Source: Haloarchaeobius iranensis
GTDB lineage: Archaea; Halobacteriota; Halobacteria; Halobacteriales; Natrialbaceae
Assembly: GCF_900103505.1 (NCBI RefSeq)
Contig: NZ_FNIA01000002.1
Coordinates: 62,001 to 126,000 of the forward strand
Reading direction: 5' to 3'
DNA: 64,000 nt
In this document: piece after piece, positions 1-64,000 of the stretch
Layout of the letters: each line of letters starts with the position of its first letter
Numbering within the stretch: the first letter of the stretch is position 1
Translations under genes and position numbers: made by a program
Notes under the pieces: generated by a model
Told to the model about the DNA's origin: nothing
Databases searched by the model: none
The model's input: the letters and a program-made list of their open reading frames with translations, nothing else

Positions 1-1
1 C

Positions 2-139
2 TGCTACGACTCCGACTACCACAGTCGGACGGCCGCGGCCGGCCTGACCGTCGCCGTGTTCCTCACCGGGCCGCCCGGGCTGCTGGCGTACCTGGCGTTC
101 CTGAGTCCGGCCTCGGAAGCGGCAGACTGGCCGAGATGA
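2..139 (+). CDS. C-terminal end of an unidentified membrane protein (partial)
   Basis: The reading frame is open from the window edge to a TGA and encodes about 45 residues. It includes a hydrophobic, Gly/Pro-rich stretch that looks like one membrane helix, followed by a short polar tail. The 35-nt gap to pantoate kinase suggests the two could be cotranscribed. Too little is present to name a family, and the start lies outside the window. Confidence 0.55.
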   Translation, partial: CYDSDYHSRTAAAGLTVAVFLTGPPGLLAYLAFLSPASEAADWPR

Positions 140-174
140 AAACGGATTAAGGCACCCGTCGCGGATGGTGTGCC

Positions 175-1005
175 ATGACCGAGGAGGCACGGGCGTTCGT
201 TCCGGGACACATCACGGGCTTCTTCAGCGCACACCCGGACGACTCCGACCCGACGAAGGCCGGCTCGAGGGGGGCCGGACTGACCCTGACCGACGGCGTC
301 GAGGTGACCGTCCAGCAGGGCAACGGGCCGTCGCTGACGTTGAACGGCGACGCAGTCGAGGTCGAGGCGGTCGACCGGGTGCTCGACGCGCTCTCCGCAC
401 CGGCCGTCGTCGCGGCCGAGACGGAGCTACCACTGGGTTCCGGCTTCGGCGTCTCCGGCGCGCTGGCGCTCGGCACCGCGCTGGCGGCGAACCGCGTCTA
501 TCGTCGGCAGCTCTCCGAGAACGAACTCGTGACCATCGCCCACGGTGCCGACGTACAGGCCGGTTCCGGGCTCGGCGACGTGGTCGCACAGGCGCGGGGC
601 GGTGTCCCCATCCGTCTGGAGCCGGGTGGGCCACAGGACAACCACCTCGACGGAATCCCCGCACGGGCCCGGGTCGAGTACGTCTCCATGGGGGAGCTGT
701 CGACGGAGGACGTGCTCTCGGGCGATACCACGCTGCTCTCCGAAGCCGGGAAACGGGCGCTCTCCCGCGTCGTCGAGGAGCCGACCCTCGCGAGTTTCGT
801 CCACGCGTCGCGGCGGTTCGCCCGCGAGGCGGAACTGCTCACGCCCGCGGTGACCGAGGTCGTCCAGGACGTGCTGGCGGCCGACGGCCAGGCGTCGATG
901 GCGATGCTCGGCGAGACGGTGTTCGCGTTCGGCACCGGTCTCTCCGATGCCGGCTACGAACCGTCGGTGTGTGCGACCCATCCGGCCGGGGCGATGCTGA
1001 AGTGA
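175..1005 (+). CDS. Pantoate kinase (archaeal PoK, GHMP kinase superfamily)
   Basis: Phosphorylates pantoate to 4-phosphopantoate with ATP, the archaeal alternative to bacterial pantothenate synthetase plus pantothenate kinase in CoA synthesis. The 276-residue protein opens with the conserved 'FVPGHITGFF' segment. Its GHMP phosphate-binding loop is PLGSGFGVSGALALG at about residues 86-100, and a second Gly-rich motif, GSGLGDVVAQARGG, follows near 130-143. Length fits the family. Its partner enzyme, phosphopantothenate synthetase, lies two genes downstream on the same strand, as often found in haloarchaea. The ATG was chosen because the family begins just before the PGHITG motif. Confidence 0.93.
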   Translation: MTEEARAFVPGHITGFFSAHPDDSDPTKAGSRGAGLTLTDGVEVTVQQGNGPSLTLNGDAVEVEAVDRVLDALSAPAVVAAETELPLGSGFGVSGALALGTALAANRVYRRQLSENELVTIAHGADVQAGSGLGDVVAQARGGVPIRLEPGGPQDNHLDGIPARARVEYVSMGELSTEDVLSGDTTLLSEAGKRALSRVVEEPTLASFVHASRRFAREAELLTPAVTEVVQDVLAADGQASMAMLGETVFAFGTGLSDAGYEPSVCATHPAGAMLK

Positions 1006-1063
1006 CCCGACACGGCCGACCGCAACCGACGTGCTTTCCTGCCCTGCGGTCCCAGTGCGACCG

Positions 1064-1402
1064 ATGACCGACCAGCGCATCCCTGGCTCCGTCGTCGTCG
1101 CCATCTTCGCGACAGCCCTGCTCGCGCTCGCACTCGCGGCGTTCGGGTTGCTGAACGCGCCGACCCCAGTCCAGTCCGTGCCGCTGTTCATCGTTGGCCT
1201 GCTGTTGCTCGGCCTCGCCAGGGTCACCGCGCTGGGACGGCCCGCAGGCCGAGTCGGGCTGCTGCTCGTCCTGGTTCCGGTCGTCGGCCTCTCGACCTTC
1301 GGGGCGGCCGTCACCGGTGACCCGTCGTTCCTCGTCGGCACCGGTCTCGGCGCGACGGCGTTCGTCTCGCTGGCCGTGACGGGCGAGCACTTCGAATCGT
1401 GA
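1064..1402 (+). CDS. Small hydrophobic membrane protein, unknown function
   Basis: A 112-residue protein that is almost entirely hydrophobic, with about four predicted membrane helices separated by very short loops and no catalytic motif that I recognise. It sits between the two CoA-pathway genes with short spacers (58 nt and 33 nt), so it is probably in the same transcript. Any link to CoA or pantoate metabolism is positional inference only. A GTG 33 nt upstream is an alternative start, but the ATG gives the more typical short polar N terminus. Confidence 0.7.
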   Translation: MTDQRIPGSVVVAIFATALLALALAAFGLLNAPTPVQSVPLFIVGLLLLGLARVTALGRPAGRVGLLLVLVPVVGLSTFGAAVTGDPSFLVGTGLGATAFVSLAVTGEHFES

Positions 1403-1435
1403 GCGTTTTTCACAGTCGGGCGCGGAGTGGCCGCC

Positions 1436-2188
1436 ATGAGCGAACACGTCGACGTGCCCGAGGACCACCCTCGGTACGAGTCGCTGCTGACCAGACACCG
1501 TATCGAGGCCGGTGTCGACAGGGGCATCACCAGCCGACAGGGACTCATCGCACAGGGCCGCGGCGAGGCGTTCGACTACCTCCTCGGCGAGCGGACGACG
1601 GAGTCGGCCGACGAGGCCGAGCGCGTCGCCGCCGCGCACCTCCTGCTCGCGGACCACGCGGTGCTCTCGGTCAACGGGAACGTGGCCGCACTCGCCCCCG
1701 AAGAGACGGTCACACTCGCCGAGGCGACCGGCGCTGACATCGAGGTGAACCTGTTCAACCGCACTGCGGAGCGCATGCAGGCCATCGTCGACCACCTCCG
1801 GGAGCACGGCGCGACCGAGGTCAAGGGACTGGCCGCCGACGCACGCATCCCCGGGCTCTCCCACGAGCGCGGCAAGGTCGACGCCGACGGCATCCACGAC
1901 GCCGACGTGGTGCTCGTCCCGCTGGAGGACGGCGACCGCGCCGAGGCGCTCGCCGCGATGGGCAAGACCGAGCTCGTCGTCGACCTCAACCCCGGCTCGC
2001 GCTCGGCCCGAACGGCAACCGTCCCCATCGTCGACAACATCGTCCGGGCGCTACCGAACATGACGGCGCACGCCCGGGAACTGGCAGACATCGACGAGGC
2101 GACGCTGCGCGAAGTCGTCGAGGACTTCGACGCCGAGCGAGCACTGGACGACGCCGAACGCGAGATTCGGTCCGGGAGCTTCGAGTAG
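1436..2188 (+). CDS. 4-phosphopantoate--beta-alanine ligase (phosphopantothenate synthetase)
   Basis: Condenses 4-phosphopantoate with beta-alanine using ATP to give 4-phosphopantothenate, completing with pantoate kinase the archaeal entry into CoA synthesis. The 250-residue product shows family segments: 'SRYESLLTRHRIEAGV'-like N terminus (PRYESLLTRHRIEAGV here), GITSRQGLIAQGRGEAFDYL, the VNLFNRT strand, and the C-terminal DLNPGSRSARTA and PNMTAHA motifs. No transmembrane segment, so cytosolic. The ATG at 1436 is preferred over an in-frame GTG 9 nt upstream. CoaBC, which acts next in the pathway, is encoded at 25041. Confidence 0.93.
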   Translation: MSEHVDVPEDHPRYESLLTRHRIEAGVDRGITSRQGLIAQGRGEAFDYLLGERTTESADEAERVAAAHLLLADHAVLSVNGNVAALAPEETVTLAEATGADIEVNLFNRTAERMQAIVDHLREHGATEVKGLAADARIPGLSHERGKVDADGIHDADVVLVPLEDGDRAEALAAMGKTELVVDLNPGSRSARTATVPIVDNIVRALPNMTAHARELADIDEATLREVVEDFDAERALDDAEREIRSGSFE

Positions 2189-2538
2189 GTCGCGGGCGTG
2201 GCTTTTCGATGGTTCTGTGAGACGCGACAGGGCCGTTATTCCTGTCCGAAGGTTACACCAGTTGTAAACCTTTCATCACCGGCTCGCGCTGGCGAGACTG
2301 CGCGAGCGCAGCGAGCGCGTCGAGCCGCCAGCGCGCGAGGGACGAGACGCGCAGGGAGCCTGCGACCGAGCACGTCGGGGCTTTCTGGCTGGTATCGGGT
2401 CAAGAGAGTCCCACGACGGACGGGACCTACTCGGTGGTCGCGTCCACCGATGCGACACCATCAACAACACAAGCGATTCCAGACACCACTGCTAGCCGGA
2501 ACCGAACCGCTGAAACGCCAGCCGCCGAACACGGCACC
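2189..2538. other. 350-nt intergenic region with inverted repeats
   Basis: No credible gene. It holds an imperfect palindrome, AAGGTTACA/TGTAAACCTT, at 2249-2272. A GC-rich stretch follows at about 2278-2330, with CGGCTCG and CGAGCCG as potential stem arms around alternating GCGAGCGCAGCGAGCGC sequence. The last 105 nt are open in the endonuclease III frame from a GTG at 2434, but this Thr/Ala/Pro-rich extension does not resemble the family. Confidence 0.5.
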
Positions 2539-3222
2539 ATGGGAACCCCACTGGAACCGCGGTCGGCGCAGGCCGAGGAAGTGGTCGAACGACTGGAGGC
2601 GGAGTATCCGGACTCGACCATCTCGCTTCGCTTCTCGAACCGGCTCGAACTGCTCGTCGCGGTCGTCCTCTCCGCGCAGTGCACCGACGAGCGCGTCAAC
2701 GAGGTCACCGAGCAGCTGTTCGAGAAGTACCAGACCGCCCAGGACTACGCCGCGGCGACCGAGGAACAGCTGGCCGAGGACATCTACGGCATCACGTTCC
2801 ACAACAACAAGGGCGGCTACCTGAAGGGCATCGGCGAGCTTCTCGTCGCGGAGCACGACGGCGAAGTGCCGGACACGATGTCGGCGCTGACCGACCTCCC
2901 CGGGGTCGGGCGCAAGACCGCGAACGTCGTGCTCCAGCACGGGCACGACATCGTCGAGGGCATCGTCGTGGACACGCACGTCCAGCGGCTCTCCCGGCGG
3001 CTCGGGCTGGCCGAGGCCGAGCGTCCGGCGACCATCGAGCCGGAGCTGCAGGAGGTCGTCCCCCGGGACAAGTGGCAGCAGTTCACCCACCTGCTCATCG
3101 ACCACGGGCGGGCGGTCTGTGGGGCGCGCTCGGCCGACTGCGACGGCTGCGAGCTCGCGGACATCTGCCCGTCAGAGAAGGGCGACTCGGCGGTCGACCT
3201 CGCGTCGGGCGAGCCCTGGTGA
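2539..3222 (+). CDS. nth: Endonuclease III (DNA glycosylase/AP lyase)
   Basis: Bifunctional base-excision repair enzyme that removes oxidised pyrimidines and cleaves the abasic site. The 227-residue protein has the helix-hairpin-helix LPGVGRKTA at about 120-128 with the catalytic lysine (K126). The catalytic aspartate is in VDTHVQR (D145). A C-terminal [4Fe-4S] motif C-x6-C-x2-C-x5-C spans C194, C201, C204 and C210. All key residues are present. The start at 2539 matches the family N terminus; upstream in-frame codons exist but encode a non-conserved tail. The next gene is convergent. Confidence 0.95.
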   Translation: MGTPLEPRSAQAEEVVERLEAEYPDSTISLRFSNRLELLVAVVLSAQCTDERVNEVTEQLFEKYQTAQDYAAATEEQLAEDIYGITFHNNKGGYLKGIGELLVAEHDGEVPDTMSALTDLPGVGRKTANVVLQHGHDIVEGIVVDTHVQRLSRRLGLAEAERPATIEPELQEVVPRDKWQQFTHLLIDHGRAVCGARSADCDGCELADICPSEKGDSAVDLASGEPW

Positions 3223-3225
3223 GGC

Positions 3226-3708
3226 TCAGAGGAGCTGGTAGAGGACGACGTAGCGCATGATGCCGACGACGTAGGCCAGTAGCCAGAACATGACGTAGCC
3301 GAAGACCCCGACGCGGAGGCGGAACCGCCACGCGGGCATGTTCTCGTGTATCTCGTCCAGCGCGATATCCTGGTCCGGGTCCGCGTAGAGGTTGTGCCGA
3401 CGCTTTGCCTGCAGGATGTGGTAGATACCGGTCAGCGCAAAGAGCAGGAGGGCGTACGCCTGGAGGCCGAGGAACGCGTGCAGCGCGGCCAGCCCGCCGA
3501 GCTGGTCGAGCAGCCGGGGGCCCATCCACGCGACGACCGGGACGGTGTTCAGGACCAGCCCGGTCACGATGAACTTCAGGTGGTAGACGAGCGTGTCCCA
3601 CGTGACGACTTCCGTGTCGATCATGATCCACGCGCCGTAGAGGTAGAAGGGGAAGCTCGCGGAGACCATGGTCAGCGCGACCGTGGCGACGGTGAGGTCC
3701 TCGACCAT
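3226..3708 (-). CDS. Haloarchaeal four-helix membrane protein near the bc complex
   Basis: A 160-residue protein with about four membrane helices. Histidines lie in or near helices (VYHLKF, ALHAFLG, IYHIL), a pattern that could suit haem binding, but this is speculation. From memory it belongs to one of the haloarchaea-only families of unknown function (DUF7321 type) that recur beside cytochrome bc genes; I could not check this. It is divergent from the next gene, with a TATA-like CCTTTTAACG about 30 nt upstream of the ATG, so the mRNA may be leaderless. Confidence 0.75.
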   Translation of the reverse strand: MVEDLTVATVALTMVSASFPFYLYGAWIMIDTEVVTWDTLVYHLKFIVTGLVLNTVPVVAWMGPRLLDQLGGLAALHAFLGLQAYALLLFALTGIYHILQAKRRHNLYADPDQDIALDEIHENMPAWRFRLRVGVFGYVMFWLLAYVVGIMRYVVLYQLL

Positions 3709-3804
3709 GCGCGGACCTCCGTCTCGCGCCGCGTTAAAAGGTCGGAATCCGGTCCGGGCCGGACGTCGGAAAGCGTTTACAGGTTCGGGACCAACGTCGG
3801 GGTA

Positions 3805-4713
3805 ATGACCGACGCTGGACCGTCCCGGTCCGAGGGCGAGGACGAGCAGGCCAGCTGGGACCAGGCCGCCGGCTCGACGTCCGAAGAGAGGACCGAGCGG
3901 ACTGGCACCGTCGAGCCGTCGGACGCGGGCGAGACGGCCGACGCGGACGCGCTCTCCGACGAGGAGCTCCGCCGGCAGGTCGAGGAGAAGTACGACTTCG
4001 ACGACTTCGGCCCGGCCGAGATGGCGGAGATGAGCTACGAGGAGTGGGACGCCGCGTTCGACCCCGAGACGTGGATCGTCGGCGAGGAGCTGCTCGACCG
4101 CGTCGAGCAGGACCTCAACGCACAGATCGCCAGCCGGGACGTGTTCGCCGTCATCGAGCGCGTCACGTACGAGGGCGAGGAGGTCCTGCTCGCGTACTCC
4201 GACGAGGGGTACGCGATGGTGTTCCCCGACGGCTCCATCGACGGCTTCGGGACCGTCCTCCGGGACGTCAAGCCGACCGTCGCCCTCTGCTCGATGGACG
4301 AGTACGAGCCCACGGAGCCGCCCGCCGAGGCGGTGCTGCCACACCCCGACGAGATTCCGGAGGGGAGCGGCCAGCTCGGCAACAACATGCTCCAGATCGT
4401 CGCGGCCTCGCTGCTGGTCGCGGCGCTCGGGCTCGTCGCCGGTGCGTTCTTCGCGACCAGCGGGTCCGGCGACGCCCTCGCCCGCGGGATCATGATCGTG
4501 ATGGCGATGGTGTTCGCTCTCGCTGGCCTCGCGCTGTTCCTGACCGTGGCCAACGCCAGACTCTCGGACCGGTTCCGGGCGGAGGAGTACCGCAACCGGC
4601 TTCGAGCCATCGGTCTCGAGGACGGCGAGCGGCCGTCGTTCCTCCCGGTCGAGCCGGAGGGCGACCCCCGCGATTCCGCGGGCGTGGACGACACGGCCGA
4701 CTCCGAATCGTAG
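3805..4713 (+). CDS. Acidic haloarchaeal protein with two C-terminal membrane helices
   Basis: A 302-residue protein. The first roughly 75 residues are low-complexity and acidic. A conserved soluble domain follows at about 75-190 (YDFDDFGPAEMAEMSYEEW onward), then two hydrophobic helices at about 195-250 and a charged tail. No catalytic motif is visible. From memory it matches a haloarchaea-specific family (DUF7319 type) found at the head of bc-complex operons. It lies 57 nt before the halocyanin gene, suggesting a role in assembly or regulation of that complex, by position only. A TATA-like GCGTTTACA lies about 25-30 nt upstream of the ATG. Confidence 0.75.
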   Translation: MTDAGPSRSEGEDEQASWDQAAGSTSEERTERTGTVEPSDAGETADADALSDEELRRQVEEKYDFDDFGPAEMAEMSYEEWDAAFDPETWIVGEELLDRVEQDLNAQIASRDVFAVIERVTYEGEEVLLAYSDEGYAMVFPDGSIDGFGTVLRDVKPTVALCSMDEYEPTEPPAEAVLPHPDEIPEGSGQLGNNMLQIVAASLLVAALGLVAGAFFATSGSGDALARGIMIVMAMVFALAGLALFLTVANARLSDRFRAEEYRNRLRAIGLEDGERPSFLPVEPEGDPRDSAGVDDTADSES

Positions 4714-4735
4714 GCGCTGTGACCCTTGCATCGGT

Positions 4736-4751
4736 GGGTTTAAGCAAACCC
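4736..4751 (+). promoter_or_regulatory. TATA-overlapping perfect inverted repeat before the bc operon
   Basis: GGGTTT-AAGC-AAACCC is a perfect 6-bp inverted repeat with a 4-nt spacer. Its centre, GTTTAAGC, sits where the TATA box of the halocyanin gene would be (about 30 nt before the ATG at 4771). A repressor bound here would block TBP; alternatively it is a terminator-like hairpin of the preceding gene, though no T-run follows. Confidence 0.45.
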
Positions 4752-4770
4752 AATCCTGACCATCGTATGT

Positions 4771-5427
4771 ATGAATAGGCGGGACTTTCTGATGGCTGCC
4801 AGCGGCGTTGCCGGCGGCGCTGGAGCCGCGAGTGCGGCCGCCGCCGCCCAGGAGGAGACAGGGTCGTCCGGCTCGTTCGGCATCCAGGAGGGTAACAACT
4901 CCTCGGACAACGGCACGACGAACGGCACGACCGCTGCTCCTGGCGGCGGTGGCGGCGGAACAGCGACCGTCGCCGTCGGCCCGAACGGCGACTACGTGTA
5001 CACACCGGGGACGGAGGAACCCCTCTACATTTCGCCCGGCACGACGGTGACGTTCGAGTGGGAGTCGGACAACCACAACATCAACCCGACGTCGGTGCCG
5101 GAAGGTGCGTCCTGGGAGGGCCACATGCCCACCGAGAACACCGGGTTCACGTACGAACACACGTTCGAGACCCTCGGCACGTACGAGTACCAGTGTGACC
5201 CCCACGCCGGCCTCGGCATGAAGGCCACCATCATCGTCAACGAGTCCGGCCAGGCACCGGGCGGCGAAGGTGGCGGCGAGGTCGACCCCGAGCACATGGG
5301 TGTGCCGATCCAGGCTCACTGGGTCGGTATCGCGACCATCCTGGCCATCATGAGCTCGCTGATGTTCACGTTCTACGTGCTCAAGTACGGCGAGTCCGCA
5401 CACAGCAGCAGCCCAGGGAGGGACTGA
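4771..5427 (+). CDS. Membrane-anchored halocyanin (type I blue copper protein) of the bc operon
   Basis: Electron carrier outside the membrane, likely taking electrons from the Rieske protein encoded downstream. The 218-residue precursor has an N-terminal Tat signal (RRDFLMAASG). An Asn/Gly-rich linker follows, then a plastocyanin-like domain at about 64-157 with copper ligands His102, Cys142, His145 and Met150. A C-terminal helix near 178-200 anchors it. The family usually carries a lipobox or one signal anchor; here both a Tat signal and a C-terminal helix are seen. It is the first gene of a tight run ending at 8880. A close paralogue lies at 16093. Confidence 0.93.
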   Translation: MNRRDFLMAASGVAGGAGAASAAAAAQEETGSSGSFGIQEGNNSSDNGTTNGTTAAPGGGGGGTATVAVGPNGDYVYTPGTEEPLYISPGTTVTFEWESDNHNINPTSVPEGASWEGHMPTENTGFTYEHTFETLGTYEYQCDPHAGLGMKATIIVNESGQAPGGEGGGEVDPEHMGVPIQAHWVGIATILAIMSSLMFTFYVLKYGESAHSSSPGRD

Positions 5428-5430
5428 CAA

Positions 5431-5820
5431 ATGTCCACGAAAGGAAGCAACTACGGTGACATCCACCGATACGAACCGGCCAGAGAGAGCACCGCCGCAG
5501 CAGTCGCCATCGTCCTGCTGACCGTCATCGAGGTCGTCTTCGTCGGCCTGTTCACCTACGGCCTCGTCAACGGCTGGGGCCTGAGCGGCGAGGGGAACAT
5601 GTACCTCGGGTTCCTGCTCGCGATCATCTTCATCGACCTCGCGTTCATCCTCCTGCTCTACCGCAAGGAGTTCCTGCCTGACGTGATGATCGTCAAGAAG
5701 CGCCGTCGGAAGTGGGAAGACCTCTACATCCGCGAGGAGGACGTCGACGGGGCGGAGCTCGGAGACGCCAGCGCGCTCGACACACTCAAACGTGCGGTCT
5801 ACCCCTACTACAAGAGATAA
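5431..5820 (+). CDS. Two-helix membrane protein of the bc operon
   Basis: A 129-residue protein with two long hydrophobic helices at about 22-45 and 57-77, then a basic patch (KKRRRKWEDLY) and a soluble C-terminal tail. It begins 3 nt after the halocyanin stop and ends 2 nt before the Rieske start, so it is translationally linked to both. No enzymatic motif. It probably is a haloarchaea-specific subunit or assembly factor of the bc complex (DUF7318 type from memory). Confidence 0.8.
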   Translation: MSTKGSNYGDIHRYEPARESTAAAVAIVLLTVIEVVFVGLFTYGLVNGWGLSGEGNMYLGFLLAIIFIDLAFILLLYRKEFLPDVMIVKKRRRKWEDLYIREEDVDGAELGDASALDTLKRAVYPYYKR

Positions 5821-5822
5821 CC

Positions 5823-6704
5823 ATGCCAGTAGACGAAGATAAATATCCGGTCGAATCGGACCGCCGTCGCTTCGTGAAGGGCGTCGTCGGTGGCGCATCG
5901 CTCGCCGGCATCGCCACAGCGGGCGCAGCGGCCGTCAACAGCACGACGTCGTCCAGCGGCGGTGGCGGTGGTTCGGTCACGTTCCGCGCCATCGAGAACA
6001 CCGACGGGCCCGCACCGCGCGGGATGCCCCAGATCCCCATCGAACTCGAGGAGATCCCCGGCGAGGACGACGCCTACATCAAGGGTCGCTGGCCCGAGGT
6101 CAGCGAGGTCGAAGAGCAGGGGAAGACGATCAAGGTCGCGCGGGAGGACATCGCGGGCGAGACGTACTCCTCGGAGTGGTTCCAGTACTGTGGAGTACAG
6201 ACCTACCCTGGCGTCTACCCCGACGCCACCGAGGAGAACTCGGACCTGACCAACTACTTCCGCTACAACGGCAACTCGAAGTTCACGTGGCAGAACGAGG
6301 AGGTCAGCGGCGGGCAGAAGATGAAGCTGAGCCACTTCTCGGACTACGAGACGTGGGGCAACGGTATCGGGACCGCCGGCATCGGCAAGCCCGCCAGTGG
6401 TAGCTGGCGCTCCGAGGGACTCGAACCCTCCGAGACGATGGCGATCGAGGTCATCCGTTCGAGCCGCATCGAGGAGGCTGCCCAAGACAACGAGTGGCTG
6501 GCCCAGACGACCGACAGCGGCGTCATGGCCCACCTGAACAAGTGTACGCACTTCTGCTGCGTGCCGGCGTTCAAGGGCCAGGCTGGCGCGGAGAGTTTCG
6601 GTGCAGCGGACGCCGTCTACTGCCAGTGCCACCAGTCGGTATACGACCCGTTCAACATCATCAGCACGAACTTCGTGGCCCTGCCGCGGCCGGCGAGGGA
6701 CTGA
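5823..6704 (+). CDS. Rieske iron-sulfur protein of the cytochrome bc complex
   Basis: Carries the [2Fe-2S] cluster that takes electrons from quinol. The 293-residue protein has a Tat-type N terminus (DRRRFVKGVVGG) serving as signal anchor. The Rieske boxes are near the C terminus: C241-T-H243-F-C-C246 and C267-Q-C269-H270. C241, H243, C267 and H270 fit as cluster ligands, and C246 with C269 as the usual disulfide. Box II lacks the common Gly-Ser after His (HQS here). The domain between signal and cluster is larger than in bacterial homologues, typical of haloarchaea. Confidence 0.93.
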   Translation: MPVDEDKYPVESDRRRFVKGVVGGASLAGIATAGAAAVNSTTSSSGGGGGSVTFRAIENTDGPAPRGMPQIPIELEEIPGEDDAYIKGRWPEVSEVEEQGKTIKVAREDIAGETYSSEWFQYCGVQTYPGVYPDATEENSDLTNYFRYNGNSKFTWQNEEVSGGQKMKLSHFSDYETWGNGIGTAGIGKPASGSWRSEGLEPSETMAIEVIRSSRIEEAAQDNEWLAQTTDSGVMAHLNKCTHFCCVPAFKGQAGAESFGAADAVYCQCHQSVYDPFNIISTNFVALPRPARD

Positions 6705-6708
6705 CACC

Positions 6709-7503
6709 ATGAGCCTGCAAAAGAAAGACGAATACGACCATCAGGGGTGGATGAAGACGAAGGACCTCACCCCCGTCGAGAAGACGTATCTGCTGACGCT
6801 CATCTGGCTCGACAAGCGGCTCCGGATCGTCGACTACCTCGAGCTGCTGGAGGACCTCTACTACAAGGTCAACCTCCAGATGCCCAAGAGCCACACCGAG
6901 CAGTACAACCTCGACAACAAGTTCTGGTACTGGTACCCGCTGTACGCGCTCGGGTCGTTCTCCACGATAGCGTACGTGGTGGCGGCTATCTCGGGCGCAC
7001 TGCTCGGGTTCTACTACTCCCCGTCGACCGCGGGGGACCCGTCGGCGGCGTACAACCAGATCGTGTTCATCATGCAGGACCTGAACTTCGGGTTCATGCT
7101 CCGGTCGCTCCATCGCTGGTCCGCACAGGTGATGGTCGCGGCCGTGTTCCTGCACATGCTCCGTGTGTACTTCACCGGCGCGTACAAGGAGCCCCGCGAG
7201 CTGAACTGGATACTCGGCATCATCCTCATCTCGCTGACGATGGTGTTCGGGTACACGGGCTACCTGCTCCCGTGGGACCAGCTCGCGTTCTGGGCCGGCC
7301 AGATCGGCGTCGAGATGTCGCTCTCGATCCCGCTCGCCGGTGAGTGGGTCGCGCAGCTCATCTTCGGCGGCTTCACCCTGACGCAGTCGACGCTGCAACG
7401 GATGTACATCCTGCACGTGTTCGTCCTGCCGTTCGTGGTGACGACGCTGATCGCACTGCACATCGGCATCGTCTGGATGCAGGGTATCGCGGAACCGCAC
7501 TAA
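6709..7503 (+). CDS. petB: Cytochrome b, N-terminal (b6-like) subunit
   Basis: Haem-bearing membrane subunit that oxidises quinol in the bc complex. The 264-residue protein corresponds to the four-helix b6 half. Haem ligands are H135/H149 (spacing 14) and H236/H251 (spacing 15). The second spacing matches cytochrome b6 rather than mitochondrial cytochrome b. GYTGYLLPWDQ is also the b6-type loop. There is no cysteine in the protein, so no thioether-linked extra haem as in b6f. The gene is 4 nt after the Rieske gene and 2 nt before the subunit IV-like gene. A roughly 70-residue hydrophilic N-terminal extension is present. Confidence 0.93.
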   Translation: MSLQKKDEYDHQGWMKTKDLTPVEKTYLLTLIWLDKRLRIVDYLELLEDLYYKVNLQMPKSHTEQYNLDNKFWYWYPLYALGSFSTIAYVVAAISGALLGFYYSPSTAGDPSAAYNQIVFIMQDLNFGFMLRSLHRWSAQVMVAAVFLHMLRVYFTGAYKEPRELNWILGIILISLTMVFGYTGYLLPWDQLAFWAGQIGVEMSLSIPLAGEWVAQLIFGGFTLTQSTLQRMYILHVFVLPFVVTTLIALHIGIVWMQGIAEPH

Positions 7504-7505
7504 CC

Positions 7506-8270
7506 ATGGCAGAAGACAACGACTCCGAACCGATCGCGGACGGCAGCGGTACCGGTATCGTCGCGCCGGACGACGAGACCCCCACGTGGAGCGAGCGCAA
7601 GGAGCGCACACAGGGGCTCTCCCGGCTGACCTACGAGTACTTCGAGCGGGCACGCCGCGAGGACCAGGACCTCCGGATGGAGTCCGACTACGTCGAGCGT
7701 GACGTGCTCGGCTTCCCGGCGTGGCCACACGAGATGATACGGAACTTCGCGTTGACGAGCTTCTTCGTGGGGCTCATCCTGTTCCTCTCGGCCACGCTCC
7801 CGCCACACATCGGCCCGCCGGCGGACCCGTCCACGACGCCGGCGATCATCCTGCCCGACTGGTACCTCTACTGGTCGTTCGGCCTGCTGAAGCTCGGCCC
7901 GCTCAACCCCGAGCTGTCCATCCTGGGCGGCGAGAAGCTGATGGCCGACCGGACGTACGGTGTCGTCGCGAACATCGTCGTCGTCGGCTTCATCGCGATG
8001 GTGCCGTTCCTCAACAAGGGGAGCGCGCGCCGTCCCGTCGAGCAGCCGTTCTGGGCCGGTATCGGCGTCATGGGTGTCGCGTTCGCGTTCACCATCGCCG
8101 CGCTGTCGGTCAAGAACCTGCTCCCGATGGACTCCCACCTGCTGTTCGACCTGACGTTCCTCATCCCGCCCGTGCTGGGACTCATCTCCTACACGGTGTT
8201 CCGGGCGATGCAGGAGGGCTACATGTACAGCCTGAACCGCCGGTACTACCGCCTCCGGCCGCCGAAGTAA
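7506..8270 (+). CDS. petD: Cytochrome b, C-terminal (subunit IV-like) subunit
   Basis: Second half of the split cytochrome b, completing the quinol-oxidation site. The 254-residue protein has a polar, acidic N-terminal region of about 75 residues and four or more membrane helices. The Qo-site motif reads P117-D-W-Y instead of the usual PEWY, within ILPDWYLYW. PDWY occurs in some bc complexes and keeps the acidic side chain. The C terminus is basic (RRYYRLRPPK). Its position right behind the b6-like gene mirrors the petBD order of b6f operons. Confidence 0.92.
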   Translation: MAEDNDSEPIADGSGTGIVAPDDETPTWSERKERTQGLSRLTYEYFERARREDQDLRMESDYVERDVLGFPAWPHEMIRNFALTSFFVGLILFLSATLPPHIGPPADPSTTPAIILPDWYLYWSFGLLKLGPLNPELSILGGEKLMADRTYGVVANIVVVGFIAMVPFLNKGSARRPVEQPFWAGIGVMGVAFAFTIAALSVKNLLPMDSHLLFDLTFLIPPVLGLISYTVFRAMQEGYMYSLNRRYYRLRPPK

Positions 8271-8288
8271 ACCACCCTATCTCCTCTC

Positions 8289-8630
8289 ATGGACGACGTA
8301 GACACCGAAGAGCCGCACGAATCAGCAGCGTCCGAGGAGTCGTCGGGCGGCCGCGGCCGCGAGGTCGAGGTCCCGATGCGGCTGTACAAGACCGTCACGG
8401 TGTTCGCGACGATGCTCGCGATGACGGGGGTCATCCTCGGGTTCATCGTGCTCGACACCGCGACGAACAACGCGAGCGCGGCGCTCTCGGAGGTGAACCT
8501 GCTGCTTGCGCTGCTCGGGCTCGGGCTCATCGTCGCAGGCGCGGCCATCTACGCGTTCTCGACGCGCTTTCGGACCGCGGGAATGGGAAAGTCTAAAGAC
8601 GACACCGACGAAGAATCCGATAATGGCTGA
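8289..8630 (+). CDS. Two-helix membrane protein of the bc operon
   Basis: A 113-residue protein: an acidic N terminus of about 30 residues, two hydrophobic helices at about 37-57 and 70-92, and a charged tail. Its stop overlaps the start of the next gene by 8 nt, so the two are translationally coupled. It has no recognisable motif and resembles other haloarchaeal bc-operon small membrane proteins (DUF7315 type from memory). Confidence 0.75.
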   Translation: MDDVDTEEPHESAASEESSGGRGREVEVPMRLYKTVTVFATMLAMTGVILGFIVLDTATNNASAALSEVNLLLALLGLGLIVAGAAIYAFSTRFRTAGMGKSKDDTDEESDNG

Positions 8631-8880
8631 CGAATTCATGAAGGGCCTGGCCATCGCGACGGCCTCCGGCCTCATCTGGATGGTGCTCGCCGGCTGGTAC
8701 AACACCCCCGGCTTCGAGGACACCCAGCTCCTCGGTGCGGACCCGGCTGACCCGAGCGCACTGGAGGCAATCGCCCTCATCGTCAAGGAGGGTCTCTTCT
8801 GGTTCATGATCCTGGGCGCGGTGACGTTCTGGATCGTCCTGCCGGCCGCACGTGAAGCACGCGCCCGACTCGCGAACTGA
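8623..8880 (+). CDS. Small membrane protein, last gene of the bc operon
   Basis: An 85-residue protein with two helices, at about 6-24 and 52-74, separated by a short acidic loop. The ATG overlaps the previous stop by 8 nt. Likely a small structural or assembly subunit of the bc complex (DUF7314 type from memory); no motif supports a specific function. A gap of 372 nt follows. Confidence 0.75.
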   Translation: MADEFMKGLAIATASGLIWMVLAGWYNTPGFEDTQLLGADPADPSALEAIALIVKEGLFWFMILGAVTFWIVLPAAREARARLAN

Positions 8881-9252
8881 CCACGAACGACTGCCGCTGT
8901 CGGAGCCGTCTCGCCACGAGACCCTCTTTCTGTCACCGCCACAGCCACGAGCCGAAGCGATACAGCACGTGTCACGAGCGGCGTGCAGGTGACGACCCGG
9001 GATACCAGTCGCGGGGGTGCCAGCGGGCCCGCGGATTCGAGCAGGTGAGACCACGGCCGTAGTGCGGAGCCTGGACGGGACAAATCCACTGCCAGGCTGG
9101 ACCGGGCGGCACAGCGCGCGACTCACGCCGGCTGCGGCGACAGTGTCACGAGCGAGCGGCCGTCGTCATCGCCGCTGGCATTCCGCGTCGGTGACGGCTC
9201 GGCGGACGAGCCAGCGGCTGGTGGGCAGTGAAGAACGAACGACGGGGCCGCC
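8881..9252. other. 372-nt intergenic region between convergent genes
   Basis: No conserved ORF, tRNA or strong inverted repeat is visible. The short T-rich patch CCCTCTTTCTGTC at about 8921-8935 could serve as terminator for the bc operon. The rest is GC-rich and featureless by eye. Confidence 0.4.
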
Positions 9253-9708
9253 TCAGACGATGGCGCCCCAGTAGTCCGAGACGAGGAAGAACAGGGACTG
9301 GAAGCCGGCGTAGGCCAGCGTGAACGCGGAGATGCCGAGCGCGCCCTTCGGCGCTCGGAGCTTGTCGTCCTTGCGGAGGTCCACGCTGCGGACCTCGTGT
9401 TCGAAGACGTCGGCGATGACGAGGCCGACGACGAACATCGAGAGGACGATGCCGCCGTGGGGAGCGACGGTCGTGTAGTAGAACGTCCCGAGCAGGAGCA
9501 ACACGTTGGTCGCCTCGTGCAGCGGGTGGCGGCTCAGCGACTCCACGTCCTCCTCGGCTGCTTCCGCGACGTTGCGGCGGTACGCGAGGAGACGGGTCAG
9601 CATGTTGGCGACGACGAGTCCGAGCAGGACGAACTCGATCACCAACACGCCTGAGACGACTTCGCGCCCGAGCTGGTCGACCGGGCCGAGCATCACGTTA
9701 GGGTCCAT
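9253..9708 (-). CDS. Four-helix membrane protein, likely bc-complex associated
   Basis: A 151-residue protein with about four hydrophobic helices, a histidine-bearing loop (RHPLHEATN) and a polar central loop (EHEVRSVDLRKDDK). It faces the bc operon convergently. No enzymatic motif; probably a haloarchaea-restricted family (DUF7313 type from memory). The link to the bc complex is positional. Confidence 0.75.
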   Translation of the reverse strand: MDPNVMLGPVDQLGREVVSGVLVIEFVLLGLVVANMLTRLLAYRRNVAEAAEEDVESLSRHPLHEATNVLLLLGTFYYTTVAPHGGIVLSMFVVGLVIADVFEHEVRSVDLRKDDKLRAPKGALGISAFTLAYAGFQSLFFLVSDYWGAIV

Positions 9709-9753
9709 ACTCCAACCTCGGACGTTAGGACATTAGAGTTTTTCCAAAGCTGG

Positions 9754-10512
9754 CTACCACGGTGGCTCGCTCTGTGGCGGGCAGAGAATCTCCAGCTCGT
9801 GCCCGGGCGACAGGCGAACCGGGACCGCGGGGTCGACCGTGCTGGCGGGCCGGTCGTCGACGAGCAACGAGACGCTCCCCTCGTCGCGCTCGACGGACAG
9901 GACCACGTCCTCCTGGGGAACGACCCAGTGGTCGGTGTCGATGGCGAAGGGCCCGATCGGCACGACGGTGGCGACCCCCGTTGCGCCGGCGACGACCGGT
10001 GCGCCGGCCGCGCGGGCGTAGCCGCGGGTTCCGGCTGGGGTGGCGACGACGACGCCGTCCGCGCGGAACTGGCTGACCTCCTCGCCGTCGGCAGCGACGC
10101 GGTATTCCGAGATACGCGCGGGTTCGGTCGTCACGAGCGTCACGTCGAAGACGGCGTCGTGGCGCTCGTCGCCGACGCGGACCGCGAGCGCGCGCCGCGT
10201 GGTCCGTGCGACATCGTCCTCGATGACGGCCCTGATGGCTGTCGTCGCCGCATCGGCTGCGACCGACCGAACGCCGGCGCCGGCAGCGACGGGCAGCACC
10301 GGGACGTCGACCGCTGCGCTCGCGAGGTCCCCGAGCGCCCGCTCGCCCACCGCGACGACGAACGCGGCGTCACCGACGCTGGCGGGGTCGCCGGCCAGCG
10401 GGACCGCGTTCGCCTCCGAGACGGCGGTCCTGATGCGTTCGACCGTCTCCTCCTGCGTCCCGACGACGCCGACGGTCGGCGGCTCGTCGCTGTCGCGGGC
10501 GGCACTCTCCAT
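9754..10512 (-). CDS. NAD kinase-like protein with degenerate N-terminal motif
   Basis: A 252-residue cytosolic protein. The C-terminal half carries an NAD-kinase-like substrate strand, ADGVVVATPAGTRGYARAAG, corresponding to DG...STPTGSTAYS..AGG in true NAD kinases. The N-terminal half ends in AAFVVAVGERALGDL where NAD kinases have the GGDGT loop that holds the catalytic aspartate, so that motif is lost. It is therefore probably a divergent paralogue with altered or no kinase activity. The ATG at 10512 is preferred; a TTG 27 nt upstream is possible. The gene precedes the 9253 membrane protein on the same strand. Confidence 0.8.
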   Translation of the reverse strand: MESAARDSDEPPTVGVVGTQEETVERIRTAVSEANAVPLAGDPASVGDAAFVVAVGERALGDLASAAVDVPVLPVAAGAGVRSVAADAATTAIRAVIEDDVARTTRRALAVRVGDERHDAVFDVTLVTTEPARISEYRVAADGEEVSQFRADGVVVATPAGTRGYARAAGAPVVAGATGVATVVPIGPFAIDTDHWVVPQEDVVLSVERDEGSVSLLVDDRPASTVDPAVPVRLSPGHELEILCPPQSEPPW

Positions 10513-10666
10513 GCGGAGTACTCGCGCCCGCGCCGACAAAAAGGCTACAACTCACTCCTGCCAGCAGCGGCGTTGGTGGTCGGCGAGAACACCGGCAGTT
10601 CGAGTGGTCAGGTAGCCCGCCGACCGTGGAACACGTCGACTGTTCGGACGAACTCCAATGGCGGGC

Positions 10667-11992
10667 TCACGCTTCGTCGTAGGGCCAGTCGCCGGTGATC
10701 TTCATGCCCTCGGCGAGGTCCTCGTCTTCGAGTGCCGCCGCGATCTCTTCGGGCTCCTTGTGCGGAATCTCGACGGCCTCGGCCGCGACGTGGACCGTGA
10801 GCGCGCCCAGCAGGATGGCCTGCTCGCGGAGGTCCCGGACCTCGAGCTTGTCGAGGGTGTCGGCGTGGGTGTGGCCCCAGCCGCGGCCCGAGCCCTCGCT
10901 CTTGCCGTAGGCGTGGTAGCCGGGGACGCCCCACTGGGTGAACGGCCAGTGGTCGCTGTGGGGGCCCAGCTTCGGGACGGTCTCGACGGGGTGTTCGAAG
11001 CGGTCGGCGACGGTCTCGACGGCGTCCTCGAGTGCGTCGAAGCCGTGGGTGTAGAGCGCGAGGTCACGGCCCTGGGCGACGCCGTCGGCGTTGACGACGG
11101 CCGTCACGTCGTCGAGGTCGACCCGGTCCGCCTCGTGCGCGGAGCCGACGAGGCCGACCTCCTCGGCACCGAAGGCGACGAAGCGGACGCGGGTCTCGAG
11201 GTCGGACTCGAGCTCCGCGAGGATGCGGGCGAGCTCGACGACCATCGCGGTGCCGGCACCGTTGTCCATCGCGCCGGTCGAGATGTCGTGGGCGTCGACG
11301 TGGCTGGTGACGTAGACCACGTCGTCGGTCTCGGGGCCGAGTTCGGCGTGGACGTTCTGGCTGGTCGCGTCGGGCGTCTCCGCGGTGACGGAGACGGTGA
11401 GCTCGTCGCCCTCGTGACGGCGGACCAGCTGGGCACCGGTCTCGGCGGAGACGCCGACCGCGGGGATGTCGCCGACAGGTGATTCGTCGGTCCCCACGGA
11501 GCCGGTGGGCGGGAGACAGCCCTCGACGTGGTTGCGGTAGACGAAGGCGGCCGCGCCGGCCTCGACGGCGTGGTAGTACTTCTCCCGGCGGTGGAGGTAG
11601 CGGTCGTAGTGGTCGGGCACGTCGCTGCGGGCGACGACGACCTTCCCGTCGCAGTCCGCCTCCTCGAAGTCGGCTGGGAGGCCGTAGCCGAGGTCGACGA
11701 GGGCCCCAGAGACCTCGGCGGCGGGACTGCGCGGCAGCGCGATGCACTCGTGGGCCTCGGCGTACGTCGCGCCGTCGGCACGGACCGCGCTGTCGCCGCG
11801 CTCCCAGCCCTGTATCTCGAACTCGTCGAGGTGTGCGTCGCGTGCGCCCACCGCTGCGAGTGCGTCCCGTGTCGCCGCCGCGGCGGCCCGTTCGCCCTCG
11901 CTTCCGGCCATCCGATTGCCGATGTCGACCAGCGTCGCGAGGTGCTCCCACCCGGTGTCGCTCGTGAAGGTACGACCGATCCAGTTGCTCAT
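10667..11992 (-). CDS. M28 family zinc metallopeptidase with PA-like insert
   Basis: Probable aminopeptidase. The 441-residue protein has two zinc-binding segments, SHVDAHDISTGAMDNGAG and the EEVGLVGS / NADGVAQG pair. A late GWGHTHADTLDKLE segment carries the last histidine, giving the H-D-E-D/H set of the M28 fold. Between about 100 and 200 is a protease-associated-like domain (GALVDLGYG, GKVVVARSD). There is no signal peptide, so it probably acts in the cytosol. The ATG chosen begins MSNWIGRTF; an upstream in-frame extension is not conserved-looking. Confidence 0.9.
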   Translation of the reverse strand: MSNWIGRTFTSDTGWEHLATLVDIGNRMAGSEGERAAAAATRDALAAVGARDAHLDEFEIQGWERGDSAVRADGATYAEAHECIALPRSPAAEVSGALVDLGYGLPADFEEADCDGKVVVARSDVPDHYDRYLHRREKYYHAVEAGAAAFVYRNHVEGCLPPTGSVGTDESPVGDIPAVGVSAETGAQLVRRHEGDELTVSVTAETPDATSQNVHAELGPETDDVVYVTSHVDAHDISTGAMDNGAGTAMVVELARILAELESDLETRVRFVAFGAEEVGLVGSAHEADRVDLDDVTAVVNADGVAQGRDLALYTHGFDALEDAVETVADRFEHPVETVPKLGPHSDHWPFTQWGVPGYHAYGKSEGSGRGWGHTHADTLDKLEVRDLREQAILLGALTVHVAAEAVEIPHKEPEEIAAALEDEDLAEGMKITGDWPYDEA

Positions 11993-12152
11993 ATCCGCCA
12001 CTCGCTGCGGCCCCGCGTAAGGATTGTGACTCCGGCACACGAGTTACGATTCGTCAGATTCCTGCCGAGGTTCACCGACGAATCCTGGCGAGAATCCGGA
12101 TAGTATATAAATAAGGCAATAAATTCCACACCGAAGCGGCAGTGGGGCGATG

Positions 12153-12160
12153 TTTTATTA
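12153..12160 (+). promoter_or_regulatory. Candidate TATA box for the E1-alpha gene
   Basis: TTTTATTA lies about 45 nt before the ATG at 12203, which would give a short 5' leader of about 20 nt. A second AT-rich element, TATATAAATA at about 12104-12113, could instead drive either this gene or the divergent peptidase. Confidence 0.4.
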
Positions 12161-12202
12161 CGTATAGGGCCGATTGTCCGATAGACTCTCAGGTGAACTA
12201 CA

Positions 12203-13267
12203 ATGTCAAGTGAGGCTGAAAACCTGGTCCGTGTGATGTCGCCGGGCGGCTCCGCCGTCGGAGATCGCCAGCTCGGGGAGACAGAAGCGAAAGCGCTCTA
12301 CGAGTCCATGGTGCTCGCACGGACATTCGACGAGAAGGCGATCAGCCTCCACCGGCAGGGCCGTATCGGCACGTACGCGCCGATGCGCGGGCAGGAGGCG
12401 GCACAGGTCGGCGCGGCCGCCGCCATGGCCGACCCGGACTACCTGTTCCCGACTTACAGGGACCACGCGATGTTCGTCGAGCGCGGCATCGACCTTCGCG
12501 AAGTCCTGCTCCACCTCCTCGGCGACGGCCAGTACGTCGACCGCGAGGACGGCGACGACCTCACCACGTTCACCAGTTCCATCCCCATCGCGACCCAGCT
12601 ACCCCACGCCGTCGGCGTCGGTATGGCGGCGAAGTACAAGGGCGACGACGTCGCCTCCCTGGTCTCCTTCGGCGACGGTGCGACCTCCGAGGGCGACTTC
12701 CACGAGGGGATGAACTTCGCCGGCGTCTTCGACACCCCGACCGTGTTCTTCTGTCAGAACAACGGCTACGCCATCTCGGTGCCGCGCGAGCGCCAGACCG
12801 CCAGCGCCACCATCGCCCAGAAGGCTCAGGCGTACGGCTTCGAGGGCGTCCGCGTCGACGGCAACGACGTGTTCGCCGTCCACGACGTCGTGACCGAGGC
12901 GCTGGAGAAGGCGAAAAACGGCGGCGGCCCGACGCTCATCGAGGCCGTCACGTATCGCCGCGGCGCGCACACCACGACTGACGACCCGTCCGTCTACCGC
13001 GACGAGGACGACGCTGCCGACTGGCTCCAGGAGGACCCGCTCGACCGCTCGCGCACGTACCTCGAGGAGGAGTTCGGCTGGTCCGACGAGGACCAGGAGG
13101 CCGTCGAGCAGTGGGCCACCGAGGAGGTCGCCCGGGCCGTCGAGGCCGCCGAGGAGCACACCGGCTACGAGCCCGAGGAGATGTTCGAGCACGTCTACGA
13201 GGAGATGCCCCGCCAACTGCGCGAGCAGCGCCGGCAGCTCCCCGAGGACCCCCAGGTCGGCCACTGA
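12203..13267 (+). CDS. 2-oxoacid dehydrogenase E1 component, alpha subunit (orphan)
   Basis: Thiamine-diphosphate-dependent decarboxylase subunit of the pyruvate or branched-chain 2-oxoacid dehydrogenase type. The 354-residue protein has the ThDP/Mg motif GDGATSEGDFHEGMNF...QNN (GDG at about 157-159, NN at 186-187) and the RRGAHTTTDDP loop typical of branched-chain E1-alpha. The substrate is not certain. Notably no E1-beta, E2 or E3 gene is beside it, although E1-alpha needs a beta partner. It faces an Lrp-family regulator convergently, which may control it. Confidence 0.9.
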   Translation: MSSEAENLVRVMSPGGSAVGDRQLGETEAKALYESMVLARTFDEKAISLHRQGRIGTYAPMRGQEAAQVGAAAAMADPDYLFPTYRDHAMFVERGIDLREVLLHLLGDGQYVDREDGDDLTTFTSSIPIATQLPHAVGVGMAAKYKGDDVASLVSFGDGATSEGDFHEGMNFAGVFDTPTVFFCQNNGYAISVPRERQTASATIAQKAQAYGFEGVRVDGNDVFAVHDVVTEALEKAKNGGGPTLIEAVTYRRGAHTTTDDPSVYRDEDDAADWLQEDPLDRSRTYLEEEFGWSDEDQEAVEQWATEEVARAVEAAEEHTGYEPEEMFEHVYEEMPRQLREQRRQLPEDPQVGH

Positions 13268-13307
13268 CCGGGCCGTTCCTCGGTCGACCCGAACCGCGCC
13301 AGGTTTC

Positions 13308-13793
13308 TCAGTCGTCCGTGAACTCGGACAGTAGCGTCTCCATGCTGTAGCTCTCGAGCCCGCGAGCGTCGTCCCAGAGCGTGTCGATGACGTACGTCGA
13401 GTTCGTGCGCTCGATCTCGGGCACCTCCTCGAACGAGCGCATCAAGTCGCCGACCATGTCGGCGTCCCCGACGCGTGCGATGGCGATGAAGTCCGTCTCG
13501 CCCATTGTCGAGAACAGCTGTGTCACGCCCTCTATCTCGCGGATGCCGTCGGCCACGTCGGAGTGCGTACCGCTGTAATCCGCGAGCACCTCGACGATGA
13601 CCGTGACGCTCAGCCCGAACGCGTCCAGGTCGAGGTCGTAGAGGTCGTTCTCGACGATGCCGTCCTCCCGCAGGTTGTTCAGCCGATAGTGGATCGTCGA
13701 CACCGGAATCCCGGTCTCCTCGTGGAGCTTGTCCGGACTCCCGGTTCCCAGCTCGGCGATCGCCTTCAGGAGCCTGATGTCGCGCTCGTCCAT
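13308..13793 (-). CDS. Lrp/AsnC family transcriptional regulator
   Basis: DNA-binding regulator, often responsive to amino acids. The 161-residue protein has an N-terminal winged helix (MDERDIRLLKAI through a recognition helix near TIHYRLNNLREDGIV) and a C-terminal ligand-binding RAM-like domain from about 60. A Shine-Dalgarno-like GGAGGA lies just before the ATG, unlike most neighbours. It is divergent from the EamA transporter across a 180-nt AT-rich spacer with a large inverted repeat, and convergent with the E1-alpha gene. Likely targets are one or both neighbours. Confidence 0.9.
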   Translation of the reverse strand: MDERDIRLLKAIAELGTGSPDKLHEETGIPVSTIHYRLNNLREDGIVENDLYDLDLDAFGLSVTVIVEVLADYSGTHSDVADGIREIEGVTQLFSTMGETDFIAIARVGDADMVGDLMRSFEEVPEIERTNSTYVIDTLWDDARGLESYSMETLLSEFTDD

Positions 13794-13878
13794 GGTTCCT
13801 CCGTGCAGGGGCGTGCTAAAGAAGGTTTGCCACAGAGAATTTTAGATACGAAATTCATTCCAAGCCCGAATTTTGAAC

Positions 13879-13916
13879 CCAGTTCTATTATATTCGCATC
13901 CATACAATAGAATTGG
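13879..13916. promoter_or_regulatory. 14-bp inverted repeat in the Lrp/EamA divergent spacer
   Basis: CCAGTTCTATTATA and TACAATAGAATTGG form near-perfect arms (12 of 14 pairs) around a 10-nt spacer. It is AT-rich against a GC-rich background and lies between a regulator and a transporter gene, so it is a good operator candidate. Confidence 0.55.
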
Positions 13917-13942
13917 CAGGTTAGAGCGTCTGACCCGATTCC

Positions 13943-13949
13943 TTTTTAT
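13943..13949 (+). promoter_or_regulatory. TATA box of the EamA transporter gene
   Basis: TTTTTAT, 25-31 nt before the ATG at 13974, at the distance expected for a leaderless haloarchaeal transcript. Confidence 0.5.
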
Positions 13950-13973
13950 CCGCCCACATTTGCAGATTTCACT

Positions 13974-14915
13974 ATGCTAGATGCGATTCAGTCGAAGGCA
14001 GTCCCGGATACGAGTGGACTGTTCGTACTGTTGGCCACCCTCTGGGGGGCGTCGTTCGTCGCTATCGAGATCGGACTCCACCACTTCCCCCCGCTCCTGT
14101 TCGCCGCGCTCCGGTACGACGTGGCCGGTGTACTCGTCCTCGCGTACGCGGTCTGGTCGGTCGACCGCTGGCGGCCCCGGGGGCGGACGGAGTGGCTCCA
14201 GACCGGCGTCACGGCGCTGTTCGTCTTCGCCGCGTACCACGCACTCCTCTACCTCGGCGAACAGCACGTCTCCGGCGCGGTCGCCGCCGTCGTCATCAGT
14301 CTCTCGCCCATCCTCACCGCGGGCTTCGGGAGCGCGCTGGACGTCGACGACCCGCTCCAGCCGCTCGGCGCGGTCGGCTTCCTCGTCGGCATCGCGGGCG
14401 TCTTCGTCGTGGTCCAGCCCGAGCCCGGGACCGCGTTGTCGTCCAGCTTCGTCGGCGTACTCCTCGTGTTCTGCGCCGGAACGAGCTTCGCCCTCGGCTC
14501 GGTACTGACGCGCCCGCTCGACACCGGCCTCCCGGTACAGACGAAGCAGGCCTGGGCGATGCTCGTCGGGGCGGCCATGCTCCACGTCGGCAGCGCTGTC
14601 CGCGGCGAGTCCGTCCTCGCCATCGAGTGGACCGGCACCGCCGTCGCGTCGCTCGCCTACCTCGCGCTCGCGTCCGGCGTCGTCGCCTTCCTGCTCTACT
14701 TCGAGCTGCTGGAGCGACTCGGGCCCACGGAACTCAACCTCGTCGGCTACCTCGAACCCGTCGTCGCGACCGTCGTCGCCTGGGTCGTCCTCGGGAGCGT
14801 GGTCGACGGGACCACGCTGCTCGGCTTCGTCGTCATCTTCGCCGGCTTCGCGCTCATCAAGCGCGACCTGCTCCACCGGCTCTCCGTCGGCCGATTGGCA
14901 CGGCTCCGTCGCTGA
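13974..14915 (+). CDS. EamA/DMT-family transporter
   Basis: Drug/metabolite transporter superfamily permease, probably exporting a small metabolite or amino acid. The 313-residue protein has about ten hydrophobic helices arranged as two repeats of five. The first begins TLWGASFVAIEIGL, a typical EamA signature (W-G-x-x-F). The second is marked by the FCAGTSFALGSVLTRPL segment, and the last repeat has LLERLGPTELNLVGYLEPVVA. The substrate cannot be predicted. Its divergent neighbour is an Lrp regulator, which suggests amino-acid-responsive control. Confidence 0.9.
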   Translation: MLDAIQSKAVPDTSGLFVLLATLWGASFVAIEIGLHHFPPLLFAALRYDVAGVLVLAYAVWSVDRWRPRGRTEWLQTGVTALFVFAAYHALLYLGEQHVSGAVAAVVISLSPILTAGFGSALDVDDPLQPLGAVGFLVGIAGVFVVVQPEPGTALSSSFVGVLLVFCAGTSFALGSVLTRPLDTGLPVQTKQAWAMLVGAAMLHVGSAVRGESVLAIEWTGTAVASLAYLALASGVVAFLLYFELLERLGPTELNLVGYLEPVVATVVAWVVLGSVVDGTTLLGFVVIFAGFALIKRDLLHRLSVGRLARLRR

Positions 14916-14995
14916 CGGCCAGCGGCAAGCTACCCCGCGCCTCCCGGACGGCCGCTTCCGACTCGTTTTTGTCCCCCCGACCGTGACTCGATGGC

Positions 14996-16048
14996 ATGTA
15001 TCCGTACGACTTCGACTACGAACTCCTCGTCGAACTCACAGAGACCCACGGCCCGCCCGGCTACGAGGGCAACGTCCGCGACATCGTCCGGCGCGAGCTC
15101 GAGGACGAGGTCGACAGCCTCGAGAGCGACGCGATGGGCAACGTCGTCGGTACCGTCGAGGGCGAGGCCGACCGCGAGGTCGTCGTCGCCGCCCACATGG
15201 ACGAGATCGGCTTCATGGTGCGCCGGGTCGACGAGAAGGGGTTCCTCGCCATCGACGCCCTCGGCGGCTGGGACCCCGAGGTCCTCCGGGCCCAGCGCGT
15301 CGTGGTCCAGACGGAACAGGGGAAACTGCCGGGCGTCATCGGCTCCGTACCGCCCCACGCCGGGGGCAGCGACGACGGCGAGGAGCGCGACGTCCACGAC
15401 GTGCGCGTCGACGTCGGCCTCCCGACGGACGAGGTCGAGGAGCGCGTCGACGTCGGTGACCTGGTCACCATGGACCAGCGCACCCAGCCACTCGGTGACT
15501 GCATCTCCGGCAAATCCATCGACAACCGCGTCTCCGTCTTCGCGCTGCTCGAACTCGCGCGCCGCATCGAGGACCCGACCGCGACGATCCACTTCGTCGC
15601 CACCGTCCAGGAGGAGGTCGGCCTCCGCGGCGCGCAGACCATCGGCGTCGACCTCGACCCGGACCTCGCGCTGGCGCTCGACACGACCGTCGCGAACGAC
15701 CTCAGCGACTTCGACGAGTACGACCACGTGACCGACCTCGGTGCCGGGACCGCTATCAAGCTCAAGGACTCCTCGGTGATCACGAACCGGAAGGTCCACC
15801 GCCGGCTCCGCGAGGTTGCCGAGCAGGAGGGGATCGACCACCAGTTCGAGGTGCTCCCAACCGGTGGCACCGACACCGGTGGCCTCCAGCGCGCACACGG
15901 CTCGGTTCCGGTCGGCGCGGTCTCCATCCCGACGCGGTACCTCCACACGCCCACCGAGGTCGCACACGCCGACGACATCTCGGGTACCATCGAGCTCACC
16001 GCCGCGTTCCTCGAGGACGAGGACGGGTCGCACGACTACACGCTGTGA
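14996..16048 (+). CDS. M42 family metallopeptidase (TET-type aminopeptidase/endoglucanase family)
   Basis: Cytosolic aminopeptidase of the large self-compartmentalising TET kind, acting on short peptides after the proteasome. The 350-residue protein has the family zinc residues in AAHMDEIGFM (His and Asp), GKSIDNRV (bridging Asp), VQEEVGLRGA (catalytic Glu plus Glu), LALALDTT (Asp) and RYLHTPTE (His). Length is normal. The ATG gives an N terminus MYPYDFDYELL like haloarchaeal members. It lies 80 nt downstream of the EamA gene and 44 nt before a halocyanin gene. Confidence 0.93.
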   Translation: MYPYDFDYELLVELTETHGPPGYEGNVRDIVRRELEDEVDSLESDAMGNVVGTVEGEADREVVVAAHMDEIGFMVRRVDEKGFLAIDALGGWDPEVLRAQRVVVQTEQGKLPGVIGSVPPHAGGSDDGEERDVHDVRVDVGLPTDEVEERVDVGDLVTMDQRTQPLGDCISGKSIDNRVSVFALLELARRIEDPTATIHFVATVQEEVGLRGAQTIGVDLDPDLALALDTTVANDLSDFDEYDHVTDLGAGTAIKLKDSSVITNRKVHRRLREVAEQEGIDHQFEVLPTGGTDTGGLQRAHGSVPVGAVSIPTRYLHTPTEVAHADDISGTIELTAAFLEDEDGSHDYTL

Positions 16049-16092
16049 CCCGTATCGAAGAATTCAGTACGGGGCATCCCTAACCTCCGGCT

Positions 16093-16656
16093 ATGAACTC
16101 AGACACACCGGTCTCGCGTCGGCGATTCCTGCAGGGAGCGGCCGGCGCGACGGCGGCCGCCGCATCCGCTGGCGTCGCAACCGCACAGGAGGGCGAAGAC
16201 GGCGGTGGCGGCGGCAGCGCGACGGTCGCGGTCGGCCCGAACGGCGACTACGTCTACACGCCGGGGACGGAGGACCCGCTCTACATCAGTCCGGGGACGA
16301 CGGTGACGTTCGAGTGGGAGTCTGACAACCACAACATCAACCCGACGTCGGTGCCCGAGGGCTCGGACTGGGAGGGCCACATGCCCACCGAGAACACCGG
16401 GTTCAGCTACGAGTACACGTTCGAGACGATGGGCACCTACGAGTACCAGTGCGACCCCCACGCTGGCCTCGGCATGAAGGGCACCATCATCGTCAACGAG
16501 TCCGGTCAGGCACCGGGCGGTGAGGGTGGCGGCGGCCCGAGCCTGCCGGACAGCGCGATGTCCCTCGCCGTAGGTACCGTCGCGGCCATGCTGACGACCC
16601 TCTCGCTCGCGTATCTGTTCCTCCGCTACGGCGGCGACTACGAGACCCCGCAGTAG
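16093..16656 (+). CDS. Second membrane-anchored halocyanin (paralogue of 4771)
   Basis: Blue copper electron carrier. The 187-residue precursor has a Tat motif (SRRRFLQGAAG), a short Gly-rich linker, a plastocyanin-like domain with ligands His80, Cys120, His123 and Met128, and a C-terminal helix ending RYGGDYETPQ. Its copper domain is nearly identical in protein and DNA to the one in the bc operon (for example VAVGPNGDYVYTPGTE, GHMPTENTGF), while signal, linker and anchor differ. It stands alone before a Trk system, so it may serve a different partner or be a conditional substitute. Confidence 0.93.
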   Translation: MNSDTPVSRRRFLQGAAGATAAAASAGVATAQEGEDGGGGGSATVAVGPNGDYVYTPGTEDPLYISPGTTVTFEWESDNHNINPTSVPEGSDWEGHMPTENTGFSYEYTFETMGTYEYQCDPHAGLGMKGTIIVNESGQAPGGEGGGGPSLPDSAMSLAVGTVAAMLTTLSLAYLFLRYGGDYETPQ

Positions 16657-16702
16657 CGACCGAACGGTAGGTTTTCTTTCGTCCCGCAGGAAGCGAGCAG
16701 TC

Positions 16703-17398
16703 ATGTACGTCATCATCGTCGGCGCGGGGAACATCGGGACCCCGTTGATCGAGATCGCCACGGGCGACCGGAACGAAGTCGTCGTAGTCGAGAGGAACTC
16801 CGAGAAGGCCGAGGCGGCCGCCACTCGCTACGACTGTCTCGTCCTCAACGCCGACGCGACCGTCTCCGAGACGCTTGACGAGGCCGGTATCGAGCGCGCG
16901 GACGCCCTCATCTCGACGACCGACCAGGACGCGACGAACATCATGGTCTCCCTGCTCGCGATGGAACGCGACGTTCCCGCCATCGTCAGCGTCGTCCACA
17001 ACCCCGAACACATGAAGCTGTTCGAGCGAATCGGCGTCTCCACGATGGAGAACCCACAGAGCCTCATCGCGGAGTACCTCTACCGGGCGGTGAAGCGGCC
17101 ATCCATCAAGGACTACATGAAGGTCGGGGACACGGCCGAGGTGTTCGAGATCACGGTCGATACTGACGCACCCATCGACGGCAAGACGCTCCGTGAGGCG
17201 AACGAGAGCGACCTGCTGACGGACGACTTCCTCATCGTCGCCATCGAGCGCGACGGTGTCGACGACCGCTCGCCCATCACGCCGCGGGGCGACACCCGCA
17301 TCGAGGCCGGCGACCTGCTGACCGTCTACGCCGCCGAGGGGGCGACGCCGGACGTGACGGACGTGTTCGGACACTACGAGGACCACGAGCTGAAATAG
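16703..17398 (+). CDS. trkA: TrkA family potassium uptake regulatory protein
   Basis: Cytosolic NAD(H)/nucleotide-binding gating subunit of a Trk potassium channel. The 231-residue protein has an RCK-N Rossmann domain beginning MYVIIVGAGNIG (dinucleotide loop GxGxxG) and an RCK-C domain from about residue 140. Only one RCK pair is present, unlike the double-length TrkA at 20809. It is immediately followed by its membrane partner trkH, with no intervening base. Confidence 0.93.
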   Translation: MYVIIVGAGNIGTPLIEIATGDRNEVVVVERNSEKAEAAATRYDCLVLNADATVSETLDEAGIERADALISTTDQDATNIMVSLLAMERDVPAIVSVVHNPEHMKLFERIGVSTMENPQSLIAEYLYRAVKRPSIKDYMKVGDTAEVFEITVDTDAPIDGKTLREANESDLLTDDFLIVAIERDGVDDRSPITPRGDTRIEAGDLLTVYAAEGATPDVTDVFGHYEDHELK

Positions 17399-19057
17399 AT
17401 GCCACGGAATCAACGGGTTGCGGGCGTGCCGGCCGACCTCGCCGTCATCCTCCGTGACGTTGGAACCCTGCTGTTGATGCAGGCCGGGCTGCTGTCGCTG
17501 ACGGTCGTCGTCGCCCTCGTCTTCGGCGAGTTCGCGCCCGCGCTCGGCTTCCTGCTCGCGGGCGGTGTCGCCGCCGGCGTCGGCGAGAGCTGGCGTCGGC
17601 TGTTCGCGGACGCACCCGACCCGAAGATGAAACACGGGATGGTTATCGCGGCGAGCGGCTGGTTCGCGACGGCCGTCTTCGGCGGACTCGCGTTCTTCCT
17701 GGTCGCCTGGTTGACACCGGTGGCGACGATGGCGGGCTACGTGCCGGCGGGCGCGAGCTGGGACCCGGTAGCCGTCGCCGGTGCGACGAGCCGGTCGAGC
17801 TTGCTCTACTTCCGGAACCCGCTGCACGCGATGTTCGAGTCGATGAGCGGCTGGACGGGTAGCGGCCTGACGATGGCGGCCCACGAGCCGTCGCTGCCGC
17901 GCTCGGTACAGTGGTGGCGCTCGCTCATCCAGTACGTCGGCGGCGTGGGTGTCATCGTCCTCACCGTCACCATCCTCTCACGACCGGGCAGCGGGAGCTA
18001 CGCGCTCTACCGTTCGGAGGCCCGCGAGGAGAAGATCCACCCATCGGTCGTATCGACGGTCCGGACGGTGTGGAAGATATTCGTCGGCTACACGCTGCTC
18101 TCCATCGGCGTCCTCTTCCTGGCGCTCTGGTGGACCCAGGACCTGCCGCTCTTCGAGACGTTCTGGCAGGCGCTCAACCACGCCATGACCGGGCTCTCCA
18201 CGGGTGGGTTCTCCGTCACCGACGACTCGATGGAGACGTACAACTCACCGCTGGTCGAGACGGTGCTACTGCCGATGATGACCCTCGGCGCTATCGCGTT
18301 CCCTATCCACTACGGCCTGCTCCACGACAGGGAGTACTCGGAACTGTACGAGGACGTCCAGACGCGCTGGCTGCTGTTGCTCCTCGCGGCGGGGGTCGTG
18401 GCGCTCTCGGCGCAGAACCTGCTGGTCGAGCTCCCGGTCGAGGGCTACCGTGCGACGGTCCCCTCGCCGGTTCCGACCCTCTCGACCGCCGAGTTCGACG
18501 CCATCCGCGACGGCACCTTCCAGTGGATAAGCGCACTGACGTGTACCGGCTTCCAGTCCTCACCAATCGGGCAGTGGTCGGACGGGGGGAAGCTGCTGAT
18601 CTCCGTCGGGATGACGATCGGCGGTGCTGCCGGGTCGACCGTGGGCGGCATCAAGATCATCCGTGGCTACACCGTCTCGAAGGGCATCCAGTGGCAGTTC
18701 TCCCGCGTGTTCCTGCCGAAGAGCGCGGTCGTCAGCACAGAGCTCGACGGCCGGAGGCTCGACGCCGACGACATGAACCGGGAGTTCGCGGAGGCGGCCA
18801 TCGTCAGCCTCCTGTGGGTCATCCTCCTGCTGGGGTCGAGCCTGATGCTCGTGAACGTCACCGGGGCGAGCTACGCCGACGCGCTGTTCGAGGTGGCCAG
18901 CGCACAGGGCAACGTCGGCCTCTCGGCGGGCATCACGGGCCCGGAGATGCCCGTGGTCGCCGAGGTGATGTTCCTGTTCAACATGTGGGTCGGCAGACTG
19001 GAGATCATCCCGGTGCTGGTGCTCGCGCGGTCGGCACTCAAGGGGCTGAATCCGTAG
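17399..19057 (+). CDS. trkH: TrkH family potassium uptake membrane protein
   Basis: Ion-conducting subunit that forms the potassium pore with TrkA. The 552-residue protein has about ten to twelve helices and the four selectivity-filter-like loops of the SKT family, such as ESMSGWTGSGLTM, TGLSTGGFS, CTGFQSSPI and SAQGNVGLSAG. The ATG directly follows the trkA stop (TAGATG). It is convergent with the second trkH at 19181; only 123 nt separate the two stop codons. Confidence 0.93.
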   Translation: MPRNQRVAGVPADLAVILRDVGTLLLMQAGLLSLTVVVALVFGEFAPALGFLLAGGVAAGVGESWRRLFADAPDPKMKHGMVIAASGWFATAVFGGLAFFLVAWLTPVATMAGYVPAGASWDPVAVAGATSRSSLLYFRNPLHAMFESMSGWTGSGLTMAAHEPSLPRSVQWWRSLIQYVGGVGVIVLTVTILSRPGSGSYALYRSEAREEKIHPSVVSTVRTVWKIFVGYTLLSIGVLFLALWWTQDLPLFETFWQALNHAMTGLSTGGFSVTDDSMETYNSPLVETVLLPMMTLGAIAFPIHYGLLHDREYSELYEDVQTRWLLLLLAAGVVALSAQNLLVELPVEGYRATVPSPVPTLSTAEFDAIRDGTFQWISALTCTGFQSSPIGQWSDGGKLLISVGMTIGGAAGSTVGGIKIIRGYTVSKGIQWQFSRVFLPKSAVVSTELDGRRLDADDMNREFAEAAIVSLLWVILLLGSSLMLVNVTGASYADALFEVASAQGNVGLSAGITGPEMPVVAEVMFLFNMWVGRLEIIPVLVLARSALKGLNP

Positions 19058-19180
19058 GGGCGAACAGGCGGCACGGTCGCCCGTCCGTCGGGGTGCCACG
19101 CACCCGCGGAACCGACGGACGGCGGTTCGTCAGGACACGCCGTCGTTGGCCGCGGCCCGGTACTTGAACCTTCGTCCCCG

Positions 19181-20812
19181 TCAGGACTGCCAGTAGGCCC
19201 GCGTCAGCAGGACGAGGACGGGGAAGATCTCGAGGCGGCCGACCCACATCAGCCCGACCATGAACAGCTTCGACTGCGGCGTGAAGTCGATGTAGCTCCC
19301 CATCGGGCCGATGGCCCCCAGTCCCGGCCCGATGTTCCCGAGCGTCGCGGCGGAGGCCGTGATGGCCTCGTCAACCGCGAGGTTCCCCGCGCCGAAGAAC
19401 GCAGCGTCCGCGGCGAGCACCAGCGCGCCGACGAAGAAGATGACGATGTACAGCAACGTGAACCCGTAGATACCTCGAATCGCGCGTTCGTCGAGCGAGC
19501 GGCCGCCGAGACGAACCGGCTTGACCGCCGACGGGTGGACGGTGCTGAACAGCTCTCGGCGCAGCGATTTGAGGATGACCAGCCAGCGGACGACCTTGAT
19601 GCCCCCACCGGTCGAGCCGGCGGAGCCGCCGATGAACATCGCGAACACGAGCGCGTACTTCGCCGGGCCGGACCAGGTGTTGAAGTCCATCGTCGCGTAG
19701 CCCGTCGAGGTCGTGAGCGAGACGGCCTGGAACGTCGCCTGCCTGAGCGCGGCCTCGACGTCACCGGCGATGGGGAACGTATGGGGGAGGAAATTCTCGT
19801 TGACGCCCTCGTAGGCCGCGCGGGTCGCCTCGGTCGCCGCGTCGGTCAGCCCCACGTCGACGAAGAGGAAGCCGGCGACGAGTGCGGACAGGGCACCCAT
19901 GACGCCGGTGTAGAGGCGGAACTCGGGATCATCGACGAGCTTGCGGACGTTCCCACGCGAGACGTGCCAGAACAGGGGGAAGCTCGTGCCGGCGGCGACC
20001 ATGAACGGAACGATGAGCCACTGGACCGCGGCGCCGAACGCCTCGATGCTGCGGGCCTCCGGGGAGAAGCCGCCGGTCGACATCGTCGTGAAGCCGTGGG
20101 AGATGGCGTTGTACGGCGTCATGTTCGGGGCCATGCCGGCCTCGTTGAGCCCGTAGAGCAGTAGTATCTCGACGAGCGTGATACCGGCGTAGATGACCCA
20201 CAGCGCCCGTGCCGTCTCCGCGATACGCGGAGTCAGCTTCTCGATGCCGGGGCCGGGAGCCTCGGCGTCCATCAGCTGTGCACCACCGACGGACAGTTCG
20301 GGGAGGATGGCGACCGCGAGGACGACGATTCCCATGCCACCGAGCCACTGGGTCATCTGTCGCCAGAGCATCAGTCCCCGTGAGTGGTAGGTGGGGTCGA
20401 TGGTCCCCATCACCGTCGCGCCGGTCGTCGTGAACCCGCTCATCGACTCGAACAGGGCGTTCTCGGGGTGGTGCAGCGTCGAGTCGATGAGGTAGACGAG
20501 CTGTCCGTTCTGGTAGGTGAGTCCTTCGAGGACGTACGGGACGACACCGACGATGGAGACCACGAGCCAGGTGAGGGATACCATCAGCAGGCCCTCACGG
20601 GCACCGATGTCAGGGTCTGGGTCGAGTCGTTCCATCGCCGCACCCAGCCCGACGGCAATCGCGGCGGTCACGAAGAACGGGAGGATGTACGGGACGAACG
20701 CGTCGCCGTAGACGAGCCCCGTGACGATGGGGACGACCATCGTGACGGCGAGGTACTTGAGGACGGTGCCGACGAGGCTGACGCCCGCCCGCCAGTCGAC
20801 CCGCAGTTTCAT
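19181..20812 (-). CDS. trkH: TrkH family potassium uptake membrane protein (second system)
   Basis: Pore subunit of a second Trk-type system. The 543-residue protein is distinct in sequence from the TrkH at 17399 but has the same architecture, with filter-type loops ESMSGFTTTGATVM, GFTTMSTGGFS, TTSTGYATMDF and ATLGNIGPGLG. All four carry the Gly residues of the pore. It overlaps the stop of the upstream trkA by 4 nt (ATGA), so the two are translationally coupled. Having two distinct Trk pairs fits the high-potassium cytoplasm of haloarchaea. Confidence 0.93.
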   Translation of the reverse strand: MKLRVDWRAGVSLVGTVLKYLAVTMVVPIVTGLVYGDAFVPYILPFFVTAAIAVGLGAAMERLDPDPDIGAREGLLMVSLTWLVVSIVGVVPYVLEGLTYQNGQLVYLIDSTLHHPENALFESMSGFTTTGATVMGTIDPTYHSRGLMLWRQMTQWLGGMGIVVLAVAILPELSVGGAQLMDAEAPGPGIEKLTPRIAETARALWVIYAGITLVEILLLYGLNEAGMAPNMTPYNAISHGFTTMSTGGFSPEARSIEAFGAAVQWLIVPFMVAAGTSFPLFWHVSRGNVRKLVDDPEFRLYTGVMGALSALVAGFLFVDVGLTDAATEATRAAYEGVNENFLPHTFPIAGDVEAALRQATFQAVSLTTSTGYATMDFNTWSGPAKYALVFAMFIGGSAGSTGGGIKVVRWLVILKSLRRELFSTVHPSAVKPVRLGGRSLDERAIRGIYGFTLLYIVIFFVGALVLAADAAFFGAGNLAVDEAITASAATLGNIGPGLGAIGPMGSYIDFTPQSKLFMVGLMWVGRLEIFPVLVLLTRAYWQS

Positions 20813-22146
20813 AATCGACTCGCGACGTCGTCGAGCACGTTCGTGTCCACGAACACGACCGCGTGGTCGCCGACCTCGACGACCGTGTTCCCGCGGGGGG
20901 TGATGAACTGTCCGTTACGGGTCACCGCACCGACGACGACGCCCTCGGGGAGGTCGGCGGCGGCGTCGGCGATCGTCCGGTTCGCGAGGAGGCTCTCGCC
21001 GTCGACCTCGACCTCCAGCACCTCCGCGCGGTCGGATTCGATGATGGCGATGTTCTCGGTATGCTCCTCGCGGGTGAACCGCGTTATCTCCTCCGCGGTC
21101 ACCTCGCGCGGGTTGACGGCCACGTCGACGCCGACCGTCTCGAAGAGGTCGACGTAGCGGCCGTTCTCGACGACGGTGACCGTGCGTGTGGCACCGACGC
21201 GCTTGGCCAGCAGCGAGACGAGCAGGTTCTTCTCGTCGGACTCGAGCGTGGTGACGACGAGGTCGGCCTCGTCGACGTGCTCCTCGTGGAGGAACTCCAC
21301 GTCCGTCGCGTCGTTCTCGAATACGATACTCCGAGTGAGTTCTTCGGCGAGGTCGCGAGCGCGCCCCGGGTCCGCCTCGACGATGTGGGGCCTGATGCCC
21401 CGTTCCTCGAACAGGCGGGCGGTCTGGAAGCCGATCTCGCTCCCGCCGATGATGTACACGTCTTCGATTTCACCGAGGTCTTCGGCTGGCGTGAGCGACC
21501 GAGCGAACTGCCGGACGCTCTCGGGGTTGCCGATGACGATGACCTTGTCGCCGACCTCGATGACGGAGTCACCGCGGGGGATGGTCACGTCGCCGTTCCG
21601 GAGGATGGCCGCGAAGGTGAGCGACTCGAAGCGGTCGGCGTCGGCGACGGTCTCGTCCGCGATGGGCGAGCCCTCGCTCACCTCGAACTCCGCCATGCGG
21701 ACGCAGCCGTCGGCGAACGAGTCCACGTCGCGCGCGCCGGGCAGACCGGCGATGCGGACGATGCTCTGTGCGGTCAGCAGGTCCGTACAGACCATGAAAT
21801 CGACGCCGAAGGCCCCCTCGACCCCGCTCCAGGTGTCGAGGAACTCGGTGCGCTTCACCCGGGCGATGGTGAACGCGTCGCTGACGGTCTTCGCCGTCGC
21901 ACACGCGACGATGTTCGTCTCGTCGCCGTCCGTGCAGGCGATGACCATGTCCGCCTGGGCGATGCCGGCCTCCTCCAGCGTGTCCAGGGAGGTGCCGTCG
22001 CCCTCCAGCGGGAGCACGTCGAGTTCGTACGTGAGCGAGTCCACCACGTCCCCGTCGCGGTCTATGAGGACCACCTCGTGGGAGTCCGCGAGGCTCGCCG
22101 CGATGTTGCTTCCGACTTCGCCGGCTCCGATTACGATTACGTACAT
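20809..22146 (-). CDS. trkA: TrkA family protein with two RCK pairs
   Basis: A 445-residue cytosolic regulator with two consecutive RCK-N/RCK-C units, the layout of E. coli TrkA. The first begins MYVIVIGAGEVGSNIA, the second near residue 225 with VYIIGGSEIGFQTA. The second dinucleotide loop reads GGSEIG, an altered GxGxxG, so the two sites may bind different ligands. First gene of the second Trk unit, partner of the TrkH that overlaps its 3' end. Confidence 0.93.
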   Translation of the reverse strand: MYVIVIGAGEVGSNIAASLADSHEVVLIDRDGDVVDSLTYELDVLPLEGDGTSLDTLEEAGIAQADMVIACTDGDETNIVACATAKTVSDAFTIARVKRTEFLDTWSGVEGAFGVDFMVCTDLLTAQSIVRIAGLPGARDVDSFADGCVRMAEFEVSEGSPIADETVADADRFESLTFAAILRNGDVTIPRGDSVIEVGDKVIVIGNPESVRQFARSLTPAEDLGEIEDVYIIGGSEIGFQTARLFEERGIRPHIVEADPGRARDLAEELTRSIVFENDATDVEFLHEEHVDEADLVVTTLESDEKNLLVSLLAKRVGATRTVTVVENGRYVDLFETVGVDVAVNPREVTAEEITRFTREEHTENIAIIESDRAEVLEVEVDGESLLANRTIADAAADLPEGVVVGAVTRNGQFITPRGNTVVEVGDHAVVFVDTNVLDDVASRL

Positions 22147-22203
22147 CCGACCTCAGTCCAGTTGCACGCGTCTACCGCTGGGGGTGACAAGAGGGTTCGG
22201 GTT

Positions 22204-22728
22204 TCAATCCCCACTGGTGTCGATGGTTACCTCGACATCGCGATAGCGTCCCTCGACGTCTCTGACGACCCGCTCGACGATGCGTTTCGCCTCGCTGCGG
22301 ATCTTCGGTTTGACCTTGTCGATGACCCACGAGATGGAGACGAATCGCGGTATCCTGATGTCGCCGGCGCGCGCCGAGTCCGGATCGTATTTGACCACGA
22401 AGTGGACCCTGCAGGCGTGCTCCTCGCCCTCCGGAGCTGCGTCCGGGTCGGGCTCGACGCGCCACTGTCCGACGGCGTCGATGTCCTTGAGGATGCGCCA
22501 CTCGATGCTCTCCGGGCGGTCGATGGCCGTGACCTCGGAGTGGGCGGTGTAGGTCAGCTTCCACCAGGCGAACTCGAGCTGGTACCGGGTCCCGGCACCT
22601 CCGTCACCGTTCTGCCGCACGTCCTTGAGATACTCGGAGTAGCGCGCGTAGCCCGGGAAGTCCACGAGGAACTCGAAGACACGCTCTGGCGGGGCGTAGA
22701 TGACCGTCGTGACCTCGACGCGTTCCAC
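22204..22728 (-). CDS. SRPBCC (START/Bet v1-like) family protein
   Basis: Predicted lipid or small-hydrophobe binding or cyclase-like protein of the SRPBCC superfamily. The 174-residue product has the typical first strand VTTVIYAPPERVFEFLVDFPGYARYSEY split across the N terminus and ends with a long amphipathic helix (VDGRYRDVE region). It has no signal peptide, so it is cytosolic. A GTG start at 22728 is chosen because the family begins right before VERVEV; the frame runs on upstream but the extra residues are not family-like. It lies 57 nt downstream of trkA on the same strand. Ligand unknown. Confidence 0.82.
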   Translation of the reverse strand: MERVEVTTVIYAPPERVFEFLVDFPGYARYSEYLKDVRQNGDGGAGTRYQLEFAWWKLTYTAHSEVTAIDRPESIEWRILKDIDAVGQWRVEPDPDAAPEGEEHACRVHFVVKYDPDSARAGDIRIPRFVSISWVIDKVKPKIRSEAKRIVERVVRDVEGRYRDVEVTIDTSGD

Positions 22729-22799
22729 ACTAGTTCTACCGATAGTTCGAACGTAAGCCTTTCCGTCAGCGAAGTCGGCGATGACGCCCGCGCGACAAA

Positions 22800-22809
22800 A
22801 AGATATAAA
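22800..22809. promoter_or_regulatory. TATA-like element in the divergent SRPBCC/surface-protein spacer
   Basis: AAGATATAAA lies about 32-41 nt before the ATG at 22841, and its complement reads TTTATATCTT toward the SRPBCC gene. One AT-rich element may serve transcription in both directions. Confidence 0.4.
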
Positions 22810-22840
22810 CACAACCACGGCTTAAAATTTCGAATAACAG

Positions 22841-24256
22841 ATGGTAAAGAAACGCTGGGTGACGGCGCTGCTGCTGGTCGTCGTCGCATGCACGCTCCCG
22901 CTCGCACCGGTGGCGACCGCGAGTGAATCGGGCGAACGGGGCAACGAGACGGCCGTTACCTTCGACATCGCTGTCGAGGGTGGGACCGTGGAGCCCGGCG
23001 GAACCGTCACGGTCTCGTTCACTGCGACGAACGAGGGCGACGAAGCTGCGAGCGACGTGCAGGTCGAGGCACAGACCCCCCGGAACTGGTCCATCACGGG
23101 ACACAGCGACGACGGCGGCCAGTTCTCCGGCCGGGGCGTCGGCTGGGCGTGGGAATCGCTCGAGGCTGGACAGTCGGTATCGCCGACGGTCACCCTGTCA
23201 GTCCCCGAGGACGCAACGACGGGCGAGGTGACGATCCAGGCGTTCGTGGGCGACGCCGACCGGAACACCGCGACGAACGAGACAACCGTCACCGTCGGAA
23301 GTGCCGGCGGTGGCGGCGGTGACGAGGGTGACGATAGCGACGATGGTGACGGTGGCGGTGGCGACGACGGCGGTGATGGTGGCGACGGTGGCAGCGGTGG
23401 CGACGACGGCGACGATAGCGGCGACGGTGGCAGCGGTGGCGATGGTGGTGACGGCGGCGATGGTCGCGACGGTGGTGACAGCGGCGGTGAGATAGGGGGC
23501 GGCGACGACGGGAGTTCCGGCGGTGACAACGGCAGTGACGATGGGAGTTCCGGCGGTGACAACGGCAGTGACGATGGGAGTTCCGGCGGTGACAACGGCA
23601 GTGACGATGGGAGTTCCGGCGGTGACGACGGAACTGACGACGAGAGTAGCGGCGACGACGGGAGTTCCGACGGCAGCGACGGTGATGGCACCACGGACGA
23701 GAACACCGAAGACGGGAGTATCGGCGACGACGCGGACGAGGGAAGCGGCGGTGAGAGCGGCGACGGCGGGGACGACGCAGGGGAGAACACTGGCGAGAAC
23801 GCCACGGACGAGAGTGTCACGGGGAACGAGAGCAGCAGTGGCGGGGACGACGGCGTGGCTGGGAACGAGTCGAGCGACGACGCGGGTGCCAACGAGTCGG
23901 AGGGAACCGACTCGGGAGGACCGGAGAGCGAGGACGGCGGGCAGTCCACCGACGGGAGCCAGCAGTCCGGCGACCAACAGCAGGTCAGCGACGAGCCCGG
24001 AAGCGACCCCGCCTCGGCTGCGAACGGGGGCAGCAGCGGGTCCAGCGACGCCGCAGCCGGCGACACTGGCAATCCGCTTCTGGACCAGTCAAGCGGCGGC
24101 GATGGCGGTGACGGTGGTAGTAGCGGTGGTGTCCTCGGCGCGGTCGGTGCGATGAGCTCCCCGGTCGATGACCCGACGATGCGCACGGCGAACCCCGCGT
24201 TCTGGGTAGTCGCCGGTTTCGCCGTCGTCTCGCTCCTACGGCGGCGGGTCCGATAA
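22841..24256 (+). CDS. Secreted surface protein with Gly/Asp/Ser repeats and C-terminal anchor
   Basis: A 471-residue protein with a Sec-type signal peptide (about 1-27, ending VATASE). A beta-sandwich domain (about 30-150; VEPGGTVTVSFTATNEGDEA) resembles CARDB/NEW3-like domains. A very long acidic Gly/Asp/Ser/Asn linker covers about 155-430, and a C-terminal helix ends in a basic cluster (SLLRRRVR). The tail looks like a sorting signal (helix plus Arg cluster) but lacks the PGF motif of known archaeosortase A substrates. The linker includes four 33-bp tandem repeats. Likely cell-surface; the repeat composition matches glycosylated stalks. Confidence 0.8.
   Translation: MVKKRWVTALLLVVVACTLPLAPVATASESGERGNETAVTFDIAVEGGTVEPGGTVTVSFTATNEGDEAASDVQVEAQTPRNWSITGHSDDGGQFSGRGVGWAWESLEAGQSVSPTVTLSVPEDATTGEVTIQAFVGDADRNTATNETTVTVGSAGGGGGDEGDDSDDGDGGGGDDGGDGGDGGSGGDDGDDSGDGGSGGDGGDGGDGRDGGDSGGEIGGGDDGSSGGDNGSDDGSSGGDNGSDDGSSGGDNGSDDGSSGGDDGTDDESSGDDGSSDGSDGDGTTDENTEDGSIGDDADEGSGGESGDGGDDAGENTGENATDESVTGNESSSGGDDGVAGNESSDDAGANESEGTDSGGPESEDGGQSTDGSQQSGDQQQVSDEPGSDPASAANGGSSGSSDAAAGDTGNPLLDQSSGGDGGDGGSSGGVLGAVGAMSSPVDDPTMRTANPAFWVVAGFAVVSLLRRRVR
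23507..23638 (+). repeat. Four 33-bp tandem repeats inside the surface-protein linker
   Basis: Units at 23507-23539, 23540-23572, 23573-23605 and 23606-23638 each encode D-G-S-S-G-G-D-N-G-S-D or a slight variant. The second and third are identical at the DNA level, the first differs by a codon-third base, and the fourth is degenerate. Such near-identity points to recent slippage or recombination. Confidence 0.85.
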
Positions 24257-24297
24257 CTCTCGACCGCTTTATCTTCTCTCGCATCCGACCCGCACGT

Positions 24298-25044
24298 ATG
24301 GACGTAGACGTCTGCATCGTCGGCGGCGGGGTCGCTGGGCTGGCCGCGGGCATCTTCACCGCTCGTGCTGACCTGGCGACCGTAGTCGTCGACGACGAGG
24401 AGTCGATACTGCGACGGAACGCCCATCTGGAGAACTACCCGGGGTTCCCGCTCGGGGTCGACGCGCGCCGCCTGCTGGAACGGACACGCGAGCAGGCCCG
24501 CATCGGGGGCTGTTCGTTCCGCGACGGGCTGGTCACCGACGTCGAGGGCGGACCGGGCGGCGGCTTCACCGTCACCGTCGACGACGACGCGTCCTTCCCG
24601 ACCGACCGGGTCGTCGCCGCATCGTGGTCCGACGCGTCGTACCTCGACGGACTCGGCGTGGAGACGGAGACACGCGGGAGCAAGACGTTCGTGCAGGTCG
24701 ACCGCGAGGGGCGGACGGACGTCGACGGCATCTACGCCGCGGGTCGCCTCGCCGACCAGTACCACCAGGCTATCGTCTGTGCGGGCCACGGGGCGACGGT
24801 CGGGCGGACCATCGTCCACGACTCCGACGTGAACTTCTACCACGACTGGGTGACGCCGGAGGGGTACTTCACCGAGCGCGGGCGCGAGGTGCCGCCGGGC
24901 TGTGAGGAGATCGCCGATGCGCAGCGGCTGGAGCGCGACGAGCGCGCCCGCGACGCGCTCCGGGCGTACACGGAGCCGCTCGACGACGACCCGACGATGC
25001 ATCCGAGCGTCGCGGCCGACCGGGAGGGCACCGAACACACATGA
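24298..25044 (+). CDS. FAD-dependent oxidoreductase, thioredoxin-reductase-like, without CxxC
   Basis: A 248-residue flavoprotein with the N-terminal FAD loop CIVGGGVAGLAAG and the C-terminal FAD-binding motif DGIYAAGRLADQYHQA. It resembles thioredoxin reductase but is shorter, apparently missing most of the NADPH-binding domain, and has no redox-active CxxC (only an isolated Cys in GGCSF). It therefore probably uses another donor or acceptor, like other truncated haloarchaeal relatives. The stop overlaps the start of coaBC by 4 nt, suggesting coordinated expression. Confidence 0.85.
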   Translation: MDVDVCIVGGGVAGLAAGIFTARADLATVVVDDEESILRRNAHLENYPGFPLGVDARRLLERTREQARIGGCSFRDGLVTDVEGGPGGGFTVTVDDDASFPTDRVVAASWSDASYLDGLGVETETRGSKTFVQVDREGRTDVDGIYAAGRLADQYHQAIVCAGHGATVGRTIVHDSDVNFYHDWVTPEGYFTERGREVPPGCEEIADAQRLERDERARDALRAYTEPLDDDPTMHPSVAADREGTEHT

Positions 25045-26288
25045 GCCAGGGCCACGAAGCCGGGGCTATGCTCGACGGAGTGAACGTCGCCCTTGGGGTC
25101 ACCGGGTCGATAGCCGCCGTCAAGACGGTCGAGTTGGCACACGAGCTGCGCCGCCGCGGGGCGTCCGTCCGTGCCGTGATGACGGACAGTGCGACGGGAA
25201 TCATCCACCCGTGGGCGGTCGAGTTCGCCACCGAGAACGACGTGGTCGGCGAGATAACCGGACGGGTCGAACACGTCGAGCTCTGCGGCCGCGAGGGCTG
25301 GGCCGATGTCCTCCTGCTCGCGCCGGCGACGGCGAACACGGTCGGGAAGGTAGCGTCGGCGGTCGACGACACGCCCGTCACGACCTGTGCGACGACCGCG
25401 CTCGGGGCCGACGTGCCGGTCGTCGTGGCGCCGGCGATGCACGAGCCGATGTACGACCACCCGGGCGTGCTGGAGGCGATGGACACCCTGCGCTCGTGGG
25501 GCGTCGACTTCGTCGACCCGCGCGTCGAGGAGGGGAAGGCGAAGATAGCGACCGAGGACGCCATCGCGCTCGGCGTCGCCAGAGCTGCCGGCGACGCACC
25601 CCTGGCCGACCGGCACGTCGTCGTCACGAGCGGCGCGACGGTGGCGGCCATCGACCCGGTGCGCGTGCTGACGAACCGTTCCTCGGGGCGGACGGGGCGT
25701 GCGGTCGCCCGGGCCTGCTACGTCCTCGGTGCGGATGTGACGCTGATTCACGGGGCGGTCGGCCCGCACGCGCTGACCACCGGCGAGGCCGTCGAGACGG
25801 TCCGCTTCGCCGAACTCGTCCCGGTCGAGAGCGCTGCGGAGATGACGGCAGCCGCGCTCTCCGCAGTCGAGAGCGACGGGGCGGACGGCGACGGCGGGAC
25901 CGCGGCCGACGCACTGGTCTCGGTCGCGGCCATCGGCGACTACACGGTCGAACCCGCCGAGGAGAAGATCCGCTCCGGGCAGGACGAGCTCTCCCTGTCG
26001 CTGTCGCCGACGCCGAAGCTGCTCGACAGCGTTCGCGCCGAGCACTCCGACCTGCGGATGGTCGGGTTCAAGACGGAGACGAGCGGCGACGACGAGGCGA
26101 TGGTCGCGGCGGCGAGGGAGACGGCCTCGCGCGCCGGGCTCGCGTTCGTCGTCGCCAACGACGCGAGCGTCATGGGCAGCGAGTCGAGCCGCGCGTTGCT
26201 CGTCCACGAGGAGGGGTACTCCGAGTTCAGCGGCGAGAAGTCCGCGCTCGGGCTGGAGGTCGCGCGGGCGCTCGCAGCGACGTTCTGA
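25041..26288 (+). CDS. coaBC: Bifunctional phosphopantothenoylcysteine synthetase/decarboxylase
   Basis: Adds cysteine to 4'-phosphopantothenate and decarboxylates the product, the third and fourth steps of CoA synthesis. The 415-residue protein has an N-terminal flavodoxin-like CoaC domain (LGVTGSIAAVKTVELA, PATANTVGKVA, VAPAMHEPMYDHP) and a C-terminal CoaB domain from about 190. The latter shows VVVTSGATVAAIDPVRV, TNRSSGRTG and VANDASVMGS. The CTP-dependent CoaB segment is complete. It supplies the steps after the pantoate kinase and synthetase encoded at 175-2188, though in a separate operon. Confidence 0.93.
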   Translation: MSQGHEAGAMLDGVNVALGVTGSIAAVKTVELAHELRRRGASVRAVMTDSATGIIHPWAVEFATENDVVGEITGRVEHVELCGREGWADVLLLAPATANTVGKVASAVDDTPVTTCATTALGADVPVVVAPAMHEPMYDHPGVLEAMDTLRSWGVDFVDPRVEEGKAKIATEDAIALGVARAAGDAPLADRHVVVTSGATVAAIDPVRVLTNRSSGRTGRAVARACYVLGADVTLIHGAVGPHALTTGEAVETVRFAELVPVESAAEMTAAALSAVESDGADGDGGTAADALVSVAAIGDYTVEPAEEKIRSGQDELSLSLSPTPKLLDSVRAEHSDLRMVGFKTETSGDDEAMVAAARETASRAGLAFVVANDASVMGSESSRALLVHEEGYSEFSGEKSALGLEVARALAATF

Positions 26289-26378
26289 CGAGGGATTGTC
26301 CGGTCAGTGTACGCTTTCGAGGCAGCGACGACCGAGAGCCGCTGGTTCGAGAGGCACAGCTCGCTGGGGCCCGGCCCC

Positions 26379-26750
26379 TCAGTCCTCCGTCTCCTCGGGT
26401 TCCTCGCGCTCGATGCCCGCACCGTGGATCGGCCACTCGACGTCGTCGGTGAAGTCGACGCCCATCTTCCGCGCGGAGCGGGAGATGAGGTGGCCGCCGG
26501 TCGGCGCGGTGAGGAAGAGGAAGACGATCGCGACGAGCGCCTCCAGAGCGACCCCCTGCCCGCCGAAGTAGATGAAGCCGGCGACGAACATCGACGCCGC
26601 GCCCAGCGTCGCCGCCTTGCTCGTCGCGTGCAGGCGGTTGTAGACGTTCGGGAAGCGGATGAGCCCGATGGTCCCGACGAGCAGGAAGAAGCTTCCCACG
26701 AGCACGAACCCGGCGACTGCGGCGTACTGGATGGTCTCGAGTAGCGTCAT
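26379..26750 (-). CDS. mnhG: Mrp/Mnh antiporter subunit G
   Basis: Small membrane subunit of the Mrp-type Na+(Li+,K+)/H+ antiporter. The 123-residue protein has about three helices and the characteristic LIRFPNVYNRLHATSKAATLG segment. It ends with a long acidic tail. Last gene of a seven-gene operon; its start overlaps the mnhF stop by 4 nt. Confidence 0.92.
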   Translation of the reverse strand: MTLLETIQYAAVAGFVLVGSFFLLVGTIGLIRFPNVYNRLHATSKAATLGAASMFVAGFIYFGGQGVALEALVAIVFLFLTAPTGGHLISRSARKMGVDFTDDVEWPIHGAGIEREEPEETED

Positions 26751-27085
26751 TCGACGATGTCACCCTCCGTGACGTAGCGTGCGACGGCGATGGTGCTGAC
26801 GAAGCCGATGATGGCGAGCACGAGGGCCACGTCGACGAACAGACCCCGTCCGCGGATCATCGCCCAGAGCACGGCGATGGCGACGACGTTGGTGCCGATG
26901 GTGTCGAGCGCGACGACCCGGTCGGGCGTCGTCGGGCCCCGGACGACCCGGTAAGCGCAGAGCAGCGTGACGGCGCTTGCGACGAACAGCCCGAGGTTCA
27001 GGAACGGGACGAGCCAGTCAGGGCCGCTTGGGCCGGCCGTCAGCGCGACGACGGACAACCAGTCTCCGACGGCCGCGTCAAGCAT
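26747..27085 (-). CDS. mnhF: Mrp/Mnh antiporter subunit F
   Basis: Small membrane subunit with three helices in 112 residues and the conserved YRVVRGPTTPDRVVALDTIG segment. The ATG at 27085 overlaps the mnhE stop by 8 nt; a GTG 9 nt upstream is an alternative start. The tight overlap indicates translational coupling within the antiporter operon. Confidence 0.92.
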   Translation of the reverse strand: MLDAAVGDWLSVVALTAGPSGPDWLVPFLNLGLFVASAVTLLCAYRVVRGPTTPDRVVALDTIGTNVVAIAVLWAMIRGRGLFVDVALVLAIIGFVSTIAVARYVTEGDIVE

Positions 27086-27719
27086 CGTCCGCACCCCCCT
27101 CGGGCTCCGGCACCGGCGAGCCGGGGGAGAGGCGCTCGTCGAAGATGACGAGCGCGTAGTCCTCCCAGCGGCGGATCGGTTCGACGACCGACTCCTCGTC
27201 GGTCGCGGCGAGCGCGTGGACGAACAGCGAGTTGCGTTCTTCGTCGTAGTCCATGGTGAGTGTGCCAGGCGTGAGCGTGATCGAGTTCGCGATGGTCGTG
27301 ATGGCGACGTCCGACTCGACGCGCAGCGGCACCTCGACGACGTTCGGCTCGATGGGCATCGAGGGCGAGAGCACCCGACGTGCGACGTCGACGTTCGCCG
27401 TCACCAGCTCCCAGAGGAACAGGCTGAGGTAGATGCCGGCGGCCGGGAGCACCGACAGCGAGCGTCGCAGCCCGTACGTCGGCGCGTAGATGCCGCGGAT
27501 GCCGTAGGCGATGGGGAGCCCCACCGCGAGCCCGATGACGAACTCGCCGGCAGCGAGGCCGGGCTTGTCTATGAAGTGGACGCCCCGGACGAACAGCCAG
27601 AGGACCGCCAGTGCGACGCCGATGGCGGGCCACTTCCGCGCCCGCTCGGCCTGGTTCTCTTCGATGTCGTACGTCTCCGTGTCGGTCTCCTCGACGCTCG
27701 TCGTCTCGTCTTGGGACAT
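27078..27719 (-). CDS. mnhE: Mrp/Mnh antiporter subunit E
   Basis: Membrane subunit of 213 residues with about three N-terminal helices and a C-terminal soluble part containing the conserved ITLTPGTLTMDY segment. An acidic N-terminal extension of about 25 residues precedes the first helix, a common haloarchaeal addition. The ATG overlaps the mnhD stop. Confidence 0.92.
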   Translation of the reverse strand: MSQDETTSVEETDTETYDIEENQAERARKWPAIGVALAVLWLFVRGVHFIDKPGLAAGEFVIGLAVGLPIAYGIRGIYAPTYGLRRSLSVLPAAGIYLSLFLWELVTANVDVARRVLSPSMPIEPNVVEVPLRVESDVAITTIANSITLTPGTLTMDYDEERNSLFVHALAATDEESVVEPIRRWEDYALVIFDERLSPGSPVPEPEGGADDA

Positions 27720-29362
27720 CAGTGACCACCTCCGTCGCTCGTGAGGCTGTCCTCCAGCCCGACCGCCTCGATGTAGTCGCCGGTCTCGAGTGCGGCGTTC
27801 GCTGCGTCGATTGCCGCCTCGACGACCGGGTCGAACGCGACGCCGACCCCGAGGGCGACCACCGCGAGCACGAGCACCGTCGCGAACAGCCCGTACTGCG
27901 GCGTCGCCTGCTCGACAGCCTCGCTACGCTCGCCCCAGAACCCGCGGTTCCAGGCGCGGGTGACGTAGGCGATGGTCAGGATGGCCCCGAGCAGCGCCAG
28001 CCCGATGCCGAGGTTCGAGCCGGCGTTGACCGCCGCGTCGAAGACGAGGAACTTCCCGAAGAAGCCCACCAGCGGCGGGATACCGACGAGGCTGAGCGCG
28101 GCGACGAAGAAGCCGGCCGAGAGCAGCGGCATGCGGCCGGCGATGCCGCCGAGGTCCTCGAACTCGATGGAGCCGACCGACTCGTACACCGCGCCGCTGG
28201 CCAGGAACAGCGCGGCCTTGGCCAGGGCGTGGTTCAGCGAGTAGACCAGTGCGGCCGCCAGCCCGAGCACCGCGACGCTCCCGTACGGCTCGGGTGCCTG
28301 CCAGCCGGCGACGACGCCGCCGGCGGCGAACGCCAGCGCGATGACGATGAAGCCGACCTGGCCGATGCTGGAGTACGCGAGCAGGTCGTCGACGTTGTCG
28401 CGGTTCACCGCGGCGACCCCACCGAGGATGATGCTCGCCGCACCCATGATGAACAGCACCGGGCCGAAGAACGCGAGCGTGGACTCGCCGACGACACCGG
28501 GCAGTGCGAGGTCCATCGGCGCGGCGTTGGCGAACACGGTGAAGTAGAGCCGGATGATGGCGTAGATGCCGACCTTCTTGACGACGCCCGCGAGCATCGC
28601 CGAGACAGGGGCGGGGGCGGCACGGTACGCCGCGGGCACCCACCACTGGAACGGGACGATACCGGCCTTGAGCGCGAACACGACGAACAGCACCGCGGAG
28701 AGGCCGAGCACGGGCGCGAGGGTGATTCCGAAGCTCGCGGGGTCGGCCAGCCGGCGCGCCATATCGGCCATGTTCAGCGTGCCGGTCGTCGAGTAGAGGC
28801 CGCCGATGGCGAGCAGCATGAACGCGCTCCCGACGAGGTTGAGCACGACGTACTGGAGCGCCGCCTTCGTGTGTCGCGGGCCGGAGTAGAAGACGACGAG
28901 GACGTAGCTCGACATCAGCATCACCTCGAACCAGACGAACAGGTTGAAGATGTCGGCTGTGAGGAACGACCCCGTCACCCCGACCAGCATGAAGTGGTAC
29001 AGCGGGTGGTACGAGACGCGCTGACCCGCCTCGTCGACGTACAGGATGGAGAACGCGAGCGCGAGCAGGCTCACGACGGCCGTCAGGCCGAGCATGAACG
29101 CCGAGAGGTCGTCGGCGACGAGCGTGATGCCGAAGGGCGCGCCCCAGTTGGAGAGCTGGTAGGTGAGGACGCCCTCGACGCCGTGCGAGCCGGCACCGGA
29201 GCGCACTCGCTGAATCAGCATCGCGACCGCACCGACGTACGCGACTCCGCCGAGTGCACTGACGGCCTTCTGGGCACGGACGTACCGGTGGACGACGAGC
29301 GTCAGGATGGCCGTCACGAGCGCGACGAGCAGCGGCGCGACGACGAGCTGTTCAGTTGCCAT
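27719..29362 (-). CDS. mnhD: Mrp/Mnh antiporter subunit D (NuoN/L-like)
   Basis: Large proton/sodium-translocating subunit homologous to complex I antiporter-like subunits. The 547-residue protein has about fourteen helices with family landmarks FNLFVWFEVMLMSSYVL, a conserved Lys helix (ALKAGIVPFQWWVPAAY) and LNHALAKAALFLASG with the functional Lys. The ATG at 29362 is preferred over the upstream in-frame start; it overlaps the mnhC stop by 11 nt. Confidence 0.93.
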   Translation of the reverse strand: MATEQLVVAPLLVALVTAILTLVVHRYVRAQKAVSALGGVAYVGAVAMLIQRVRSGAGSHGVEGVLTYQLSNWGAPFGITLVADDLSAFMLGLTAVVSLLALAFSILYVDEAGQRVSYHPLYHFMLVGVTGSFLTADIFNLFVWFEVMLMSSYVLVVFYSGPRHTKAALQYVVLNLVGSAFMLLAIGGLYSTTGTLNMADMARRLADPASFGITLAPVLGLSAVLFVVFALKAGIVPFQWWVPAAYRAAPAPVSAMLAGVVKKVGIYAIIRLYFTVFANAAPMDLALPGVVGESTLAFFGPVLFIMGAASIILGGVAAVNRDNVDDLLAYSSIGQVGFIVIALAFAAGGVVAGWQAPEPYGSVAVLGLAAALVYSLNHALAKAALFLASGAVYESVGSIEFEDLGGIAGRMPLLSAGFFVAALSLVGIPPLVGFFGKFLVFDAAVNAGSNLGIGLALLGAILTIAYVTRAWNRGFWGERSEAVEQATPQYGLFATVLVLAVVALGVGVAFDPVVEAAIDAANAALETGDYIEAVGLEDSLTSDGGGH

Positions 29363-29702
29363 CGGTCTCACCTCCGAGTTCGAGCAGGTCGATGGTGCCG
29401 TGCTCCTCGTACACCCGATAGGTGAGCACGAGCGCGAACGCGGTCGTCCCGAAGCCGATGACGATGGCCGTCAGGACGAGCGCCTGCACGAGCGGGTCCG
29501 TCACGGCCCCTGCACCCTCGCCGTGGCCCTCGAGCACGGGAACCGACCCGTCGAGCAGCCCCATCGTCACCAGGTAGACGTTCGCGGCCTGCGAGATGAT
29601 GGAGACGCCCCAGACGACCCGGACCACGTCGCGCCGCAGGACGAGGAACGTCCCGAGCGCGAACAGCAGGCCGAGCACGAGGGCGAGGACGAACTCGGTC
29701 AT
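29352..29702 (-). CDS. mnhC: Mrp/Mnh antiporter subunit C (NuoK-like)
   Basis: A 116-residue, three-helix subunit homologous to NuoK of complex I. It shows VVWGVSIISQAANVYLV and the family ending DPLVQALVLTAIVIGFGTTA with the conserved TAIVI helix. It overlaps both neighbours (mnhB by 4 nt, mnhD by 11 nt). Confidence 0.92.
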   Translation of the reverse strand: MTEFVLALVLGLLFALGTFLVLRRDVVRVVWGVSIISQAANVYLVTMGLLDGSVPVLEGHGEGAGAVTDPLVQALVLTAIVIGFGTTAFALVLTYRVYEEHGTIDLLELGGETDGN

Positions 29703-30220
29703 TCGCCCCCCACCACCGCGAGAATCGCGAGGAGCCCACCGACGACGACGAAGTAGACGCCGATGTCGAACAGGAACGCCGTCGCCCAGTGGAACTTGAA
29801 CAGCGTCCCGAAGATGAAGTCGGCGCCCGGAATCCAGGCGACGTACTCGGTGGACGGCTTCACCACCTCGTCCGTGTGGGTCAGGAACGGCTTCCCGAAC
29901 GCCATCGCACCGAGGCCGGTGCCGGCGGCGACCGCGAGTCCGACGCCGAACAGCGTCCGGTAGCGGTCGACGACCGCCGGGCCGGCGACGCTACCGTCGG
30001 GCTCGTACTCGTCGCCGAAGATGGTCTCCTGGACGTACTCCATCCCGAACACGATGTACACCAGCGCGAACGCCGCCGCTGTGAGGACGCCAGCGATGAA
30101 CCCGCCGCCCGGCAGGTTGTGCCCCTGGAACAGCAGCGAGATGGCGACCACGAGCACGAGTGGCAGCGTGATGCGGGCAACGGTTCGTGCGATGACCGTC
30201 GTGTCGTCGCCGTAGCTCAT
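29699..30220 (-). CDS. mnhB: Mrp/Mnh antiporter subunit B
   Basis: A 173-residue membrane subunit with four helices and the diagnostic GHNLPGGGFIAGVL segment of the MrpB family. The C-terminal half includes FDIGVYFVVVGGLLAI. Its ATG overlaps the mnhA stop by 4 nt. The large mnhA also ends in MrpB-like sequence, so two B-type segments exist, as usual in Mrp complexes. Confidence 0.92.
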   Translation of the reverse strand: MSYGDDTTVIARTVARITLPLVLVVAISLLFQGHNLPGGGFIAGVLTAAAFALVYIVFGMEYVQETIFGDEYEPDGSVAGPAVVDRYRTLFGVGLAVAAGTGLGAMAFGKPFLTHTDEVVKPSTEYVAWIPGADFIFGTLFKFHWATAFLFDIGVYFVVVGGLLAILAVVGGE

Positions 30221-32799
30221 CTCGTCTCACCTCGTTCCCGGAGGGCGATGAGCGTGACGATAGAGAGCGCGGCCATCGAGACGACCGCGATCTCGCCCAT
30301 CGTGTCGAACGCCCGGAAGTCGACGAGGATGACGTTCACGATGTTGTTCCCGCCGGCTTCGGGGTACGAGGCCTCGGCGAGGCCGCGTGCGATGACGGAC
30401 TCCTCGTTCGGACTGGCCGCAGTCGTGACGAGTACGGTCGTCGTGACGACCGCGCCGACAGCGAGCGAGAGCACGCCGTCTCTGGCCATCCGCCCCCGGT
30501 CCCAGCCGCCGTAGAACGCGGGGAGCTTGTCGAGCACGAGCAGGAATATCACGAGCACGAGCGTCTCGACGACCAGCTGGGTCAGCGCGAGGTCCGGTGC
30601 GTCGCGCAGGATGTAGAAGATTGCGACCATGAACCCGAGGATGGAGAGCGTCAGTACGCCGGCGATGTGTGACGGGGCACGCGAGACTGCGATGCCCGCG
30701 ACGGCCGCCAGCGCGAGCACGAACACGACCGGCGGCTGGGTCGCGAGTTCGGCTGGCGTCAGGCCGAGGCCGAAGATGGCCCAGGCGAAGATTCCGAGCG
30801 CGAGCACGGAGAGCACGCCGGCCACCGTGGTCGCGACACGCAGTGAGAGGTCTCCGAACACGGTCACCGATGCGACGAGCACGACAGCCGTGAGCGCGAG
30901 CGGCAGGTAGGTCGCGGGCTCCTGTGGGACCGGGACGTCGACGCTGGCCCCCACGTAGCCCGCGAACGTGAGAACGGCGAAGGCGGCGGCGACCCACGTC
31001 GCGTACGTCCGCAGCAACCCGTTCTGGACGCGGTCGCGGACGGCCGTGCTCGTCGGGTTCAGCTCCTCCGTGGCAGTGTCGTACCACCAGTTCGCGCGGA
31101 CCGGACCACGCAGCAGCGACCGGATGCCGTCGTGGAGCCGGCCGTACTGCGGGTACAGCGCCGCCCCGAACGCGATGGTGAGCGCGCTCATGATCGCCCA
31201 GGGCGTCACCGTGGTCGGCAGGTAGTAGTGGAACGAGGTCTCCTCCGCGCCCGCGGGTTCGACCGCGTGCATGACGCTCCCGACGAACTCCTCGAGCGGG
31301 CCGAGCGGCACGTCGAACGTCCCTGTGATACCACCGATACCGACCACGGCCGCGAGCGCCGCCAGAAGCGCTGGCGGTGCCAGCATCGCCACCGGCGGCG
31401 AGTGGACGTGTCCGAGCTCGTCCGGCTTTTCGCCGAAGAACAGCATCAGGAACCGGATGGAGTAGAGGAACGTGAACACGCTCCCGAAGACGGCGACGAC
31501 CGGAATCAGGTAGTAGAGCCCACCCGATGCCGCGCCCGTCTCCCACGCCGCGTGGAAGAGGAACTCCTTGGAGTAGAAGCCGTTGAACGGCGGGACGCCG
31601 GCCATCCCGAGCGACGCGATGGCCGCGATACCCGCCGTGATGGGCAGGTCCTCGCGCAGCCCGCCCAGCTCCGATATCTTCCGTGTACCGGCCTCGTGCG
31701 CGACGATGCCGGCGACGAGGAACAGCGTCGCCTTGAACAACGCGTGGTTCAGGATGTGGAACGCACCGGTCTCCGCGCCGAGGTGGCCCGCGAAGCCGAA
31801 GCCCGCGATGATGAGGCCCAGGTGGGACGCCGTCGAGTACGCGAGCAGCTCCTTGATGTCGGTCGCGGCGACCGCGAGGATGGCCGTGACGGTCATCGTC
31901 AGCAGACCGAGCGCGGCGAAGCCGAGCGTCCACAGTTCGAGGCTCCCCGGGTGGGCGTCGGCCGGCAGGAACAGCGGCCGCATGCGGCCGACGAGGTAGA
32001 CGCCGGCCTTCACCATCGTCGCGGAGTGGAGGAACGCCGAGACCGGGGTCGGTGCCTCCATGGCGTTCGGCAGCCAGATGTGCAGCGGGACCTGTGCGGA
32101 CTTCGCGGCCGCGCCGATACCCAGCAGGGCGAGCACGACGACGAACAGGCCTTCGGACTCGAGCGCTTCCCGCATCGCCCCGGCGTTCTCGAGCATCGAC
32201 CCCTCGCCGGCGAGCGCCCAGGTCGCCGACCCGAGCGCGTCGGCGCTCACCGCGTGCAGGAGGACGAAGCCGACGAGCATGAACAGCCCCCCGGCGACCG
32301 TGATGAGCATCGACTTCCGGGCGGCGTACTGCGACGACGACTCCGTCGTGTAGTGGCCGATGAGCAGGAACGAGGTCAGGCTGGTCAGCTCCCAGAACAG
32401 GAACAGCGTGATGAGGTCGGCCGCCAGCGCGACGCCGAGCATCGAGCCCATGAACGCCAGCAGCGTCGCGTAGTACTTCGGCTGGCCCGGCTCGCCGTGC
32501 ATGTAGCCGCCCGAGTAGGTGAGAATACAGACGCCGACGCCGCTCGCGAGCGTGGCGATGAGCAGCGCGAGTCCGTCGACGTAGAAGCGCAGCTCGATGC
32601 CGAGCGCCGGTACCCAGTCGACCGACTGTGCCCCCTCGGTGCCGTACAGCAACCCGACGAGGCCCAGACAGGCGAGTGCGACCAGCGCCGCGAAGTACGC
32701 CGTGCGCTCCCCGAGGATGCGATAGACGAGGGGCACCGCCGCGGCCCCGAGGAACGGCAGTCCCACGAGGGCGAGGAGGACCCAGAGGTCCGGTGTCAT
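30217..32799 (-). CDS. mnhA: Mrp/Mnh antiporter subunit A (NuoL-like fusion)
   Basis: The 860-residue protein joins a NuoL-like antiporter core to additional C-terminal helices. Core landmarks are FLFWELTSLTSFLLIGHY, SAQVPLHIWLPNAMEAPTPV and LNHALFKATLFLVAG with functional Lys residues. The C-terminal part carries a DUF4040-like stretch and an MrpB-like ending (NIVNVILVDFRAFDTMGE). Length and layout match complete MrpA. First gene of the A-B-C-D-E-F-G operon, expelling Na+ or Li+ in exchange for protons. A TATA-like CTCTTAAGG lies about 30 nt before the ATG. Confidence 0.94.
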   Translation of the reverse strand: MTPDLWVLLALVGLPFLGAAAVPLVYRILGERTAYFAALVALACLGLVGLLYGTEGAQSVDWVPALGIELRFYVDGLALLIATLASGVGVCILTYSGGYMHGEPGQPKYYATLLAFMGSMLGVALAADLITLFLFWELTSLTSFLLIGHYTTESSSQYAARKSMLITVAGGLFMLVGFVLLHAVSADALGSATWALAGEGSMLENAGAMREALESEGLFVVVLALLGIGAAAKSAQVPLHIWLPNAMEAPTPVSAFLHSATMVKAGVYLVGRMRPLFLPADAHPGSLELWTLGFAALGLLTMTVTAILAVAATDIKELLAYSTASHLGLIIAGFGFAGHLGAETGAFHILNHALFKATLFLVAGIVAHEAGTRKISELGGLREDLPITAGIAAIASLGMAGVPPFNGFYSKEFLFHAAWETGAASGGLYYLIPVVAVFGSVFTFLYSIRFLMLFFGEKPDELGHVHSPPVAMLAPPALLAALAAVVGIGGITGTFDVPLGPLEEFVGSVMHAVEPAGAEETSFHYYLPTTVTPWAIMSALTIAFGAALYPQYGRLHDGIRSLLRGPVRANWWYDTATEELNPTSTAVRDRVQNGLLRTYATWVAAAFAVLTFAGYVGASVDVPVPQEPATYLPLALTAVVLVASVTVFGDLSLRVATTVAGVLSVLALGIFAWAIFGLGLTPAELATQPPVVFVLALAAVAGIAVSRAPSHIAGVLTLSILGFMVAIFYILRDAPDLALTQLVVETLVLVIFLLVLDKLPAFYGGWDRGRMARDGVLSLAVGAVVTTTVLVTTAASPNEESVIARGLAEASYPEAGGNNIVNVILVDFRAFDTMGEIAVVSMAALSIVTLIALRERGETR

Positions 32800-33075
32800 T
32801 GCTAGTCGAGTAGAACGAAATGCGGACCTTAAGAGTTCTCAAATGGGTTAGACGGGGTGGTAACGGCGTCGCCAGCGACCCGTCTTTCAGAGTCTGCGAG
32901 GACACGGGAACGTGGTACTTCCTGCTAGAGACCATCATCCAGCATCGACTTCGATGCGTTGGTCGGACCGCAGTACGAAACGTTATGTACACTCCGGGTG
33001 CACGGTAGGATAGAATGTACGGCGGAGGCAACAACGTACGACCGCTCCAAGCCCCGACACGAGGTCCGCACACCA

Positions 33076-33663
33076 ATGCCCGAGGATTCCGCCGACGCTG
33101 ATACCTCCACAGCTCTGCCCGACGGCGGCCTGTCGAAGGGCGAGATATTCGACGTCCTCCGGAACCAGCGACGTCGGTACGTCCTCCAGTACCTCAAGCG
33201 AAAGGGCGAGCCCGTCGAACTCGGGGACCTCGCCACACGAGTAGCGTCCTGGGAGTACCGGACCCCCTGCGAGGAGGTGAGCTCCGAGCAGCGAAAGCGG
33301 GTGTACACGACGCTCCAGCAGACGCACCTCCCGCGGATGGCGGAGGCACAGATCATCGACTACGACTCCGATTCGGGGCTCATCGAGCCGACCGCACGGA
33401 CCCAGGACCTCTCCATCTACCTCGAGATCGTCCCCGGCAGCGAGCTCCCGTGGCGCGAGTACTACCTCTCCCTCGGCGCGGTCAGCACGGCGCTCTGTGC
33501 GGCTATCTGGGGCGGAGTCTACCCCTTCACGCTCCTCCCCGACGTCGCCTGGGCGACGCTCATCGCGCTGACGCTGACGGTCTCCGCCTCGGTCCACATC
33601 TACTACGAACGCAACATGCGCCTCGGCGACCTGGAGGTCCCGTCCGAGCTGGACTTCGAGTGA
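33076..33663 (+). CDS. Membrane-linked winged-helix protein (DUF7344 type)
   Basis: A 195-residue protein with an acidic N terminus. A winged-helix domain at about 25-115 (GEIFDVLRNQRRRYVLQYL onward, VYTTLQQTHLPRMAEA) is followed by two hydrophobic helices at about 138-180 and a short acidic tail. This haloarchaeal family couples a DNA-binding fold to the membrane and probably senses membrane or external state, but no ligand is known. The ATG at 33076 (MPEDSADAD) is chosen because the upstream frame has no family-like residues. Divergent from mnhA, so control of the antiporter operon is a possibility. Confidence 0.8.
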   Translation: MPEDSADADTSTALPDGGLSKGEIFDVLRNQRRRYVLQYLKRKGEPVELGDLATRVASWEYRTPCEEVSSEQRKRVYTTLQQTHLPRMAEAQIIDYDSDSGLIEPTARTQDLSIYLEIVPGSELPWREYYLSLGAVSTALCAAIWGGVYPFTLLPDVAWATLIALTLTVSASVHIYYERNMRLGDLEVPSELDFE

Positions 33664-33894
33664 CCACGGCGTCGACTACCGCAACGACACGGCTGCGACG
33701 GGCGACATGCTGGAACCGGGGTGGGAATCCGCTTCGAGCGGCCAGTCCCGGACCAGCAGCAGCGTCGGCCCGTAGCGAGTGCAATCGACGACGCCTCTCT
33801 TCCTCCGAACTACCCGACAGCGCCGGCGTCGCGACCACGCGTCTACCACAGTTGGCCACTTGTCTTATCATGCCTCACCGACAACTCCGGACCG

Positions 33895-34356
33895 ATGAAC
33901 TTCAGGGGGATGCTGGCGGACGAGGACGCACTGTCGCCGGTCATCGGCGTGGTCCTCATGGTCGCGCTGACGGTCGTGCTGTCCGCGTCTGTCGGCGTGT
34001 TCGTGCTGGGCATCGGGTCGCAGGTGACCCAGCAGACGCCGAACGCGGTCGTCCAGTACGAGTTCGCGGTCGACGGGAGCGGTAACGAGACGCTGACGCT
34101 GACACAGGAGGGCGGGAACCCCGTCGACGCGCAGTACGTCACCGTGTACGTCGAGGGCGATGTCGCCTGGGAGGGTGGCAGCACCGGCTCGAACTACGTG
34201 CTGGGCGGGGCCGACGAGTGGGCGGACGGGCTCGAGGGGGGCGACAGCCTCGCGCTGGAGACGAACTCGAGCAACGTCGCCGTCGGTGATACGATCCGGA
34301 TCGTCTGGGAGAAGGACGGGCAGTCCGCCATCCTCGGCGAGCGTCAGATCGGGTGA
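33895..34356 (+). CDS. Archaeal type IV pilin-like protein
   Basis: A 153-residue pilin precursor with a class III signal: a short polar leader ([12 protein letters not shown]) followed directly by the hydrophobic stretch [19 protein letters not shown]. Prepilin peptidase would cut before the hydrophobic core, which then forms the filament helix. The remaining domain is beta-rich and acidic, with potential N-glycosylation sites (NETL, NSSN). It could be an adhesion pilin or a pilin-like surface protein. The frame is open further upstream, but that part lacks a pilin leader. Confidence 0.87.
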
Positions 34357-34385
34357 ACGGGCGCAACGGCGGTCACAATCGCCAG

Positions 34386-34394
34386 CTTTTATTA
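34386..34394 (+). promoter_or_regulatory. TATA box of the HGPRTase-like gene
   Basis: CTTTTATTA, 21-29 nt before the ATG at 34415, placing the transcription start at or next to the initiation codon (leaderless mRNA). Confidence 0.5.
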
Positions 34395-34414
34395 CTGCTT
34401 CGTGTAGCTACGAC

Positions 34415-34984
34415 ATGGACAGACTCAGCCAGTCCCTGCGCGATGCGCCCATCATCGAGAAAGACGGCTACCACTACTTCGTCCACCCGATAAGCGACGG
34501 CGTGCCGCAGTTGGACCCCGGACTCCTCCGTGAGATCGTCATCCGAATCATCCGGAAGGCGGACCTGGAGAACGTCGACAAGATAGTCACACCGGCGGCG
34601 ATGGGTATCCACATCTCGACGGCGGTGTCGCTGATGACTGACATCCCGCTGACGGTCATCCGGAAGCGCGAGTACGGACTGGACGGTGAGGTGTCGCTGG
34701 CCCAGCAGACCGGCTACTCGGAGAACGAGATGTTCATCAACGACGTCGATGCGGGCGACCGCGTGCTCGTGCTCGACGACGTGCTCTCGACGGGCGGCAC
34801 GCTGGCGGCGGTGCTCGGCGCCCTCGACGAGATCGGCGCGGACGTCGTTGACTCCGTCGCGGTCATCAAGAAGGTCGGCGGCGAGAACAAGGTCGAGTCG
34901 TCGCCGTACAGCGTGAAGACGCTCATCAACGTCGACGTGGTCGACGGCGAGGTCGTCATCGTCGACGACGACGGGGACGACTAG
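34415..34984 (+). CDS. hpt: Hypoxanthine/guanine phosphoribosyltransferase (archaeal HGPRTase-like)
   Basis: Purine salvage enzyme that joins hypoxanthine or guanine to PRPP. The 189-residue cytosolic protein has the PRPP-binding loop [19 protein letters not shown] at about 119-137, with adjacent acidic residues, and the family segments [15 protein letters not shown] and [19 protein letters not shown]. It ends with an acidic tail. Some haloarchaeal members have been called adenine phosphoribosyltransferases, so the base is not certain. Its 3' end overlaps the convergent permease gene by 4 nt. Confidence 0.9.
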
Positions 34985-35997
34985 TCGGTTTCGCTCCCGA
35001 CGCGCGGGTCGAGTACGGTGTAGGCCACGTCCTGCAGGAAGTTCCCGACGATGCCGATGAACGCGACGACCATCGTCACCCCGATGATGAGCGGCATGTC
35101 GCGGGCACCGACCGCCTGGAGCATCAGACTGCCGAAGCCGGGGATGTTGAACACCTCCTCGATGACCAGGACGCCGAGGACGAGCACGCTGAGCATCTCC
35201 GTGAGGAACAGCGAGAGCAGCGGGATGGCGGCGTTCCGCAGGACGTGTCGCGCGACACGGAACGGCCCAGCACCCTTCGCGCGGGCGATTTTCACGAACT
35301 CCATGTCGATGTACTCCAGCGACTCCGAGCGCGTGTAGCGAAGCTGCCCGGCGAGGAGCGCGGTCGTGAGTGTGATGACCGGGAGCACGAAGAATCCCTG
35401 AGTCGTGTTCGGGTCCAGCCACGGGATGAACCCGTACAGCAGCGTGAAGTCGAACGAGTAGAGCGCCGCCGAGGTGATGGGGAGCTCGGGGAACGCGATG
35501 ATCTGGTGCTGTGCGACTGCGGCACTGAACAGCACGGTCGCCAGCCAGAAGTTCGGGATGCCGAGACCGAGGTAGGCGGCGGCAGTCACGATGCGGTCGC
35601 TGAACGAGTGCTGTCTGAACGCGGAGAACAGCCCGAAGCTGATCCCCATCACGGTCGCGACGAAGACCGAGGGGACGAGGTAGAACAGCGTGTACTTCAT
35701 CCGGCTCCAGATGACGTCGAGGACGGGCTGGCCGGTGGAGTAGGAGAGCCCCCAGTCGCCGGTCGTGATGCCGACGAGCCACGACACCCAGCGCTGGAAG
35801 ATGGGGTCGTTCAGGTTCCGCGCCTCCCGGTAGGCCTGGACGGCCTCGGTGATGTTACGCCCCGTGTTCGACGCCTCCCACGCGACCTGGCCGACGTTCG
35901 GGTCGTTCGTGAACGCGATGACCGCGAACGCCGCCGTCATGACGATGTAGGCGGAGACGACCGCGAACACCCCACGCCGCACCAGCCGCCAGATCAT
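34981..35997 (-). CDS. Peptide/nickel-type ABC transporter permease (DppB-like)
   Basis: Inner-membrane permease of a dipeptide/oligopeptide ABC importer. The 338-residue protein has about six helices. The coupling loop is [19 protein letters not shown] followed by [13 protein letters not shown], typical of DppB/OppB. A signature pair near the start ([12 protein letters not shown]) also fits. It lies on the opposite strand from its partner permease and ATPases, an unusual layout. The ATG at 35997 and a GTG 6 nt upstream are both possible starts. A TATA-like TATTTATTAG lies 65-75 nt upstream. Confidence 0.9.
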
Positions 35998-36156
35998 GCT
36001 CACGGTCGCACCACCGACCCGTGACCCTGTCGTAGCATTCGACCCAGACTGTCGGAGCAGAGCTAATAAATACGGGGGGCGTCGCCGGTAGAACCGGTCG
36101 GAATCGCAAGACGCGGACGTGAGGATATGTCAAGCCCGGATTTGAGCCTCTATTAG

Positions 36157-36166
36157 CTTTTTTATC
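36157..36166 (+). promoter_or_regulatory. TATA box before the upstream ORF and DppC-like gene
   Basis: CTTTTTTATC lies about 26-35 nt before the ATG at 36192, so transcription probably starts at or near that small ORF rather than at the permease start at 36244. Confidence 0.45.
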
Positions 36167-36191
36167 CACCTCTGTGAACGAACTGAGCAGC

Positions 36192-36257
36192 ATGGAATCT
36201 GGGTGTCGTGAACATGGCGGTCATCAGGTGGTGTGTCGGATAGATGGCGACAAGTGA
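36192..36257 (+). CDS. Candidate 21-codon upstream ORF overlapping the DppC-like start
   Basis: ATG to TGA encodes MESGCREHGGHQVVCRIDGDK. The stop overlaps the permease ATG at 36244 by 14 nt in another frame. The product has two Cys and two His (C5, H8, H11, C15), which could bind metal, but it may equally be a non-conserved leader peptide. The strong TATA spacing is the main support; there is no protein-level evidence. Confidence 0.4.
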   Translation: MESGCREHGGHQVVCRIDGDK

Positions 36258-37865
36258 CGCCGACGAACGGGCACGGTTCGAGCAGGTTGACTGGGACGCC
36301 GTCGAACCGTCGGGTGGTGGGTTCGGCCGGCGCTCGGCGCTGTTCCTCGCCAGTCTGGCTGTCGTCCTCGCGGCGTTCTGGTACGACTTCGCCGTCGCGT
36401 CGCCGGACCCACTGTTCTACAACGTGGGGCTCGCGGAGGGTCTCGAGGCGCCGTTCACCTGGGACGTCCGCGGTATCGACTGGCTGTTCAGCGTGTCGCT
36501 CCTCGTCTTCGTCTTCTACGTGCTGTATCCGATGTACGAGAACCTCGACCGGACGAAGGCGTACTTCGCCGAGCTGACGAACAACCGGCCGGCGACCTTC
36601 GCGCTCGGCTACGTGACGCTGTTCTTCTTCGGTGGCGTGTTCGGGCCGTTGCTGGCCGGGCAGCCGAGTCCCGACATCCCGGCGACGTCACGACCGCCGG
36701 TGTCCGCCGCGACGCCGCTCGGGCGGGTGGACCTGTTCTCGCTGCTGGTCGTGGGCTCGCTCTGTGCGCTCGCGACGTGGGGGCTCCTCGACAGGCTCGA
36801 CCGCGAGCGGGAACTCGGCAGCTTCGGGGACGTGGCTCGCGTGCTCCTCCGCGTCGGGCTCGGTTTCCTCGCGACGTTCACGCTGGTCGGGACGGTGTTC
36901 AACGTGTTCTCCCTGTCGAGCTTCCGGACCGCCGCCGGTATCGCTGCGGTGGTTGGTGTCGCGTGGGGCCTTCGCTGGGCGGTCCTCTCCGGCCGCTCGT
37001 TCGGATTCGAGCAGCTTCGCGCGACCGCGTTGGTGCTGGCGGCGTTCGGCCTCGTGCTGGTCGTCGGTATCGAACTGCTCCAGGTCGTTGTCTACGACCT
37101 GCTGCAGTTCGACCCGATCGCCGGCGGGGCCAGTTCGACCTCCTGCCCGGCGTACGCCGAGGCACCCGGCCGTGGAACCACCTGTTACGGCACCTGGGAC
37201 TACCCGCTCGGCACGGCCCGCTACGGGCAGGGGCTCATCCCCCTCGTGTTCACCGGGATGCGCGTCTCGCTCCAGGTGGCGCTCATCTGCTCGATGCTCA
37301 TCGTCCCGCTTGCGACGTTCGTCGGGACGGTCGCGGGCTACGTCGGCGGCGTCGTCGACGACCTGCTGATGAGCTACACGGACATCCAGCAGACGGTGCC
37401 GGCGATCATCGTCTACATGATCACCATCCACGTGTACGGCCGGAGCCTGTTCGTCCTCGTCGTCGTCTTCGGGCTGTTCTCGTGGGCCGGCGCGGCACGG
37501 CTCGTCCGCTCGGAGGTCATCCAGCGACGCGAGGAGGACTTCGTGACGGCCGCACGGAGCGCCGGCGCGGGGCACTGGCGCATCATGGGCCGGCACATCC
37601 TCCCGAACGTGTCGAACACGGTCCTCACCTCGGTCACGCGGCAGATACCGAACCTCATCCTGGCCGAGGCGGCCATCGCGTTCCTCGCGCTGAACAACAT
37701 CATGCTCCCCTCGTGGGGGGAGACCATCTCGAGCCAGCTGAAGTACATCCCCGACGGCTGGTGGATGTCGACCATCCCGGTCATCGTGCTCTCGGTGACG
37801 GTGCTCTCGTTCAGCGTGCTCGGTGACGCCCTCAGAGACGTCCTCGACCCACGGAGTGATTCATA

Positions 37866-37866
<1 letters not shown>
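36244..37866 (+). CDS. Peptide ABC transporter permease (DppC-like) with long N-terminal membrane extension
   Basis: A 540-residue protein. The C-terminal 220 residues are a normal DppC/OppC permease beginning at about 320 with the YPLGTARYGQGLI motif and including the coupling loop RREEDFVTAARSAGAGHWRIMGRHILPN. The first roughly 320 residues add about six extra helices and have no obvious homology to the family core. Such extended DppC proteins are seen in haloarchaea, though the function of the extension is unknown. It overlaps dppD by 1 nt. No substrate-binding protein is encoded nearby. Confidence 0.88.
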
Positions 37867-38962
<1,096 letters not shown>

Positions 38963-38966
<4 letters not shown>

Positions 38967-40366
38967 GCGACGACCGAGAGCCAGTGCTCTCCGTGCGGGG
39001 GCTGAAGAAGCACTACCCCGTCACGAAGGGCATCCTCCGCCGGGAGGTCGGCCGCGTGAAGGCCGTCGACGGCATCGACTTCACGCTCTACGAGGGCGAG
39101 ACGCTCGGGCTCGTCGGCGAGTCCGGCTGCGGGAAGTCGACCGCCGCGACCTCGCTGCTCCGACTCGAGGAGCCGACCGACGGCGAGGTCATCTACCACG
39201 GCGAGGTCCCGGAGGACACGAACCGCAAGACGCCGATGGAGAAGCTCCGAGCCATCCGGGGCGAGGAGGAGGCGCGCGAGCCGAACGACATCGTCGGCTT
39301 CTCGCGGTCCCAGCTGAAGCGGTTCCGCCGGAAGGCCCAGATGATATTCCAGAACCCGACCGGCTCGTTCGACCCGCGGATGTCCGTCGGCGAGAGCGTC
39401 GCCGAGCCGCTACTCATCCACGGGCTCGACGACACCGCGGAGCGCCGGGAGATCGCCGAGGACCTGCTCGACCGCGTCGGCCTCGACGCCGACGACTACG
39501 ACCGCTACCCCCACGAGTTCTCCGGCGGGCAGAAACAGCGCGTGGCGCTCGCCAGGGCGCTCGTGGTCAACCCCGAGTTCGTCGTCGCCGACGAGCCGGT
39601 CTCGGCGCTCGACGTCTCCATCCAGTCCGAGATCCTCTCGCTGATGCGGGACCTGCAGGACCGCTTCGGTCTGTCGATGCTGTTCATCAGCCACGACATG
39701 GGCGTCATCCGGGAGATCTGCGACCGGGTCGCCGTGATGTACCTCGGCGAGATCGTCGAGGTCGCACCCACCGAGGAGCTGTTCCGGAACCCGCAGCATC
39801 CCTACACCCAGGCGCTCCTGGCGTCCATCCCGACGCCGGACCCGCGCCAGCGCGGCCTCGGAATCGAGCTCACCGGCGACGTGCCCAGCCCCGACAACCC
39901 GCCGTCGGGCTGTCGGTTCCACACGCGCTGTCCCAAGGTCATCCAGCCGGACGACCTCGACCTGCCACAGGAGCAGTTCCGCCGCGCGCTCGACTTCCGC
40001 CACCAGGTCGAGGGTGGGGACGTGGACGCCGACGGCGCGGCCGAACTCGCCCGTGCCCGCCGGAGCGACGCGGCGACCGGCGACATCACCCGCGACGACC
40101 GCCGGCGTGCGCTCCGCGCGGAGTTCGACCTCCCCGACGAACTCGACGACCCCACTGCGGAGGAGAGCGTCGCCGCCGCCGTCGATAGCGTGCTCGACGA
40201 CGACCTCGAATCGGCAGCCGACCGTCTCTCGGACACGTTCTCCACGGTCTGCGAGCGCGAGAAGCCGGCGCTCGAACGGACCGACGAGGACCACGTCGCG
40301 GCCTGCCACCTCGTCGACGGTACCGAGACGGTCGAGACCGCGACGAGCGAGGTCGCCGACGACTAG
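38963..40366 (+). CDS. Peptide ABC transporter ATP-binding protein (DppF/OppF-like) with large insert
   Basis: Second ATPase of the importer, 467 residues where about 330 is usual. Motifs: Walker A GESGCGKST, signature [15 protein letters not shown], Walker B FVVADEPVSALD, switch His ISHDMGVI. About 35 residues are inserted between the first strand region and the Q-loop. A run of about 100 acidic residues is inserted inside the C-terminal Cys domain, between RCPKV and STVCEREKP. Both inserts leave the ATPase core intact, so the protein is probably functional. Confidence 0.92.
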
Positions 40367-40390
40367 CGAACCCGCCTCTCTCGTCTCCAG

Positions 40391-40700
40391 CTATTCTCGA
40401 ATCAGGTCCAGCAGTCGCGCGGCGAACTCCCGCTCAAGCGTCTCGTCGGGTAACTCGTCGAACCAGTCCGCTCGCTCGATTGCCTCGTCGTCCTCGCCGA
40501 GGACCTTCCCCACTTCGGTCGTCACCGTTGTAGACCAGCAGCACACGTCCGTCGTCGTCTAAGGCGATATCGATAGTCACCCAGCCTGCCGTGTACGCCT
40601 CGTTGTCGTCCATGGCGGCGGACGTCTCCGCGTCGACCGCCCACGTGCGCCGCTCGGTCAGGAGGTCGTCGTAGCGCTCTCGTGGGTTCCTGACGTCCAT
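40391..40700 (-). pseudogene. Decayed NUDIX-type hydrolase (core deleted, frame shifted)
   Basis: Translation from 40700 gives a NUDIX-like start (MDVRNPRERYDDLLTERRTW, then VTIDIALDDDGRVLLVYNGD). The frame is then lost near 40525. The natural C terminus resumes in another frame (TEVGKVLGEDDE, then DWFDELPDETLEREFAARLL) and ends at TAG 40391. The Nudix box GX5EX7REUXEEXGU that should lie between is absent. The gene therefore looks deleted internally and frameshifted. Family identity rests on the flanking segments only. Confidence 0.6.
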
Positions 40701-40810
40701 ACTCGGGTGTCGTGGACGCCGGCGAAAAGTCGTCCGGAGACCCCTGGCCGCTCCGTGCGACGGGCACCACACGCGTCGCTTCACTACGTAACTGGTCCAC
40801 GTCAGAAACC

Positions 40811-40860
40811 AGCGGGAGGTAGATTTGAACTACGCCGACTTCGAATCTCCTCGAACTATC
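40811..40860 (-). other. Degenerate partial copy of the initiator tRNA
   Basis: On the plus strand, 23 nt at 40811-40833 (AGCGGGAGGTAGATTTGAAC + TAC) are identical to the 3' acceptor/T-arm half of tRNA-iMet at 40913-40935. D-arm-like GAATCTCCT (40843-40851) and CTATC (40856-40860) follow in the same order as in the tRNA. The anticodon arm is missing. This is a tRNA pseudogene or a recombination scar 102 nt downstream of the real gene. Confidence 0.65.
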
Positions 40861-40909
40861 TTCCGACGAACGGACCCGTCGCTACGCTCCTCGTCGTTGT
40901 GCGTCGGAA
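40861..40909. repeat. 8-bp inverted repeat between tRNA-iMet and its degenerate copy
   Basis: TTCCGACG (40861-40868) and CGTCGGAA (40902-40909) are perfect complements separated by 33 nt. The right arm ends 2 nt before the tRNA 3' end, so the hairpin would form in the tRNA trailer and could act in processing or termination. Confidence 0.45.
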
Positions 40910-40911
40910 AA

Positions 40912-40986
40912 TAGCGGGAGGTAGATTTGAACTACCGATCTGCGGGTTATGAGCCCGCCGGAATCTCCTGGCTATCCCATCCCGCT
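40912..40986 (-). tRNA. Initiator tRNA-Met (CAT)
   Basis: The complement folds as a 75-nt tRNA with acceptor arms AGCGGGA/TCCCGCT, D-arm, anticodon loop CTCATAA with anticodon CAT, and T-loop TTCAAAT. Three consecutive G:C pairs flank the anticodon loop (GGG/CCC) and the first pair is A-U, both hallmarks of archaeal initiator tRNA. CCA is not encoded. A TATA-like CCTTAACT lies about 25-35 nt upstream. Confidence 0.93.
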
Positions 40987-41077
40987 ACCATCACGTAACC
41001 CGGTCCACTAGTTAAGGGTTGTGTTTGGGTCGCCGTATGCGGGTTCGTCCCACCAGGCATCGGGACCGACAGCCTCT

Positions 41078-41584
41078 TTATTCCGCGTGGACGCGCCAGG
41101 TGAACAGGCTCTCCGCGACGTAGTTGACCAGCATGCCGACGCCGATGCCCGTGACCTTCGCGACGACGAACCAGCCGTCGAGCCCGACGACGGCGACCTC
41201 CACGAAGAAGACCCGGTAGAGAAGCCGGAACGTCAGCAACTGGACGGTGATGCCGCCGACGCGTACGAGGTTCGACCGGGCGAGCCGGCGCAGCGTCGGC
41301 ACGAGCCCGCCGTGGCCCTGCCTGGAGAACGTCCAGTTGTCGTTCAGGAGGAACATGACCAGCACCGAGACCTCGATGCCGACGAACACCGCGAGCTCGG
41401 GGAAGATGCCGAACTCCCTGAGTGCGGTTGCGGTGGTCACGTCGAACAGCGCGCCCACGGCACCGACGGAGGCGAACTGGCCGAACCGGGTGCCGGAGAC
41501 GAGCGCCGAGAGGCGGTTGCCGAGCGTGTCGACGCTGGCGTCGTCGGAGTCCGCCGGCCCGGCGACCGAATCGTCCTCACTCAT
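41078..41584 (-). CDS. GtrA family membrane protein
   Basis: Four-helix membrane protein of 168 residues, implicated in moving polyprenyl-phosphate sugars across the membrane. Helices begin FGQFASVGAVGALFDV; the family segment FLLNDNWTFSRQG and the terminal VNYVAESLFTWRV are present. Its start overlaps the end of the glycosyltransferase gene by 8 nt, so the two are coupled. The acidic N terminus of about 25 residues is a haloarchaeal addition. Confidence 0.9.
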   Translation of the reverse strand: MSEDDSVAGPADSDDASVDTLGNRLSALVSGTRFGQFASVGAVGALFDVTTATALREFGIFPELAVFVGIEVSVLVMFLLNDNWTFSRQGHGGLVPTLRRLARSNLVRVGGITVQLLTFRLLYRVFFVEVAVVGLDGWFVVAKVTGIGVGMLVNYVAESLFTWRVHAE

Positions 41585-42359
41585 CGGTCTCGGCTCCGAG
41601 GCGGTCGACGAGGGAGAGGCGGGTGCTCCGGCGGGACGCGACGAAGCGGTGGAGGCCGCTCCCCTGGAGACGCTTCACGCGGTGGCGTGACTTCAGCAGC
41701 GAGACGCCGAGTTCGAGCGTCGTCCCGACCGGGGAGACCGTCGACTCGGGCTGGTCCTCCCAGGTGACCGGCACCTCGACGGGCTCGTAGCCGAGCGCGC
41801 CCGCCATGGCGACGAGTTCGATGTCCCAGGCGAAGCCGGGTTCGTAGAGGTGGTCGCGGACGCTGGCCCAGGCCTCGGCGTCGATGGCCTTCGCGCCGCA
41901 CTGGAAGTCGTAGAGCGGGACGGAGAGAAGCGTCCGCGCGAGGAAGGCGAACCCGTCGCCGAGATAGCGCCGGGCGACCGTCTGGTGGGAGAGGACGTTC
42001 GCGTCTGGGTGCCGGCGCGAACCGACGGAGAGCTTCGTGGAGCCGTCGACGACGGGCTGGACGACGTCGACGATGGACTCGGCGGGCGTCGCGCCGTCGG
42101 CGTCGGCGAACGCGAGCACGTCGGTGTCGAGCGCCTCGAACCCGCAGGTGATTGCAGCACCCTTGCCCCGACGCCGGTCGACCGCGTGGACGGTACACGG
42201 CTCGTCCTCGAGTGCGGCGACCGTCGCCGCGTCGGGGGCGTCGAGCTCGACACGCACCGTCGCCGGGTCGAGGTGGTCGTGGAGGGCGTGCAGGTAGTCG
42301 ACGAGACTGTCGACCACCGGTTCGTACGCGGGGATGACGACGCCGACGGACCGGCTCAT
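41577..42359 (-). CDS. GT2 glycosyltransferase, dolichyl-phosphate sugar synthase-like
   Basis: A 260-residue GT-A fold enzyme that likely loads a nucleotide-activated hexose onto a polyprenyl phosphate. It begins VGVVIPAYEP and has RRRGKGAAITCGFEALDTD and the metal-binding motif FADADGATP, both close to ALG5-type dolichyl-phosphate glucosyltransferases. The acceptor-side segment DFQCGAKAIDAEAW is also typical. No membrane helix is evident. With the coupled GtrA it forms a make-and-flip pair for sugar carriers. A TATA-like GGTTTTACT lies about 30 nt before the ATG. Confidence 0.9.
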   Translation of the reverse strand: MSRSVGVVIPAYEPVVDSLVDYLHALHDHLDPATVRVELDAPDAATVAALEDEPCTVHAVDRRRGKGAAITCGFEALDTDVLAFADADGATPAESIVDVVQPVVDGSTKLSVGSRRHPDANVLSHQTVARRYLGDGFAFLARTLLSVPLYDFQCGAKAIDAEAWASVRDHLYEPGFAWDIELVAMAGALGYEPVEVPVTWEDQPESTVSPVGTTLELGVSLLKSRHRVKRLQGSGLHRFVASRRSTRLSLVDRLGAETDE

Positions 42360-42504
42360 CTGTTCGGAACGCGTCCCCCAGGGGAGTAAAACCATTCGTT
42401 TCCGGCCGGGACGACGGGACAGCCATCGGGCGACGGCGGTGTCGTCCGGCCACCGACACCGCGAAGGGAAAAGTCCTTACCCGCCGCCGCCTCCGTTCTC
42501 GAAC

Positions 42505-45132
42505 ATGGAGTACGGGCTGGTCCTGCTGTGGTTCCTCACCGTGGCCGGGCTGGCCGCCATCGCCGCACCCCTCGCGTCGCTGGTCTTCGCGCCCCTCTCC
42601 GACCGGGGCGGGACCCTCGCCCTCCCCTTCGCGCTGGCCGTCGTCGGCGTCGTCAGCTACCTCGTCGGACAGGTGGCGTTCGGCTGGCCGGCGCTCGGCG
42701 CGTCGCTGCTGGTGCTCGGTGGCGGTTCGGCGTTCGCACTGACTCGCGACCACGAACCGGACTGGTCGTCGGTCGGCCTCGGCCTGGCGGCGGTCGCCGT
42801 CGGCTTCGGGCTGGTCGTCGCCATCCGCAACGCCGAGCCTGGCATCTACGCCGGCGGCGGGGAGAAGTTCCTCGACTTCGGCCTGCTGAAGACGCTCGTC
42901 CGGGCCGACAGCCTCCCGCCGGAGGACTTCTGGTTCGCGGGCGACCGGGTGCAGTACTACTACGGCGGCCACCTCATCGCCGCACAGCTGACCCGCCTGA
43001 CCGGCATCGCGCCGCGGTACGCGTACAACCTCGCGCTGGCGACCTTCTACGGCGCGCTCGTCGGTGCTGCGTTCGGCCTCGCGCGGAACCTCGCGGCCGA
43101 GCGCGACCTTCCCCGGACCATCGCCGGCGCGCTCGCGCTGTTCTTCGTCGGCTTTGCGAGCAACCTCGCGCCGGTCGCACGGCTCGTCGTCTGGCTGCTG
43201 CCCGAGAGCTTGAAGACGTACGTCGACAGGAACCCCGCGGCACAGGACGGCCCGGAGGCGGTCCGGGCGTTCGGCCACACGTGGGCTGACCTCGCGCTCG
43301 GCCCGGACCAGTTCAACTACTGGCCGGCGAGCCGGGTCATCCCGAACACCATCAACGAGTTCCCGCTGTTCGCGTTCATCAACGGGGACCTCCACGCGCA
43401 CATGATGAGCACGCCGCTGCTGCTGCTGACCGCCGCGGTCGGCTTCGCCTACTGGCTGACGCCCGCCGCGCAGGTCCGGCGTCGTCGCCTGTACGTGTTC
43501 GTGTGTGCGCCCCTGCTCGCGGGCCTGCTCGCGGTGGTGAATACGTGGAGCTACCCCTCCGTCGCCGGGCTGACGACGCTCGCGGTGCTCTTCGCGGGGG
43601 CACACCCCGTCTCGCTCCTGCCGGCGTCGGTCCGGGAGCGAGTCGAGCCGGCGACCGACAGCCCCGTCGTCTCGGAGATACTGCGGATGCTCGGAGCGGG
43701 CGTCGCCGGCATCGCCGTCGGCCTGCTCGGCGCGCTCGTCGCGTTCCCCTTCTTCACCGGCGCGACGAGCGGCCAGTCGCTCGCGTTACTGCCCGACCGC
43801 AGCGGCGCGGCGGGCCTGCTGCTCGTCCACGGCGCGTTCCTGGCCGTCTCCGTCGCCTTCCTCGCACCGAGGGTCGACCCGGACCTCGAACCCGACCTCG
43901 GGATGGTCGCGCCACTCGTGGTCCTCGCTACGGTCGCCGTCGCCAACGCCCTCGGCGGCTGGATACCGGTGCCGGTCCCGCTCGTCGGCGCGGTCGGGGT
44001 GCTCGCGGTCACGCAGGTCGAGCCCGACGAACGCGGCCCCGCCGCGCTGCTGTTCGTCCTCGCACTCGGCGTCACCGTCGCCGCGACGGGCGCGCTCGGC
44101 TCGCCCTTCGGCACGCTGGGCGTCTACGGCGCGACCATCGTCGTCGCCGTCGGCGCGGCCGTCTCCGGCTTCGACTCGGACACGCAGGTCGTCGCACTCG
44201 CTGCGGCAGTGTTCCTCGTGCTTGCGGCGGCAGCCATCGTCGTCGACCTCGCAGTGCTCGCCGTCGTCGCGCCCGTGCTGGCGCTCGGCTGGGTGACGCT
44301 CCGACTCGGCCGCGACCTCGGTTACGAGACGGTGCTGCTCGTCGCCGCCGTCGGCCTCGTGACGATGGTCGAGTTCGTCTTCGTCTCCGAGCGGGCCGGC
44401 AGCGGGCGCTACAACACCGTCTTCAAGTTCTACATGCAGGTGTGGGTGCTCTGGGGCACCGCCGCCGGCGTGATGCTCGTCGACGTGGTCGCCCGCCAGT
44501 GGCCCGACTGGGGCATCGGCGAGCGCCTCGCGGCGCGACGGGCCCCGAGCGGCCGGCGCGTCGGACAGGTCGCGTCGGTCGGCATCGCCGTCCTCCTCGT
44601 CGTCTCGCTCTCCGTGTACGGCGGGCTGGCGCTCGGCGGCCACTTCGAAGGCCGGGGCGCGGACACGCTCGACAGCACGGCGTGGACCGAGGGCACCTAC
44701 CCGAACCAGTCGGCGGCCATCGAGTGGCTGGACGACCGCGAGGGCCGGCCCGTGGTCGTCGAACAGCCGACCCGAGAGCACGTCTACGGCGTCAACTCCC
44801 CCGCCACACAGCTGGTCAGCGGTGTCTCCTCGATGACCGGACTACCGACGGTCGCCGGCTGGACCCACGCCTCGAACTATCATACGGAGGCGGGCTGGCG
44901 GGCACGTGTCGCCGATGTCCGGACGGTGTACACCGGCAACAGCACCGCCAGAGCCGACGTGTTGGCCCGGTACGACGTGCAGTACGTATACGTCGGCCCG
45001 CACGAGCGGCAGCACCAGCCCGTCGACGACCTCGCCGACGAGCCCTACATCTCCGTGGCGGAGCGCTTCGGGGACGTGGTGATCTACGAGGTCGACCAGT
45101 CGGCACTCGCGACGGCGAACAGCAGTCGATGA
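42505..45132 (+). CDS. Large DUF2298 polytopic membrane protein
   Basis: An 875-residue protein with about twenty helices and the family hallmark run FAGDRVQYYYGGHLIAAQL near residues 145-165. The following segment, GGDLHAHMM-like (NGDLHAHMMSTPLLL), is also conserved. The C-terminal 150 residues form an extracytosolic soluble domain. Its topology recalls GT-C glycosyltransferases (acidic residues in the first large loop), but enzymatic function is unproven. It diverges from the GT2/GtrA pair across 145 nt, and both sides have leaderless-type TATA spacing, suggesting a shared cell-surface glycan role. Confidence 0.87.
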   Translation: MEYGLVLLWFLTVAGLAAIAAPLASLVFAPLSDRGGTLALPFALAVVGVVSYLVGQVAFGWPALGASLLVLGGGSAFALTRDHEPDWSSVGLGLAAVAVGFGLVVAIRNAEPGIYAGGGEKFLDFGLLKTLVRADSLPPEDFWFAGDRVQYYYGGHLIAAQLTRLTGIAPRYAYNLALATFYGALVGAAFGLARNLAAERDLPRTIAGALALFFVGFASNLAPVARLVVWLLPESLKTYVDRNPAAQDGPEAVRAFGHTWADLALGPDQFNYWPASRVIPNTINEFPLFAFINGDLHAHMMSTPLLLLTAAVGFAYWLTPAAQVRRRRLYVFVCAPLLAGLLAVVNTWSYPSVAGLTTLAVLFAGAHPVSLLPASVRERVEPATDSPVVSEILRMLGAGVAGIAVGLLGALVAFPFFTGATSGQSLALLPDRSGAAGLLLVHGAFLAVSVAFLAPRVDPDLEPDLGMVAPLVVLATVAVANALGGWIPVPVPLVGAVGVLAVTQVEPDERGPAALLFVLALGVTVAATGALGSPFGTLGVYGATIVVAVGAAVSGFDSDTQVVALAAAVFLVLAAAAIVVDLAVLAVVAPVLALGWVTLRLGRDLGYETVLLVAAVGLVTMVEFVFVSERAGSGRYNTVFKFYMQVWVLWGTAAGVMLVDVVARQWPDWGIGERLAARRAPSGRRVGQVASVGIAVLLVVSLSVYGGLALGGHFEGRGADTLDSTAWTEGTYPNQSAAIEWLDDREGRPVVVEQPTREHVYGVNSPATQLVSGVSSMTGLPTVAGWTHASNYHTEAGWRARVADVRTVYTGNSTARADVLARYDVQYVYVGPHERQHQPVDDLADEPYISVAERFGDVVIYEVDQSALATANSSR

Positions 45133-45141
45133 GAAGGGGAC

Positions 45142-45408
45142 TCAGACCGAGAGCTCGCCCTTGCCCTTGATGACGTCGACCGCCTCGGCCTCGATGCGGT
45201 CGACGTCCAGGTGGTGCGGGATGAAGTTCCGCCGCATGAAGTCGTCGTGCTCGTCTTCGCTCCCCACGATGCACCAGAGCTGGACGCGCTCGGGGCCGTG
45301 CCAGTCGCCGTTGCGCGTCACCGAGAAACAGTGGACCTCGTCGCCGTCGTAGTCGATGATGGCGTCCTTCCGGATGCCGGGGTCCCCGTCGATGATGAGC
45401 CGCTTCAT
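45142..45408 (-). CDS. HAH_0734 family small protein
   Basis: An 88-residue soluble protein beginning MKRLIIDGDPGIRKDA with a central VHCFSVTRNGDWHGPERVQLW segment. This is a widespread haloarchaeal family of unknown function. It is convergent with the DUF2298 gene (9 nt between stops) and diverges from the coiled-coil gene. A TATA-like GCTTAATG lies about 28 nt before the ATG. Confidence 0.85.
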   Translation of the reverse strand: MKRLIIDGDPGIRKDAIIDYDGDEVHCFSVTRNGDWHGPERVQLWCIVGSEDEHDDFMRRNFIPHHLDVDRIEAEAVDVIKGKGELSV

Positions 45409-45535
45409 GCGCGCCGATTCGGACAGCCCCACATTAAGCGTGTCGAAGGAGCCGACCGACTCGCCGCCACGCGATATGATTGATAGGTGAACTGCCGTGA
45501 AATTAATGATGGTGGGGTGTGTACATCGGGAGAAC

Positions 45536-45540
45536 GGAGG
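45536..45540 (+). promoter_or_regulatory. Shine-Dalgarno site setting the coiled-coil start
   Basis: GGAGG, 7 nt before the ATG at 45548, supports that start over in-frame codons 51 nt upstream. Confidence 0.5.
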
Positions 45541-45547
45541 GGTGGCC

Positions 45548-46900
45548 ATGCAATCGACGGACTCACTGAACAACACGAAATCGACCACCAAGGAGGGGAT
45601 TCGGGTAGCAAAGGGCATCCAGCCAGGGGACGAGGCGATGACGGTGAAGTACCAGATCACGTCGGAGCGGCCCGACACCGCCGCCGTCCGTCTCGAGGAG
45701 CCCCTGGGCAGGGCGTTCCCGGTCGAGGCGCTCGACCTGGACTCGGCTGGGCACGGCGACTGGCTGCTCGAGGACGGCGAGGCCACGCTCGTCCTCGTCG
45801 ACATCCTTCCAGCTGGGGACAGCGTGACGACGGGGTACGTCGTCGCGTCCGCCGACCTCGAACGCGTCCAGCCGGTGTTCGGCGAACCACACATCGACAT
45901 GGTCGACCCGGTCGACTCGGCGGGGTCACGCTCGCGGTCGGGTGGCGGAACGACAGACGCGGACGTCGACCGCACCGAAGCGGCCGTGCCCGACGCACCG
46001 GCACCCGAGGCGGTCGCGGACGCTCTCTCGGAGGAGGCGGTCGCGGACGCCCTCTCGGCCGAGGCCGTGGTCTCGGCGCTCCCGCCGGCGGCCGTCGTCG
46101 AAGCGCTGGTCGATGCCTTCGAGTCCGGGGCGGTCAGCGAGCACCAGGCCGAGCGGCTGCGCGAGCACGTCGCGCCCGGCAGGGCGCGCAGCGAGGAGGT
46201 CCACCGCCAACACCTGGAGGCCCGCCTCGAGGAGTTCGCCGCGTACGCCGACGGTCTCGCGGAGCTCATCGACGAGCACGGCACCGCGACCGAGATCGTC
46301 GACGACATGCAGGCCGAGGTCGCTGCGGCCCGCGCGTCGGTCGCCGACGTCGAGGCGCGACTCGACGCCGACGCCGGCGAGTACGACGCACTCGGAGAGC
46401 GGCTGGCGGCCGTGGACGAACGACTGGCGGGCCTCGACGCCCGCCTCGACGAGGTCGACGACCGCTTCGCCGCCATCGACGACCGTTTCGCCACGGTCGA
46501 AGACCGGTTCGAGGCGGTCGAGGCTCGGCTCGACGGCCGGGTTGCGGACGTGGCCGACGAGGTGAGGGCGCTCGAGGAGGGGCTCGACCGGACGAACGCG
46601 CGCCTGGACCGTGTCGGCGGCCGCACGGACGAGGTCGACGCCCGCGCGGACACGCTCGCGGACGACCTCGGGGAGCTCCGGACGGAGCTCTCGGCCATCG
46701 AGGAGCGGCACGGCGAGTCGATGACCGAACTCGCCGACCACGTCGCCGAGCTGGAGTCCGACCTCGCGGCGACCGAGGAGTGGCGCGAGCAGCTCGGCGA
46801 GGCGTTCCAGGGCGACGTACCGGATGCGTCCGCGGAGGGCGGTCCGGACGACGGCGACACCGGTGAGAGGACGGACGGAGCGGCCGACGCGGTGCAGTAG
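45548..46900 (+). CDS. Long coiled-coil protein, unknown function
   Basis: A 450-residue soluble, highly acidic protein. The N-terminal 130 residues form a compact domain ([19 protein letters not shown]) of unknown type. Then comes a linker rich in EAVADALS-like repeats. From about 245 to 420 a continuous heptad array has the periodic unit D-x-R-F/L-x-x-V/I-E/D ([20 protein letters not shown]), typical of a long coiled coil. No membrane segment or catalytic motif is seen. It could be a structural or scaffold protein; similarity to archaellum accessory FlaC/D coiled coils is only in form. Confidence 0.78.
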
Positions 46901-46935
46901 CGGCGCTCGCGGACGGCTCGCGGCGAACCAAACGG

Positions 46936-46943
46936 GTTTTAAA
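46936..46943 (+). promoter_or_regulatory. TATA box of the L44e-S27e-eIF2alpha operon
   Basis: GTTTTAAA, about 38-45 nt before the ATG at 46981, would give a short leader of about 15 nt. Confidence 0.45.
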
Positions 46944-46980
46944 GTGCCGGAGACAAGGTGGGTCCAAGAGGCCGATATCT

Positions 46981-47262
46981 ATGCAGATGCCACGACGTTT
47001 CAACACGTACTGTCCACACTGCAACGAGCACCACGAGCACGAAGTGGAGAAGGTCCGCACGGGCCGGAGCTCGGGCATGAAGAAAGACCAGCGCAAGCAG
47101 CGCGAGGGGAAGAAGGTCATCGGGAACGCCGGTCGTTTCTCGAAGGTCCCCGGTGGGGACAAGCCCACGAAGAAGACCGACCTCAAGTACCGCTGCGGTG
47201 AGTGCGGCAAGGCGCACCTCCGTCCGGGATGGCGTGCCGGCCGACTGGAGCTTCAGGAGTGA
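46981..47262 (+). CDS. rpl44e: 50S ribosomal protein L44e
   Basis: Large-subunit protein of archaea and eukaryotes, near the E site. The 93-residue basic protein begins [14 protein letters not shown] and has two zinc-binding CxxC pairs, YCPHC near 12-15 and RCGEC near 73-76, with the conserved [13 protein letters not shown] end. Its basic charge contrasts with its acidic neighbours. First gene of a conserved archaeal translation operon; S27e follows after 5 nt. Confidence 0.97.
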
Positions 47263-47267
47263 GACCC

Positions 47268-47441
47268 ATGGCAGGAGATTTCATCCGAGTCAAGTGTAAC
47301 GACTGCGAGAACGAACAGATCGTGTTCGGGAACGCTTCGACCACCGTCAACTGCGCGGTGTGTGGCACCACGCTCGCCACCCCCACTGGCGGTCAGGCGG
47401 AGATTCCCCACGACATCGTGGAGACGGTCGACGCACGATGA
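47268..47441 (+). CDS. rps27e: 30S ribosomal protein S27e
   Basis: A 57-residue small-subunit protein with a four-cysteine zinc ribbon: CNDC near 10-13 and CAVC near 29-32. It starts [13 protein letters not shown], typical of haloarchaea. It overlaps the eIF2-alpha start by 4 nt. Too short for many gene finders but unmistakable by motif. Confidence 0.96.
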
Positions 47442-48238
47442 AGTACAGCGGCTGGCCCGAAAAGGGCGAACTCGTCGTCGGCGACGTCGACGAGATCGAG
47501 GACTTCGGCGTCTTCGTCGACCTCAAGGAGTACGAGGACAAGCGCGGCCTCGTCCACATCAGCGAGGTCGCCAGCGGATGGATCAAGAACGTCCGCGACC
47601 ACGTCGGAGAGGGCCAGACCGTCGTCTGTAAGGTACTCGACGTCGACGAAGACTCCCAGCAGATCGACCTCTCCATCAAGGACGTCAACGACCATCAGCG
47701 GTCGGACAAGATTCAGGAGTGGAAGAACGAGCAGAAGGCCGACAACTGGATGCTGCTCGCGTTCGGCGAGGACGTCAGCGACGAGCAGTACGCCTCCGTC
47801 GCCAACGAGCTGCTCGCCGAGTTCGGTAGCCTCTACGAGGGCTTCGAACAGGCGGCAATCCACGGCCCCGAGGCGCTCTCGGACGGCGACCTCTCCGGCG
47901 AGGAGGTCGAACAGCTGGTGGACACCGCGCGCGACAACGTCTCGGTGCCGTACGTCACGGTCACCGGCTACGTCGACCTGCGCAGCCCGAACCCGAGCGG
48001 CGTCGACGACGTGCAGGAGGCACTGCAGGCGGCAGAGGGCAACGGCGAGGTGCCCGACGAGGTCGAACTCGACGTGACCTACGTCGGGTCGCCGGAGTAC
48101 CGCATCCGCGTGAAGGCACCGAACTACAAGACCGCGGAGTCCGAGCTCGAGGCGGCCGCAGGGCGGGCCGAAGTCGCCATCGAGGAGCACGGTGGGACCG
48201 GCGAGTACCACCGCGAGCGTCGTTCGGACGACGAATGA
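47438..48238 (+). CDS. eif2a: Translation initiation factor 2 subunit alpha
   Basis: Part of the heterotrimeric aIF2 that delivers initiator Met-tRNA to the ribosome; the initiator tRNA itself is encoded at 40912. The 266-residue protein has an N-terminal S1 domain ([19 protein letters not shown], then [20 protein letters not shown]), a helical middle domain and a C-terminal alpha/beta domain. Ser in the 48-55 area (SEVASGW) aligns with the eukaryotic phosphorylation region. It overlaps both neighbours by 4 nt. Confidence 0.96.
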
Positions 48239-48417
48239 AGTCGGACATCCGGGTGTGCTCGGCGTGGCGCGGCCGCCACGAACGCCCGGTGTACACCCTT
48301 TCTGACAGCTGTCCCGACTGTGGCGCCGACGCGATAAACAGCGCGCCGGCTCCGGTCGACCCCGAGGACAGCTACGGCGGCTACCGACGCGCTCTTAAGC
48401 GCGCCGACCGCGAGTAG
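48235..48417 (+). CDS. nop10: H/ACA RNA-protein complex component Nop10
   Basis: A 60-residue subunit of the pseudouridylation guide complex with Cbf5, Gar1 and L7Ae. It begins [11 protein letters not shown] and has [26 protein letters not shown] split around a zinc-binding Cys cluster, including CPDC, and ends with [13 protein letters not shown]. Linkage to eIF2-alpha is conserved in archaea. The start overlaps the eIF2-alpha stop by 4 nt. Confidence 0.95.
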
Positions 48418-48422
48418 CGGGT

Positions 48423-49184
48423 ATGGAGCCACTCGACATCGAGACCGTCGATTCGGCCGAACTCTCCGACCCGGCGTTCATCGAAGGCCTGCCTGGCGTC
48501 GGCCACGTCGGCAAGCTGACGGCTGAGCACATCCTCGACCAGTACGACGGAACGCTCGTCCGGCGGCTCTACTCACACGACCTGCCGCCGCAGGTCGACG
48601 TGGGCGACGACGGTGTCGCCGAGCTCACCCATCTGGAGTTCCACGCCGTCGAGACCGAGGGGCGCGACCTCCTGGTGCTGACCGGCGACCATCAGGCGCA
48701 GACGAACGAGGGGCACTACCGCCTCGCGAGCGCGGTGCTCGACGTGGCCGACGAGTTCGGCTGCGAGGAGCTGTACGCGCTCGGCGGCGTTCCGACCGGC
48801 GAGCTCATCGAGGAGTACGCGGTACTGGGGGCGGCGACCCAGTCGTCCATCGTCGAGGCGCTCGAGGACGAGGGCGTCGAGTTCCGCGAGGACGAGCCGG
48901 CGGGCGGCATCGTCGGTGTCTCCGGCCTGCTGCTCGGCCTGGGCGCTCGCCGCGACGTCGAGGCGGCCTGCCTGATGGGCGAGACCTCGGGCTACCTCGT
49001 CGACCCCAAGAGCGCCCGCGCGGTCCTCGAGGTGCTCGAGGGGATGCTCGGGATGGACGTGGACTACGCCTCGCTCGAGGAGCGCGCGGACGAGATGGAG
49101 GAGGTCATCGGGAAGATACAGGAGATGGAGCAACAGCAGCAGGCGAACGTACCGAGCGACGACGACCTGCGCTACATCGGCTGA
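48423..49184 (+). CDS. Proteasome assembly chaperone (PAC2) family protein
   Basis: A 253-residue soluble protein of the archaeal PAC2/PbaB-like superfamily, thought to chaperone proteasome or other oligomer assembly. Conserved segments are FIEGLPGVGHVGKLTAEHI, LTGDHQAQTNEGHYRLA, GGVPTGEL and GVSGLLLGLGARRDVEA. The C terminus has a helix with Gln and Glu repeats (EEVIGKIQEMEQQQQ). It follows nop10 by 5 nt, and a strong terminator hairpin lies just after it, so it closes the operon. Confidence 0.92.
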   Translation: MEPLDIETVDSAELSDPAFIEGLPGVGHVGKLTAEHILDQYDGTLVRRLYSHDLPPQVDVGDDGVAELTHLEFHAVETEGRDLLVLTGDHQAQTNEGHYRLASAVLDVADEFGCEELYALGGVPTGELIEEYAVLGAATQSSIVEALEDEGVEFREDEPAGGIVGVSGLLLGLGARRDVEAACLMGETSGYLVDPKSARAVLEVLEGMLGMDVDYASLEERADEMEEVIGKIQEMEQQQQANVPSDDDLRYIG

Positions 49185-49191
49185 GTAGCGT

Positions 49192-49225
49192 CGGACCGAA
49201 CGTCTTCGGTCCGCTGTTTTCTTTA
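49192..49225 (+). terminator. Hairpin terminator after the PAC2 gene
   Basis: CGGACCGAA and TTCGGTCCG form a perfect 9-bp stem with a 4-nt loop (CGTC), followed by a T-rich run (TGTTTTCTTT). The same T-rich segment sits about 25-35 nt before the next GTG start, so it may double as the TATA region of the J-domain gene. Confidence 0.7.
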
Positions 49226-49248
49226 CCGCCCAACCCCTAGTCGCCGTC

Positions 49249-49869
49249 GTGGCACTGCAACCCCTCGCCCTCTGGCTCGCGTTGGGCACGGCACTCCCGT
49301 CGTGGGTGCTGGCGGGGCTATCGCTCGGCGTCGTCTTCGCCGCGTTCTCGGCGGCGATGTTCGTCGTCGGGGAGCAGCTGTTCCCGAGCCCGCCGGGTCG
49401 TCGGAGCGACGAGGACGGTCAGGGGCAGGTCCGTCGTCACGAGGAGATCCGTCACTACCTCGACGATATCGGCGAGCGGTACGCCGAGAACCATCCCGTG
49501 GGCGGTCATTCCGTGGCGTTCTACCTGCCCGAACGCGACGTCGCGGTGACGTTCGACGCGCAGGCGTTCTTCGACATCCAGGGTGCGGGCATCGACGCGG
49601 TGCTGTGCGAGCACGAGATGCCGGGTCACCACCTCGGGCGGCGGCTCCCGTTCGAGGTGCCGGAGCTGGAGTGGGAGCCGGCGAGCGAGCCCGACGCTGT
49701 CGAACGTGCGTTCCGGGCGCTCGACCTCTCGCCCGCCGCCTCGACCGACGAGGTCCGCGACGCCTACCGCGAGCGGGTGATGGAGGTCCACCCGGACCAC
49801 GGCGGCGACGAGGAGGCGTTCCGGGAGGTCCGCGACGCGTACACGACGGCGAAGGAGCACGCCGACTGA
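49249..49869 (+). CDS. Membrane-anchored J-domain protein
   Basis: A 206-residue protein with an N-terminal hydrophobic region of two helices (about 2-40), a middle domain with a CEHEMPGHHLGRRLP segment, and a C-terminal J-like domain. The latter begins near 155 (RAFRALDLSPAASTDEVRDAYRERVMEVHPDHGGDEEAF) with the HPD tripeptide intact. It would stimulate DnaK/Hsp70 at the membrane. GTG start. No DnaK gene is nearby. Confidence 0.85.
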   Translation: MALQPLALWLALGTALPSWVLAGLSLGVVFAAFSAAMFVVGEQLFPSPPGRRSDEDGQGQVRRHEEIRHYLDDIGERYAENHPVGGHSVAFYLPERDVAVTFDAQAFFDIQGAGIDAVLCEHEMPGHHLGRRLPFEVPELEWEPASEPDAVERAFRALDLSPAASTDEVRDAYRERVMEVHPDHGGDEEAFREVRDAYTTAKEHAD

Positions 49870-49966
49870 GTTCCGGGACCGCCAGCCGTCTGCGGTCGGT
49901 TACCCGGCGGTAAGCCCATCGTAGGATGGCGTTAGGACTTTAACCGAGAACCACCTTGCGGTCGAT

Positions 49967-50917
49967 ATGAACTTCCTCCCTGCCGTCGTCGGACCGACGG
50001 TACTCGGGATGACCGCGACCGACCTGTTCGCGTGGGTCATGATCGCGGCGTTCCTCGTCGGCTCGCTGGTCGACGTCTACGACAGGGACACCGCCCGGTA
50101 CGTCCTCGCGGTGACGTGGGGGCTGTTCGGCCTGTTCTGGCTGGCGGTCTTCCCGCACTTCGCGTTCGAGGTCAAGAGCTTCGTCGAGGGCGGGCTCGCA
50201 CTCTTTGCCGTCCCCGCCAGCATCTACACCGGCTACCTCATCCTCGGGGGCCGCGAGCGGCTGCACGTGCTCTCGCGCGCGGTCGGCGTGATGGGCCTCG
50301 TCTACTTCCCGACGCAGGCCGTTCCCGCGATCCGCAAGCTCCTCATCGAGCAGGTAGCCCGCCAGACGCTCTGGGGCATCAACCTGCTCGGCTACGACCC
50401 GGTGTTCCGGGAGGGCCCCATCCACGGCTACATGAACTACTTCTACTTCGGGCCGGACGCGTTCAGCACGTACATCGTCTACGCCTGCACCGGCATCGGC
50501 TCGATGGCCATCTTCGCGGGGCTCATCGTCGCCGTCGAGGCACCGCTCCGCCGGAAGCTCAAGTCACTCGCCATCGCCATCCCCGTCATCTGGGTGCTGA
50601 ACATCGTTCGGAACGTGTTCGTCGCGGTCGCCGCGGGTTCGGGCTGGTTCGCGATGGAGCCGGTGGTCACCGTCGCCGGCTACGCCGGTGTCGAGCCCAT
50701 CGAGGCCTCGTTCTGGTTCGCCCACAGCGTCGTCTCCCAGCTTGCGTCCGTCGTCGCGCTCGTGGGCATCACCTGGCTGGTCGTGAAGGTCGTCCCCGAG
50801 CTGCTCGCCGTCCTCGAGGAGGTGCTGTTCGTCGCGACCGGCACCGAGTACGACCTCGAGGACGCACTGGGGGTCTCGGCCGACGTGCGGACCGACGGCG
50901 GCGATGTCCGCGAGTGA
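49967..50917 (+). CDS. artA: Archaeosortase A
   Basis: Membrane transpeptidase-like enzyme that cleaves PGF-CTERM tails of surface glycoproteins and links them to lipid. The 316-residue protein has about eight helices. Exosortase-family residues are Cys174 (YACTGIGSM), Arg215 (NIVRNVF) and His253 (FAHSVVSQ). Length and topology are as in haloarchaeal ArtA. The coding region overlaps the next gene by 14 nt. No obvious PGF-CTERM substrate is encoded in this window. Confidence 0.92.
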   Translation: MNFLPAVVGPTVLGMTATDLFAWVMIAAFLVGSLVDVYDRDTARYVLAVTWGLFGLFWLAVFPHFAFEVKSFVEGGLALFAVPASIYTGYLILGGRERLHVLSRAVGVMGLVYFPTQAVPAIRKLLIEQVARQTLWGINLLGYDPVFREGPIHGYMNYFYFGPDAFSTYIVYACTGIGSMAIFAGLIVAVEAPLRRKLKSLAIAIPVIWVLNIVRNVFVAVAAGSGWFAMEPVVTVAGYAGVEPIEASFWFAHSVVSQLASVVALVGITWLVVKVVPELLAVLEEVLFVATGTEYDLEDALGVSADVRTDGGDVRE

Positions 50918-51602
50918 GTTCGTCGTCGGAGACAGGGGTGTCTACCTCCCTGCCGACGACGCACTCGTCGTCGCCGATGTCCACCTCGGTCGTGCTCACG
51001 CCTCGAACGTCGAGTTTCCACTGAACGAGCGACGGGACACGCTCGACCGCCTCGGTACCCTCCTCGACCGGTTCGACCCCGAGACGGTCGTGTTCGCGGG
51101 GGACGTGCTCCATCGGTTCGACGCGGTCCCGGTGCCGGTGCGCGAGTCGCTCGACGCCCTCGTCACGTCCGTCCGTGACGCCGACGCGGAGCCGATTCTC
51201 GTCCGCGGCAACCACGACCGCCAGCTCGACCGTGTCGCGAGCGCACCCGTCCACGACGCCTACCGACTCGACTCGGGGACCGTGGTCTGTCACGGCCACG
51301 AGGAGCCACCAGCGGGTGGCGAGCGCTACATCGTCGGTCACGACCACCCGGTCCTGGCGGTCGAAGGGAGACGCCACCCCTGTCTGCTGTACGGACCCGG
51401 GGCGTACGACGGCCACCCGGTGCTGATGCTTCCGCCCTTCACCACGCTCGCCGCCGGTGTCGTCGTCAACGAGATGCGCGCGAAGGACTTCGACTCGCCA
51501 CTCGTCGGCCGGGCGGGAACGTTCCACCCGGTCGTCCGCGACCCGGACGCGGGCGAGACGCTCCGGTTCCCGCCACTCGGGGAGCTACGACGGGTCCTGT
51601 AG
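50904..51602 (+). CDS. Metallophosphoesterase
   Basis: A 232-residue calcineurin-like phosphoesterase with the metal-binding set: VADVHLG (D and H), FAGDVLHRFD (D), VRGNHDRQLD (NHD), CHGHEE (H) and VGHDHPV (HDH). It probably acts on a small phosphodiester or nucleotide. Translation begins inside artA and the 3' end overlaps the convergent cupin gene by 18 nt. Family members include a conserved archaeal group of ICC-like phosphoesterases. Coupling to artA may be incidental. Confidence 0.92.
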   Translation: MSASEFVVGDRGVYLPADDALVVADVHLGRAHASNVEFPLNERRDTLDRLGTLLDRFDPETVVFAGDVLHRFDAVPVPVRESLDALVTSVRDADAEPILVRGNHDRQLDRVASAPVHDAYRLDSGTVVCHGHEEPPAGGERYIVGHDHPVLAVEGRRHPCLLYGPGAYDGHPVLMLPPFTTLAAGVVVNEMRAKDFDSPLVGRAGTFHPVVRDPDAGETLRFPPLGELRRVL

Positions 51603-52286
51603 CGACGGCTGCTCGACGCGCTCGGTCCAGAACGCTTCGGCTTCGAACCGCTCGTACGTCGCCTCGTAGCCGAGCGCGTTCGCGACGGGACCGACGAGCC
51701 GGGCGAGCGGCTGCGCGACTGCAGGCGGCGGCGACGTGAACACCGTATCGTCGGACATCGCCGCCGCGAGCGCCATCGCCTGCAGCAGTCCGGGCTGGCC
51801 GTCGTCGTCGAGCGCACCCTCGTGAGCGAGTCCGTAGAGCGTGCGCACCACGTCGATCGTCCGGGCCGCCGGACGGGTCGTCGTCAGCGTCGCGGCCAGG
51901 TCGTCGCCGCCGACCGCGAAGCCGTGGGGCGTCTCCGGCGGGACGGTGATCTCGTCGCCGGGCGAGAGGTGGTGCGTCTCGCCGTCGACGTCGACGACGA
52001 GCTCGCCGCGGAGGACCGTGAACGACTCCTCGTAGCCGACGTGGTAGTGCTCGGGGGGCCCATCGTTGCCGGGCGCGAACACGCCGAGCCCGGTGACGGA
52101 CGCACCGTCGGTCTCGGCCGGCGACACGAGTCCCGTCGTCCACTCGCCGGCGACAGGGTTGGAGAACAGCGGTGTGACCCGGTCGTGGAGGCGGTCGGCG
52201 AGCGGGCCGTCGGTGTCGTACTCGAATCCGGTGCCTTGAATCGGGTCGCCGATGTCGTCGAGTCGTCTGCCGGTCTGCGAGGACAT
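51585..52286 (-). CDS. Cupin domain protein
   Basis: A 233-residue protein with a single cupin motif in the middle: GPPEHYHVGYEESFTVLRGEL (two His and Glu of motif 1) and PPETPHGFAVGG (motif 2 His). This is the usual 3-His/1-Glu metal set. The C-terminal 100 residues are helical and conserved-looking but unknown. Its substrate is not predictable. It is convergent with the phosphoesterase and lies upstream of an FAD oxidoreductase on the same strand. Confidence 0.87.
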   Translation of the reverse strand: MSSQTGRRLDDIGDPIQGTGFEYDTDGPLADRLHDRVTPLFSNPVAGEWTTGLVSPAETDGASVTGLGVFAPGNDGPPEHYHVGYEESFTVLRGELVVDVDGETHHLSPGDEITVPPETPHGFAVGGDDLAATLTTTRPAARTIDVVRTLYGLAHEGALDDDGQPGLLQAMALAAAMSDDTVFTSPPPAVAQPLARLVGPVANALGYEATYERFEAEAFWTERVEQPSLQDPS

Positions 52287-52356
52287 GTCGGTATCGACAC
52301 ACGCTGCCCGGGATAAACCTCCGGTGGGTGTCAGCTCGCGGGAATCGGCGGTCGGG

Positions 52357-53625
52357 CTACCCGAGGTCCTGGCGAACCGCCGTCGCGGCGTCCCGCCCGC
52401 TGGCCATCGCGCCCTGTATCGAGGACCAGCGCGTGTAGTCAGCCGCGAGGTACACCGGTCCCATCGGGTCCCGCGTGTCCGGCAGCGAGTCCGAGAAGCC
52501 GGCCGGCTGCTGGAACTGCGCGAACTGGATGCGGTCGGTGTGCTCGAGGGAGAAGTCGCCGAACCGCCGCTCGGGGTACCACGATTCGAGGGTCTCCCTC
52601 GCCAGCGCGGCGAGCTCGTCGTCGCTCTCCTCGCGCTCGCCGAGGAACGTCGCGCTGAGGAGCCTGACCCCCTCGGGGGCGTACTCGGGCGCGGCGGCGG
52701 TGTGGTCTGCGATCTGGTTCGGCCCCGTCTCGGTGGCGTTGAGCATGAGGCGCGTGCCGGCGTCGAGTTCGTCGCGCCCCGAGAGCGAGAACCACTGCGT
52801 GACGCAGGCGTGGGCGTCGGTCGGAATCGCCGAGACCGCCGTCAGCTCCCGTGCCGCCTTGGGGTCCGTGGCGACGACGACGGCGTCGGCCTCGACGGAC
52901 GACCCGTCGACGGCGACCGTCACGTCACCCTCGTCGGCGTCGACCTCGGTGACGGTCGCACCCGTCCGCACGTCCACGCCGGCCGCCTCGGCCCGCTCGC
53001 GGAGCTGTGCGGTGATAGCGCCCATGCCGCCGGCCGGCACCGCCGTCTTGCCCTCCGAGAGCATCTTGAACGTGTACTCGAACACGCGCTTGGAGGTCGA
53101 GAGCGACCGGTCGAGCGTGATACCGCCGTAGAACGGCGCGGCGAAGTTGTCGATGTACTTCCGCGAGAAGCCACGCGACCCGAGGTAGGACTCGATGTCG
53201 GAGTCCGGTCCCTGGAAGATGGTCTCCGTCGAACGGCCCGAGAGCTCTCGCTTGAGCTTCAGCGTCCGCAGCTTGTCGGCGACGGTGACGTCCCGGTTGA
53301 GCACCGACTCCGTCAGCGCCGAGGGGTCGCGGAACGGGTCCGAGAGGATGGAGCGATGCCCCGGCCGGCAGATGCACGCGCCCGGCGCGAACGTCCGGAG
53401 GTCCAGCGCGTCGAGGTCGAGCTCCGTCTCGACCGCGGGATACCCGGTGAACATGACCTGGAACCCACGGTCGAAGGTGAACCCGTCCTCGTGGGTCGAC
53501 CGGACGCGCCCACCGACCATGTCCTCGCGCTCGAACAGCCGCACGTCCGCCCCCTCGTCGGCGATTCGGCGGGCGGCGACCAGCCCGGCCAGCCCCCCAC
53601 CGACGACGATGACGTCTGCGTCCAT
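52357..53625 (-). CDS. FAD-dependent amine-oxidase/phytoene-desaturase-like oxidoreductase
   Basis: A 422-residue flavoprotein with the dinucleotide loop VIVVGGGLAGLVAARRI and the second FAD motif MVGGRVRSTHEDGF near 38-51. Middle and C-terminal segments (YGGITLDRSLSTSKRVFEY; PVYLAADYTRWSSIQGAMASG) resemble haloarchaeal relatives annotated as protoporphyrinogen oxidase or carotenoid desaturase-like. The actual substrate is uncertain. The ATG at 53625 is right before the FAD loop. It faces the threonine synthase gene divergently. Confidence 0.88.
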   Translation of the reverse strand: MDADVIVVGGGLAGLVAARRIADEGADVRLFEREDMVGGRVRSTHEDGFTFDRGFQVMFTGYPAVETELDLDALDLRTFAPGACICRPGHRSILSDPFRDPSALTESVLNRDVTVADKLRTLKLKRELSGRSTETIFQGPDSDIESYLGSRGFSRKYIDNFAAPFYGGITLDRSLSTSKRVFEYTFKMLSEGKTAVPAGGMGAITAQLRERAEAAGVDVRTGATVTEVDADEGDVTVAVDGSSVEADAVVVATDPKAARELTAVSAIPTDAHACVTQWFSLSGRDELDAGTRLMLNATETGPNQIADHTAAAPEYAPEGVRLLSATFLGEREESDDELAALARETLESWYPERRFGDFSLEHTDRIQFAQFQQPAGFSDSLPDTRDPMGPVYLAADYTRWSSIQGAMASGRDAATAVRQDLG

Positions 53626-53741
53626 ACCCTCCCTTCGGCCACCGGGCTGAAAACCGCGGTGGTCGCGGTGTCGACGACCGGCTCTCCCCCGGCGCCGGCG
53701 ACATGGACAGGGCTTAGGACACCCCGGCCCAACCCCCGAAC

Positions 53742-54941
53742 ATGGAGACGACCGAGGCCTTCGTCGGACTGGACTGCGTCGACTGCGGCGAGCGCTTCGA
53801 CGCCGCCGAGGCGACACACGGCTGTCCCGACTGCGGGGGTATCCTCGACCCCGCGTACGAGTACGACGACGTGTCGCTGTCGAGAGAGGCGCTCGCCGAC
53901 CGTCCGTTCGAGTCGATGTGGCGCTACGCCGAACTGCTGCCGTTCACCCGCGAGTCGGCGGTGTCGATGGGCGAGGGCGCGACGGCGCTGGTCGAGTGCC
54001 CGACCCTGGCCGACGAGCTGGGCGTCGGCGAGGTGTACATCAAGGACGAGGGGCGCAACCCGACGGGGACGTTCAAGGACCGCGGGCAGACCGTCGCGGT
54101 GACCGCGGCAGCCCAGCACGGCGCGACGGACGTGGCGCTCGCCTCGGCGGGCAACGCCGGCCAGGCCGCCTCGGCGTACGCCGCGCGTGCCGGCATGGAT
54201 GCCCACGTGTTCCTGCCGGCGCGCTCCGGCTTCACGAACAAGGCGATGGTGAACGTCCACGGCGGCGACATGAGCGTCGTCGGGGGCCGCATCACCGACG
54301 CGGGCGAGGCGTTCGCCGACGCCATGGACGACCCGGAGAACGACCACTGGTACTCGGTGAAGACGTTCGAGACGCCGTACCGCCACGAGGGCAAGAAGAC
54401 GATGTACTACGAGATCGCCGAGCAGCTGGACTGGGAGACGCCCGACGCGGTCGTCTACCCGACCGGCGGCGGCGTCGGCCTCGTCGGGATGCACAAGGCC
54501 GCCGAGGAGTTCGCATCGCTCGGGCTGACCGACGACGTGCCCGGGTTCTACGCGGCCCAGGCGACCGGCTGTGCGCCCATCGTCGCCGCCTTCGAGGAGG
54601 GGAAGGACGTCCACGAGGCGTGGGAGCATCCCGACACTATCTGCGGCGGCATCGAGATCCCGGACCCCGGTGCGAGCCCCTGGATACTCGACGTGCTCCG
54701 CGAGTCCGACGGCGGCGCGGTCGCGACGGACGACCCGGACATCCTCGACGCCGCGATCACGGTCGCCCAGCACGAGGGCCTGGAGATGGGCGCGACCTGC
54801 GCTGCGGCCGCCTCGGGCGCGTGGAAGCTCGCCGACGAGGGCGAGTTCGACGAGGACGACACCGTCGTGCTCGTCAACACCGGCACGGGCAACAAGGACG
54901 ACGACATCCTCCGCAGCCACCTGATGGGCCAGGGTATCTGA
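53742..54941 (+). CDS. thrC: Threonine synthase
   Basis: PLP enzyme converting O-phosphohomoserine to threonine. The 399-residue protein has an N-terminal zinc-ribbon-like motif (C12, C15, C28, C31) and the PLP lysine K112 in NPTGTFKDRG. ASAGNAGQAASAYAARAG (serine/glycine-rich phosphate loop) and the late PTGGGVGLVGMHKAA follow. Length and motifs are typical of class II archaeal threonine synthases. A TATA-like GGCTTAGGA lies about 25-30 nt before the ATG. Confidence 0.95.
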   Translation: METTEAFVGLDCVDCGERFDAAEATHGCPDCGGILDPAYEYDDVSLSREALADRPFESMWRYAELLPFTRESAVSMGEGATALVECPTLADELGVGEVYIKDEGRNPTGTFKDRGQTVAVTAAAQHGATDVALASAGNAGQAASAYAARAGMDAHVFLPARSGFTNKAMVNVHGGDMSVVGGRITDAGEAFADAMDDPENDHWYSVKTFETPYRHEGKKTMYYEIAEQLDWETPDAVVYPTGGGVGLVGMHKAAEEFASLGLTDDVPGFYAAQATGCAPIVAAFEEGKDVHEAWEHPDTICGGIEIPDPGASPWILDVLRESDGGAVATDDPDILDAAITVAQHEGLEMGATCAAAASGAWKLADEGEFDEDDTVVLVNTGTGNKDDDILRSHLMGQGI

Positions 54942-55000
54942 CCGCGGCCTCGCGGCCGTTCCCGACACGATGCGCGACTGTCGACCGTGTAACTTTTACT

Positions 55001-55014
55001 TTAGACACGTCTAA
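55001..55014. promoter_or_regulatory. DtxR-type palindromic operator
   Basis: TTAGACACGTCTAA is a perfect 6-2-6 inverted repeat ending 12 nt before the DtxR gene start at 55027. DtxR/MntR/Idr proteins bind palindromes starting with TTAG and ending CTAA, and the site overlaps the transcription start region, so autoregulation is likely. Confidence 0.7.
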
Positions 55015-55026
55015 TCCGGGGCAAGG

Positions 55027-55725
55027 ATGCTTTCCGACGTGATGGAGGACTATCTGAAGGGCATCTACATCCTTCAGGAGCGCGCGGAGCCGCCCATCTC
55101 GACCTCCCAGATCGCGGACTACCTGGACGTCACCCCACCGACGGTGACGAGCATGGTCGAGAAGCTCGACGACCGGGGGCTCGTCGAGCGCGAGAAGTAC
55201 AAGGGCGTCGAGCTGACCGACGAGGGAGTCACCGTCGCACTCGAGGTGCTCCGGCACCACCGGCTCCTCGAGGCCTACCTCACCGAGCACCTCGACTACG
55301 ACTGGTCCGAGGTCCACGAGGAGGCCGACGTGCTCGAACACCACATCTCCGAGGAGTTCGAGCGCCGCGTCGCCGAGGCGCTGGACGACCCCACCGTCGA
55401 CCCCCACGGCGACCCGATCCCGAACGCCGACCTCTCGCCGCCGGACGACGCCGAACACACCCGGCTGTCGGAGCACGAGCCCGGCACGACGGTCGAGATA
55501 TCCCGCGTCAGCGACCGCGAGGAGGAGGAGCTCCGGTACCTGAAGGACGCGAACATCACGCCCGGCACTGTCGTCCGCATCGTCGACGTGGCCCCCTTCG
55601 GGATGGTCACCGTCGCCGTCAGCGACGGCGGCCGACAGAGCCTCCCGGAGGAGATCGCCGACTCCATCCGCGTCAAGCGGGTCGAGACCGACGCCGTCTC
55701 CGCCGAGGAGGTGCCCGAGGCGTGA
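55027..55725 (+). CDS. Metal-dependent DtxR/MntR family repressor
   Basis: Represses metal genes when bound to Mn(II) or Fe(II). The 232-residue protein has an N-terminal wHTH (MLSDVMEDYLKGIYILQ; TPPTVTSMVEKLDDRGLVERE), a dimerisation/metal domain with RHHRLLEAYLTEHL and HEEADVLEHHISEEFE, and a C-terminal FeoA/SH3-like domain from about 150 (GTTVEISRVSD). The His/Glu/Cys metal sites appear to be His- and Glu-based. Its stop overlaps the GTG of the downstream transporter by 4 nt, so the two form one unit. Confidence 0.92.
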   Translation: MLSDVMEDYLKGIYILQERAEPPISTSQIADYLDVTPPTVTSMVEKLDDRGLVEREKYKGVELTDEGVTVALEVLRHHRLLEAYLTEHLDYDWSEVHEEADVLEHHISEEFERRVAEALDDPTVDPHGDPIPNADLSPPDDAEHTRLSEHEPGTTVEISRVSDREEEELRYLKDANITPGTVVRIVDVAPFGMVTVAVSDGGRQSLPEEIADSIRVKRVETDAVSAEEVPEA

Positions 55726-56489
55726 CCGGCTTCGCGGAGGTCGTCGTCGTCGCGTTCGTCGCCCAGCTGGCGGTGCTGCCCGGCGAGAAGGTCCAGTTCA
55801 TCATCGCCGGGCTGTCGACGCGCTACCATCCCCTCGTCGTCGTCTCCGCCGCAGCGACCGCGTTCGCCGGCTGGACCGCACTGGAGATCCTCCTCGGTGA
55901 GTTCCTCCTCCGGGTGCTCCCGGGCGTCTACCTCGACATCTTCACCGGCACCCTCTTCCTCGTCTTCGCCGGGCTGCTCCTGCGCTCGATGCCGACGGAC
56001 GGCGACCGCAGCTTCGACAGCGTCGAGACCGACGGTGGGTTTCTCGCGTCCGTCGAGGGTGCCACCGAGACACGAACGGTGTTCGGCCGCGAACTCCCCG
56101 CCAGCCTCGCCGCGTGGTTCCCCATCTTCGGGATGATGGCCGCGGGCGAGTTCGGCGACAAGACCCAGATGGTCACCATCGGGCTCGCGGCCCAGTACGG
56201 CGCGACGCCGGCCATCTGGACGGGCGAGATGCTCGCCATCGTCCCGGTGAGCCTCGCGAACGCCTACTTCTTCCACCGGTTCGCGGGCCGGGTGAACCTC
56301 CGGACGGCCCACATCGCCTCCGCCGCGCTCTTCGGCTTCTTCGGACTGGACACGTTCCTCGCACTCCTGACAGGGTTCTCGTTCTGGGAGACGTTCGTCG
56401 GGGCGGCCACGGACGCCGTCTTCGCCGTCACGGACTGGCTGGCCAACGTCCTCCCGCTCGCCGTCGACAGCGTGGCGACGCTCCCGTAG
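55722..56489 (+). CDS. TMEM165/GDT1 family cation transporter
   Basis: Probable Mn(II) or Ca(II) exporter/antiporter. The 255-residue protein has about seven helices and the family's two acidic motifs. The second is canonical (GEFGDKTQM), while the first reads LPGEKVQFI instead of ExGDKT. A loop of about 50 residues divides the halves. The GTG start overlaps the DtxR stop by 4 nt (GTGA). Being translationally coupled to a DtxR/MntR-type regulator makes metal efflux or homeostasis the strongest inference. Confidence 0.87.
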   Translation: MTGFAEVVVVAFVAQLAVLPGEKVQFIIAGLSTRYHPLVVVSAAATAFAGWTALEILLGEFLLRVLPGVYLDIFTGTLFLVFAGLLLRSMPTDGDRSFDSVETDGGFLASVEGATETRTVFGRELPASLAAWFPIFGMMAAGEFGDKTQMVTIGLAAQYGATPAIWTGEMLAIVPVSLANAYFFHRFAGRVNLRTAHIASAALFGFFGLDTFLALLTGFSFWETFVGAATDAVFAVTDWLANVLPLAVDSVATLP

Positions 56490-56574
56490 TCGGCCGCCAC
56501 TTCGCCGGCTGACTTTCACAACGTCCTTCGCCGCCTCCGGTCGCCTTTTGTATCCCACTCGCGTACGGCCGCCG

Positions 56575-57264
56575 ATGGCATCGACTGTCGCCTCGCTCTT
56601 CGCCGGCCTCCTCTTCGGCTTCGCACTCGCTTCCCCACCGGGGCCGATGAACGCGATCATCGCCGAGGAGAGCGTGCTCGGCGGCTGGCTCTCCGGCGTG
56701 CGAGCGGGCCTCGGTGCCTTTACCGCCGACGCCTGCTTCTTCGTGCTCGCGTGGCTCGGCGTCGTCGCGTTCGTCGAGACCGTCCCAGCGGTCAAGGGCG
56801 TCATGGTCGCCGCCGGCGGCGTCCTCATGCTCTACTTCGCCTACGGGGCCGCCCGCGACGCGATGACCGCGACTGACTTCGTCGAGGTCGACCCCGAGGA
56901 CGACCGGAAGGGGTTCACCAAGGCGTTCGTGCTCGCGCTCACGAACCCGTACCAGATCGTCTTCTGGCTCACCGTCGGCGTCCACATGCTCGACGACCGC
57001 ACCATCGACGTGTTCACCCACGTCCCCTACGTGAGCGAGTCGCTCGCCGGCACCGTCGTCGTGCAGGCAGGGTCGCCGGCGCTCGTCGTCGGCTTCTTCG
57101 GCGGTATCCTCGTCTGGGTTACGGGCTTCCCGGCCACGCTCGTCGCCGTCGGCAAACGCGTCGACAGGTTCGCCCCGGTCGTCGCGGGCGCGAGTGCGGT
57201 GGTGCTCGCGCTGTTCGGCGGCTTCTTCCTCGTCGACGCGGTACGGACGTTCGCGCCGGTGTAG
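56575..57264 (+). CDS. LysE family transporter
   Basis: Amino-acid or small-molecule exporter of the LysE/RhtB family. The 229-residue protein has about six helices, with the family signature SPPGPMNAIIAEESVLGG in the first and NPYQIVFWLTVG in the fourth. The ATG at 56575 gives a hydrophobic N terminus, MASTVASLFAGLLFG; an in-frame start 27 nt upstream is less likely. Substrate unknown. It follows the GDT1-like gene after 85 nt. Confidence 0.9.
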   Translation: MASTVASLFAGLLFGFALASPPGPMNAIIAEESVLGGWLSGVRAGLGAFTADACFFVLAWLGVVAFVETVPAVKGVMVAAGGVLMLYFAYGAARDAMTATDFVEVDPEDDRKGFTKAFVLALTNPYQIVFWLTVGVHMLDDRTIDVFTHVPYVSESLAGTVVVQAGSPALVVGFFGGILVWVTGFPATLVAVGKRVDRFAPVVAGASAVVLALFGGFFLVDAVRTFAPV

Positions 57265-57300
57265 CCGTCGCTCCGGCACAGAAACAGCGGTTCGACCGCC

Positions 57301-57996
57301 TCAGAGAGGGGAATCGACGTCGCCGAGGTCCATCTCGGCGACCTCCAGTTCCAGCCACTCGCGGAACCACTTCACGCGCTTGAGCCGCTGGTGTGCGATG
57401 CCCTCGGCGGTGTCGCTCTCGATGCGCTCCGCGGCGTCGTGACCGCGCTCTAGCACCCGGTCGACCATCTCGGCGGCGTCCATGTGCGTCCGGGCCTCGT
57501 AGCCCATCCGGAGCAGCATCAGCGCCGTGCCGTTCGCGCCGACCTTGTCGAGCACGTCGCCCTCGATGAGACACTGCGTCTCCAGCGAGAGGTCGCCGAG
57601 CTCGCCCTGGTACGAGTGGTTCTCGACGGCACGACACACCTCGTCGACGAACGACGCGGGGAACTCACCGCGGGTCTCGAGGTACTGTCGGGCGACGCGA
57701 GCGCCCTCCTCGGCGTGGACGTCCTGGTCGGCGTCGAGCTTCGCGATGTCGTGGAACAGCGCGGCGACGCGGGTCACGTCCACGTCGGCGCCCTCCTGCT
57801 TCGCGATCTTCGTCGCGAGGGCGACGACGTTGAGGATGTGGTTGAACCGGTACTCGGCGGAGTGCCAGGGGTACCACCGCATCCGGCCGCCCTCCTCCTC
57901 GTTCTCCACGCTGGCGAGGAGGTAGTCGTGCACGAACGATTGCATCTCCTCGAACTCCTCGTCGGTGACCCGTGATTCCTTTATCTCGACACCCAT
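57301..57996 (-). CDS. HD domain phosphohydrolase
   Basis: A 231-residue cytosolic protein with the HD motif in AALFHDIAKLDADQD and the other metal His/Asp in HSAEYRFNHILNVVALA and VENHSYQGEL. It resembles haloarchaeal HD hydrolases of nucleotides, but the exact substrate is unknown. The ATG at 57996 is chosen over one 12 nt upstream; the two differ by only four residues. It diverges from AlaX. Confidence 0.9.
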   Translation of the reverse strand: MGVEIKESRVTDEEFEEMQSFVHDYLLASVENEEEGGRMRWYPWHSAEYRFNHILNVVALATKIAKQEGADVDVTRVAALFHDIAKLDADQDVHAEEGARVARQYLETRGEFPASFVDEVCRAVENHSYQGELGDLSLETQCLIEGDVLDKVGANGTALMLLRMGYEARTHMDAAEMVDRVLERGHDAAERIESDTAEGIAHQRLKRVKWFREWLELEVAEMDLGDVDSPL

Positions 57997-58111
57997 AGAG
58001 AATCCCACCAGATTAGACGGTCCGTAGTCATTGTTATCGGTACAAACGGCTCTACAACTCTTAGGCGTTACGACAGTGCGGATTAAGTGTACGCAGAGCC
58101 TCGCTCCGGAC

Positions 58112-58864
58112 GTGACAGAAGTGCTCTACCTGACAGATTCGTCCACCCGTCGCTTCGAGGCGACCGTCGAGCGCGTCGCCGGTGACCGGGTCGTGTTGGA
58201 CCGTACCTGCTTCTACCCGGCCGGCGGCGGCCAGCCCGCCGACGCCGGGACGCTGACCGCCGACGGCACCGAGTGGGCCGTCACCGATGTCGCGAAGAAG
58301 GACACCATCTACCACATGCTCGACGACGACCCGCCGGAGCCGGGCACCGCCGTCGTCGGCGAGCTCGACTGGGACCGCCGCCACGCCCACATGCGCTACC
58401 ACACCGCCCAGCATCTCCTCTCGGGGCTGTTGCTCGACGAGTTCGCCGCCCAGACGACCGGCAACCAGGTGTACGCGGACCGCGCCCGCCTCGACTGCGA
58501 CTACGACCGATTCGACGACGGGGACCTCGCCACCATCGAGGACGGGCTGAACGAACTCGTCGACGACGAGCTGCCCGTCCGCTGGTACGAGATGGACCGC
58601 GAGACGGCGGAGGCCGAGCTCGACACGGACCGCACCCGCATCGACCTGCTGCCCGACTCCATCACCGAACTTCGAATCGTCGAGATCGGTGGGGTGGGGC
58701 CGGCGGGAGCGTGCGACCGTGCCGACGCCGCCGCCGACCCCTACGACCGCACCGCCTGCGCCGGCACGCACGTCGAGTCCACGGGCGACATCGGGACCGT
58801 CACCGTCACCGGCCGGGAGACCCGCGGCTCGGACGGCGAGCGCGTCCGGTTCGAGCTTGCGTAG
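58112..58864 (+). CDS. alaX: Alanyl-tRNA editing protein AlaX
   Basis: Trans-acting editing enzyme that hydrolyses Ser-tRNA(Ala) or Gly-tRNA(Ala). The 250-residue protein has the zinc motif HTAQHLLSG (HxxxH) and the second pair CAGTHV (CxxxH), plus CFYPAGGGQPADAGTL of the AlaRS editing domain. A GTG start at 58112 gives the family start MTEVLYLTDS; an in-frame codon 81 nt upstream is unlikely. AlaX-L sized proteins fuse an AlaRS C-Ala-like part, absent here. No alaS in the window. Confidence 0.9.
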   Translation: MTEVLYLTDSSTRRFEATVERVAGDRVVLDRTCFYPAGGGQPADAGTLTADGTEWAVTDVAKKDTIYHMLDDDPPEPGTAVVGELDWDRRHAHMRYHTAQHLLSGLLLDEFAAQTTGNQVYADRARLDCDYDRFDDGDLATIEDGLNELVDDELPVRWYEMDRETAEAELDTDRTRIDLLPDSITELRIVEIGGVGPAGACDRADAAADPYDRTACAGTHVESTGDIGTVTVTGRETRGSDGERVRFELA

Positions 58865-58937
58865 GCCGGGGAGCTGGACTGCATCGACCCCGCTACACAC
58901 CCGATTCCTTATATCGCAGTCGGACGCACCTGCGGAC

Positions 58938-59918
58938 GTGAACGTCAGGAACGTCCTCCCGCGCGACGCGATTCCGAGCGTCGACGACCCGACCTACGAC
59001 CCCGTCGCCGAGTACGATGGCGACGGCGACGACGAGGTCGTCGTCGTCGACGGCGAGCAAGCCCGTGCCTACCCCGTCCGGTACCTGCACTACCACGAGA
59101 TCGTCAACGCAGAGGCCTCTGACGGCAGTCCAGTCGCCGTCACGTGGTGTCCCCTCTGCGGGAGCGCCGTCGTCTACGAGCGCACCGTGGCCACGGACGA
59201 CGGCGCGGACCCCCGGACCCTCACCTTCGGCGTGTCCGGCAAGCTGGCAGACGACGACCTGGTGATGTACGACCGCGAGACGGAGAGCGAGTAGAAGCAG
59301 AGCCGCGGCGTCGCCATCGACGGCCCGCTCTCCGGCGTCGAACTCACCGTCGTCCCGGCCGCGATGACGACCGTCGACCGCTTCCGCGACGCGAATCCCG
59401 GCGGCGAGGTGCTCGTCCCGCCGGGCGGCGAGAGCGAGGCCGCCGGCGAAGGCGACGAGCCCGAACCCATCGACTACGACGTGGCCCCGTACGAGCACTA
59501 CTTCGAGATGGACGGCTTCGGCCTCGCCGCCCACCGTGGCACCGGCGACGAACGCGACTGGGACCGCAGAGACCTCGACCCGAAGGCCGTCGTCCTCGGC
59601 CTCACCGTCGGCGACGACGCCCTCGGGTTCCCGCTCTCGCGCGTCGAGGCGAACGGGAGCGTCGCGCAGACGACCGTCGGCCACCGCGACGTGGTCGTCT
59701 TCGCCACCGAGGACGGCATCCACGCCTTCGAGAACCCGGGACTCGCGTTCGAACGCACCGTCGAACCCGGGACGTTCGTCGCCGACGGTGCCCGCTGGGA
59801 CGGCGCGACCGGCGAGAGCGACGACGGCCGGTCCCTGGAGCGACTGCCGAGCCGTCGGCTGTTCGCGTTCGCCTGGCAGGACGACCACGGTGCCGACGCC
59901 TTCCACGAGAACGAGTAG
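58938..59918 (+). pseudogene. DUF3179 protein gene interrupted by an in-frame TAG
   Basis: Reads as one 326-codon DUF3179 protein (GTG start; motif TWCPLCGSAVVYERTV, then PAAMTTVDRFRDANP, PPGGESEAA). Codon 119, at 59292-59294, is TAG where homologues have Trp (..SE*KQSRG against the usual SEWKQS). A single G-to-A change in TGG explains it. The same frame continues intact for 207 codons after the stop. Either a fresh nonsense mutation, a sequencing error or readthrough. Short halves are not likely to fold. The gene is 73 nt after AlaX. Confidence 0.75.
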
Positions 59919-59946
59919 TCCGCGACCGCGAGCGTTCGACGAGCCG

Positions 59947-60126
59947 TTACTCGTCGTCGTCTTTCATCTGCTTGAGCTGCCCGACGAGGTCCTCGTTCGA
60001 CATGTCCCCCTGGTCGAACGAGACCTCACCCTCGTGGTCGTGCTCGTGGACGGTGACCGCGTCGTCCTCGTCGATGTCGCTGTCCTGGTCCTGTTGTTCG
60101 GATTCGTCGTAGCTCCCAAAGCCCAT
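59947..60126 (-). CDS. Small acidic haloarchaeal protein (DUF5786 type)
   Basis: A 59-residue protein, MGFGSYDESEQ... with a second segment VTVHEHDHEGEVSF and ending VGQLKQMKDDDE. Extremely acidic, no membrane helix. I recognise the family by its MGFGSYDESEQ start, commonly annotated DUF5786; function unknown. It is convergent with the DUF3179 gene (28 nt between stops). Confidence 0.8.
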   Translation of the reverse strand: MGFGSYDESEQQDQDSDIDEDDAVTVHEHDHEGEVSFDQGDMSNEDLVGQLKQMKDDDE

Positions 60127-60202
60127 TGGATTCGAAACGAGGGGCGGCAGCTATGAAAAAGGTCCGTTCTCGGATTGCCGGAAAATGTAAAAAATTCTAT
60201 AG

Positions 60203-60275
60203 TAGCCCTGAACGGATTCGAACCGTTGTCATGGGCTCCAAAGGCCCATATGATTGGCCACTACACCACAGGGCT
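60203..60275 (-). tRNA. tRNA-Gln (TTG)
   Basis: The complement folds as a 73-nt tRNA. Acceptor arms are AGCCCTG/CAGGGCT and the D-arm has AGTGGCCAATCAT. The anticodon loop CTTTGGA has anticodon TTG, giving Gln for CAA codons, and the T-loop is TTCGAAT. CCA is not encoded. It lies 45 nt downstream of the HNH gene on the same strand. Confidence 0.93.
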
Positions 60276-60320
60276 AAGCAGTCGAGGGTTGCGCATGGAC
60301 CGATTTATGCGTTGTTATTC

Positions 60321-61040
60321 CTACGGGACCGGTGTCGGTATCCGTCCGATCTCGGCTAATCGATGACAGCTCCGACAGAGGCAGATTACGTTTTCTATCG
60401 TGTGAGCGTCCTGCGGGTCATCGAACTCTCGAACTGGGACGATGTGGTGAACATCCGGCTCCCGCCCCATATCGGTCCTCGTACGTCCACATGACTGACA
60501 TTCGTGGTCGTCACGTTCCAAGGCCGCTCGTTTCACCGGATACCAAGAACCGCTGTAGTCGCTCGGGTCCCACTCCTCGTCCGTTGACATCCAGGCTGAG
60601 AGACAATCCCGTGAACAGAACCGACCGACGCTACGCTCGCGGTCCGACTTGAGCACCGTCATCTCGACGCCGCATTCGTCACAGTTCCGGTCGACACGCT
60701 GTACGTCCCACACTTCCCAGGAGGCGTCGCCGAGAAACTCGTCACTCTCGTCTACACAGGTCGGACAGTACACCCCGTCCTTGTCCGACGGGTAGTACTC
60801 GAACGCATCTCCACACCGAGCACACGCCGCCCTCTCCGTCGCGTCCTGCCAGTTCCCGTTGTGCTCGCCGGCATTCGGGTTGCAATCGTCGCAGTACTCA
60901 AGTCGGGCTTTGGGGTCGTAGAATTCGGTTCCACAGCCCGAACACTTCCGATTCGGCAGCGAGACGCCGTGGACCTTGGTGTGGTGCTGGCGCATCCCCC
61001 GTTCGGTCGACAACACCTTCTCGCAGGTCGGGCACTCCAT
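60321..61040 (-). CDS. HNH endonuclease with zinc-finger domains
   Basis: A 239-residue protein. A C2H2-like zinc finger at the N terminus (CPTCEKVLSTERGMRQHHTKVH) is followed by several CxxC zinc ribbons (CSGC, CDDC, CARC, CPTC, CDEC). The C-terminal HNH domain reads CQSCGRTR, VHHIVPVREF, IENVICLCRSCH. This matches homing-endonuclease or restriction-like proteins of archaeal mobile elements. It is beside tRNA-Gln, a typical integration neighbourhood, but no integrase accompanies it. A TATA-like GTTTAATACG and an AGGAGG precede the ATG. Confidence 0.9.
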   Translation of the reverse strand: MECPTCEKVLSTERGMRQHHTKVHGVSLPNRKCSGCGTEFYDPKARLEYCDDCNPNAGEHNGNWQDATERAACARCGDAFEYYPSDKDGVYCPTCVDESDEFLGDASWEVWDVQRVDRNCDECGVEMTVLKSDRERSVGRFCSRDCLSAWMSTDEEWDPSDYSGSWYPVKRAALERDDHECQSCGRTRTDMGREPDVHHIVPVREFDDPQDAHTIENVICLCRSCHRLAEIGRIPTPVP

Positions 61041-61102
61041 ACTTCCAGCAGCCTCCTGGTCGTATTAAACCCACGCCAGCCGTGGTGAAAGTAAAACCAG
61101 GT

Positions 61103-61537
61103 TCAGTCCGCGCTCTCGCCGGCGGCGACCTCCAGATAGCAGCACTGGTCGGCCTCGGCGTCGAAGCAGTCGGGGCACTCCTCGCGTCGGTCGATGATGG
61201 TGTCGAGTCGCTCGGCGACAGTGTCGTCGATGACGGCCTCCAGGGCGCTGGCCTCCCCGCGGTAGTCCTCGACCTCCAGGACGTTCGCGAGGAAGCGCTC
61301 GATGATGCAGTAAGTCTGGAGGGCGTCCTCGGCGCGGACGATCCCGTCGTCGGTGAGTGTCGCACCCTTGTACTTCTCGTGGTCGACGAGCCCCCGGTCC
61401 TGGAGCTTGCCGACCATCTCGTTGACACTGGCCGGCGAGACGTCGAGCATGTCCGCCAGCGCGCCCGTCGCTGCCGGCCCGTCTTCCATCCGTTGCACCA
61501 GGTAGATCGCCTTGAGATACTGGTCTGCGGTGTTCAT
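61103..61537 (-). CDS. Metal-dependent DtxR family regulator (short form)
   Basis: A 144-residue protein with a wHTH (ADQYLKAIYLVQR; SPASVNEMVGKLQDRGLVDHEKYKGATLTDDG) and a metal/dimerisation domain, but no FeoA domain. The C terminus carries a Cys-rich stretch (EECPDCFDAEADQCCYLE), which may bind metal or Fe-S. It is shorter than the DtxR at 55027. It follows a ferritin-like gene on the same strand after 10 nt, so iron storage and regulation appear cotranscribed. Confidence 0.9.
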   Translation of the reverse strand: MNTADQYLKAIYLVQRMEDGPAATGALADMLDVSPASVNEMVGKLQDRGLVDHEKYKGATLTDDGIVRAEDALQTYCIIERFLANVLEVEDYRGEASALEAVIDDTVAERLDTIIDRREECPDCFDAEADQCCYLEVAAGESAD

Positions 61538-61547
61538 CGGTTGGTCC

Positions 61548-62042
61548 TCACGCTCGTCGCTCCATGACTTCGGTGACCTCCTCGACGCCCTCCGCCTCCT
61601 CCTCGCGGATCTGGCGGAGTGTGTCGAGTACCAGTTCGCGGTCGATGCTGAACTCGCTCTCGCTCGCCTCGATGGCCTCGACGAGGTCGTCGTAGAACTT
61701 GTACGCGGTCTCCTCGTTGCAGAGCTGGTCGTACAGCAGCCCGTCGAAGTCCTCCGGCTTGGTCTGGGCGTACTGGGCCTCGACCAGCTTGTTTATCTCC
61801 TCGTAGGGGACCGTCTCGGCGTCCAGGTCCTCGATGAGTGCCTCGAGTCGGCTGCGGTGCTCTGCTGACTCCTCGGCGGCGTGTTCGAGGAGGTCGCGAA
61901 CGTCCTCGTCGACGCCCTCCTCGTCCTCGAAGGAGTCCAGGTGATGGTACGCGCGGGATTCGACGACTTCCTCCAGCACCGCCCCGATCTGCAGGAGACG
62001 GGCGAGCTGGTGGTCGGTCGCGACGCGCTGCCCCAGGCTCAT
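61548..62042 (-). CDS. Ferritin-like / rubrerythrin-type protein
   Basis: A 164-residue, all-helical acidic protein resembling the ferritin-like superfamily. Candidate di-iron ligands are ExxH-type pairs such as EEVVESRAYHHLDSF, EESAEHRSRLEALIE and EETAYKFYDDLVEAIE. It starts MSLGQRVATDHQLARLL. It probably binds iron or detoxifies peroxide and is the first gene in a unit with the DtxR regulator. A TATA-like GTTAAGTG lies about 25 nt upstream. Confidence 0.85.
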   Translation of the reverse strand: MSLGQRVATDHQLARLLQIGAVLEEVVESRAYHHLDSFEDEEGVDEDVRDLLEHAAEESAEHRSRLEALIEDLDAETVPYEEINKLVEAQYAQTKPEDFDGLLYDQLCNEETAYKFYDDLVEAIEASESEFSIDRELVLDTLRQIREEEAEGVEEVTEVMERRA

Positions 62043-62132
62043 GAGGGAACGGTAGAGAGCCGGTCACTTAACGCTCTCCCTCTCCACTCGACGCGCTCCC
62101 GGGCCGACCGGTGGCGTCGACGAGCCGCGCGC

Positions 62133-62576
62133 TCAGTCGTCGTCGAGGGCGGCTGTGACGGCGTCGAAGGCGTCGCGCCTCGCGATGCCGTAGTCACCGC
62201 TGTCGGGCAACAGGTCCGGGTCGCCGTCGTGGCGTCCGACGAGGTGCAGATGGAGGTGTGGAACGGACTGGTAGTCGGTGCTGTCGTTGAGGACGGCCAC
62301 GCCGTCGAACCCTCGTTCGTCGCTCCCACCGCCACGCATCCGGGTCGCGAGGTCCTGCACGTGCGCCATCACGTCCCCGAGGACGTCCGGCGGGACATCG
62401 AACAGCGATTCGTGGTGGGGTTTCGGAATCACGAGCACGTGCCCTGGCGCGACCGGGTCCAGCGGCGAGAAGGCGAGCGTCCCCGCCCCCTCCTCGCCAC
62501 CGTCGCGTTCCTCGACGACGAGCGCGTCCGCCTCGCCCGCGACGATGTCGCAGAACACGCAGTCGGTATCGGTCAT
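62133..62576 (-). CDS. HIT family hydrolase
   Basis: Nucleotide hydrolase/transferase of the HIT family. The 147-residue protein has a CVFCDIV zinc-binding start and the histidine-triad motif VPHLHLHLVGRH near 106-117. Typical length and the HxHxH motif are intact. Its ATG is located 94 nt upstream of sufD's stop; the two genes are on the same strand. Confidence 0.92.
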   Translation of the reverse strand: MTDTDCVFCDIVAGEADALVVEERDGGEEGAGTLAFSPLDPVAPGHVLVIPKPHHESLFDVPPDVLGDVMAHVQDLATRMRGGGSDERGFDGVAVLNDSTDYQSVPHLHLHLVGRHDGDPDLLPDSGDYGIARRDAFDAVTAALDDD

Positions 62577-62670
62577 ACGCTGGTCGACGAGAAGGACCCA
62601 CCTCAAGCTGCCGGCAGTGTGCGAAAGAACCGCAAAGAAACGAGCGCGGCGGCCGGACGCGGCGAGCGCG

Positions 62671-63909
62671 TCACTCGCGCAGCCGTTCGGCGACGAGCTC
62701 CTCGATGTCGTCGCGGAGTTCGTCGACGGCGACCTCCTCGAGGACCGGGACGAAGAAGCCCTCGACGAGCATGTTGCGGGCGCTGCGCGGGTCGACACCG
62801 CGGCTGGTCATGTAGAACAGGTCCTGTTCGTCGACCTGCCCGACCGTGGCGGAGTGGCTGGCCTCGGTGTCGTGGTTGTTGATGATGAGCTTCGGGGAGG
62901 CGTCGGCCTCGCTGTCGTCGGAGAGCATCAGCGTGTTCTCCCGCTGGTAGCTGCTGGTGTTCCAGGCGTCGCGGCCGACGTCCTGTACGCCCTCGTACAC
63001 GGAGCGGGCGCTGTCGTCGAGCACGCCGCGGGTGACGAGGTCGGCGGTGGTGTGCTCGGCGCGGTGCCAGACCCGACTGTTGATGTCGAAGTGCTGGTCG
63101 TCGTGGCCGAAGAACGCGCCGACGATGTGGCTCTCGGAGCCGTCGCCGTCGAGCGTCGTCTCGACCTCGCTCTTGGTCAGGCGCGAGCCCATGTTGGCCT
63201 CGATCCAGTTGACGTTGGCGTAGGTGTCGGCGGTGCCGCGCTTGAGCGTGTAGTTGTACGTCTCGTCGTCGAGGTTCTGGAGGCTCCCGTACTGGACGTG
63301 GGAGTTCTCGCCGGCCGCAACCTCGACGATGCCGCTGTAGTAGCGCTCGCCGTCGACGCTCGCATCCGAGGCGCTTCCCGCCTCGCGGTCCCCGGTGGAC
63401 TGGCGCTCCAGGATGGTGACGGAGGCGTTCTGCTCGGTGACGACGAGCGTGTAGTTGAACAGCGACTGGCTGTTCATCGTCGTCCGGATCTTCACGTCTT
63501 CGGCGTCGACGCCCTCGGGCACGTAGACGACGGTGCCGTCGGTGAACAGCGCGGTCGAGAGCGCGGTGAGGTAGTTCTCTTCCGGGTCGACGATACTGCC
63601 GAACTGCTCCTCGAGGAGGTCACCGTGCTTGGCGACGGCGTCGCTCCACTCGAGGACCTCGATGCCCTCGGCGCTCTCGCGCTCCTTGTCCTGGGCGGCG
63701 TTGAGCGGGTCGACGAAGCCCTCGAAGTCGAGGGCGTCGAGGTTCGTCCAGTCCCGCCCCGGCGTCCGGATGACGTCCGGCATCTCGAGGTCGTCGAGCG
63801 CCTCGAGCGCCTCGAGCCGGGTCTCGAGGAGCCACTCGGGCTCGCCGAGCTGCTCGGAGATCTGCTCCACCTGGTCTCGTGTGAGGTTGGCGTGTACCTG
63901 TGTGCTCAT
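62671..63909 (-). CDS. sufD: Fe-S cluster assembly protein SufD
   Basis: Scaffold subunit of the SufBCD Fe-S assembly complex, probably mediating iron entry. The 412-residue soluble protein has the beta-helix core of SufB/D with segments FFGHDDQHFDINSRVWHRAEHTTADL and LIINNHDTEASHSATVGQVDEQDLFYMTSRGV. It ends in DELRDDIEELVAERLRE. It follows the sufB gene by 2 nt, consistent with a sufC-B-D operon whose first genes are outside the window. Confidence 0.94.
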   Translation of the reverse strand: MSTQVHANLTRDQVEQISEQLGEPEWLLETRLEALEALDDLEMPDVIRTPGRDWTNLDALDFEGFVDPLNAAQDKERESAEGIEVLEWSDAVAKHGDLLEEQFGSIVDPEENYLTALSTALFTDGTVVYVPEGVDAEDVKIRTTMNSQSLFNYTLVVTEQNASVTILERQSTGDREAGSASDASVDGERYYSGIVEVAAGENSHVQYGSLQNLDDETYNYTLKRGTADTYANVNWIEANMGSRLTKSEVETTLDGDGSESHIVGAFFGHDDQHFDINSRVWHRAEHTTADLVTRGVLDDSARSVYEGVQDVGRDAWNTSSYQRENTLMLSDDSEADASPKLIINNHDTEASHSATVGQVDEQDLFYMTSRGVDPRSARNMLVEGFFVPVLEEVAVDELRDDIEELVAERLRE

Positions 63910-63911
63910 GA

Positions 63912-64000
63912 TTATCCGAGGCTCCCCTCCATCTCGAGCTCGATGAGGCGGTTGAGTTCGACCGCGTACTCGATGGGCAGCTCCTCCGTGATGGGCTCGA
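63912..64000 (-). CDS. sufB: C-terminal end of SufB (partial)
   Basis: The reading frame ends EPITEELPIEYAVELNRL, then IELEMEGSLG and TAA. This is the characteristic C terminus of SufB. The gene extends past the window edge and lies just upstream of sufD. Confidence 0.9.
   Translation of the reverse strand, partial: EPITEELPIEYAVELNRLIELEMEGSLG

Follow-up and report, generated by a model that had tools for sequence, protein, structure and literature searches.

Based on the conservation of a palindromic promoter element, the domain content of the genes behind it and a genome-wide search for further copies, we describe in Haloarchaeobius iranensis what is, judged from its sequence, a real and conserved metal-homeostasis operon of an already known kind. 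It lies in a 64,000-nucleotide stretch of DNA, hereafter the window. We propose that the operon is probably autoregulated, and that it shares one metal-loaded MntR/SirR-type regulator with an importer operon. In this mechanism, the regulator would be loaded with metal, most likely Mn(II), bind as a dimer to TTAGAC-N2-GTCTAA directly behind a TATA-like box, and thereby block transcription of its own operon, i.e. of the regulator and GDT1 genes. The same protein would bind the identical site upstream of an operon for a ZnuA-type metal ABC importer, and regulator, GDT1 and importer would form one small regulon.

The exact palindrome TTAGACACGTCTAA (TTAGAC-N2-GTCTAA, here TTAGAC-AC-GTCTAA, an inverted repeat with 6-bp arms) occupies positions 55001-55014 of the window, 26 bp before the ATG of the regulator gene. 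An inferred TATA-like box, CTTTTAC (54993-54999, plus strand), stands directly 5' of it, and an A+T peak is found at the same place in the promoters of relatives. Two genes follow on the plus strand, namely a DtxR-family regulator of MntR/SirR type with a C-terminal FeoA domain (55027-55725, 232 aa) and a GDT1/UPF0016-type transporter (55722-56489, 255 aa), the latter assigned through Pfam, conservation and an AlphaFold model. The reading frames overlap by 4 nt, GTGA, and the GDT1 start codon is GTG. The first-pass annotation, which had placed a palindrome at the promoter of a DtxR/MntR-like gene overlapping a GDT1-type gene by 4 nt, is thus confirmed in its coordinates and by Pfam domains above cut-off, and the palindrome proves to be more than chance when its conservation is set against controls. 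A LysE-type translocator, identified by Pfam (56575-57264, plus strand), begins 85 bp downstream of the GDT1 gene and is a possible further member of the transcription unit; a LysE relative lies inside the fetched flank in 23 of 80 related loci. Upstream of the pair there is a threonine synthase-like gene, with relatives in the fetched flanks of 21 of the 80 loci; together with the LysE-type gene it frames the pair, the whole occupying window positions 53742-57264. The whole genome (3.77 Mb, 73 contigs) holds a single GDT1 gene, comprising two half-matches, and two matches to the DtxR metal-binding domain, one in the gene at 55027-55725 and one at window positions 61169-61354. The latter belongs to a second DtxR-type regulator (61103-61537, minus strand, 144 aa) that has no FeoA domain and adjoins a 164-aa open reading frame (61548-62042, minus strand) with no Pfam match.

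Across haloarchaea, the palindrome is a conserved element that we regard as a putative operator. Eighty loci, from more than 20 named haloarchaeal genera by their titles, were fetched by GDT1 protein similarity alone, in a scan seeded with VLPGEKVQ and GEFGDKTQ. The regulator leads the GDT1 operon in 40 of these related loci, and GDT1 stands without a regulator in front in the other 40. An operator site, defined as at least 10 of 12 bases matching within 180 nt before the operon, precedes the operon in 71 of 80 loci, i.e. in 37 of the 40 that the regulator leads and in 34 of the 40 where GDT1 has no regulator before it. The same threshold is reached by 29 of 8000 dinucleotide-shuffled promoters and, elsewhere in these loci, by 3 of 3411 windows, and a chance palindrome is rejected on these controls. 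The 80 loci share descent and are not independent trials, but across them the arms of the operator are kept while the central dinucleotide is free to vary. Where a regulator-led locus has a site (37 loci), the operator starts 21-30 bp before the regulator start codon. The site is absent at this threshold in nine of the 80 loci, three of them regulator-led, and it is weaker (10/12) in L067, a Haloarchaeobius locus that is the closest named relative of the window's own. Among 292 genomes of the class, the exact site occurs in 137 and a reversed control pattern, counted from the same table, in 18; GDT1 relatives are present in 219, and regulator relatives (E<=1e-50) in 289.

Two TTAGACNNGTCTAA sites are present in the 3.77-Mb genome, and none is added when one mismatch is allowed. 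The site outside the GDT1 operon lies on contig C28, before the gene of a ZnuA-family binding protein; next in order come an ABC ATPase, assigned by its sequence motifs, and an ABC-3 permease. The unit had been described as self-contained; this does not hold, since a metal ABC importer operon on another contig has the second exact operator in front of it, and regulator, GDT1 and importer appear to share a small metal-transport regulon. When the pattern was relaxed to TTAGANNNNTCTAA with one mismatch allowed, the genome showed no excess (14 sites, compared to 18 of the reversed control), and hence only exact or near-exact sites were used.

We inspected 72 exact sites, made up of the first 30 listed, the two own sites and 40 hand-chosen among the matches listed, a selected set whose shares are not rates. 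Sixty of them lead a ZnuA-type binding protein (30), the regulator (17), GDT1 (10) or an ArsP_2-type transporter (3). Of the remainder, six fall into a single intergenic stretch within one genus and six lie elsewhere, one of the latter before a gene whose ZIP match is weak and below cut-off. The ArsP_2-type proteins (PF11449; L041, L057, L177) are putative heavy-metal exporters, and in their promoters the TATA-like box lies on differing sides of the operator. In two genomes of one genus (L178, L181), an exact operator is located 175-238 bp before a small DUF7471 membrane protein. In the genus g30, an exact operator is combined with a half-site and a TATA-like box in an importer-like layout (L046, L049, L050, L053, L163, ~1501-1905; the same element on the opposite strand in L044). 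It is directed towards a ~350-nt conserved stretch that precedes a NUDIX gene; the stretch shows small indels, and no small open reading frame is common to the loci. The stretch has no Rfam match and a predicted stem with little covariation, and L044 diverges after ~100 columns; it is a candidate for a metal-regulated non-coding RNA.

For comparison of the targets, promoters were aligned on the operator and the A+T peak was read as TATA-like, all promoter elements being inferred from sequence. In GDT1/regulator promoters the peak lies just before the operator, 69 of 71 being richer there than at +36 to +42, whereas in 23 of 30 importer promoters it lies after the operator. Of the 30 importer promoters, 18 also carry a TTAGAT-like half-site that begins at +20 to +24 (5 or 6 of 6 bases), as does, in the same interval, 1 of 71 GDT1 promoters. 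In seven of the 30 importer promoters the downstream peak is not the richer one, and L042, L060 and L062 resemble GDT1 promoters. The location of the operator between TATA-like box and start codon suggests blocking of transcription at the GDT1 operon. As the operator is placed differently at importers, however, repression by blocking cannot serve as a single rule for every target. A rule drawn from operator position, by which the regulator represses export and activates import, was not adopted, because the seven importer promoters deviate and SirR is described in published data as repressing the importer.

Alternatively, GDT1 may expel Mn(II), with high manganese switching the operon on as the metal-loaded regulator leaves the TATA-side operator or activates there, a possibility that we regard as real but unlikely. 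According to textbook logic an exporter is induced by manganese, and the differing layouts of GDT1 and importer promoters are compatible with this. As far as the excerpts of the cited sources go, the family members MneA and Mnx are Mn exporters (PMC7380456), MntR-type proteins can both repress uptake and activate efflux (PMC11275975), and sirR, called a Mn(II)-dependent autorepressor, is reported in the same review to rise early in metal stress (PMC3600143). On the other hand, the operator between TATA-like box and start codon is in a blocking position, the importer promoters L042, L060 and L062 share the GDT1 layout, and in Halobacterium, according to the excerpted study, sirR mRNA is positively correlated with that of the importer genes zurA/zurM/ycdH (PMC1779511). 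In these partial data from Halobacterium there is a hint of expression together with uptake genes. The transport direction of the motif-altered GDT1 clade becomes a question of sign, i.e. whether the transcript falls or rises with manganese.

The transporter matches Pfam GDT1 (PF01169) in two stretches, with 93.3 bits against a cut-off of 27; proteins of this family carry Mn(II), Ca(II) or protons, and the window's member is a predicted divalent-cation transporter. Its first motif reads LPGEKV (residues 19-24) and its second EFGDKT (143-148). The first-pass annotation had noted an altered first motif, PGEKVQ, and took it to suggest changed selectivity; the motif is as stated, a change of selectivity is conjectural, and the alteration extends to the whole clade. 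All 81 aligned proteins carry LPGEK at the place of the family's E-x-G-D-K, a count in which 80 come from the motif-seeded scan and with which the loci of an unseeded search agree, and a change private to the window's gene is thereby rejected. Valine of the first motif is replaced by glycine in 6 of the 81, while EFGDKT in the second half, E55, E169 and D210 are invariant. The excerpted review defines GDT1/UPF0016 proteins by a motif E-x-G-D-[KR]-[ST] that is present once or twice (PMC7380456); the second copy, EFGDKT, conforms to this, and the first deviates in all 81. Mutations E19A and D22A alter transport by MneA in the same excerpts (PMC7380456), and the matching residues in the window's protein are L19, which takes the place of a glutamate required by this Vibrio exporter, and E22. 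In two other GDT1 clades of haloarchaea the motif reads ALPGEKGQ and [AG]TFGDKGQ, the latter also without the first glutamate. The [AG]TFGDKGQ transporter follows a close relative of the regulator (63-69% identical) in L200, L201, L202, L204, L205, L206 and L209, and the regulators leading this divergent clade in L200, L202, L206 and L209 are without the operator site. In the AlphaFold model of the transporter, helices are broken at both motifs (mean pLDDT 78.8, moderate). A search against the PDB returned no sequence match at E<=0.01 and, with this moderate model as query, no fold match at E<=0.001; therefore, no claim on a metal site is based on structure. More speculatively, and with considerable doubt on our side, the haloarchaeal GDT1 clade, in which the first glutamate essential to the exporter is lost, might be repressed jointly with the Mn ABC importer by the regulator in its metal-loaded form and serve uptake or its tuning rather than export, which we liken to plant CMT1, a protein that brings Mn into the chloroplast stroma. 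If so, it would be a prokaryotic GDT1 clade running against the exporter rule.

The regulator contains the Pfam domains Fe_dep_repress (PF01325), Fe_dep_repr_C (PF02742) and FeoA (PF04023), all above cut-off, and so has the N-terminal winged helix and the metal-binding/dimerisation domain of the DtxR family, with FeoA in addition. SloR, ScaR, IdeR and B. subtilis MntR are among its relatives of solved structure. In an alignment to IdeR, SloR and ScaR, Asp8 and Asp101 correspond to Met10 and Cys102 of IdeR; the IdeR ligand numbering and the ligand roles of the aligned positions are our assumption. Among the 40 regulators, positions D8, H78, E82, E104 and H105 are invariant, H97 is kept in 39, and position 101 is Asp in 38 and Glu in two. 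This pattern supports assignment of the ligand positions to the manganese type. We consider it improbable that the regulator responds mainly to iron or zinc and that the unit serves that metal instead. The importer binding protein scores about equally with the zinc model AztC (87.9 bits) and the manganese model MntC (83.6 bits), both far below their cut-offs, and the excerpted text on Haloferax discusses SirR as an iron regulator (PMC11349517). However, the ligand positions are without the Met and Cys of iron-type members, and the best NCBIfam match is an MntR model (NF047407, 216.3 bits, below its cut-off of 350); the regulator reaches the curated cut-off of no named NCBIfam MntR model. In addition, sirR deletion in Halobacterium raises zurA, zurM and ycdH mRNA in the presence of Mn, as the excerpted report states (PMC1779511).

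It is very improbable that the palindrome serves autoregulation or another factor only, with GDT1 as a passenger downstream of the regulator, for although the translational coupling of the two genes could let GDT1 ride along and a site by itself does not name its protein, the site lies immediately upstream of GDT1 in 34 of the 40 loci in which no regulator precedes it, and the pairing with a close regulator relative persists for a GDT1 that is only ~33% identical. GDT1 itself is thus a likely target of the regulator. We note that the proposed autoregulated operon and its importer provide a regulator, its defined operator and two predicted target transporters, all open to testing in laboratory haloarchaea; the sign of control and the transport direction are worth following.

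Archaeal DtxR-family regulons with palindromic sites and metal transporter targets have reportedly been described by Leyn and Rodionov (J Bacteriol 2015, 197:451). A review of GDT1 proteins, as excerpted, cites this archaeal DtxR paper among its sources on four halobacterial UPF0016 members, and its assignment of those four genes to the two-component system ManS/ManR looks like a mix-up (PMC7380456). With such regulons, apparently including halobacterial UPF0016 genes, already in print, and with SirR studied in Halobacterium, the arrangement is largely anticipated, and by the excerpts of these sources a coupled regulator in archaea is not new (PMC7380456, PMC1779511, PMC3600143). The Halobacterium system of SirR and zurA/zurM/ycdH likewise has a DtxR-type regulator acting on a Mn ABC importer, but the excerpted account does not name GDT1, and SirR is only a putative counterpart of the window's regulator. 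A Halobacterium sp. locus (L145) carries the regulator-GDT1 pair with an 11/12 site. Presumably the gene VNG0535C is a neighbour of sirR and would then be a candidate GDT1, an uncertain assignment. In the excerpted study VNG0535C, a 'membrane protein of unknown function', falls in the same cluster as sirR and zurA/zurM/ycdH (PMC1779511). The MntR system of B. subtilis (mntH, mntABCD, mneP, mneS), according to partial accounts, is similar in that a Mn-sensing DtxR-family regulator acts on uptake and on another transporter class. B. subtilis MntR differs as a 142-aa chain without a FeoA domain, and its efflux targets are CDF-type exporters, not GDT1. The genes mneP and mneS are activated by MntR. 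Bacterial GDT1 relatives are mostly controlled by the yybP-ykoY riboswitch, as the excerpted review has it (PMC7380456); none was found here, and riboswitch control of the unit is rejected on the lack of any Rfam match at E<=1 in 54900-57300. With V. cholerae MneA, Synechocystis Mnx and plant CMT1, the window's GDT1 shares PF01169, the two halves and the intact second motif EFGDKT; in its first motif, LPGEKV, the first glutamate (E19 of MneA) is missing and Glu takes the place of Asp.
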